A DNA stretch of 35,270 bases from a virus, in the IMG/VR virus record IMGVR_UViG_3300000116_000080, positions 1-35,270 of that record. One strand, given 5' to 3'. Under the pieces are notes generated by a model. That model had not been told where the DNA came from. It saw only the letters and a list, made by a program, of their open reading frames with translations, and searched no databases. Shown here in pieces: positions 1-35,270 of this stretch. How positions within the stretch are numbered: position 1 is the stretch's first letter; each line of letters opens with the position of its first letter. A program made the translations under genes and the position numbers.

Positions 1-1292
1 CAAGCATCCTTTTCTCCTGCTCCTTCTTCTACTTCTTCAAGTCCAGGACAACACTTTTTACCATGAACTCCACAGTCTGTTCCTTTTGCAGTTTGAGCAC
101 ACTCGGTCTCTTCAAATCTTGCTTTGGCCTTTACTTTTTTACCATCGGGTCCAGGTACATACTCGCCAGTGTCAGAACTTTCCATGTCACTGCTGTTTAC
201 AGTGCCATCAACATTTGAATCAACTCTCTTGACTGCCTGACTAGTAAGTTTCTTTAGATTCCCACCACCAATAGTGGACTCATCTTTTGATTCTTTTTGT
301 ACTCTTACAATAGGTGAATTGTGAGGAGAATACTCACTAGGTAAAGAAGTTCTTTGGAATTGAGTTACCCTACCGCCAGGATATACTTTTTCAATCTCTG
401 TCTGAATTTCTGACTTCTTAGGCATTGTTGCCTGAGGAAAGAACATTTTGATCATCAGAGATCTACCTCTCCATATAACAACAACTGCCAACAAGTTACC
501 ATACTCTGCTGGAAGTCTCATTGCTTCATCAACCCCAACCTCTTCTTTCTTTAGTGATGCTTTACGTCCAGCAGGATTTTGCATTGCAATCCGACGTTGC
601 ATCTGCTTATTAGCCTCCTTCTCTTTACCAAAACGAGCAGCAACAACTTCCTTAGCATATGCTTTATTAGACTGACGTTCTATCTTTTCCTTCTTTGCAG
701 AATCCATAGGGACGAAACTTTCAACCTCAACCTCTGCGTTCTCTGGAACGCAGTTAGGAACCATTTTACCGCCTTTATTCTTCATACCTTTTTTCTTATA
801 TCCTACCCAACATTTCTCTGCAATATCTTCAGGTTTAATTAAGTCAACAACTTCCATAAACTTATTGCCGAAAGCATCTTCAATAGCAAGAGATTCTCCC
901 ATGCCACCGCCGTCTCCACCGCCGTTGTCACCTTCACCACCTTCTACTGGTTTATCAATACCAACTTCTTCTGGTTCGCGACCACCGCCACCATAGCGTG
1001 CAGTCATCTTCAATCCTTCGGGAATTTTTTTACACTTCTTATCGGTATAGCAATAATACATGCCTTTGCCACACTTCTCTTCACCAAGAATAATATCAAC
1101 TAGCTTTAATCCAGGTATAATTTCTTCTTGCTGACCTTGCCTCAATCTAGGAACATCCACTTTAGCAGCAGGAGTCATTTTGTTTTTAGCAACTTTTGCC
1201 TCATTCTCATTAGGAGATTTGGTCATGGCGCTAATCTTTCTCTGCTTGGTTGCAGCTTTATGGGTCTTAGGATTTATATCGAAACTTGCCAT
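1..1292 (-). CDS. Cys-motif protein of unknown function (3' end outside window)
   Basis: Open frame of 430 codons starting at ATG 1292 and running off the window edge without a stop, so the C-terminus is missing. I do not recognise a function. Visible parts: a Lys-rich N-terminus (residues 1-45); a Cys cluster C74-x6-C81-x5-C87 followed by KKIPEG; a Gly/Glu-rich acidic linker around residues 100-125; a second motif of the form KCWVGYKKKG...VPNC; a charged, probably helical stretch (AKKEKIERQSNKAYAKEV); and a third Cys cluster near the window edge with a CC pair. Short CxxxxxC modules of this look are, as I recall them, common in marine T4-like phage proteins, often virion-associated. It lies directly after gp16, where T4 has gp17 (large terminase), so it is an insertion between the two terminase genes or an upstream neighbour of gp17. 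A late promoter lies 23 bases upstream. Virion structural role is an inference only. Confidence 0.75.
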   Translation of the reverse strand, partial: MASFDINPKTHKAATKQRKISAMTKSPNENEAKVAKNKMTPAAKVDVPRLRQGQQEEIIPGLKLVDIILGEEKCGKGMYYCYTDKKCKKIPEGLKMTARYGGGGREPEEVGIDKPVEGGEGDNGGGDGGGMGESLAIEDAFGNKFMEVVDLIKPEDIAEKCWVGYKKKGMKNKGGKMVPNCVPENAEVEVESFVPMDSAKKEKIERQSNKAYAKEVVAARFGKEKEANKQMQRRIAMQNPAGRKASLKKEEVGVDEAMRLPAEYGNLLAVVVIWRGRSLMIKMFFPQATMPKKSEIQTEIEKVYPGGRVTQFQRTSLPSEYSPHNSPIVRVQKESKDESTIGGGNLKKLTSQAVKRVDSNVDGTVNSSDMESSDTGEYVPGPDGKKVKAKARFEETECAQTAKGTDCGVHGKKCCPGLEEVEEGAGEKDA

Positions 1293-1313
1293 TTCCTAGA
1301 AAATAGGTTTTTT

Positions 1314-1739
1314 CTATTTATCTTCTTCAATATTTTTAGTTTGTGCTTTAAGCATTTTTGACAATTCTGCTGTAGACCCAAAGAACATTGCATTATTTGT
1401 AATATTAGTTGGACCCTTATCATCAGTATCTAAGTCCTTTAACTTCTTCTGCAAGTCAATTAACTTATCTGTTGCATCTGCAACGTTCTTAATCAATTGT
1501 CCAACTACTTCAAATTGTCTTGGTTGTCCACTATCTTGTGCAAGTTCCAACGCACAATCCAACGCCTCTTGCCCCTTCTCAATGATTGAATAGAGGTTAC
1601 CTCTTGTATATTCATAATCTTTTGTTATATGTTCTTGTTCTGAAGGTTTTTTAATTTCTTCTTTTGCTATTGGTTCTTTTGCAACAATTTCTGCTTCCAC
1701 ATCAAAAGTAGTATTTAAATCATTAAATTTATTAGGCAT
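1314..1739 (-). CDS. 16: Terminase small subunit gp16
   Basis: 141 aa, close to the size of T4 gp16 (164 aa). gp16 binds phage DNA and stimulates the gp17 motor during packaging. The N-terminal 40 residues are acidic and low in complexity. The body from residue 43 (YTRGNLYSIIEKGQEAL) through the VGQLIKNVADATDKLIDLQKKL stretch is clearly helical with heptad-like spacing, as in T4 small terminases, which assemble as rings through coiled coils. Assignment rests on this pattern together with position directly after gp15. The ATG lies 2 bases after the gp15 stop, so translation is probably coupled; no strong Shine-Dalgarno is visible. gp17 is not in the window. Confidence 0.85.
   Translation of the reverse strand: MPNKFNDLNTTFDVEAEIVAKEPIAKEEIKKPSEQEHITKDYEYTRGNLYSIIEKGQEALDCALELAQDSGQPRQFEVVGQLIKNVADATDKLIDLQKKLKDLDTDDKGPTNITNNAMFFGSTAELSKMLKAQTKNIEEDK
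1315..1322 (-). promoter_or_regulatory. T4-type late promoter GATAAATA
   Basis: The minus strand reads GATAAATA here, matching the late promoter core of T4-like cyanophages (NATAAATA; T4 TATAAATA). It overlaps the last codons of gp16 and ends about 23 bases before the ATG of the Cys-motif gene. The same octamer in the same setting occurs before gp8, which supports it. Confidence 0.6.
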
Positions 1740-1741
1740 TC

Positions 1742-2719
1742 TTATAACCCACCAAAACCAAAATTATCACCAGATTCTATTAAATCATTATCTGCAGAAG
1801 TAATTAAGTAAATTGGAGAACCACCAACATGTTCAACCGAAGATGTTTTATACATCCCTCTAGTAACTTTTAAAGTATCATTATTCTTTTCTTTAATGTA
1901 TAAGGTTTCATCATCTATGGTAATATATGATTTTACTGGCAAGTTAGATGCATCATTAACTTCAATAATTCCCTCACCAGCAATTATATCATCAGAAAGA
2001 TTTGTTATGACATTGCCACCGTATGATTTGGTTGCAACTGGTTTAACGTATACAAGATCTCTTCTTGCTTCTGGACTTGGATCTCCACCAGCAACTCCAA
2101 TAGAAACTCTTGTAATAATATCTCCTTTGGATTCTGGAACTGGGCCAAACAAATAAGTTTGGGCAGTAAATTTTAAGGTATATAATAGCACTCTTCTTGA
2201 AGTATAATCTCCTTCATAGTTATCCACAAAAGATACTGAATCTAACGATATTGGTATGTCTCTTTTTTCTCCAATTGATTCTACTAAGTCTATAGTTAAT
2301 GGAAAATTTGGTTGAAAGTATGGAAGTATTTGTTCTACTACTTGAAGCGCATCATCATTTAAAAGAGTCATGATTGACAAATCAAATGACATATTATATG
2401 GAACAGGATGATACATTTTTCGTATCTCTGTTTTGTCTGATTTCAGAGCAGTTGTAAATGTTTGAGTTCCTGCCATTTTTCTACTGGAATCATATGATAT
2501 TCCAGTAAATTCAAATGACATTCTGGGCAAACTAATTTGAACTGGTTTGTTCAAATCTGGTTGTTGTTCTAAACGAGCTAAGAATTTTTGTGTGGGTCCA
2601 TATGCTAAAGGAACTTTTATAATTTCTCCACTATCTCTTTTGATATCAATGTCATTAAATAATGTTCCAAATGCAATGACAGTTTTTCTAAAAATTTGAT
2701 GATAAAAATGGTCAAACAT
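1742..2719 (-). CDS. 15: Tail terminator / proximal tail sheath stabilization protein gp15
   Basis: gp15 caps the completed tail tube and sheath and forms the surface that joins the head neck. The start MFDHFYHQIFRKTVIAFGTLFNDI mirrors T4 gp15 (MFGYFYNSSFRRYATLMGDLF...), and VVEQILPYFQPNFPLTID around residues 127-144 matches the T4 signature QIVEQILPYFQPHF. The order gp13-gp14-gp15-gp16 is that of T4. At 325 aa it is longer than T4 gp15 (272 aa); the extra length is C-terminal (about residues 225-325) and includes a DETLYIKEKNND-TLKVTRGMY segment resembling short beta modules in the large tail proteins here. A good ribosome binding site (AGGAG) precedes the ATG. Confidence 0.93.
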   Translation of the reverse strand: MFDHFYHQIFRKTVIAFGTLFNDIDIKRDSGEIIKVPLAYGPTQKFLARLEQQPDLNKPVQISLPRMSFEFTGISYDSSRKMAGTQTFTTALKSDKTEIRKMYHPVPYNMSFDLSIMTLLNDDALQVVEQILPYFQPNFPLTIDLVESIGEKRDIPISLDSVSFVDNYEGDYTSRRVLLYTLKFTAQTYLFGPVPESKGDIITRVSIGVAGGDPSPEARRDLVYVKPVATKSYGGNVITNLSDDIIAGEGIIEVNDASNLPVKSYITIDDETLYIKEKNNDTLKVTRGMYKTSSVEHVGGSPIYLITSADNDLIESGDNFGFGGL

Positions 2720-2729
2720 TACCTATCTC

Positions 2730-4133
2730 CTAAGGATTACCAAATGGATTAGACTCACTAAAATCAAGTATTTGATCTGCTTCTAATTCTATGGTTTTAT
2801 TTTGGGCAAATCCAGTTTCTGGGATATTAAATTTATTTAGGACAATACTTGCATACGATGCGCTACTGGACTGTCCTATCATTGCCTCTCCTGATATAAA
2901 TTCTCCTTGAATATCTTTTAACTTGAGGACTTGAGTTTCAGAATTCCAAGAATTCACTCGTGCAGTTGCACTACTCGCAGCACCAATTATATCTTCATTT
3001 GTAAGATATGTCCCATAACCAACGTTATGTTGAGGTGCAGATATTATAATTTCAGGAACTCCATCAAAATAACCACCAGCATCTTCAACAATAATTTGTG
3101 ATACTTGTCCTAATGTATTAATTTTTGCACGTACTTTTGCATCTATGGTTGTGCTTGCAATTCCAGGAGCAACTATGGTTACATTTGGTACACCAATGTA
3201 ACCACTTCCAGGACTAGTAATAGTAATAATACCAATTACACTATCTGCAAGATTTGCAACTGCAAATGCTCCAGTCCCTCCTCCACCATGGAAAGTAACT
3301 CTTGGTTTTACTGTATATCCAGCACCAGGATTTACAATGTCAACTCTTTGAACCCTACCTTTATCAGGATCTGGATTGCAAAGATCCACTATTCCATCAA
3401 TCATTGATGATATACCAACAGCAGTAATACCACTAGATGGTGCTGATGATATTGCTACTCTTGGATTTGATTCGTATCCACTACCTCTTCTAGAAACAGT
3501 AATATTTCTTACTGAACCATTTGGAATAATTGATGTTATTGCAGTTGCTGTGGAAGCAACACCAACCATGTTAAATGTCTCAATATAACCCGCATCTATT
3601 ACATTATCATCAATTTCAGAAATTCCAGTATCAATCTCTTCGTCATTATATGCAAAGAGTTCTAATCTCAATTCATAAACATAATTTTTCTGCAATTGCC
3701 AAAATGGTTTTTCATGTTCAACATATTTTATTTCAAATAATCGATCCCCTAAAGGAAAATAAACCAAATCACCTTCTTTTGGTCTAGATGTCAATTTGGT
3801 ATTATCTATTACTGCTATTTGTTGTTGAATGACACTTTCAAATCTTTCTTTGGATATGATAAGAGTTAAGTCATCAACTTCTTGGACACCAAATTTTGAA
3901 AGGAGAGTTCCAGCTCCACTAAATCCCTCATATGTATCAACATATGCTTCAAGAGGAATTGCAGCAGTAAATTCTGATTGAGATACTTCCTCTAATATAG
4001 TTTTTTCATTTACATATACTCTAGGAATATAATAAATTTCCACACCGAACATCTTCAGTTGTTCATTAATTAAATCTTGAATTAAATTCTGCTCTCCAGA
4101 AGATCCATGTAGAAAGAAAGGATTTAATGCCAT
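2730..4133 (-). CDS. 14: Neck protein gp14 with inserted G-x-G-Y repeat domain
   Basis: Neck protein that with gp13 closes the filled head and provides the tail attachment site. The N-terminal 185 residues (MALNPFFLHG start, FGVEIYYIPRVYVNEKTI, DTYEGFSGAGTLLSKFG, GDLVYFPLGDRLFEIKYVEH, FWQLQKNYVYELRLELF) are the gp14 core. T4 gp14 has 256 aa; this one has 467. The extra length includes four tandem beta repeats at about residues 208-367, each ending in a GSGY/GAGY/GGY turn followed by a P-x-V/I strand. The C-terminus (ELEADQILDFSESNPFG) returns to a conserved-looking tail. It starts 3 bases after the gp13 stop and is probably translationally coupled. Confidence 0.93.
   Translation of the reverse strand: MALNPFFLHGSSGEQNLIQDLINEQLKMFGVEIYYIPRVYVNEKTILEEVSQSEFTAAIPLEAYVDTYEGFSGAGTLLSKFGVQEVDDLTLIISKERFESVIQQQIAVIDNTKLTSRPKEGDLVYFPLGDRLFEIKYVEHEKPFWQLQKNYVYELRLELFAYNDEEIDTGISEIDDNVIDAGYIETFNMVGVASTATAITSIIPNGSVRNITVSRRGSGYESNPRVAISSAPSSGITAVGISSMIDGIVDLCNPDPDKGRVQRVDIVNPGAGYTVKPRVTFHGGGGTGAFAVANLADSVIGIITITSPGSGYIGVPNVTIVAPGIASTTIDAKVRAKINTLGQVSQIIVEDAGGYFDGVPEIIISAPQHNVGYGTYLTNEDIIGAASSATARVNSWNSETQVLKLKDIQGEFISGEAMIGQSSSASYASIVLNKFNIPETGFAQNKTIELEADQILDFSESNPFGNP
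3033..3512 (-). repeat. Four tandem G-x-G-Y beta repeats inside gp14
   Basis: Residues about 208-367 of gp14 hold four units of about 45 residues with the pattern (I/V)xx(I/V)x(V/I)xxxGxGYxxxPxV(T/A)I: cores RRGSGYESNPRVAIS, NPGAGYTVKPRVTF, SPGSGYIGVPNVTI and EDAGGYFDGVPEIII. The units are diverged at both protein and DNA level, so they are old duplications. The same unit recurs in gp8, the DUF4815 protein and the giant protein. Confidence 0.8.
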
Positions 4134-4136
4134 ATC

Positions 4137-4976
4137 TTAACCTATCATGTCTAAAGGTGGAAGTTCGTATGTAGAAGACATTTTATCCATCAATGCATTC
4201 ATATCATTTACTCCGTCATCATAAATTTGTCTGCCGTTTAATTCTGTTCCTCCTGGAAGTTTTACTCCCTGGAACTTAATTAAATTTTGACCCCATTGCT
4301 TTTTCATGGCAGCAGTAACATATTTTTTTAAAAAAGAATCATTCCATACTTTTGGTGATTCTGCTGGATCAATTAATCTATAGCAATCAATAACTAAAAA
4401 TTGACCAGCAGTCATAGAACCCCAATCAGCATCAATATAAAGGCGGTCTTGCCTTTGATTAAATCTTATTTGTTTTTGTGTTGTGAGTAAAAAATCAATA
4501 TCTGATAAGTATCTTTTGGTCATTGAATATGTTAAAAGTTCTGTTGACCCCAAGAAGTAAACATCATTTAAAAATAATTGATACTTTATATTAAACATCC
4601 CACCAGAAAGTCCACTAGATCCTTCAAATGAAAATACTTTATTAATACCCATGACTTGGGGGGGAACTTGTATAAAGTTATTGGATTCAAAAAAGTCAAA
4701 TGTTGTAGGAGTTCCTCCTATAATAGCAGTTGCAGATGTTGTTGCTATACCTACACCATTGGAGGATGCTCTTGCTCTATCAATATCTTCTTGTGTAACT
4801 TTATATTTTAAAAACGTTTGAATGACACCATCAAAATGTCGTTCATAAAAGTATTGAAGAGAATCGTCAACAATATCTTCTAATTGCTCATCAGCAACAT
4901 TAATCTCCAATACTGGAGCACCCAATTGTCTTTTAGAATAGTCAATTAATTGTTGGCGAGTTGCTGGTTTTGCCAT
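4137..4976 (-). CDS. 13: Neck protein gp13
   Basis: 279 aa, close to T4 gp13 (309 aa). Together with gp14 it forms the neck that seals the packaged head and receives the tail. The start MAKPATRQQLIDYSKRQLGAP, the segment DEQLEDIVDDSLQYFYERHFDGV (residues about 29-51), FLVIDCYRLIDP and WNDSFLKKYVTAAMKKQWGQNLIKFQGVKLPGG are the typical gp13 signature in cyanophages, and the gene sits directly before gp14. The ATG begins one base after the stop of the upstream 71-aa gene, which argues for coupled translation. Confidence 0.94.
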   Translation of the reverse strand: MAKPATRQQLIDYSKRQLGAPVLEINVADEQLEDIVDDSLQYFYERHFDGVIQTFLKYKVTQEDIDRARASSNGVGIATTSATAIIGGTPTTFDFFESNNFIQVPPQVMGINKVFSFEGSSGLSGGMFNIKYQLFLNDVYFLGSTELLTYSMTKRYLSDIDFLLTTQKQIRFNQRQDRLYIDADWGSMTAGQFLVIDCYRLIDPAESPKVWNDSFLKKYVTAAMKKQWGQNLIKFQGVKLPGGTELNGRQIYDDGVNDMNALMDKMSSTYELPPLDMIG

Positions 4977-4977
4977 T

Positions 4978-5193
4978 TTACTGTTCCTTGTATATAAGTT
5001 GTCTTAGAAGAGATTTGATTTCATCAACATCAGTTTCTAATTTTTCTAATCTCTGTTTTTCTTGATCTTTAACTTTTCTCAAATTTTTATAGTTCTGATA
5101 TTCAGTACTATTTTTATTAACAATTGCATTGGACACAGTATCTCTGACAAGATAACTGTGTCCTTCAACTTTCAAATACCGACAATCTTCCAT
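4978..5193 (-). CDS. Small coiled-coil protein, unknown function
   Basis: 71 aa. The first 30 residues (MEDCRYLKVEGHSYLVRDTVSNAIVNKN) look like a small beta unit; residues 31-71 are strongly charged and heptad-like (YKNLRKVKDQEKQRLEKLETDVDEIKSLLRQLI), predicting a coiled coil. It is tightly packed between the DUF4815 protein (stop 1 base upstream) and gp13 (start 1 base downstream), so it is expressed with the late morphogenesis genes. Where T4 has whisker protein wac just before gp13, this phage has only this short coiled coil; that comparison is positional and not evidence of homology. Confidence 0.85.
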   Translation of the reverse strand: MEDCRYLKVEGHSYLVRDTVSNAIVNKNSTEYQNYKNLRKVKDQEKQRLEKLETDVDEIKSLLRQLIYKEQ

Positions 5194-5194
5194 A

Positions 5195-8100
5195 TTATGC
5201 CAATGCGATTACTCTAAGGTCTTTTAATCTTGGTGGATATGATTGGTTTGTGGATGTTCCAGTCAGTTTTACACTGAAGTATTTAAATTCTGGCAAATTG
5301 TCAATTGTAAATTCATAATCACTGAATAGGGCAGCTTCACTATTTGGACTCAATACGTCAGTTTTTGGAACAACTTTATCTGATGATCCATCACAGTTCT
5401 CAAATTCTATTATATTACCATTTACATCAAGGTTATTTGAACCAGGGAAAGGGTAATAAAGAGGATCTGGATCTGGTGTATTACTAATAGAGTAGAATGC
5501 TCTTATATCGCTATAAGTATTTACATACCCAGATACTAGAACTTTTATGGAAGTAGCAGCATTTTCTAATTCTACTGGTTTATTTGCGTAAATAAACGCG
5601 GTAGGGTCATCAGACAATGATGCAGTTCTAGAGTCATTCACATAATCTGCTATTGGAGAATTGACACGATTGGATATGAGAATCATTGCCATTCTATCAA
5701 GATCAATAACAGGGGAGATATTGGAGTCTGAAGATGATAGAGTGAAAATCATCTCCATTGATTTGTTACCAGGTTGAGTAGCATTATTAGCAATCTCATT
5801 GACCCTAGCGGCAATTAATCTTGGTTCTGGAAGATATGTATCTTCAGACAAGTTAATTGGTGTAGACTCAGTTACTCTAAAAGGAACTTCACCTCCATCA
5901 ATACTTGTTGCAGAAATACCTTTTAATGTTGCTCTAATATCTGTTCCAGGTAAAGCCATAGTTTGTACTATAGGTCTAACTGCTTCAAATTGAATATTCT
6001 GAGTTGCATAAATTAAGTCTCCACCCGAAGATTTGGTTATCTTTGCATAAAGTTTTGGTAAACCAAGTCCACTATTTCTATCAGTACCATTTTGTGCTTT
6101 GGTATCGACCTTAATAAAGTAACTATCTAAAGTAATTGATCTATTTACATTAGAATCTGATAGAATATGTTCAGTATTAATACGTCTCAGAGAGAATCCA
6201 TTGTTTTCATACTTGAATATGTCTGTTTTTGATGGATATGTGAATGATTTTGTATTATCAATACCTCGTGTGATTCCAATCAATTGACCAGCAGATACAC
6301 CAGTATAAGATATAATCTCATTGTCAATCAATGCATAACCAGGATTAGTTGCCCCAACAGACACATTTTCAAAAGTTTGGAATTCACTTGTACTTGCAAT
6401 ACTAATAGCACCAGAATCAGAATTTGTATATTCTGCAGTTAATGATGTTGCTTTAGTATCTGCTCTTGCTCCACTAATAATAACTCTATTGATATCTGAA
6501 TGCATTCCATGATTTTTATGATTTACTTTAATATGTAAACCATCTTCTTCAGTGGATGCTAATTCAAAATTAGAAATAGTTATATCAGAACCTACATCAG
6601 ATACCATTGTGGTAATTCCTGCAGGACTTATATACTGAAGTGGTTTGGCAGCATTAAGTTCAAATTCTCCTTGAACATCATCTATTATGAGTTCATTGAT
6701 ACCAGTAACACTTCCCAGAGAAAGTTGAAGATTTCTTCCGAGATTATCATTACCAAGATCTGTAACAATGAAGGTATCACCAACCCTATATCCAGCACCA
6801 CCCAAATTAACAGTTGCAGCAATTGCAACGCCATTTACAGATCCATTTGCACCAATTGTAATATCTGCAGTTGCATTTCTTCCTACCCCACTAAAGGATA
6901 TAAGAGGAACATTTGCAAATGTGAATTGCGTTGAATCTGATGGTGTGTATCCAATACCAGCATTAATAATAGAGAGATTTCCAGTAGCAGAACCACCCGC
7001 ACCAACATAATTGCCAGTAGCATTGGTATCTTTCTGAATAATCGTATTACCTAGTTCCAGAGTAGACGTGTCAACAAGACTATCAGTATCAATTACCAAT
7101 TTTTTAGAATTAAATTCTAAAGAATCTTTTTCAAGATTTGCAATTTGACTATTCCCTTTGCCCAGTTCTGGACTAAAGAATGAAACTGTTGCAGTTTCTT
7201 CAAACTGTGCAGCATAAAGATTGAACTTTAAATCTTCATATTGACTTGGATTCCATGTAGTTCCATTTTGGGATTTAAACAATGATCCCAAATTTGGTTG
7301 TGCGGAGACAACAACCTGCCTAGATTCCTCTTGCAATAAAGTACTAATGTCAACTTCACCCATTCTAGAAATCCATGCAGTATACTGATTTGAATTTGAT
7401 AGAAGAACAATTGAATGTTCTGTTTCTCCAGCCAAATATATTGGTGATGGAAATACTACACTAGTTGGTTGCGATGCATCAGAAGATACAGTTATTTCAG
7501 CAGGATCAATAATCACCTCACCAAACGGATAAACTTTATTCGATGGAACACCATTATTCATGGGTCTGATTTGAACAACCAAAGGAAGAACTGAATCTTT
7601 TGTTCTAAAGAACAATTCAAGTTCTGTTAAAAATATTCCTGTATTATCTGATACTATAAATGATTGCGCTAAAGGATCCCAGTTCCGAGGTCTGGGTGGG
7701 TTGGGCGGTCTTCTCGGTGGCGGAGGATTTGGGCGTGGTCTAGGGGCTGGTGGTGGCGGTGGTGGCGGTGGTAGTGGTGTTACAGTAGTTGTAGTACTAT
7801 TTGTTCTTGTAGTTGTTACTTGGACATCAACTGCAGGTCTAGACTCAGCTGTTGTTAATATATCAAATCTTGGTCTTCTAGTAGATCTAATAGTCTCTTG
7901 AAGATTATTTATTGTTCCAGAAGCATAATATGGTTCTTCACCATTAGTGTTAGTCAAACCACTAGTTTGACTATTCGTAGAACTACTTGTCAGTCGTAAT
8001 ACTTTTGTACCAGTTTCAAATGATGGATTTGCAGATAGATTTGGATTTGGAATAAAGAATGAACCTAAAACTGTTCCAACAGTGTCAGTAATTAATCTAG

Positions 8101-11100
8101 TGGCAATTACTTCTGCTTCTGCGGAAGCACTTCTAAGTCTCATTCCTGTTCTAATAAATCCACTGTATAGTGATTGATTACTCTCAGCAAGAGATCTTGT
8201 ATCTACGTTTAGAGTGATTGAAGAACTTGAATATGATTCTGGAATTATATAATTTTCATCATATGGGCTATTTGTATATACATCTGTGGGAGAACTTATA
8301 GGACCATATTTATGATTTGAATTTGCGACTCTAAAACTAATATTGGGTGTAGATTGTGAATTTGGTGTTACACTTGACGACATAATACCATTCACAATCT
8401 CTCCTGGAGAAAATACACCACTAATCATACGAATTTCAATTAGTTTTGGAGTTATAAATGTATTAACATCCGACCCATCGAAGAAACCATATACTCTAGT
8501 TTTTGGTCTGAATCTTCTGCCATTAAATTCAATATTGCGTGATCTCATGAATGGGATCACATCAGAACTTACAAGTCTGTCTCCTTCACTAGTAGTTTCT
8601 GTAACTTCTGATACTCTAATTTGTTGTCCCGCTCTATCATCAACACCAGTTCTTGTTAAAGTATCTACAACAGTTGTCTGGAATTGATTTGTTCTTACAA
8701 TTGCTCTACCTGTATTTCTAGCAGTACTACTTGTTAAAGCGGTATTACTTGTAGTTGTTGTTGAAGATCCTGTCCAGGTTGTTGCCCATGATCCCCATCG
8801 GATAGGTCCGAGACCAGTTTGTGCATCAAAACCATTAAATTCAAGTTGAAGTCTTGTTTGAGTATAATCATCAACTTCAACTCTTTGTGGCGCAAGTCTT
8901 ACTTGGTCAACCCAAACATCTGATGATGGGAACAGTTCGATATTACCATCGTAGGTAACGACAAGATATGGAGTTACGTTCTCAACTCTAGTAGCAAAAT
9001 TTTGCTGAATATGAAGTCTATCGATATAATCTGTAGTGATTATTTGACCAGTTCTTCTAAAATTGGATCCGATGAGATCAGTAGCAAATGCTGTGCTGGC
9101 ACTATTTGCCGATGTTGTTCCAATTCCAATCAAAGATTTTGAACCAATCAACATATCAACTTCTGTAGTGAAGTGTGTTGGTCGCAATTCTGAATTAAGT
9201 GGATCAATTGAGTTAGTTACTTTGCTAACTTTTAACTGGTTACGTGTTGTTGTAAAGTTGTCAACAAATATACCAGATTTGAACCTAGTCAAACCAGAAC
9301 TATCAGTAACATTTAAAGATTCAGTTTTTGATTCTAGTAAAGATAAAGCAGTATAGTACTCAAGATTCTTAATTCTATCTTCAAGTACAGATATATCTTG
9401 CATCCTATATCTCTTGTGAGATTTTAATGATACTTGAACATTCTCGGCATTACAAATATATGGTGGAAGTTGGATTGTAGCAACTTCTAAACAATTTTCT
9501 AGAGGTAATGGTGGTAGAGGAGTATCTGATGGAACTCCCTTAACCAATTGGAATCCAGCATCAGGATTAAAATAGATTTTATCTATTCTTGGTAGATAAT
9601 ATGAATATGTAAGAAAAATACTTTCATCTGATGCTAAAATATTTTTAGCAGAGTTTGTTCCATCTTGAAATACTCTTGATTCAAATTCAAATGGAGAGGA
9701 ATCTGTTGATTCTGGATCGAATATTCTGACTCTAGGTCTTATATCAATTATATCTGTTACTTTTGTTTTATCATTAAGAGATGGTAGATCACAATAATCA
9801 AACTGATCATATGATTCAATAGTTGTGATATCTCCTTCTGTAGAATCATTATATTCTGCAGATTCAAAAATTACTTTTAATTTTCTACGTGGAGTTTTTG
9901 TATTTGGTTTTCTAATTAGTCTAGAGTAATCGAGAATTGTATCTCTTTGACCAGAGTCTAGATTATATCTGTTGATGATATTATTGTCACCAACAAAATA
10001 GTCATTAACTGTTGCGGTTATTCCAGAAGAACTGGTTAATATTTGTTCTCCAATATCAAATTGAAGCTCATTTAAGTAAACAAATTTTGCAACAGAAGAA
10101 CTCTGCTTTTCAATATATACTCCAATTGCACCACTATTTTGACCAGTAAATTCTTCACCAATAACAAAATCATCAACTTTTCCAGTAGGACCACTTAAAT
10201 TGAATAATGTTAATGATGGTATTTCTGGATCATTAGTGGTATCAGATTCAAAAACACCATAAACTTTAAGTACATCGGGTTCGAGAAGACAGATGTCTTT
10301 ATCTTGAACTCTTAACCCATATCCATAGTTACCATTAGTTAATCCATCATTTAATGTTGTGGATCCAATTCCTGAAGATACTAATTGTGATTTTGTTACT
10401 ATAATTGAATTGGTCTTTTTTGAATTTTTAACTTTATTACGTATATTTCTTTTTTGTAGAGTTGCAATTAATCTTGCAGGTCCAGAAATAGAAACACCAA
10501 AAATTCTCAGTTCTTTATTGCCATTGGCAAATCTAAATTTATCAGTCGTTAGTTCTTCAAATCCACCAGCAGAATTTATTAGAACATAACGCTCTTCATC
10601 ATATGGAAGGAATGATTCATTTTCTCCTGCTTGCACACTATTGGTGGAATTTGCTGTAACAATTACTTCAAATTCTTTTTTTATTGATAATATTGAAGAT
10701 TCTACATCAATAGACTCTATAAACTTCTTTGGCAGAGGAGTGTATAGAGTATTATCTGTGGAAGATTGGAATTTTGATCCAATAACTGAGAAGTCTGATG
10801 GATTGATGCTTTCCGTGGGCAGACCGCCGTCATTAAGTAGTGATACTGTATTAATGCCAACAATATCAATAATATTATTGTCAGTAATATTTGTAACTTT
10901 CGCATATGTTTTTACTTTTGTTCCACTAAGAAGACTATTTGTAAATTGTACTAAGTCTCCTGGCTTAACAGAATTAATAAATTCTTTATCTGTAGAAGTT
11001 ACTGTCGATATACCTGGAGCAGTACCTGACTTGGGTGATATTGTTACTGACGGATAATTTATTTTACTATATTGTTTTACATTAGCATTAAAAGTTTGTC

Positions 11101-12757
11101 CTGTACCAACAGATGTATGAAGAGATTTTACATCAGAAATTCCAAATGAAGTGACAGCAGTAGAAATTCTTCCATCATCAATTCCATTAAATACTAATTT
11201 TTCACCTCTTAAGAATATACCTCTGGTATTATATGCTGTTACAATACCTGTAGAAGTATCAAATCTTAAATGTCCTGTAGCACCACTTGATTTACCTTCA
11301 ATATATGTTGGAACAACTAGTGTGGATGCTTGATTTAAAACCATTTCGGTGTATGGTTGAATATCATACAACGAAATGTCCCATTCATTGAGCTCTGCTG
11401 ATTTGGAAGAATATGATCCAGATTCTAATGCATAATCATAAACTCTTGCTACACCAATCTCTTTACCTGCAACTGTTGTTGAAGTAAGACCAATTCTAGT
11501 ATCTCTTAGACTAATAACAGATGATGTACTAAATCCAATTCTGGGAGCACCAACAACACGATTGAGAGTTAATGTTGGTCCTGTGTAATAATTTACAGAT
11601 TGATCTTTTAAGGTTTTTGTTGTTCTTGTCTTAGGAAAGTCTAGGTAATGTATAGTTTGGGAATCAACTTCAAATCCACGAATAAATGCTTTTCCTGGAG
11701 ATATTTTATATGTTCCTAAATCGTCACTAGGGATATTAGTATTGTACGTTAATTGGTCTTTTGTAAATACACCATTATTACCCTTCTTATCATTAAGAGA
11801 TTCTCTTGGATAAATTGAAAATGGTCTTACGTAAAAATCGCCTGACTGGTCATATGTCCTTCTTGCAAGCTCTTCTGCAACTTCATTGTATTGAAATTTG
11901 TCTTCAATGTGACGAAGATTACCATTTCTAATGGTCATCAACTCTACAAAATTTTCGTTCTTTCTAGATTCTAACGATTTTTTTGAAAGAATTGTTGTTA
12001 TTTTTAATCTATCTGCACCAGGAGCAGCGAAGTTGTTGAATCCTTTTGCATTATCCGTTAGAGTGGAATCCTGACCAGATGTTACAAACTCTTCAAAGAC
12101 CTCCAATCCAACTCTATATGATGGATTACTTGCATGAGCATCAAGAATAAGAGTCTGACTAGGTACGTTTACAAAAGTTCCTCTTATAAAATATACACCT
12201 TCTGATAAAAATACTGCAGAACCAACAGAAGTTGCATTTACAGAGGCAGTTTTGGTAATTCCTTGACCCAATTGTAAATTGACATTAGTGCCAACAAAAT
12301 TGGATTCTAAAAGAAGAACTTCATCATCATCAAATTCAACTTTATCTTCTATACCAGAACCAGTATAATTTATATAAAGAGTTGTATAACCGCGTTCAGA
12401 TAAATTGCCTTTAGCATAAAGAATAACTCTAGCAGTTACATTAGATCTTTCACCTCTAAGGTCAACTTGAATTAGATCATCTAATATATCATTAATATTA
12501 ACTCCAAGATAAGTCTCTTCAACTTCAACTGCCAATAACTCATTATTATAGTTAATTTGACCAGGGATTACCATTGATCCCTCTTTGAACAAATGAGTTC
12601 CCACTTGCTCAATTTGATCTTGCAGTGCAGACTGCAAGGATGTCAATTCTCTAGCTTGAATTGGCAACCCTGGTTTAAATAATACCTTATAATAATTTTT
12701 ATCTCGATCAAAGTCGTCAAAATAAGGAGATATGTTGAGATTAGTTTCTTGTGGCAT
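5195..12757 (-). CDS. Very large DUF4815-type baseplate/tail fibre protein
   Basis: 2520 aa. The N-terminus (NISPYFDDFDRDKNYYKVLFKPGLPIQARELTSLQSALQDQIE) is the hallmark of the DUF4815 family of cyanophage and marine phage virion proteins and should cover roughly the first 500 residues. Later parts: a Pro/Arg-rich linker at about residues 1660-1692; directly after it WDPLAQSFIVSDNTGIFLTEL, a conserved block in these proteins; two G-x-G-Y type beta units near residues 1930-1990 (NAGIGY, LGGAGY); and a C-terminus YPPRLKDLRVIALA characteristic of the family. It occupies the place of T4 gp9-gp12 and wac, none of which is recognisable here, so it may do the work of peripheral baseplate and fibre proteins, probably including host contact. 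A ribosome binding site (AAAGGA) precedes the ATG, 6 bases after the gp8 stop. Confidence 0.9.
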   Translation of the reverse strand: MPQETNLNISPYFDDFDRDKNYYKVLFKPGLPIQARELTSLQSALQDQIEQVGTHLFKEGSMVIPGQINYNNELLAVEVEETYLGVNINDILDDLIQVDLRGERSNVTARVILYAKGNLSERGYTTLYINYTGSGIEDKVEFDDDEVLLLESNFVGTNVNLQLGQGITKTASVNATSVGSAVFLSEGVYFIRGTFVNVPSQTLILDAHASNPSYRVGLEVFEEFVTSGQDSTLTDNAKGFNNFAAPGADRLKITTILSKKSLESRKNENFVELMTIRNGNLRHIEDKFQYNEVAEELARRTYDQSGDFYVRPFSIYPRESLNDKKGNNGVFTKDQLTYNTNIPSDDLGTYKISPGKAFIRGFEVDSQTIHYLDFPKTRTTKTLKDQSVNYYTGPTLTLNRVVGAPRIGFSTSSVISLRDTRIGLTSTTVAGKEIGVARVYDYALESGSYSSKSAELNEWDISLYDIQPYTEMVLNQASTLVVPTYIEGKSSGATGHLRFDTSTGIVTAYNTRGIFLRGEKLVFNGIDDGRISTAVTSFGISDVKSLHTSVGTGQTFNANVKQYSKINYPSVTISPKSGTAPGISTVTSTDKEFINSVKPGDLVQFTNSLLSGTKVKTYAKVTNITDNNIIDIVGINTVSLLNDGGLPTESINPSDFSVIGSKFQSSTDNTLYTPLPKKFIESIDVESSILSIKKEFEVIVTANSTNSVQAGENESFLPYDEERYVLINSAGGFEELTTDKFRFANGNKELRIFGVSISGPARLIATLQKRNIRNKVKNSKKTNSIIVTKSQLVSSGIGSTTLNDGLTNGNYGYGLRVQDKDICLLEPDVLKVYGVFESDTTNDPEIPSLTLFNLSGPTGKVDDFVIGEEFTGQNSGAIGVYIEKQSSSVAKFVYLNELQFDIGEQILTSSSGITATVNDYFVGDNNIINRYNLDSGQRDTILDYSRLIRKPNTKTPRRKLKVIFESAEYNDSTEGDITTIESYDQFDYCDLPSLNDKTKVTDIIDIRPRVRIFDPESTDSSPFEFESRVFQDGTNSAKNILASDESIFLTYSYYLPRIDKIYFNPDAGFQLVKGVPSDTPLPPLPLENCLEVATIQLPPYICNAENVQVSLKSHKRYRMQDISVLEDRIKNLEYYTALSLLESKTESLNVTDSSGLTRFKSGIFVDNFTTTRNQLKVSKVTNSIDPLNSELRPTHFTTEVDMLIGSKSLIGIGTTSANSASTAFATDLIGSNFRRTGQIITTDYIDRLHIQQNFATRVENVTPYLVVTYDGNIELFPSSDVWVDQVRLAPQRVEVDDYTQTRLQLEFNGFDAQTGLGPIRWGSWATTWTGSSTTTTSNTALTSSTARNTGRAIVRTNQFQTTVVDTLTRTGVDDRAGQQIRVSEVTETTSEGDRLVSSDVIPFMRSRNIEFNGRRFRPKTRVYGFFDGSDVNTFITPKLIEIRMISGVFSPGEIVNGIMSSSVTPNSQSTPNISFRVANSNHKYGPISSPTDVYTNSPYDENYIIPESYSSSSITLNVDTRSLAESNQSLYSGFIRTGMRLRSASAEAEVIATRLITDTVGTVLGSFFIPNPNLSANPSFETGTKVLRLTSSSTNSQTSGLTNTNGEEPYYASGTINNLQETIRSTRRPRFDILTTAESRPAVDVQVTTTRTNSTTTTVTPLPPPPPPPPAPRPRPNPPPPRRPPNPPRPRNWDPLAQSFIVSDNTGIFLTELELFFRTKDSVLPLVVQIRPMNNGVPSNKVYPFGEVIIDPAEITVSSDASQPTSVVFPSPIYLAGETEHSIVLLSNSNQYTAWISRMGEVDISTLLQEESRQVVVSAQPNLGSLFKSQNGTTWNPSQYEDLKFNLYAAQFEETATVSFFSPELGKGNSQIANLEKDSLEFNSKKLVIDTDSLVDTSTLELGNTIIQKDTNATGNYVGAGGSATGNLSIINAGIGYTPSDSTQFTFANVPLISFSGVGRNATADITIGANGSVNGVAIAATVNLGGAGYRVGDTFIVTDLGNDNLGRNLQLSLGSVTGINELIIDDVQGEFELNAAKPLQYISPAGITTMVSDVGSDITISNFELASTEEDGLHIKVNHKNHGMHSDINRVIISGARADTKATSLTAEYTNSDSGAISIASTSEFQTFENVSVGATNPGYALIDNEIISYTGVSAGQLIGITRGIDNTKSFTYPSKTDIFKYENNGFSLRRINTEHILSDSNVNRSITLDSYFIKVDTKAQNGTDRNSGLGLPKLYAKITKSSGGDLIYATQNIQFEAVRPIVQTMALPGTDIRATLKGISATSIDGGEVPFRVTESTPINLSEDTYLPEPRLIAARVNEIANNATQPGNKSMEMIFTLSSSDSNISPVIDLDRMAMILISNRVNSPIADYVNDSRTASLSDDPTAFIYANKPVELENAATSIKVLVSGYVNTYSDIRAFYSISNTPDPDPLYYPFPGSNNLDVNGNIIEFENCDGSSDKVVPKTDVLSPNSEAALFSDYEFTIDNLPEFKYFSVKLTGTSTNQSYPPRLKDLRVIALA
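7682..7781 (-). repeat. Proline/arginine-rich linker in the DUF4815 protein
   Basis: Low-complexity DNA that codes, on the minus strand, for eight consecutive prolines followed by alternating P/R/N (PRPRPNPPPPRRPPNPPRPR). On the plus strand it reads as a Gly-rich open frame, which is only the complement. It lies between a Thr-rich stretch and the conserved WDPLAQSF block, so it is probably a stiff extended hinge between two folded halves. Confidence 0.85.
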
Positions 12758-12763
12758 AGTCCT

Positions 12764-14347
12764 TTAGAATTGCAAAATAACTTTAATATCTTCTCTTTGA
12801 TTTACTGACCTAGTAATTGACGGTCTGTTATCAACATATATGACGTTTCCAGTATATTTTTGAATCTCTGGATTTGCTGCTCCTGAAATGAATGTTTGTC
12901 CCAGGTAGTATGTCCTATTATTTATGACAGTACTGATACCTGGATTTGTGTCAGATCCAAATCCTTGATCTATATATAAGTCTTTTGACCCACCAACTAT
13001 TTTCAAATCACCACCACTTTGTGGCGATGTTGTAAACCTATTAAGGTTAAGACCAAATTGTGCATCTGTCCTTTGAGTCCCGTCAGTATTAAACCCAACT
13101 AAAGAGCGATCTTGCCAATATTTTATCACTCCAGTTTGTGCATCATATGACACAACTCTACCGATTGCAGTAACACCAAGACCTATAGTCTGTGTTATTA
13201 CTGTGTTTGGTTCAAAGGATGTAGTCTTATAGTCATTTTGATTTGGTGATTGCCCTTTTAACACTAAACCATATAAAGAACTAACTCTATCATCAACAAT
13301 AACTGAGCTAGATTCAAATCCTAAAGGATTTTGTACAATTCCTATTCTAGCAATATTAGTACCCGTTACAAAATCTGGATTTTGGTCATCATTTTCAATT
13401 CTAGAATATATGAGAACATTTGTTGATCCCAATTCAAGATAAATGTCAGAACCATGACCACCTTGGGGTGGAATTATTACTTCAAATATTGGTGTAGTAG
13501 AACCTGTTGGTACATTGCCACCAATCAAATCTACAGTTGCATATGTATAACCACTTCCACCATTTGATACTGTAACAGATTCAACTCTAGAATCATTATT
13601 GACAACTATTGTACATTCTGCATTTGCACCATCACCTTTAATTGGAACTCTAGAATATGTTGTATTTGGTGGACCTACCAAAAATCCTCTATTTGCAATT
13701 ATAACGGTCTTTAATTGTCCACCAGTACTTGCATTGCTTTTAACTGGTCTATAATCTGGATTAGTATCCCAATCAACAGGAAGGGGAATAAAGTTTAGGG
13801 AGTCAAACTTAATAATATCACTTGGACTAATAGTATACAAATATTTCCAAATATATCCATCACCACTTGTTCCAGCAGATCTTGGTTCTAAATCAGTAAA
13901 TTTTGGTTCATCTAGAGATGGTCTTCCATTGGGGTTTTCTGGATCAATACCGTTATTGAGGCAGATATAAACTCTAAATTCGCTATTTACAATATAAAAA
14001 TTTGACGCATATAAACTGGTTTTGTTTGATGGTCTTGATAGTTTATTACGATTTACATCATGACGATACATGTCATAAATTGTTGCTGATGCCCATCCAA
14101 TTTTACGAACAACTGGTCTAATATCATTAGCGCCAATTTTTTTCAACGCAATCATGGTATCCCAATAACTATTGGTATCGTCTAGACAGTCTCTAGGAGA
14201 AGGTGGTGTTGTATTCCAAATGTCAGTGACCTCACTAGCATTTGGAAGACCAATAAAGGTATAATATGACTGATCAATGCTTCTAATCTTAGCAATAAAA
14301 TCTTTAGCATTGTTGACTCTCAAAGTATCAGTTATAATTGCGGCCAT
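12764..14347 (-). CDS. 8: Baseplate wedge subunit gp8
   Basis: 527 aa against 334 in T4. gp8 is a structural part of the baseplate wedge, bound by gp7 and gp10 in T4. Two T4 signatures are visible: GDGYIWKYLYTISPSD at about residues 162-177 (T4 GDGYVWEYLFEIPPDV) and the C-terminus YVDNRPSITRSVNQREDIKVILQF at 504-527 (T4 YMENRPPIIMAMDQTEEINILFTF). The extra length lies in the middle and includes a G-x-G-Y beta unit (VESVTVSNGGSGYTYATV, residues 255-272). No Shine-Dalgarno is visible before the ATG; a C-run occupies that place. A late promoter octamer lies about 27 bases upstream, overlapping the stop of the preceding giant gene. Confidence 0.93.
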   Translation of the reverse strand: MAAIITDTLRVNNAKDFIAKIRSIDQSYYTFIGLPNASEVTDIWNTTPPSPRDCLDDTNSYWDTMIALKKIGANDIRPVVRKIGWASATIYDMYRHDVNRNKLSRPSNKTSLYASNFYIVNSEFRVYICLNNGIDPENPNGRPSLDEPKFTDLEPRSAGTSGDGYIWKYLYTISPSDIIKFDSLNFIPLPVDWDTNPDYRPVKSNASTGGQLKTVIIANRGFLVGPPNTTYSRVPIKGDGANAECTIVVNNDSRVESVTVSNGGSGYTYATVDLIGGNVPTGSTTPIFEVIIPPQGGHGSDIYLELGSTNVLIYSRIENDDQNPDFVTGTNIARIGIVQNPLGFESSSVIVDDRVSSLYGLVLKGQSPNQNDYKTTSFEPNTVITQTIGLGVTAIGRVVSYDAQTGVIKYWQDRSLVGFNTDGTQRTDAQFGLNLNRFTTSPQSGGDLKIVGGSKDLYIDQGFGSDTNPGISTVINNRTYYLGQTFISGAANPEIQKYTGNVIYVDNRPSITRSVNQREDIKVILQF

Positions 14348-14374
14348 TTGGGGGGTCGATCTTTTTCTATATTC

Positions 14375-14382
14375 TATTTATC
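14375..14382 (-). promoter_or_regulatory. 8: T4-type late promoter GATAAATA before gp8
   Basis: Minus strand reads TGATAAATAGAATATAG; the octamer GATAAATA fits the cyanophage late consensus NATAAATA and overlaps the TGA stop of the giant gene. The ATG of gp8 follows about 27 bases later. It would give gp8 and the genes after it a late start independent of the 13.9-kb gene upstream. Confidence 0.6.
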
Positions 14383-17300
14383 AGGTAATATACCCAAGAT
14401 ATTTGAGAGGATTTTTTCTTCTGACAATCGGATTAGTTCCGACACCAGATAATGAAGTGCCATGTGAAGTAGTAAATGATTTTTGCTTAATTCTGACAGG
14501 AATACCAATTTTACCAAAACTATATTCGCCGTAAAATGCTGTAGTTGCAAATCCAACAACATTATTTGCTCCTGCACTTTCAAGTGAAATAACAACTGTT
14601 GTTACTGTTGTTCCAAAACCAACTGTTGTTCCTAATCCATTTATTCCTGCAGGAATTACGGATTGCTTTGTATAGAAATCTATACATTCGCAAATCATAT
14701 CCATGCCTACTTCAGATACACCAGTAATTGATCCATCTGCACTAAGACCAGTTTGTCCCGCACTAACAAAGTTGGTATTAAGTACAGTAAATAAATCCCC
14801 AGTTTGAATACCTGTTAAAGTAAGATCTAATGATCTTCTTATTTCAGAATTCATTGGAATGTACATGTCAAGTTCAACTCCAATGCTACTACCAGCACCT
14901 ATTGTCCTAGTGCTAACACCAACAATCAATCCATAGTCACCCGTGTAAGTAGTAAACTGACACTCTTCAAAGGTTCTTCTTGGTGGTTCTATAAGAACTT
15001 GCGGTGGAAGAGTAGAAGCAACAGCAAATTTCATTGGTGATCCTAATGCAAAACCTCGCGAAGAACTACCAAGACCCACATTATCATAAGTATCAACGAA
15101 TAAAATATCACCAACTTTATAATTAGATCCACTTTCAGTAATATTGATAGATGCAATATTAAATGTGGCAGTATCAATTAAAATATCTGCGGACGCACCT
15201 CTTCCTCGACCAGTTTCGGTTTTTAATCTTGCATTTTTAAACTGACTTGTTGTTATATCTATTTTAGGGAATCCAGATCCCTGCTGATTAACTGTAACTG
15301 ACTGTATTGGACCATAGAAGTATCCAGTACCAGCAGTTCCAACGTTTATGCTTGTTAGAGTCCCACCTGCTCCAACAGTGGCACCTGCGGTCGCCTGAGT
15401 GCCTTCAAATGGGGTTTGTATTGTTATTGTTGGTGGAGCGGTATATCCAATACCAACGTCATCTAAGAGAACATTTACAATCGGACCACTAGATGCGGTT
15501 CCAACGACTGCAGTTGCTCTTGCTGGTTCTACTATATCTTGACTAATTATTTCAATGATAGATCTTTCTCTAACACCAATGCCTTCAAATGGATTGTCAA
15601 AAAGTGGTCTGACACTATTGACATAAACAAATGATGTACCAGCTCCAATCGAAGATATAATATTTGTATATGGGTTTATAACTGGCTCATAATATACTCT
15701 ATCTTTTCCAACAAAATCATTATCAATAAATTTGTCAACAATTTGTTTTGTCCAAGTCAGAGGTCTTTCAAATAGTTCATCTAAAGTGACACCTTGACCA
15801 GCATAGTTATTTGTAATAACTTTATCTGCTGCTTTGATGTCCATTACAAGTCTAGGGTCTTCGGTAAATGTTTGATCCAAATTACTATACAATTGAATCT
15901 CATCTCCGACCTCAACACTAGGAAGAACATCAACAGTTCTAACATCAATACTTTCAGTTCCAGTATACATGAAGATCTTTGCGGTATCACCTGTAGTACT
16001 AAATCCAGTAACTCCTCCTTTAGGTGCTTCAGTAAATCTCAGAGTACTACCACCAGTGAATTGATATCCTTCTCCAGGTGTTTGTAGGATATCATTAATA
16101 AACACTAACAAGTTAGATTCTAAGTTAATTCCAGAGTTAGATCTTGCAAAAAATGATATACTTTCATTATTGACAGACAATGGAAATAATCTTCTTTGAC
16201 CGTTAAAGAATGGATCAATTTTATCAAGAACAATAAATTCTCCAACATTCCATCCAGAGAATTTAGATTGGAACGTATTAACAACTTCCAATTCAAACGA
16301 ACTATAAGAACCAACACCTACAAATTGGTGCTGGTATCTTTGACTTTCAACAGAAGGTCCAGCAAGTATAGTGATACTATCAGAAGTATATGATACAATT
16401 CCGACAGAATTGCCATATACTCTATCTTTAAATGGTCTTGGATATGCTTCTATTCTCTTATATCCATCTAAGGAGCACTTGAAAAGGAGTGACTCGTTAG
16501 CAAGTCTAATACTATTTGCAGTTGTTAAATTATGTGTTCCAATGGTGAGAACAGAAAGACCTGTTGCAGGATCATAAGTAGCATCCGTAACAGGATACTT
16601 AACCAAAGTAGATATACCAACAAATAGAGTAATTGTATTTGCTGTAGTGGTCGTAATACCAGTTACAATACCTGCAATTGGATCTGTTGGTTTTGGATAA
16701 TAAAGTATGGTTTGATTACCATCACTGCCACAAGTAAACGCAATTGTACTTGTTCCAATACCAACAGTGTTTGACGTTGTGTACGAGTGACTTGGAATAG
16801 TCAGAACAAGTTCTCCAGTAGAACCAGAATAAGTTGCTGTAGTTGGAGTAGTTGTTCCAATACCAGTTACATTTACGCTTCCTTCTTCTGCACTTACAAA
16901 TGTGTGTGGATAATCACCACCAGCAACAACAGGAAGAATTGCATTAGAGGTTTTTGTTGTAAATGTTGGAATTCCAGTAGTTCCACCAATAGCAACAGTC
17001 AGTTTTTCACCAGATTTATAACCATAACCAAAATTGTTTAATTCAAAATTCAGTATTGTAGTGTCAAGACTTGGTATTAAGTTTATGCTGGATCCTGTTC
17101 CTAGACCAACATTTCCATTAGAATAAATCAATGGTACATCAAAATATTTTGATGGTTCCTCGATAACAACCTGAAGTGGTTGATACAATTGCCCACATCT
17201 CTTATAATTATGTTGATATGGAGATGTCCCAGAATTGATAATAAAAGTATAATCATCGAGAATATTTACAATTCCTGTTCCAAATGCAGCAGGATCTGAA

Positions 17301-20300
17301 CCAGTAGGTGAATTATTAATCATTCTTGGTGCAAGAATAATTTCTTCAACAATTCCACCAGATGTGTAGAAAGATTCTGCAGTGCTTATCCCAGCGTTAA
17401 TTTCAAACTCGTTAATACTATTAATTCTTGTTACTTGAGTTCCACAATAAATTGGATCTGTTGATCTTGGATGAGTTAGTATTCCAACTCCACCATCATA
17501 TGAACATGTAAATGCCAATCCTGTTAGTGCAATATCAGTTCCAACCTTTAGTTTATGTCCAAAATTCAATACACCTCCAGATACATAAGTATGTGGAATT
17601 GTAGATACTCCAACATCAAAGGTCAAAGTATACCAATTTGGAGCACTAATTACTTTAAATGTATCTCCTAATGGGGAATTTTGTTGATTACCTGGAAAGA
17701 TATTTGTTGTAATACCAGTCTGAACCAGACCACCAGATATGTAAGTATGTGAGATTGTTGATATACCAACATTAACTGTAAATGATGTTGTTGTTCCAAC
17801 ACTATTGACTCTAAAGAAGTATCCTTGCGACCCATCTGGGAACTTGGTTGTAGTGAGACCAGCGGTTACCTGACCAGCATCATTTTCAACATAAGTATGT
17901 GCAATAGTAGATATTCCAACATTCAATTCAAATTGATCTGATGATATTATGTTTGATACTGTGAATGTATTGCCTTGAGTACCATCAGGGAAGATTGTAG
18001 TTGTAATTCCAGAACCACCAGGGCAAGAGAATTGAAGATTATCAAGTCTAATGTCACTACCAATACCTATAATACCAGTAATGGGGTTGGAAGTAGTAAT
18101 TGTAGAGATACCAGTAACATTATCATACTTAAACTGTGTAATAGTAAATGTTTGTCCATATCCTGTGGGTCCTCCAACATTACAACTAAAGATGAGTTCT
18201 CTCATCTTGAAGTCATCAGATATACTCAATCCATGGTTTGTTGTAGTTAATACAGTTGCCAATCCAGTTGTATTGTCATATTGGAAATCATAAACTCCAA
18301 ATGTTTGTCCATATCCAACGCAAGTAAGTGCAAGTCCAGCAAGACTAAAACTTCTACCAATTGCAGTTTGAGGAACAATTTTTAACGGTGTTAAAGTAGT
18401 TACTGTGGCTAATCCAGAAATATTATCATAGATAAAACTATCTACAGAAATTGTAGACACTCCAGTAGTAACTGTCATGATACCAGTAGTAGTATCATAA
18501 AGTGCATTAGTTACATCTACGGGGGGATAATAATCGCAAGTAAATGCTGCACCGACTACTTGAATATAATCTCCCAAAGAAAGATTGTGTGTAGTAGATG
18601 TGGTAACAGTAGTAACACCTGTTATAGAACTATATCCAATATTTGATATTTCTCTTGGAGCATAGAATACTTTTGAATTTGTAATTGCAATACCAGTTAC
18701 ATGTCCATCAGTAATAGTTGCGATACCAATATTGGTTATATTAATACCATTTAGGTTTCTAGTTTGAATTCCCACATTAACAGTTTGCAATCCAGATCTA
18801 TATCCAGAACCAGTGTTACCTATAGATATTGAAGTAATTGTTCCTGATGTTGATACGACGGCAGTACCTCCTGCACCAACCAAAGGTTGGTATCCATATC
18901 CATTTAAAGATCCAACATCAACAATAGTGCCACCTTTAGGGACATTATTGACATTGATATCATTATGAACTGTTGGGTCAGTAACCTCTCCATTAAATCC
19001 AAGCAAGAGTTGACCACCACCCGCTTCTAATTTGTAATCACCTTCAATATTTGTGAGAACATTACCAAGTCTCTGTGGTCCTTGGAAGATGTCATCAATA
19101 AGAACAATTGTATTTTGTGCTGTTACATTATCAATATCGCCTGCTTCATACTTTAGGTAGAATGAAGTATTGAGTCCATTAAACTGATCTGAAATATCAT
19201 CATAAACATAATTATTATCATATGCATCATTAAATACTGTCGTGAATCCTTGACTGAGTGCTGATCTTAAGAATATTCTTCCACTAAATCTAGAACTGGT
19301 TGTAAGTCCACTATAATCTATTTCATTTGCAGATGTTGCAGTTGTTCCAAAACCAACAGGAAGATTCCCCCAAGGTCCCTCTGAGAAGTGTATGTCATTA
19401 TTTACTACACTATAGTTACCAACTTGTTTAGTAATTAAATCATTTGATGAATGAGTATCTTCTGTGGATCCCATCCATGCTCTTCTAACTGTAGCTTTGT
19501 TTGTATTGCCATTTAAACCAGCAACTAACATTACTTCATTATTGATCCTAATTAAATCACCACCAAATATTGATGTTACTCCAACAATGTCAATTATTGT
19601 TGTGCCAATACCAACATTTGATGATAATGCTGTTGTATATGCAGAACCAACCATTGGAGATTGTATTGTGCCATTTATTGAAATTAACAACCTATTATTT
19701 GGTTCCAATGCCCTAAATGTGTGAGTAGATCCAATACCCACTCCAGTAATTGCAATTCCAATTGGATTGAATAATAATGCATTAGTTGCTGAAGTAGCTA
19801 CTCTAACTTTTTGATTATCTTGTTTAATTATTGTTATTCTTGATGGCAATAATGTAGTAGTTCCAATACCAGGACCAAAATCTGCAGCACCAATTTGAAT
19901 GGAATTTGCTGGGTTATTATCTGGTGGAATATATTCAACAACTTCACCACTAACAAAATAGTGGTTTGACAAGTTTAGTGTTGCTTCTGCAAATGAAACT
20001 TTTGTTGAGTCACTTCCATCAAAAACAACTTCAAAAACTGGATTTCCTCCAGAAAATAATCCAAATCCTCTTTGAACTCCATTAAATTGATCACTAAAAT
20101 CATCAATTGCCAACACTCGATTACCAATAAATTCTTGATAAGTTGCCAAAAATGGCAAATTGAAGAGAATCTCATTCGATACCAAAGACCCATCAACATC
20201 GATTGTTTTTTCTCTACCAATATCAAAATCAACTACAGTATTAAGGTCTACAATTCGAGTTAAGTCAGTAATAGCAATTACAGAATTTAAATCCTGTATT

Positions 20301-23300
20301 GTATTGATACCGACAATTGATGGATCATAGGAGTCAATAGTTAATTCACTAAATTTTTTAAATCCAGCAGTATGGTTTAAATTACTTACTGAGGGATTCC
20401 AAACTTCGTAACTAATTGGTGATCTAACAGCATATGAGAAATATTGATAATAATCATTATCATGAATTCTCTGAAAAGAATCATTTAATTTACCAGTTTC
20501 CCTTTTAAATCCCTTTCTAGTAATACTGTTGGAATTGATTGAATATCTTGCCTCAATTCCTTCTACCGATGATATTAGACCTTTGTTTTGAGAAGATGAT
20601 CCAATGATTAAATTATTAACTTTAAATGGAACTTTTGATCTGACTTTTAGATATTCATTTTTTTGATTATATGATTGTACTATGCCAGTATTTTCATCAT
20701 CTGAAGTAATGGATTCTCCAGACCTAAAAGTATCTTTTGCAAGTGCAATATCAAATATTGGGAAGAATGCTTCTGGAGTTACTGTTCCAAATGAATCAAA
20801 TGAATCATAAATTCCTGGAACTTTACCACCTTTTAACTGATCCTCCATACTATATGTTATAGTTGGGAATTCTCCTCCAATATTTACATCTATTGCTAAA
20901 ACTGTAAATAATGCATAACCAAACGTTGAAGAGTTATATCCAGTTCCAGCGACAATATTGTTAATATTTGTATTCTCAACAAGAACTTTATCCCCAATAC
21001 TGAATGGGTATTCTGCTTCTGTACCAAAGGTAACTGCAAATCCAACAGTAACTTCTTTAGATACCGAATCATATACTATATTATCAATTCTAATTCCATT
21101 TGGATTATTTGTTGGTATAATTCTTGGTATAATATTATAAAGACCACTTGTATTTCTTATGATTTTTACTTCTGTATCCCCAATATCATAGTCTAAAGAC
21201 ACTTCAGAATTAATTCTTCCAGTAAATCCATCCAAAACAACCAATTGTGGAGGAATAAAATAATTTGTTCCTGGACTTATTATTTTGATATTGTCAAGTT
21301 TTGAAAGTGGTTCAATTTTATATGTGTATGGGAATTGGGCAGATGGTCTTAGTGTTTGATCTGATGGATAATCGAAACCAATATCCGTCAAAGTGACCTC
21401 ATTTGGTATGCCTATATTGTTACTACTTGGTAAGAAAATTGCATTAGTTCCTACTCCAGATACTACTTTTTTTACAGTAGGTAGTGTTGTATATGCACGA
21501 CCAGGTGAATCTAGTGATACTTCAGATACTGGACCAATAGCTGATAGAGAATCTGTTTTGTATGTAATAATTGCCTCAGTACTTGAATATTGAAGTCTTT
21601 CTGGTGTTTTCTTGATAGTATAGTTAAATGTTGTTGAACCAACTCCAGTTACAACTGCGGTAGTAGAATATAAACTGTCTAATACAGACAACTTATTATT
21701 GTTTAAAACATTAAATTTGTCCGTTACAATTTCTAGTTTTGATTGTGCTGCTCCATTATAATTTAATGGAGTCAAATTATAATATAGACTATTTGGAACA
21801 GAATCATCAATAATTAATTCTAATTTTGCTCCAGGTTCTCCCATAACTCCCGTAGTTTTAACATCAAATGCACCAATACTGTCCTCAGATGTAAAATACT
21901 CATCATCAAAATCTGAATTAGTATATAAGTGAAAATCAAAGGATGGAAGAGAATTTGCTGATAATGTTTGGTCACTTAAATCAAAGATTATTGTTGAATT
22001 ACGAACAACGTTTACTTCTGGATTAATTTTTGATATTGTACCTGCAAATTGTGAAGATAGTATAAGTACTTGAACATCTCTATCCGAAGTAATTACCTCA
22101 TAGTAAAACTCGGATAATTGGATAGTATTATCATCAATTATTATCAAATAATAAATTTTACCGTTTTCAACGCCAATAGGTGGATTTGCGGTATTTAAAA
22201 TAATTTTTTGTGCATTTTTGTAACCGTGATTTATAATTCGTATTGTGTTATTTGATGTGTTAACATCCGAATTTACAAATGATTTTGGATCTGCAACCAG
22301 TCTTCGGTTGAGGTCATCATATGCAATTATCACTGAAGTATTAATTCCAGACAATACCCCAATATTAATTTTATCTCCATCAGATAAACCATGTGGCGAT
22401 TCTGTAACTACACTAGCAGTTTTTTTGTAAAAATCTGCACTAATAAAAACTTCTTTATTTGTTTGGAAACTATTTAATTCTGAGGATCCATAATCTAATA
22501 GTCCGTATAATGTTAAAGTATCTGATCCAAGACCAACAAAACCACCAGTACTACCAACACCAACTTTTTGTGTTGATATTCCAATAGTATTTGAATCATA
22601 TACTGCAGCATAGACTCTATCACCATCTTCTAACGGGAATTGGGATGATGCAGTAGAAACTTTTGCACCAGTTTCACCCAATCCAACTCTATATGTCAAT
22701 AACTCCCCAGTACTAAACCCATGAGATGGGATATAAAATGTATTGATTATACCACTAATCAAAGATTTTTCACTATCTTCTCTATTATTGAGTAAATTTA
22801 ATCCTGAGACACCTACAGATCTTGCAATAGCAGAACCAGATGTTCCATAGTATCCACTACGAACATTGCCCTGTTCAACTTGAAGACCCCAAACATAAAA
22901 ATATGCTGTTGAATTTAATAGTAAATTCTCTGTTCCCAGGGTTCCTATTTTTACTCTATGGGTTCCTGCGTCTGTAAATGCAGTAAATGAATATCTTTTC
23001 CAATCTTCAGATAATGTTACTAAGGATGAATAATATGACAATCCATCTTCAAGAATAATATATACTTGCTGATTGCTTGAAGCACCTTTTAAAAATACTG
23101 ATACTGTATTGTCAACTGCAGATAATCCAAAAGTTCCACATTCAATTCCAAATCCATCAGAAGAACCAGTAGTAGATGCTATAGATACTTTTGCAGCATT
23201 GGGAGAGGAAGTTGGTGATTTGGCATTATAGTAATCAATTGATCCAGTTCCAACACCAACTACGTAATAATCCCATGCAGATAAAACTGAAGGTGAAACT

Positions 23301-26300
23301 GGTTCCGAATATAGAACAAAATTCTCAGAAGCAATTGTGATAGATTCTGCTGGATTAAAATAAACTTCCCTATCCAATTCATATTCAGTACTTGTAGTGA
23401 ATCCAGTATTGACAATTAGTTTTCTTGGATTTTCTATTAGAAAATCTCCATTAGAAATACTTGCAGATATTCCGTTTAGTGATCTTTGAATTTTTAATCT
23501 ACTAGTATTTTGATTTATATTTAATATACGAATCAACTCACCATTACAGGTATATAAGTCATTTGTAGATGTTGTAGGGAAGGATATATTTCCACTAACA
23601 CCAATATACGTAACAATACCAGTATTTGCAGTACTACCTATAGACTGTGCCGCAGTAATAATATTTGTAGATACTCCAACAGAATAAACATTTGAAAGTT
23701 CTGTAGATAATATATTTACATTTTGTATGGATACAATATCTCCACTAAAAAATCCATGAGAAGTACTTGCAAATCCAACATATCTTCCATCAGTACCATC
23801 TGGTAATAATTGAACTCCTTTTAGGGATTTGGAATCAAAGGAAATATTGTCTACAGGTCTACCTTCGATTTTAGATACTCTTGCATATGCTCCACTACCA
23901 TCAGATCCTGTATTATCAAAAAATATGCTATCATTTACAGCATAATTATTTCCTTTATTGATAATTTTTAATTCTGAAAGTTGTCCAGGACTAATATCGG
24001 AAATTAAACCAAATCCTTCCGAAAAAAGATTTGGTTGTATAAATCCTTGATAATTTGTCTTACTATTCAAAAGACCTAGATTTCCAGTATATCTTGTCAG
24101 ATCCAAATCTGAAATATCTATAGAATCTAAACTTGAGAACTGATTGAAATTAAAATCTATTGGATTTGATTTAAATGACTTTCCAATTACATATGGAAAT
24201 ACTGGTCTTAAGAAACCATTAAATGGTCCACTAGAATCTTGAACTGAGTTGAATGTGCAGAAGTATGCATAAATTCCATTTGGATATTCTGGTGTTTTGC
24301 AAAACCTACCATTGTGTATATCTAGATCTCCATTCCCTACAAAAACATAATCTTCAACAAATATTCCTGAAGGAAATTCTGAAATTGGGGGCCTAATTGT
24401 ACCCAATCTTATAGAATACCCAGATTTCATAAGTTTAATTTCACCACCTTCCTTATTTGCATAACCATACGGACCATATATTGGATTTCCATCATATGCA
24501 CACCCAACTATAGGAGAATGATATAAATTAGAACCATTAATATCATTATCAATATCATCCCTATAGATCGTATCTCCATTGTTATCAATAGATGTAGATA
24601 ATAATTTTCTTCTTAACCCTCTACTGAGATATCCATGAGTATATTGGAGACCCCTGGCACTAGTTAATGATGGAGAAATTATTCCGTCATCAGAGTTGAT
24701 TTTTTGAGATACAATTACCCTTTCATTATTATTAATGGTAAACTGCCTAATATTTGCTGAGAACTGAGCACCTGATCCTGTAGGAATTACATTAATAGAT
24801 GAAGTAACTTGTTTATAACCAGATCCACCATCAATAATAATAGTATCAACAATTGCTCCATTTTCTAGGATTGGCGTTAATATTGCACCTGTACCATCAC
24901 CAAGCACTGAAATAAGTGGTGGCGAGTTATAATTTTGTCCACCATTGTTAATAACTACACCAATTAGTTCACCAAAAGATGATATAATTGGTGTAAGTTG
25001 TGCTAAAGATCCACTAATCAATTCAAACTCTGGTTGTCTATTATAATTCAAAATATTGGGTGAACCATAATTAGATCCATTATTTTTTAATGATACTGAG
25101 TCAATTCTACCAATAAAAACTGGTTCAATTTTAACCCTAAAATCTTGTCCAGGTACTGTATTAATACCAATAGGTGATTCTACATTAACTGTAATTGGTT
25201 CATACTTGATAGTATGCTGCCCTTCACCACTAGCACTTAGGGCAATAAATCTTTTGTTTATGAAGTTATAATCAGTAGAAACTGTAGATGAAGAACCAAC
25301 ATTTACTACTTCAGATATTCTAAATGAATTTTGATCAACTACACTAACATAGTATTTTTCTATGGAGGAGATTCCTACAGGTAATGATCCTTCAGTATTA
25401 AAAATAATTATTTGCTTTTCTTTATAACCATGATTTAATATATTAATCTTATTATCGTAGATATTGATATTATCTTTTTTAAAGAATAAAGTTTTATTTT
25501 CATATCCAGAACCACTATTCTCAACTTCAATAGATGAAATTACATTCTTTTTATCGAATGATTGTATTCTCTGTAGACCTTCACCATATCCAATAAATTG
25601 AATCGTATTAATACCAATATTAGCATCTTCATAAGTACTGAAAAGTTTAATGCTTCTGGTATCAAGTGTTTTTATAAAATAGATTGATCCATCTATCAAT
25701 CCATCAACAATAGTTTGATTTTGAGAGTTGTAAACTACTTTCTCAGAGTCTCTAAATTTATGATCTATATTAAATGTTATTGTGCTCAAACTTATGTTCA
25801 CATCATCGTATAAATTTCCAGCATTGAATTCGTTGTAATGAGTGATTTTTGATATATTACAATTTGCGATTGCGCCACTACCATTTCCACCAGAAATAGT
25901 TATTTTGGGGTTGGATGGGTAGTCAAATCCTTTATCAAGAATATTGATCCTCGATAAAGATCCAACAACATTACAAACTCCTTCCACATCAGTTCCAAAT
26001 CCTACTCCAGCAGATGGTTCCGAATCAGTAATTGATAATACTGGTGGATTTATTACATCATAATTAGAATCTCCGAAAGATGCTACTTTAATTGATTCTA
26101 TAGGACCATAAAAAATAGTATCCGAAGACTTGTAATTTATTAATTCAACACCATTAACAAACAATCCAGTACTTGATCCTGCTACTGTAGTCCTTTCTGA
26201 CTTTATCTTTGCTGGTTTTGGTTCACTAAATTTTCGGATTAAGTTTTGTGGTGTTATTACTTTACCAGTATTTCTTAATAATTCTAATTTATTATTACTA

Positions 26301-28273
26301 ATTGTTCCAAAAACTCTTACAAATATTCCACTTCTAATATTTGATCTACTTGTAGTAAGTCTTATTGTTGATGCATTGACCTTATATACAAAATACTGAC
26401 CTTCTTGTATATTGAGACCAATATCATTATTGTATGAATAATAAACAGCATCTCCAGTTATAAATGAATTTGATCCTACATTAAGATCCTCTCCATCATA
26501 CTGACCAGAAAATAATATAGATAAATCTTCAATATCTATTGGATTATTATAATAATCGGGTAAAGATGGAGTCAATACATAAGTATCTTCAATAGGTATA
26601 GTATTTGTATCAATTTCATTAGTAACAATATTAACACTTTTTACTAATTTTTTTCCAACTTCTTTTAGATAAACATTTTGAATATTTGCAGAAAAAATGT
26701 TTATCTGTGAATTATTGAGGGACTTTGCTCTTGATATTCCCTTTCTTATAGAATATTTTGTATTTGCTGTATCAATCTGTGTGGTTAAGTTGATATCAAA
26801 TTCTTTTTTATTTGAAACTGCAATAACAAAAATATCATATTCTTTTCCATCAGAACCTTTTACAGTACCAACATCGCCTAAAGTAAATACATTCTCGTCA
26901 AATGTAGTTACTCTGTATTGAGCAGCACCATTCAATTTCAAAGCAACTTTTACAATTGATTCAATTTCATATTCTGGTGTACAATTGACAATCCAACTTC
27001 TTTTTATTGGATCTAGACTATCTTTACCGACAGATACGATTTGAATTTCATCATCTATACTATAATAATATGCATTTTCTTTATCATAATTTAGATCACT
27101 TAAAACACCAGTGATCTTTACTTTGATATCTTCTGAACCATTAATATCAGTAGAATATACATAATCTGGAGTAGTGATTTCCGCATTTAAACCAATACTA
27201 ATTGGTGATGTTAACCCAAAGAATTGAGTAGAACTTCTACTTTGATAATCTATTTCATACCTAATATCATTGTCAAATGCAACTAGAGTGCCGCTGTCTT
27301 TGAAACTAAGAGTGGAGTCAACATCAAGATATGTTTGCCCTAAACCTACTGGATCAGTAATTCTTGTTTTTGGATGTACCGCAAATTTAAAAACTTCTAG
27401 ATCTGGATTATAATCTAAACTGAGTACAAAGTACTCTCTACCATTTTTAAATATCTGCTCAATATTAGTGATAGTTCCAGATGCTCTGCTAATATTGTTA
27501 GATTCATCTTGAAATAATGTCTTGTTAATCAAATTATTAGGATTACCCTCAAGTCTCTCTACAACGAGATCTCTAACAATACGATAATCTGCATCCGATG
27601 CTTGAATTAGAAAATCTCTTGGTTTAACTACATTAACTTGAGTGCCCCAAAGCAATTTAAATAGAACATCAAATGACCTATCAGAACCTTTTGATGCATA
27701 AAAATCTTTTAATCTAGATACAACAACTGGTTCATTAATCTCCCCATAAAAATCTTGATTGTCAAATCCAGGAGCATATTGACGTTTATGTTTTTTATAA
27801 AGTTCGACTAAAAATAGAGAATTTAGATTAAATACCTGAGATTCAACTAAATGTTGGTCCCTATCAGTAGATTCAAAGGTTATACCTTCGGCATCATCAC
27901 TAAAATATGATGTAATCCCACTAAATCCTCTAGAACAACCTTCAAAAGTAGTGTTAGTTTTTGTTTTATAATAAATTATCTCAGCATCTATTTTAATAAG
28001 ACCACTTGTTGTTGGAAATCCTTCCGTACTCTTAACTTGAATCTGGGTATCATTATATCCTGATGTAGAACTTAATTCAGTAGTAAAAACTAAATCAGAT
28101 ATATTTTCTAGTTTAGTGTGTTTGTCAATGTTATTAATGATATCAAGAACACCAGCAGAAGATTCTAATCCCGTATAATAATCTTCAAGGAACGATACAA
28201 ATTCTGGATATGACTGAACAACAAAATCTGGAAGTTGATCTTGGATTAAATTTTGGATTTTAACTCTTTGCAT
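14381..28273 (-). CDS. Giant multidomain baseplate protein in the gp7 position
   Basis: 4630 aa in one uninterrupted frame, about 39% of the window. By synteny (gp25, gp6, this, gp8) it stands where T4 has wedge subunit gp7 (1032 aa); I see no direct sequence match to T4 gp7, so the equivalence is positional. Residues 1-60 (IQNLIQDQLPDFVVQSYPEFVSFLEDYYTG) look like a conserved virion-anchoring start, followed by a block typical of wedge proteins (SFDVLFKLLWGTQVNVVKPRDFL, about 190-225). Further along: at least a dozen G-x-G-Y beta units between about residues 730 and 4390; NHGY/SHGF units; a YHYH-like domain at about 1257-1366; a carbohydrate-binding-like jelly roll at about 1664-1824; and a repeat array at about 3240-3960. 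A ribosome binding site (AAGGA) precedes the ATG, 4 bases after the gp6 stop. Probable role: wedge protein that also displays adhesin-like domains. Confidence 0.88.
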   Translation of the reverse strand: MQRVKIQNLIQDQLPDFVVQSYPEFVSFLEDYYTGLESSAGVLDIINNIDKHTKLENISDLVFTTELSSTSGYNDTQIQVKSTEGFPTTSGLIKIDAEIIYYKTKTNTTFEGCSRGFSGITSYFSDDAEGITFESTDRDQHLVESQVFNLNSLFLVELYKKHKRQYAPGFDNQDFYGEINEPVVVSRLKDFYASKGSDRSFDVLFKLLWGTQVNVVKPRDFLIQASDADYRIVRDLVVERLEGNPNNLINKTLFQDESNNISRASGTITNIEQIFKNGREYFVLSLDYNPDLEVFKFAVHPKTRITDPVGLGQTYLDVDSTLSFKDSGTLVAFDNDIRYEIDYQSRSSTQFFGLTSPISIGLNAEITTPDYVYSTDINGSEDIKVKITGVLSDLNYDKENAYYYSIDDEIQIVSVGKDSLDPIKRSWIVNCTPEYEIESIVKVALKLNGAAQYRVTTFDENVFTLGDVGTVKGSDGKEYDIFVIAVSNKKEFDINLTTQIDTANTKYSIRKGISRAKSLNNSQINIFSANIQNVYLKEVGKKLVKSVNIVTNEIDTNTIPIEDTYVLTPSLPDYYNNPIDIEDLSILFSGQYDGEDLNVGSNSFITGDAVYYSYNNDIGLNIQEGQYFVYKVNASTIRLTTSRSNIRSGIFVRVFGTISNNKLELLRNTGKVITPQNLIRKFSEPKPAKIKSERTTVAGSSTGLFVNGVELINYKSSDTIFYGPIESIKVASFGDSNYDVINPPVLSITDSEPSAGVGFGTDVEGVCNVVGSLSRINILDKGFDYPSNPKITISGGNGSGAIANCNISKITHYNEFNAGNLYDDVNISLSTITFNIDHKFRDSEKVVYNSQNQTIVDGLIDGSIYFIKTLDTRSIKLFSTYEDANIGINTIQFIGYGEGLQRIQSFDKKNVISSIEVENSGSGYENKTLFFKKDNINIYDNKINILNHGYKEKQIIIFNTEGSLPVGISSIEKYYVSVVDQNSFRISEVVNVGSSSTVSTDYNFINKRFIALSASGEGQHTIKYEPITVNVESPIGINTVPGQDFRVKIEPVFIGRIDSVSLKNNGSNYGSPNILNYNRQPEFELISGSLAQLTPIISSFGELIGVVINNGGQNYNSPPLISVLGDGTGAILTPILENGAIVDTIIIDGGSGYKQVTSSINVIPTGSGAQFSANIRQFTINNNERVIVSQKINSDDGIISPSLTSARGLQYTHGYLSRGLRRKLLSTSIDNNGDTIYRDDIDNDINGSNLYHSPIVGCAYDGNPIYGPYGYANKEGGEIKLMKSGYSIRLGTIRPPISEFPSGIFVEDYVFVGNGDLDIHNGRFCKTPEYPNGIYAYFCTFNSVQDSSGPFNGFLRPVFPYVIGKSFKSNPIDFNFNQFSSLDSIDISDLDLTRYTGNLGLLNSKTNYQGFIQPNLFSEGFGLISDISPGQLSELKIINKGNNYAVNDSIFFDNTGSDGSGAYARVSKIEGRPVDNISFDSKSLKGVQLLPDGTDGRYVGFASTSHGFFSGDIVSIQNVNILSTELSNVYSVGVSTNIITAAQSIGSTANTGIVTYIGVSGNISFPTTSTNDLYTCNGELIRILNINQNTSRLKIQRSLNGISASISNGDFLIENPRKLIVNTGFTTSTEYELDREVYFNPAESITIASENFVLYSEPVSPSVLSAWDYYVVGVGTGSIDYYNAKSPTSSPNAAKVSIASTTGSSDGFGIECGTFGLSAVDNTVSVFLKGASSNQQVYIILEDGLSYYSSLVTLSEDWKRYSFTAFTDAGTHRVKIGTLGTENLLLNSTAYFYVWGLQVEQGNVRSGYYGTSGSAIARSVGVSGLNLLNNREDSEKSLISGIINTFYIPSHGFSTGELLTYRVGLGETGAKVSTASSQFPLEDGDRVYAAVYDSNTIGISTQKVGVGSTGGFVGLGSDTLTLYGLLDYGSSELNSFQTNKEVFISADFYKKTASVVTESPHGLSDGDKINIGVLSGINTSVIIAYDDLNRRLVADPKSFVNSDVNTSNNTIRIINHGYKNAQKIILNTANPPIGVENGKIYYLIIIDDNTIQLSEFYYEVITSDRDVQVLILSSQFAGTISKINPEVNVVRNSTIIFDLSDQTLSANSLPSFDFHLYTNSDFDDEYFTSEDSIGAFDVKTTGVMGEPGAKLELIIDDSVPNSLYYNLTPLNYNGAAQSKLEIVTDKFNVLNNNKLSVLDSLYSTTAVVTGVGSTTFNYTIKKTPERLQYSSTEAIITYKTDSLSAIGPVSEVSLDSPGRAYTTLPTVKKVVSGVGTNAIFLPSSNNIGIPNEVTLTDIGFDYPSDQTLRPSAQFPYTYKIEPLSKLDNIKIISPGTNYFIPPQLVVLDGFTGRINSEVSLDYDIGDTEVKIIRNTSGLYNIIPRIIPTNNPNGIRIDNIVYDSVSKEVTVGFAVTFGTEAEYPFSIGDKVLVENTNINNIVAGTGYNSSTFGYALFTVLAIDVNIGGEFPTITYSMEDQLKGGKVPGIYDSFDSFGTVTPEAFFPIFDIALAKDTFRSGESITSDDENTGIVQSYNQKNEYLKVRSKVPFKVNNLIIGSSSQNKGLISSVEGIEARYSINSNSITRKGFKRETGKLNDSFQRIHDNDYYQYFSYAVRSPISYEVWNPSVSNLNHTAGFKKFSELTIDSYDPSIVGINTIQDLNSVIAITDLTRIVDLNTVVDFDIGREKTIDVDGSLVSNEILFNLPFLATYQEFIGNRVLAIDDFSDQFNGVQRGFGLFSGGNPVFEVVFDGSDSTKVSFAEATLNLSNHYFVSGEVVEYIPPDNNPANSIQIGAADFGPGIGTTTLLPSRITIIKQDNQKVRVATSATNALLFNPIGIAITGVGIGSTHTFRALEPNNRLLISINGTIQSPMVGSAYTTALSSNVGIGTTIIDIVGVTSIFGGDLIRINNEVMLVAGLNGNTNKATVRRAWMGSTEDTHSSNDLITKQVGNYSVVNNDIHFSEGPWGNLPVGFGTTATSANEIDYSGLTTSSRFSGRIFLRSALSQGFTTVFNDAYDNNYVYDDISDQFNGLNTSFYLKYEAGDIDNVTAQNTIVLIDDIFQGPQRLGNVLTNIEGDYKLEAGGGQLLLGFNGEVTDPTVHNDINVNNVPKGGTIVDVGSLNGYGYQPLVGAGGTAVVSTSGTITSISIGNTGSGYRSGLQTVNVGIQTRNLNGINITNIGIATITDGHVTGIAITNSKVFYAPREISNIGYSSITGVTTVTTSTTHNLSLGDYIQVVGAAFTCDYYPPVDVTNALYDTTTGIMTVTTGVSTISVDSFIYDNISGLATVTTLTPLKIVPQTAIGRSFSLAGLALTCVGYGQTFGVYDFQYDNTTGLATVLTTTNHGLSISDDFKMRELIFSCNVGGPTGYGQTFTITQFKYDNVTGISTITTSNPITGIIGIGSDIRLDNLQFSCPGGSGITTTIFPDGTQGNTFTVSNIISSDQFELNVGISTIAHTYVENDAGQVTAGLTTTKFPDGSQGYFFRVNSVGTTTSFTVNVGISTISHTYISGGLVQTGITTNIFPGNQQNSPLGDTFKVISAPNWYTLTFDVGVSTIPHTYVSGGVLNFGHKLKVGTDIALTGLAFTCSYDGGVGILTHPRSTDPIYCGTQVTRINSINEFEINAGISTAESFYTSGGIVEEIILAPRMINNSPTGSDPAAFGTGIVNILDDYTFIINSGTSPYQHNYKRCGQLYQPLQVVIEEPSKYFDVPLIYSNGNVGLGTGSSINLIPSLDTTILNFELNNFGYGYKSGEKLTVAIGGTTGIPTFTTKTSNAILPVVAGGDYPHTFVSAEEGSVNVTGIGTTTPTTATYSGSTGELVLTIPSHSYTTSNTVGIGTSTIAFTCGSDGNQTILYYPKPTDPIAGIVTGITTTTANTITLFVGISTLVKYPVTDATYDPATGLSVLTIGTHNLTTANSIRLANESLLFKCSLDGYKRIEAYPRPFKDRVYGNSVGIVSYTSDSITILAGPSVESQRYQHQFVGVGSYSSFELEVVNTFQSKFSGWNVGEFIVLDKIDPFFNGQRRLFPLSVNNESISFFARSNSGINLESNLLVFINDILQTPGEGYQFTGGSTLRFTEAPKGGVTGFSTTGDTAKIFMYTGTESIDVRTVDVLPSVEVGDEIQLYSNLDQTFTEDPRLVMDIKAADKVITNNYAGQGVTLDELFERPLTWTKQIVDKFIDNDFVGKDRVYYEPVINPYTNIISSIGAGTSFVYVNSVRPLFDNPFEGIGVRERSIIEIISQDIVEPARATAVVGTASSGPIVNVLLDDVGIGYTAPPTITIQTPFEGTQATAGATVGAGGTLTSINVGTAGTGYFYGPIQSVTVNQQGSGFPKIDITTSQFKNARLKTETGRGRGASADILIDTATFNIASINITESGSNYKVGDILFVDTYDNVGLGSSSRGFALGSPMKFAVASTLPPQVLIEPPRRTFEECQFTTYTGDYGLIVGVSTRTIGAGSSIGVELDMYIPMNSEIRRSLDLTLTGIQTGDLFTVLNTNFVSAGQTGLSADGSITGVSEVGMDMICECIDFYTKQSVIPAGINGLGTTVGFGTTVTTVVISLESAGANNVVGFATTAFYGEYSFGKIGIPVRIKQKSFTTSHGTSLSGVGTNPIVRRKNPLKYLGYIT
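16460..18560 (-). repeat. Array of diverged beta repeats in the giant protein
   Basis: Covers about residues 3240-3960. Two interleaved patterns recur: a F-x-C core followed in the best copies by DG and later (Y/H)P(R/K)..D (AFTCDYYP, LIFSCNVGG, LQFSCPGG, AFTCSYDGG..THPRSTDP, AFTCGSDGN..YYPKPTDP, LFKCSLDGY..AYPRPFKD), and a (N/D)VG(I/V)STI(A/S/P)HTY core seen three times near 17.6-17.9 kb. The copies encode nearly the same residues with different third codon bases, so they are old duplications kept by selection. Confidence 0.75.
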
Positions 28274-28277
28274 ATCC

Positions 28278-30182
28278 TTACAGTCTTACGTATGTTTCGT
28301 TAGTGTAACTTGATGATACTATGTATTGTGATCCCGATAGATCAATTCCTGAGGAGATAACATCTGATATTATATTTACACTAGAACTAGTTGTGTCCAA
28401 CTGCAAATATAAATCTTGAAGACCAATGATATCATTAGATTCTGTTAAAGATGATACTTCCATAATTTTATCACCGAACTTTTCTTTTGTTGTATTGATT
28501 ATATTTGTCGCAGTAATTTTTAATTCGCCCTTCAGATAATCAATTGTTCCAATATTAGTGCGAACAATAACTGGTTGGCGATTTGCATCAAGTTTAAATA
28601 AAAATATTGTTCCTGAATTCTTATCAATTGGTTTATCTGATATGTAAACCGTTCCTGTCACACCTTCTACAGATATCCCACTTGTCCTTACATTGTATCC
28701 AGAAGAGTTTTTGATATAAAATGCATTGCCAAAGCATAATTCATATTCTGAGAATACACCAATATTGACTTTTAAATCTCTTCTAATTTCAATAGTTGTA
28801 ATGTTTGATGTAATTGAACCAGAAGAATCGTCAATAAGTTTTAGGAATTTACTATATTTAAATCTAGATCCATATCTATTTAATTCATCAGACGCTGAAT
28901 ATGAATTTATATTTGTAATAACTGCCTCTTTTGCATTTGAAGCAGTTCCAAGATTGCGATTATAGTAAACATTGGTATTATATTCGATATAAAGATACTT
29001 CAGATCAGTAAATTCTGGTACAATCCCAGCAACAGAGTATAATCGTAAAGCAGTTTTTATATTATCTTTTACAATGGTTGGTATGTATGATGCATTCTTT
29101 GGTTTGACTGTAATAAATACCTTTCCATATTTTGGTGGTGTCAATTCTTCTCCACCAAAGACTGAAACTGATTCTGTTTCTGGATATATTTGAGGAATCA
29201 ATGCTTCATAGTCAGACGCTGTAACTGCCCTGTTCTGGGACGCATATACCCTTGGAGCGAGTTTTTTAATTGACTCTATAGATTCTATAGCGGACCCATA
29301 TCCCGCCTCTTCTACGGTCGTTAAGGAGGGTCCTGGGATTGTTATTGAACTACCATTATTATCAAAGAATCTTCCAGCAAACTTAAATGAATTTATTCCG
29401 TTGGCACTTTCTCCATTTGTAACAACATATGTCACCACAATAAAATTACCATTATTTAACTTGCTACCAAAGGATCCATCACCAAATATTAATTCGTATC
29501 TTTGATCCTCAACTTCGTTGACAAAAAATATGTCATCAGTTTCTTTAACATTAACTATATTATCTGCAAATTTATAAAATCTAGATATATTACTATTTTT
29601 ACTTTCTCTTACTTCTACTCTAATTAAATCCGTATCAATTCTAGGATTTTGCAATAAGAATCTTTGATTTTTATTGTTACTGTCTACAGTGAATGTATTT
29701 TGTACGTATGCACCTTCATAGATATCAAAATCATCAAATACCGATATTCCGTTAGATACTGGAACAGTAATATCATCTGGAATTGAATAAACATAACTAC
29801 GACCACTGTAACTAACACTAGAGGTTGCTACAATACCCTTTCTTAATGTTACTGATACTGGAGTGGTTGCAAAATTTGATATGTCGGCAAATAATGATAT
29901 TTTAGCTTTTGATGCTGTTATCGATTTTGGAAGATATCCAATATTTCTTGCTAATGATACAACATTCTCTCTTAATGTTGCACCATCAAGAAATACTTCA
30001 TTTGTCAACATATTGGCATTGTAAGCACTTATGTAAGTGTTATATGCTAATGTATCTAAGAGTATTGAAAAGTTAGATCCATCAAAATCATAGTCGGTAA
30101 ACTTGCCATCTGCTCTCAGATAACTTTTTATCGATTCTTTGATTTCTTCAAAGTCTAAAGATGCTACGTTGACTAATGACAT
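28278..30182 (-). CDS. 6: Baseplate wedge subunit gp6
   Basis: 634 aa, close to T4 gp6 (660 aa). gp6 forms the central iris ring of the baseplate wedge with gp25, gp53 and gp7. The N-terminus (FEEIKESIKSYLRADGKFTDYDFDGSNFSILLDTLAYNTYISAYNANMLTNEVFLDGATLRENVVSLARNIGY, residues about 11-83, quoted here only as a family hallmark in its short parts DFDGSN, LAYNT and ARNIGY) and the middle RAVTASDYEALIPQIYPE block are characteristic of the gp6/J-like baseplate family. The ATG directly abuts the gp25 stop (TAA-ATG), so the two are translationally coupled; no separate ribosome binding site is visible. Confidence 0.95.
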   Translation of the reverse strand: MSLVNVASLDFEEIKESIKSYLRADGKFTDYDFDGSNFSILLDTLAYNTYISAYNANMLTNEVFLDGATLRENVVSLARNIGYLPKSITASKAKISLFADISNFATTPVSVTLRKGIVATSSVSYSGRSYVYSIPDDITVPVSNGISVFDDFDIYEGAYVQNTFTVDSNNKNQRFLLQNPRIDTDLIRVEVRESKNSNISRFYKFADNIVNVKETDDIFFVNEVEDQRYELIFGDGSFGSKLNNGNFIVVTYVVTNGESANGINSFKFAGRFFDNNGSSITIPGPSLTTVEEAGYGSAIESIESIKKLAPRVYASQNRAVTASDYEALIPQIYPETESVSVFGGEELTPPKYGKVFITVKPKNASYIPTIVKDNIKTALRLYSVAGIVPEFTDLKYLYIEYNTNVYYNRNLGTASNAKEAVITNINSYSASDELNRYGSRFKYSKFLKLIDDSSGSITSNITTIEIRRDLKVNIGVFSEYELCFGNAFYIKNSSGYNVRTSGISVEGVTGTVYISDKPIDKNSGTIFLFKLDANRQPVIVRTNIGTIDYLKGELKITATNIINTTKEKFGDKIMEVSSLTESNDIIGLQDLYLQLDTTSSSVNIISDVISSGIDLSGSQYIVSSSYTNETYVRL

Positions 30183-30584
30183 TTATCGAGATGGCAGTAA
30201 AATAAATTGCAATTGTTGAGGACGGGAATTTATTCCAATTATTGAATATTTGATAGTCACATCCATCCGACCCTCGTCATAATTTGGCAATACAAATACT
30301 TCTTTTAATTCCACTCTTGGTTCATAATTTTTTATTGTAGAAGCAATTTCATCTTTTAAGCTTTTTGCAGTAAAAAAGTCAATATTTTCAAATAATAGTC
30401 TATTTGCATCACAACCGAGATTTAAATTAAAAAATTTTTCACCTTTGACGGTCAATACTAAATTCTGTAAGGCGCGTGAGATAGCATATTCATTTTTTAA
30501 TGTAAGAATGTCTCTTGTTAAAGGATTTTTCTTTAAAGAAAGACTTATGTCTTTAAAACCTTTACTAACACGCTCTAATGGCAT
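30183..30584 (-). CDS. 25: Baseplate wedge subunit gp25
   Basis: 133 aa against 132 in T4. gp25 is the lysozyme-fold wedge protein that triggers sheath polymerisation and is conserved across contractile machines. Visible signatures are DLSLSL-like ISLSLKKNPLT near residues 13-23, NEYAISRALQNLVLT (31-45), KGEKFFNLNLGCDANRLLFE (48-67) and the EPR motif in NYEPRVEL (residues 88-90), which sits in the gp6-gp25 interface in the family. Its ATG follows a CATAAATA late promoter by about 29 bases, so it begins the late baseplate operon in this window. Confidence 0.96.
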   Translation of the reverse strand: MPLERVSKGFKDISLSLKKNPLTRDILTLKNEYAISRALQNLVLTVKGEKFFNLNLGCDANRLLFENIDFFTAKSLKDEIASTIKNYEPRVELKEVFVLPNYDEGRMDVTIKYSIIGINSRPQQLQFILLPSR

Positions 30585-30612
30585 GATATTTGTGAAAACT
30601 TTATGTTAATTT

Positions 30613-30620
30613 TATTTATG
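30613..30620 (-). promoter_or_regulatory. 25: T4-type late promoter CATAAATA before gp25
   Basis: Minus strand CATAAATA fits NATAAATA and lies in the short gap between the 58-aa gene and gp25, about 29 bases before the gp25 ATG. Position at the head of the baseplate genes is what a late promoter would need. Confidence 0.65.
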
Positions 30621-30626
30621 CCATCT

Positions 30627-30803
30627 TTATTCATGTAAAAGATTATCAGAATCTTCTGGGATTTGATAAATTTCTTCAGTTTCTTGTGTTCTACGACGTT
30701 TTTGTGCTTTAGTAAGATATTTGTCACTATCAACTTCGGTAATTAGAGTCATCCCTTCTTCAATGAAGAATTCTCCTTTGTCAACTTTGTGATAATTTCC
30801 CAT
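30627..30803 (-). CDS. 58-aa acidic protein, unknown function
   Basis: Translates as a 58-aa protein starting MGNYHKVDKGEFFIEEGMTL and ending IPEDSDNLLHE, with a basic centre (KAQKRRRTQE) and an acidic C-terminus. The start is firm: a strong Shine-Dalgarno AAGGAG lies 6 bases before the ATG. It lies between the 238-aa gene and the gp25 late promoter. No family recognised; the charge pattern suggests a small soluble binding or chaperone-like protein, but nothing shows this. Confidence 0.75.
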   Translation of the reverse strand: MGNYHKVDKGEFFIEEGMTLITEVDSDKYLTKAQKRRRTQETEEIYQIPEDSDNLLHE

Positions 30804-30848
30804 TTTTTACTCCTTGTTAGATAAACTATAGATTTTGGACTGTTTACA

Positions 30849-31565
30849 TTAATTTACACTGTTTGCACAACGCGGATCACATGGATTTTTGCCACAATTA
30901 TCGCAAATTTTACGAATTTCACGTTCTTTTGCTGTTTTCCAAAAATATTCATCCTCCCTACCCATTCCAAGGCGTTCGTAACCATTTTCAACACTATAAT
31001 ACTGAGTTGAAACTTTAAAATCAGGCATTTTTGGTTCAACAGGTGTTAAACTGTTGTCAAAAATACGCATTCTGTTGTTTGGATACAATGCATACTGTCC
31101 ATTTTCCAACTCAATCAAGTTATGTGATTTATGTTCTGCTGGATTTTCGCTTGTAGCGTAGTCAATTACATCAGGATCCTGATGATAGTTGTCTATTGTG
31201 CAAATATAGGTTCCTTTTTGAATACCATGGTCCCTAGTATATAGTTCAAAATCCATAGAAGCAATAAATTGCTTATGGATTGATATGACTCCATAATCCA
31301 TACAATTCCAGAACTGTAGGTTTGGTAGGTTCATGTCTGGAGAAGGGGTCTCAGGGGCACTTACAAAGGCGCTGATGGGTAATTTATCATACATTGCAGC
31401 ATACTCTGGTAAGTATGTCTCAAAATAAAAAGCGCGTCCAGGAATCGATTTGCACGATACCCAAACGCCCTTAACAAATTCCCCATGTCCAGATTGATGA
31501 TCCGTAAGATATTCTTTACGTACCCATACTTCAACTGAAGGAAGATTACATATTACTGCTGCCAT
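30849..31565 (-). CDS. Conserved cyanophage protein with C-terminal Cys cluster
   Basis: 238 aa. I cannot assign a function. The body (VEVWVRKEYLTDHQSGHGEF, GVWVSCKSIPGRAFYFETYL, LQFWNCMDYGVISIHKQFI, ELENGQYALYPNNRMRIFD) is rich in aromatic residues and looks like a globular alpha/beta protein. Cysteines 221, 224, 229 and 233 (C-x2-C-x4-C-x3-C) at the C-terminus could bind a metal as a small zinc knuckle. There is no signal peptide or membrane segment. Proteins like this appear to be shared among T4-like cyanophages. The start codon is preceded by a 19-base palindrome rather than a Shine-Dalgarno. Confidence 0.85.
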   Translation of the reverse strand: MAAVICNLPSVEVWVRKEYLTDHQSGHGEFVKGVWVSCKSIPGRAFYFETYLPEYAAMYDKLPISAFVSAPETPSPDMNLPNLQFWNCMDYGVISIHKQFIASMDFELYTRDHGIQKGTYICTIDNYHQDPDVIDYATSENPAEHKSHNLIELENGQYALYPNNRMRIFDNSLTPVEPKMPDFKVSTQYYSVENGYERLGMGREDEYFWKTAKEREIRKICDNCGKNPCDPRCANSVN

Positions 31566-31566
31566 T

Positions 31567-31585
31567 GTACTTATATTATAAGTAC
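31567..31585. promoter_or_regulatory. 19-base perfect palindrome with embedded TATAAT
   Basis: GTACTTATA-T-TATAAGTAC: 9-base arms around one central base, ending one base before the ATG of the 238-aa gene. On the minus strand it contains TATAAT (31575-31580). It fills the place of the ribosome binding site, so it could be an operator, a promoter -10 giving an almost leaderless transcript, or a small RNA hairpin over the start. Confidence 0.5.
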
Positions 31586-31594
31586 ACTATTTAA

Positions 31595-31741
31595 TCAACC
31601 TTTACCTTGACCACGATAACGTTTAGATTTTGCATTACGAGAGCTTGCGGCGTATTTTGTATGTGCTCCATTGCCTTGCCGAGTTTTTTTGGGGTGCGAT
31701 TGAATTGTATCTGCACCACTGAATGATCTTCTTTTTGCCAT
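31595..31741 (-). CDS. 48-aa highly basic protein
   Basis: Translates as 48 aa, MAKRRSFSGADTIQSHPKKT followed by a basic Gly/Asn/Ser/Arg-rich half ending KRYRGQGKG. About a quarter of residues are Lys or Arg and there are almost no hydrophobics, so it is probably disordered and binds nucleic acid or a capsid surface. I believe very similar small proteins are common in T4-like cyanophages, but function is unknown to me. It starts 2 bases after the stop of the 50-aa gene, within a coupled cluster. Confidence 0.75.
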   Translation of the reverse strand: MAKRRSFSGADTIQSHPKKTRQGNGAHTKYAASSRNAKSKRYRGQGKG

Positions 31742-31743
31742 AA

Positions 31744-31896
31744 TTAATTAATAGGTTCAAGTTTAATTTTTGATGGATCAATATCTGACCCATCATAAAA
31801 GTCTTCTGCGATTGATTCTAAAATCTCTGATGCTTCTTCAAGGGACAAATCATTATAAATGACACGGCCCTCATATGTGATCTTAATACGATCCAT
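31744..31896 (-). CDS. 50-aa acidic protein, unknown function
   Basis: Translates as 50 aa starting MDRIKITYEGRVIYNDLSLE and ending KIKLEPIN. It opens with a beta strand pair and then a helix (LEEASEILESIAEDFYDG). Its ATG shares one base with the TGA stop of the glycosyltransferase gene (TGATG), the classic arrangement for coupled translation, which makes it very likely real despite its size. No family recognised. Confidence 0.75.
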   Translation of the reverse strand: MDRIKITYEGRVIYNDLSLEEASEILESIAEDFYDGSDIDPSKIKLEPIN

Positions 31897-32681
31897 CAGA
31901 TAACACGAAGTTTCTCATGACCAACACGAATACGAGGGTCACACCAGGTCTCGACACCTTCTTCCTTAGCATCTAAACAGAATGATACGTCTTCTCCACA
32001 CATATCTTGTACGGCACCAGATTCAAAGACTTGCATCTTAGGAGCAAACCAAGGGTATTCGAGACGCTCAAAGACACCCTTACGAATCATAACCCACCCA
32101 AAACCTGTGTAATCAACAGTGAAGGGCTTACGACGTTTTGACATAGACTCTACAGTCTCATGATTCATAACACCACCGTTCTTACGGAAGTCATCTTCTT
32201 CTAACCAGTGTGCAACAGAGGTAGTCATGCCATCTTCGGTAGCATACCAACCAGCTGCGATCTCTCGCTCAGATTGTGGAATACCGTCCTTGTCTGCACC
32301 AGGAACTGCAAGATCACATAGTTGCCAGAACTTCTCAGTATTAAACACAATGTCATTATCAATCCATAGTTGATAATCATACTCTAGTTTGCCATCCCAT
32401 GGAATTTGCTTTGGACCACGCAAAACATTCGCTCCAAGAACCTTGCAACGTGCAAAGTTAACCATAGAAGAATAATCTTGACTGATCTGAATACTCATAC
32501 CATTCTGTACAAGATCAAATGATAATTGCACAAAACTCTTCAGAAATGTATAAGAGCAACTACGACCAGGTAGACAAAAAACAATTGTCTTCCCTCGCAT
32601 ACGCTCTTTAATTGCTTGGTAATCCCATTCCTCTTTGGGCTTAGTTGGCGCAGCCGCCTTAACAGTAAATCCTTTTGCCAT
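31896..32681 (-). CDS. GT-A fold glycosyltransferase-like protein
   Basis: 261 aa. Residues 29-40 (MRGKTIVFCLPG) form the opening strand; residues 103-113 (YQLWIDNDIVF) carry a D-x-D type motif (D108-N-D110) that in GT-A enzymes holds the metal and nucleotide-sugar. Further family-like blocks are DYTGFGWVMIRKGVFERLEYPWF (190-212, key parts TGFG and YPWF), GEDVSFCLDAKEEG (229-242, acidic acceptor/catalytic region) and RIRVGHEK (250-257, a His near the C-terminus as in many GT2-like proteins). Likely transfers a sugar from a nucleotide donor onto phage DNA, a virion protein or a host glycan; the acceptor cannot be read from sequence. Cytoplasmic, no membrane segment. It has its own sigma-70 type promoter and heads a cluster with two small coupled genes. 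Confidence 0.8.
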   Translation of the reverse strand: MAKGFTVKAAAPTKPKEEWDYQAIKERMRGKTIVFCLPGRSCSYTFLKSFVQLSFDLVQNGMSIQISQDYSSMVNFARCKVLGANVLRGPKQIPWDGKLEYDYQLWIDNDIVFNTEKFWQLCDLAVPGADKDGIPQSEREIAAGWYATEDGMTTSVAHWLEEDDFRKNGGVMNHETVESMSKRRKPFTVDYTGFGWVMIRKGVFERLEYPWFAPKMQVFESGAVQDMCGEDVSFCLDAKEEGVETWCDPRIRVGHEKLRVI

Positions 32682-32704
32682 AATTTTGAATTTTCTTCAG
32701 TTCA

Positions 32705-32733
32705 ATTCTAACAGTTTATCTATAACGTGTCAA
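32705..32733 (-). promoter_or_regulatory. Sigma-70 promoter TTGACA-N17-TAGAAT
   Basis: Minus strand -35 TTGACA (32728-32733, perfect consensus) and -10 TAGAAT (32705-32710, 5 of 6) with the ideal 17-base spacer. The -35 overlaps the stop of the 53-aa gene. Predicted start is near 32698, giving a leader of about 17 bases to the glycosyltransferase ATG. Host sigma factor would read it early or in mid infection. Confidence 0.75.
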
Positions 32734-32891
32734 TATGATGAATCTACGACAACAGTGTGGTCAACCGTCAATTCTTCATACTCATATTTTGTTTGGTCAA
32801 GAGATTCCCATATCACATTAAAATCATCCTCATTGAGTACTGCATACTCACATTTGCTTTTGATATCGTAGATATGATACATCTTATCCAT
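32730..32891 (-). CDS. 53-aa protein, unknown function
   Basis: 53 aa starting MDKMYHIYDIKSKCEYAVLN and ending VDHTVVVDSSY. The frame stays open upstream to 33008, but that longer reading would cover the membrane protein gene in another frame and has no better start, so I begin at ATG 32891 (or the ATG three codons later). The pattern MYHIY...C....L.E.DF...W resembles small proteins that I recall from other T4-like cyanophages. It begins 5 bases after the stop of the membrane protein gene. Confidence 0.65.
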   Translation of the reverse strand: MDKMYHIYDIKSKCEYAVLNEDDFNVIWESLDQTKYEYEELTVDHTVVVDSSY

Positions 32892-32896
32892 AGTGT

Positions 32897-33046
32897 CTAA
32901 TTCGTTATAGAATGATATAGAGCAGCAATGAAAATTCCAAGAACTACCAAGAATGGTTTTGGGTGTCGAGCAATCCAATATGTTAGGATGACCCTCCACA
33001 TATTCCAATAAGGAGTTCTTCGGCGGGGCATCTTGAAAATTCTCAT
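32897..33046 (-). CDS. 49-aa small membrane protein
   Basis: 49 aa starting MRIFKMPRRRTPYWNMWRVI, with a second in-frame ATG at residue 6 (position 33031). An Arg-rich N-terminus (RRR) is followed by one likely membrane segment, FLVVLGIFIAALYH at about residues 32-45, after an amphipathic Trp/Tyr-rich stretch (YWNMWRVILTYWIARHPKP). Positive charge before the segment predicts the N-terminus in the cytoplasm. It is followed at 5 bases by the 53-aa gene. The real start may be either ATG: a TATAAT lies so close to the first that a transcript from it would be leaderless. Possible small inner-membrane effector; function unknown. Confidence 0.65.
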   Translation of the reverse strand: MRIFKMPRRRTPYWNMWRVILTYWIARHPKPFLVVLGIFIAALYHSITN

Positions 33047-33053
33047 TGGTATT

Positions 33054-33059
33054 ATTATA
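33054..33059 (-). promoter_or_regulatory. Possible promoter -10 (TATAAT)
   Basis: Minus strand TTATAATAATA just upstream of the membrane protein gene, at the end of a long non-coding stretch. No recognisable -35 (an A-run lies there), so it could be a weak sigma-70 site or a degenerate late promoter. Confidence 0.35.
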
Positions 33060-33420
33060 ACACCCTTTTGCTTAAATTTTTTTGGGCGGAATTTTTTTTA
33101 TGAACTCGAAAGCACTCACTCGAATTGTCACCTCTGTAGGTTAGGGTAGTTACCCGTTTTTGAACGGGGGGGGGTTCAGGGGCACACATAAGTATACCTT
33201 ATCATACCCATAGACTGCCATAACGACTGCTGATCAATGGCATGTGCCACTCACGAATGTGTCCACACCCCTGAGAACCCAGTCATACCAATGGATCTCA
33301 GCGACTGTGCCAATCCACGAACTGTCCATTTTCGCTTTGTAACTGATTATAACTGCCATTGTGCCACTAATATTTCTGTCCACCCCGAAATACTGTAACC
33401 AACTGAAACAATTACGGACA
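33060..33420. other. Non-coding repeat-bearing region
   Basis: About 360 bases with no convincing gene; a 67-codon minus-strand frame at 33234-33437 has no ribosome binding site and no recognisable protein. It holds three spaced-dyad direct repeats (TGTGCCA-N10-TGTCCA), several ACTGNCAT-type words, a nine-G run (33166-33174) framed by TGAAC/GTTCA, a small hairpin at 33153-33168 (CCCGTT/AACGGG) and A/T-runs near 33076-33110. A terminator for the upstream gene closes its right side. Confidence 0.6.
33243..33382. repeat. Three spaced direct repeats TGTGCCA-N10-TGTCCA
   Basis: Copies begin at 33243, 33306 and 33360. In each, TGTGCCA is followed by TGTCCA with exactly 17 bases from start to start, although the bases between have diverged. 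The copies lie 63 and 54 bases apart. Constant internal spacing with variable filler suggests protein binding sites or conserved stem halves rather than coding sequence. Confidence 0.6.
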
Positions 33421-33447
33421 TAAAAAAAGCACCCCATAAGGGATGCT
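33421..33447 (-). terminator. Intrinsic terminator
   Basis: On the minus strand an 8-base-pair stem AGCATCCC/GGGGTGCT (one T-G wobble) with loop TTAT is followed at once by seven T. It lies about 65 bases past the stop of the 215-aa gene and ends that transcript before the non-coding region. Confidence 0.85.
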
Positions 33448-33472
33448 GATCAGTCGCTGATTGTGTCAATCT

Positions 33473-33497
33473 GCCCTTAAGCGGTTGCGTTAAGGGC
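33473..33497 (-). other. Hairpin between stop codon and terminator
   Basis: Perfect 8-base stem GCCCTTAA/TTAAGGGC with a 9-base loop, 16 bases after the stop of the 215-aa gene. No T-run follows, so it is not itself a terminator; it could protect the mRNA 3' end together with the terminator that follows. Confidence 0.6.
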
Positions 33498-33513
33498 GAT
33501 CGGTGCTAGTGGT

Positions 33514-34161
33514 TCAGATCAGACCCTTATTAATGCGACGGTACGAAACCCAGGTGATCGCCTGAATCTGCGTTGCTGTGATTGTCTCGCCCGTCACCTG
33601 AGAGGCGATCCTAGCGGCGTCCCTGTAGGCGTCTTGGATTCTCGCGAACGCTTTAGGCGTCATGGAGGGAACCTCCTTGAGACCGCTCACAGTGCCGTTG
33701 TAGATGTTGTAGGCATGCCCATCGATTACGGGTGCGTCGATGATACCGTTGCAAGCGATGTTTTCAAAAAACGCTGTTACTTTCTGACCTTTTAAGATTA
33801 ACTTTATTTCCTCGTAATTCGCTCCCTTAAGTATCTCGATCGCCTTCGCTTTATTCTTACCAAACGTGCAAACTTTAATCTCGTTTGGATCTAATCCAAT
33901 ACTAATCGCCCTTGCTAGTTGTTCTGCATCATGGATGTTACGATCCCATTTATTGTTTGGAGATAGCGCAGCGATTGCACCCGCTATCTGTTCAATTGTG
34001 AATCCATACTTATGGGCAAAAGTAACACTTATTGAGTGGGCATTGTTGTACCAACTCATGCCAATCTGCCGATCCAAAATGTTGCTTTGGAAGAATGTAG
34101 CGATGATGCTGTCAGTGTGCGCCATGGGTTCGGTGTGGTGGGTTGAACTTGCATCCATCAT
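33514..34161 (-). CDS. Unknown protein with HhH-GPD-like motifs (DUF7178-like)
   Basis: 215 aa from ATG 34161; an in-frame TTG at 34185 would add 8 residues. Conserved-looking blocks: AIAALSPNNKWDRNIHDAEQ (63-82, key ALSP..W..N), CTFGKNKAKAIEIL (98-111), LKGQKVTAFFENI (123-135), VIDGHAYNIYNG (145-156) and QAITWVSYRR (200-209). This set recurs in a phage and plasmid family of unknown function that I know as DUF7178-like. The all-helical pattern with a D-G-H-A block is reminiscent of the catalytic VDTHV region of HhH-GPD DNA glycosylases, so a DNA base excision or DNA-binding role is possible; this is inference. The gene is visibly richer in G+C, above all in its last third, than the tail genes, has its own terminator and is flanked on both sides by related short repeats, which suggests a separately acquired cargo gene. 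Confidence 0.75.
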   Translation of the reverse strand: MMDASSTHHTEPMAHTDSIIATFFQSNILDRQIGMSWYNNAHSISVTFAHKYGFTIEQIAGAIAALSPNNKWDRNIHDAEQLARAISIGLDPNEIKVCTFGKNKAKAIEILKGANYEEIKLILKGQKVTAFFENIACNGIIDAPVIDGHAYNIYNGTVSGLKEVPSMTPKAFARIQDAYRDAARIASQVTGETITATQIQAITWVSYRRINKGLI

Positions 34162-34287
34162 GCCCCATCTGAACCGCCTTGCCAACCCCTTAAACCTTAA
34201 GACAATCTAAGTTCTGTAACCCTGATAATCGGTTGACATTTTAGAGTTTAGTGATAATAGATTTTAATCCAAATCAAAATGCCAATC

Positions 34288-34324
34288 CCAGAACTGTCAT
34301 AAGACGATTCCAGAACTGGCATAA
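34288..34324. repeat. Two direct repeats CCAGAACTGKCATAA, 22 bases apart
   Basis: CCAGAACTGTCATAA at 34288-34302 and CCAGAACTGGCATAA at 34310-34324 differ by one base. The 22-base period is about two DNA turns, so both would face the same side of the helix, as expected for cooperative protein binding. Confidence 0.65.
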
Positions 34325-34329
34325 TTCTA

Positions 34330-34380
34330 ATGAGAATCAGTAGCAGTAACCCACCACAGACCCTTGAGACTGATTCTCAT
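34330..34380 (-). other. 12-base perfect inverted repeat after the 68-aa gene
   Basis: ATGAGAATCAGT (34330-34341) and ACTGATTCTCAT (34369-34380) are exact complements with a 27-base loop. It begins 5 bases past the stop of the 68-aa gene. No T-run follows on the minus strand, so it may be a rho-independent-like pause, an mRNA 3' stabiliser or an operator. Confidence 0.6.
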
Positions 34381-34385
34381 CAGCA

Positions 34386-34592
34386 TTAATCTATAAACCA
34401 ATCTACACTGCTTGACACGTCAACCCAAAAGTGGTAACGGTTGTTAGCACTTCGGAGGAACATTCTTCCATCTCTAATCTGCTCCACAACGCATACGGGA
34501 TCGCATGACATTAAGTTACAGAATCGATTCTTCGCTTTACTAGACTTTGGTGAAGCAAGCACAGATCCTTCGATTCCAATTTGAGTAGACAT
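34386..34592 (-). CDS. 68-aa protein, unknown function
   Basis: 68 aa, MSTQIGIEGSVLASPKSSKA start; the second half (VCVVEQIRDGRMFLRSANNRYHFWVDVSSSVDWFID) is rich in beta-forming residues and aromatic residues with a G-R-M-F turn, suggesting a small beta-barrel. Cys 25, 30 and 34 lie close together in FCNLMSCDPVC. It has a long structured leader upstream but no Shine-Dalgarno. Family not recognised. Confidence 0.7.
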   Translation of the reverse strand: MSTQIGIEGSVLASPKSSKAKNRFCNLMSCDPVCVVEQIRDGRMFLRSANNRYHFWVDVSSSVDWFID

Positions 34593-34620
34593 GGTAGAGA
34601 AGGAGAATGATTGAATTAAC

Positions 34621-34681
34621 GATATCCTACCATATGATATGAACTAGGTGTGAGGACTAGTTGATCATTTGATAGAATATC
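34621..34681 (-). ncRNA. Long imperfect hairpin in the 5' leader of the 68-aa gene
   Basis: Arms 34621-34647 and 34657-34681 pair over about 21 positions around a 9-base loop. Read as minus-strand RNA, the outer stem is GAUAU-U-CUA-U-CA against UG-G-UAG-G-AUAUC: the two non-Watson-Crick positions are U-G wobbles, then AUGAU/AUCAU and AACUAG/CUAGUU close the inner stem. Read from the plus strand those two positions would be A-C mismatches, so the structure favours minus-strand RNA. It could be a leader control element, a processing site or a small RNA. Confidence 0.5.
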
Positions 34682-34688
34682 ACGTATG

Positions 34689-34724
34689 TAAAATGCGCTC
34701 ACCTAGTCGAGACTTATGAGCGCA
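34689..34724 (-). terminator. Intrinsic terminator after the KTSC-like gene
   Basis: Minus-strand stem TGCGCTCA/TGAGCGCA (perfect 8 pairs, 15-base loop) followed by TTTTAC. It lies 16 bases after the stop of the KTSC-like gene. The T-run is short, so termination may be partial. Confidence 0.65.
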
Positions 34725-34737
34725 CATCTAGTCGAGA
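34703..34737. repeat. Direct repeat CTAGTCGAGA, period 25
   Basis: CTAGTCGAGA occurs at 34703-34712 (in the terminator loop) and 34728-34737 (just after the stop of the KTSC-like gene). The hairpin arm GAGCGCA lies between them. Confidence 0.5.
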
Positions 34738-34739
34738 TC

Positions 34740-34949
34740 TCAGACAGCAACGCTGGTGAGGACTTCTGCCTTGATTTCCTGGTTCACAAAACGACCCTTG
34801 GAAGCGGCAGCATTGAAGGCAGTGCAGAACGCCTCAACGCTCTCAACGCCGTAGGTGTACTGGCGACCACCAGTGAAGGTGACGAGGATCTGACCGTCAT
34901 CGTTGGTGCTAAGTGCTTCGATTGCAGAAGAAGTGAATGTGTTGATCAT
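34740..34949 (-). CDS. KTSC-domain-like small protein
   Basis: 69 aa. The pattern SSAIEAL...GQILVTFTGGRQYTYGVES.EAFCTAFNAAASKGRFVNQEIK matches the shape of KTSC domains (S..I....y....L.v.F..G..Y.Y..V....f..l..A.S.G.fvN..I), which occur as small stand-alone phage and bacterial proteins and at the end of some lysyl-tRNA synthetases. Its biochemical role is unknown; a nucleic-acid or protein adaptor role is a guess. G+C-richer than the tail genes. It has its own promoter inside the end of the upstream gene, a hairpin in its leader and a terminator after it, so it is a single-gene unit. Confidence 0.7.
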   Translation of the reverse strand: MINTFTSSAIEALSTNDDGQILVTFTGGRQYTYGVESVEAFCTAFNAAASKGRFVNQEIKAEVLTSVAV

Positions 34950-34986
34950 GATAATAAAAAAGCGATTGAATGTTGATGTTGTTTTG

Positions 34987-35008
34987 AGCGGGATGCATCA
35001 CCCCCGCT
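34987..35008 (-). other. Hairpin in the leader of the KTSC-like gene
   Basis: Stem AGCGGG/CCCGCT with a 10-base loop containing the palindrome-like GATGCATC. It lies between the predicted transcription start and the ATG at 34949. No T-run follows directly on the minus strand, so it is more likely a leader structure than a terminator for the upstream gene. Confidence 0.5.
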
Positions 35009-35018
35009 TGATGTCTTT

Positions 35019-35046
35019 ATTATAGTCTGTCTGAGTCTGCTGTGAA
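35019..35046 (-). promoter_or_regulatory. Sigma-70 promoter TTCACA-N16-TATAAT
   Basis: Minus strand -35 TTCACA (35041-35046, 5 of 6) and perfect -10 TATAAT (35019-35024) with a 16-base spacer, lying in the last codons of the upstream gene. Transcription would start near 35012 and read the KTSC-like gene after a leader of about 60 bases. Confidence 0.7.
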
Positions 35047-35229
35047 GGGGGTTTGTGCCACTTCCTTGAGTGTCACAGGGAAGTTCTTACAGGCAGCATC
35101 ACATAGACGCCTTACCAACTCATCTCTCAATCCATCACTAATGATGCCATTAAGTTCTCCATCAACAATAGCGTCGATATCTTCCATCAATTGTTCCCGT
35201 GCTGATAACATCTCAAGTTGGGCGGTCAT
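35020..35229 (-). CDS. 69-aa acidic protein, unknown function
   Basis: 69 aa starting MTAQLEMLSAREQLMEDIDA. Mostly helical: a first helix to about residue 22, a GELNGIISDGLRDELVRRLCDAACKNFP middle, and a loose C-terminus (VAQTPFTADSDRL). No family recognised. Upstream, TATATT and TATAAG in the last 25 bases of the window are possible -10 sites, but any -35 is outside. Its end overlaps the promoter of the next gene. Confidence 0.7.
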   Translation of the reverse strand: MTAQLEMLSAREQLMEDIDAIVDGELNGIISDGLRDELVRRLCDAACKNFPVTLKEVAQTPFTADSDRL

Positions 35230-35270
35230 GGTGGTGGTTCAACTTATAGAAAATATAGCACGGATAGTCG

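Follow-up and report, generated by a model that had tools for sequence, protein, structure and literature searches.

The window, by which we mean the whole stretch of DNA analysed, is a 35,270-base virus record (IMG/VR record IMGVR_UViG_3300000116_000080) whose long ORFs lie mostly on the minus strand. It resembles the baseplate region of the Kyanoviridae phage S-SRM01: a 133-aa protein encoded in the window matches an annotated baseplate wedge subunit. An intergenic stretch at 34593-34739 separates an upstream KTSC-like gene of 69 aa (34740-34949, minus strand; Pfam KTSC, E 4.3e-05, 23.6 bits, under the cut-off of 25) from a downstream 68-aa gene (34386-34592, minus strand) that falls in PHROG 1653, a family with no known function. 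Read along the minus strand, an 18-nt repeat occurs twice in this stretch, the copies being spaced at 25 nt, and is followed by a hairpin and, after another 27 nt, by the ATG of the 68-aa gene. The ATG is preceded in the window by a pyrimidine-rich stretch, and no Shine-Dalgarno sequence is visibly sequestered by the hairpin. The 68-aa gene has a separate 20-nt inverted repeat at its 3' end (34322-34341 and 34369-34388, 90% complementary, 27 nt apart). The genome collection also yielded 11 loci with KTSC relatives; none of these is named as a cyanobacterium, and they were left out of the comparisons below.

Fold of the hairpin and its strand

The hairpin occupies 34620-34682 on the minus strand. 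In the predicted fold, 34670-34682 pairs with 34620-34632 to give a stem of 13 pairs. Further in are stems of 5 and 6 pairs, the first set off from the outer stem by a 1x1 internal loop and the second from the first by a 1x3 internal loop, and the innermost stem closes a 9-nt loop. The preliminary description had placed a 27/25-base inverted repeat here; the repeat is present at that place, although its pairing is interrupted by the two internal loops. On the minus strand, folding of 34600-34700 gave a minimum free energy of -23.1 kcal/mol (z -4.1) and that of 34612-34690 gave -22.9 (z -4.9), and in neither case did any of 200 shuffles fold as well. The plus strand gave z -1.6 (reached by 14 of 200 shuffles) and z -1.3 (23 of 200).

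A terminator had also been described next to the hairpin. By eye, an 8-bp stem (34717-34724 with 34694-34701, minus strand) with a 15-nt loop and a UUUUAC tail can be drawn at 34694-34724 around the second repeat copy, and it may be a weak terminator. It is, however, weaker than had been implied and better seen as part of the palindromic-site repeat discussed below. Our terminator scan, which accepts loops of 3-8 nt only, did not report this stem, and the equivalent of the tail in the related contig L005 reads UUCCAC.

Compensating changes among relatives

Protein searches identified 10 other contigs with a long hairpin at the same site before the 68-aa gene, three of which (L004, L006 and L081) start within or just past the KTSC-like gene. 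The sequences fall into four types: the window with L004 and L005; L006, L007, L008/L009 and L081; L086 (identical to L215); and L010 with L011 (identical to L219 and L220). All 10 distinct site sequences fold into a long hairpin. Eight sequences, representing the first three types, were combined in an alignment, A3; L219 and L220 were left out of it since their hairpins, which are different and consist of 12+4+4 pairs, could not be aligned with the others.

RNAalifold predicted 22 pairs from A3, 9 of them with two-sided changes. When a chosen 20-pair structure was imposed on A3, 96.9% of the 160 cells were paired, and 8 of the 20 pairs showed changes on both sides, compared with a mean of 2.8 in shuffled alignments (0 of 500 as high). 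The covariation score was 0.364 versus 0.188 in the shuffles, none of the 500 attaining the value of A3, and when the partner was displaced by 1-3 columns, 0 or 1 two-sided pairs were left. One of the five covariation measures, the number of further pair types, was less distinctive, its A3 value being reached by 40 of 500 shuffles. Because A3 consists of eight related sequences of only three types, there are fewer covariation events than cells. Since the two halves of the hairpin have changed together, the fold itself has probably been kept by selection. Relatives with the gene and no compensating changes had been named beforehand as the outcome that would speak against an RNA fold; the relatives examined here do have such changes. 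At the level of sequence comparison, a gene-strand hairpin kept by compensating changes is thus shown.

The non-Watson-Crick cells bear on the strand. In A3, 137 cells are Watson-Crick, 18 are G-U, none is A-C and 5 are of other kinds; by eye, the non-Watson-Crick cells correspond to about six or more separate changes. The two U-G wobbles on which the preliminary description had built its case for minus-strand RNA are real (A3 columns 19-80 and 23-76), and the window has a third near the base of the stem (columns 13-86). The excess of G-U over A-C argues that selection acts on the gene-strand RNA, as had been proposed, and not on a DNA site. An inverted repeat acting as DNA, either as an operator or as a cruciform, would account for the palindromic DNA sites that directly adjoin the hairpin and for the overlap of its 3' arm with a possible promoter. 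In a cruciform, however, every G-T of one strand corresponds to an A-C of the other and neither strand should be favored, and given the 18 G-U and 0 A-C cells we regard this explanation as very unlikely.

The folding energies point the same way. In all seven sequences tested, the gene strand was more extreme (z -4.9 to -8.2) than the opposite strand (z -1.3 to -5.4), and in all seven no gene-strand shuffle of 200 folded as well. In L216, L091 and L219 the opposite strand had a slightly lower absolute energy, and it also beat 200 of 200 shuffles. That the fold arose by chance might be entertained given how few sequence types are known, but with the shuffle results in seven of seven gene-strand sequences and the covariation this is barely conceivable.

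A covariance model, R1, was built from A3 and searched against sets of 83, 90, 90 and 71 sources; L181-L206, L304-L314, L400-L403 and some second copies of searched contigs were left out. In the window, which is one of its training sequences, R1 matched 34613-34687 on the minus strand with 78.6 bits. The model search that had been suggested for related phages recovered the training clade but did not extend it: within this scope, strong matches were confined to that clade and identical copies, with no independent new member, and the contigs of L219 and L220 were missed. Score and position were identical for L008 and L009, and antisense echoes of the matches appeared at the same places with 21-24 bits. 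The 35-kb window contains one R1 match and one match to a DNA pattern; as a source of further members that pattern, which suits one spacing only, was rejected after yielding two loci that were both already known.

No Rfam family matched the element at either gathering or relaxed thresholds, the sub-threshold matches lying off the element. Two sources list wcaG, manA, PhotoRC-II, the glutamine riboswitch (glnA) and CfrI as structured RNAs known in T4-like cyanophages (PMC2864571, PMC9964418). The wcaG, manA, PhotoRC-II and glnA models did not match at the element. The present hairpin is like these five RNAs in being a structured RNA of T4-like cyanophages, but it differs from them in its simpler fold and in its neighbor, the 68-aa gene without known function.

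A different possible small RNA is located downstream of the KTSC gene in L280-L283 and in L252, the latter being the contig of L090. It comprises a TGCTATA-T-like -10, a GAGAGG...CCTCTC hairpin, AAAGTCACCCGGCGAGTAACG (with variants in L252) and a strong terminator; in Rfam it gave only a sub-threshold overlap with L20_leader in L280 and L281, at 22.2 bits (gathering threshold 58.7).

The CUCACAC loop and its resemblance to Yfr1

The apical loop of the window hairpin contains the heptamer CUCACAC (34648-34654, minus strand), and the same heptamer is in a hairpin loop in all 10 distinct site sequences, on supporting stems that differ by type. Sequences of the window type carry it in the apical loop that the inner stem closes; the L216 and L215 types have it as a 7-nt loop closed by only 3-4 pairs; in L219 and L220 six pairs close an 8-nt loop that contains it. 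When the flanks were shuffled, the probability of the heptamer being in a loop was reached in 2, 0, 8, 11, 14, 15, 5 and 1 of 200 cases for eight sequences, so that loop presentation in the L216-type sequences and L215, where 5 to 15 of 200 shuffles reach the value, is modest. A tRNA-like reading of the 7-nt loop was discarded, ARAGORN having found no gene in the 6 loci scanned.

Gene-strand CTCACAC occurred in 12 of 27 non-redundant intergenic regions between KTSC and 68-aa genes and its complement GTGTGAG in none; mononucleotide shuffles of these regions, which are related and not independent, gave a mean of 0.43 and a maximum of 3 in 500. In five outer relatives (L353, L357, L367, L369 and L371) the stem extends into the heptamer and pairs its final two bases. 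Over all loci examined in an earlier count, 15 of 189 CUCACAC contexts were on a stem of at least 6 pairs, which does not exceed the highest of the control heptamers (range 0 to 15); the motif is therefore tied to the site between these two genes.

At the same syntenic place, distant phages carry another hairpin, GTGCCAG/CTGGCAC, with the loop UCCUCACA (2 loci) or UUCUCACA (7 loci), or other loops, namely UUCUCAUA, UUCUCAUG, or UUCUCGUA on GGGACAG/CTGTCCC (2 loci each), the loci in these counts overlapping between the sets fetched. Such short hairpins (GTGCCAG..CTGGCAC or GGGACAG..CTGTCCC) between the KTSC and 68-aa genes of L243, L245, L249, L350, L353 and L339 show apparent compensating changes and a common loop motif, with loops such as UUCUCACA and UCCUCACA.

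If the hairpin were only a signal for processing or decay, such as a site for RNase III or RNase E, or a stabilizer of the 3' end, its loop would carry no information. This would suit a long intercistronic stem whose shape is kept while its sequence drifts, but not a loop heptamer that is kept although the stem supporting it changes, and we consider it quite improbable.

The heptamer recalls a cyanobacterial small RNA. Yfr1 targets host outer-membrane-protein messages. Its ultraconserved unpaired motif is ACUCCUCACAC, an 11-mer that contains CUCACAC (PMC2190773). The window loop AGUCCUCACAC agrees with this undecamer at 10 of 11 positions, and L353 presents the same 11-mer on an unrelated stem. 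Thus the hairpin might belong to a trans-acting sRNA, either transcribed from a promoter of its own or processed out of the KTSC message, with CUCACAC as seed in the manner of the host RNA, and the presence of the heptamer in a loop in 10 of 10 site sequences would agree with this. The likeness to Yfr1 (RF01116) consists in the conservation of CUCACAC in an unpaired region of both; the difference is that the Yfr1 motif is in a linker between two stem-loops and the phage motif in a hairpin loop. The perfect undecamer is absent from the element, the types other than that of the window having in common with it only CUCACAC and little more. The RF01116 model, which did match the control genome of Synechococcus elongatus, had no match to the element. 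Nor is there a 3' intrinsic terminator like that of Yfr1: by eye, among the ten sequences a U run follows the hairpin only in L215. Finally, GTGTGAG in the 35-kb window is confined to the plus strand, with 2 sites (one being the hairpin itself) against 3.1 expected, and therefore no target is seen in the minus-strand, gene-sense RNA of this fragment; a kissing partner inside the window was rejected on the same count. On balance, we consider an sRNA unlikely.

A more specific version would make the hairpin a phage look-alike of Yfr1 whose (C)CUCACAC loop pairs with messages for host outer-membrane proteins, for example to block superinfection. If this were so, and since the 3' arm would be a promoter as well (see below), synthesis of the riboregulator and initiation for the 68-aa gene would be mutually exclusive on one template. 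We hold this version to be distinctly improbable. Literature searched for Yfr1 together with cyanophages, including PMC2518516, contained nothing on a phage Yfr1 as far as titles indicate.

Palindromic sites, the 3' arm and possible functions

The repeat copies upstream of the hairpin contain a palindromic site, which reads on the minus strand TCTCGACTAGA (copy 1, 34727-34737) and, 25 bp away, TCTCGACTAGG (copy 2, 34702-34712). The site reads TCTCGWCKAG, its most symmetric form being the palindrome ATCTCGWCGAGAT. Viral contigs contain at least 119 stretches with paired sites (TCTCGACKAG, 13-18 nt apart); a few of these, judged by eye, are GC-rich coding matches that probably arose by chance. 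Among 542 spacings between adjacent copies, a set from which near-duplicates were incompletely removed, 23-26 bp is the most frequent range, and there are additional peaks near 32-33 and 40. Among 20 records chosen for holding the site or a 68-aa relative, 17 had a site match, whereas the reversed-pattern control gave 0-2 per strand.

These sites cluster at one locus. In G001-G009 all copies are within 6.4 kb of each other, and of 15 records searched for the baseplate wedge gene, the 14 with a wedge match (all but G010) have the cluster 3.5-12.1 kb upstream of that gene. S-SRM01 carries its array at 85.5-91.0 kb (L294), plus one stray copy at 154 kb, and is the only one of 7 isolates with an array; S-SM2 and S-CAM8 have one match each, S-B05 has one palindrome, counted on both strands, and the other three have none. 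Other array loci include 34702-34737 of the window, L088, L125 and L295-L303. In some loci (L110 and L125, by eye) the site fills the spacer between -35 and -10, as an operator would. We regard the array as a candidate operator or origin array. The GC skew of S-SRM01, examined for a replication origin at the array, dips at 84-92 kb, and also at 20 and 216 kb, with no switch. A literature search with TCTCGACGAG returned nothing on phages, judged by title, and one for a palindromic intergenic promoter motif in cyanophages returned no such site in a title or the start of an abstract.

Of 18 array loci, 16 encode a protein like PHROG 12516, a family without known function (for example the ORF at 2125 in L160). 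It was rejected as a shared regulator of the array, relatives being found also in isolates with none or one site (such as Bellamy and S-SM2), and no array of another palindrome was found upstream of the relative in 4 isolates. By eye, the relative is behind two TTGACA sequences in 3 of the 4 isolates (Bellamy, S-SM2 and SynMITS9220M01). A short acidic ORF (MYDDYDLDYTY...DLDEYY...) is beside the array in 7 of 18 array loci, for example at 4585-4737 on the minus strand of L295, and by eye some site copies fall within its coding sequence as D-L-D-E codons.

On its other side the hairpin overlaps a promoter-like sequence. The 3' arm contains TGGTAGGAT (34624-34632, minus strand; A3 columns 74-82), which resembles an extended -10 and sits 37 nt upstream of the ATG of the 68-aa gene. 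In the window it is a weak -10 match (4 of 6 positions), and no -35 is apparent by eye. Columns 77-82 read TAGGAT, TACAAT or TATAGT in the eight rows, with TG at columns 74-75 in seven of them; columns 77, 78 and 82 are among the invariant stem columns, giving TANNNT in 8 of 8 rows. Four relatives that do not have the hairpin of this clade (L353, L357, L367 and L369) have a palindromic site near and, some 30 nt ahead of the ATG, carry TACAAT or TATAAT.

A -10 (at least 5 of 6 positions, located at -45 to -20) was present upstream of the 68-aa gene in 9 of 22 non-redundant site-bearing regions, compared with a mean of 2.2 and a maximum of 6 in 200 runs of shuffles; the nine comprise four regions from the hairpin clade itself (TGATACAAT at -37 or -38) and five from other phages. 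Part of this enrichment is general, since 70 site-free upstream regions also exceeded their shuffles (18 with a -10 versus a mean of 8.05 and a maximum of 16). By eye, the script set some start codons too far upstream (L339, L340 and L360), which may hide a -10. The TANNNT of the 3' arm stands where relatives have a probable -10.

Taking the overlap of the 3' arm with this possible -10 into account, the primary transcript of the 68-aa gene could start past the hairpin. We favor, tentatively and with somewhat less than even confidence, the view that the hairpin is a boundary element between two cistrons of a T4-like cyanophage, in which a stem-loop of the read-through RNA overlaps the promoter of the next gene. 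The hairpin would form in RNA running on from the KTSC-like gene and would end, protect or separate the upstream message. Its 3' arm would double as the -10 region of a promoter giving a fresh transcript for the 68-aa gene, which would itself lack the hairpin, the -10 being in that arm. A protein or a pairing RNA would probably make its contact at the CUCACAC loop.

The other reading with some claim is a cis-acting leader, in which transcription would start upstream of the hairpin and a bound protein, RNA or metabolite would control termination or translation of the 68-aa gene, as in an attenuator or riboswitch-like element. It would account for the position of the hairpin, which in each of the ten distinct sequences directly precedes a 68-aa relative. 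Cyanophage manA RNAs, too, are placed in potential 5' UTRs (PMC2864571). In L215, an intrinsic terminator identified by eye (ACCGTG-ATTCA-CACGGT-TTTTTT) lies between hairpin and ATG, a placement that fits attenuation better than a promoter; L215 is the main case against the boundary element and for an attenuator. It is, however, the only one of the ten sequences with a terminator there, and the lack of a visibly sequestered Shine-Dalgarno and of any Rfam leader match at the element also weighs against a leader. The preliminary description had put the hairpin in a leader and suggested that a leader switch, an RNase site or a small stable RNA could act there; the -10 overlap and the better reading of the "terminator" as a palindromic-site repeat both speak against a simple 5' leader. 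A leader is possible, in our judgment, but unlikely.

The boundary element invites comparison with the promoter early stem-loop (PeSL). PeSL elements are present in several copies per genome and mediate shuffling. According to PMC4503421, which cites Arbiol 2010 and Comeau 2014, PeSL cassettes of T4-type phages are dense in shuffling regions. The likeness would lie in a stem-loop and promoter packed between phage genes. A stem-loop between T4-like phage genes is found here, the T4-like context being the S-SRM01 baseplate match. For a sigma-70-type early promoter next to the stem-loop there is the TANNNT of the 3' arm and the enrichment in relatives, with no -35. For several copies per genome, only the single R1 match and the single DNA match were found in the window, which is a 35-kb fragment. 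Unlike in PeSL, the stem itself contains the promoter-like element and has evolved through compensating changes, and no evidence of shuffling was seen.

The hairpin is a covariation-supported RNA element of uncultured T4-like cyanophages that is absent from Rfam. Its loop is conserved and lends itself to testing, one of its arms contains a promoter-like element, and its study led to an array of palindromic sites at one conserved locus, a candidate control region of these phages.
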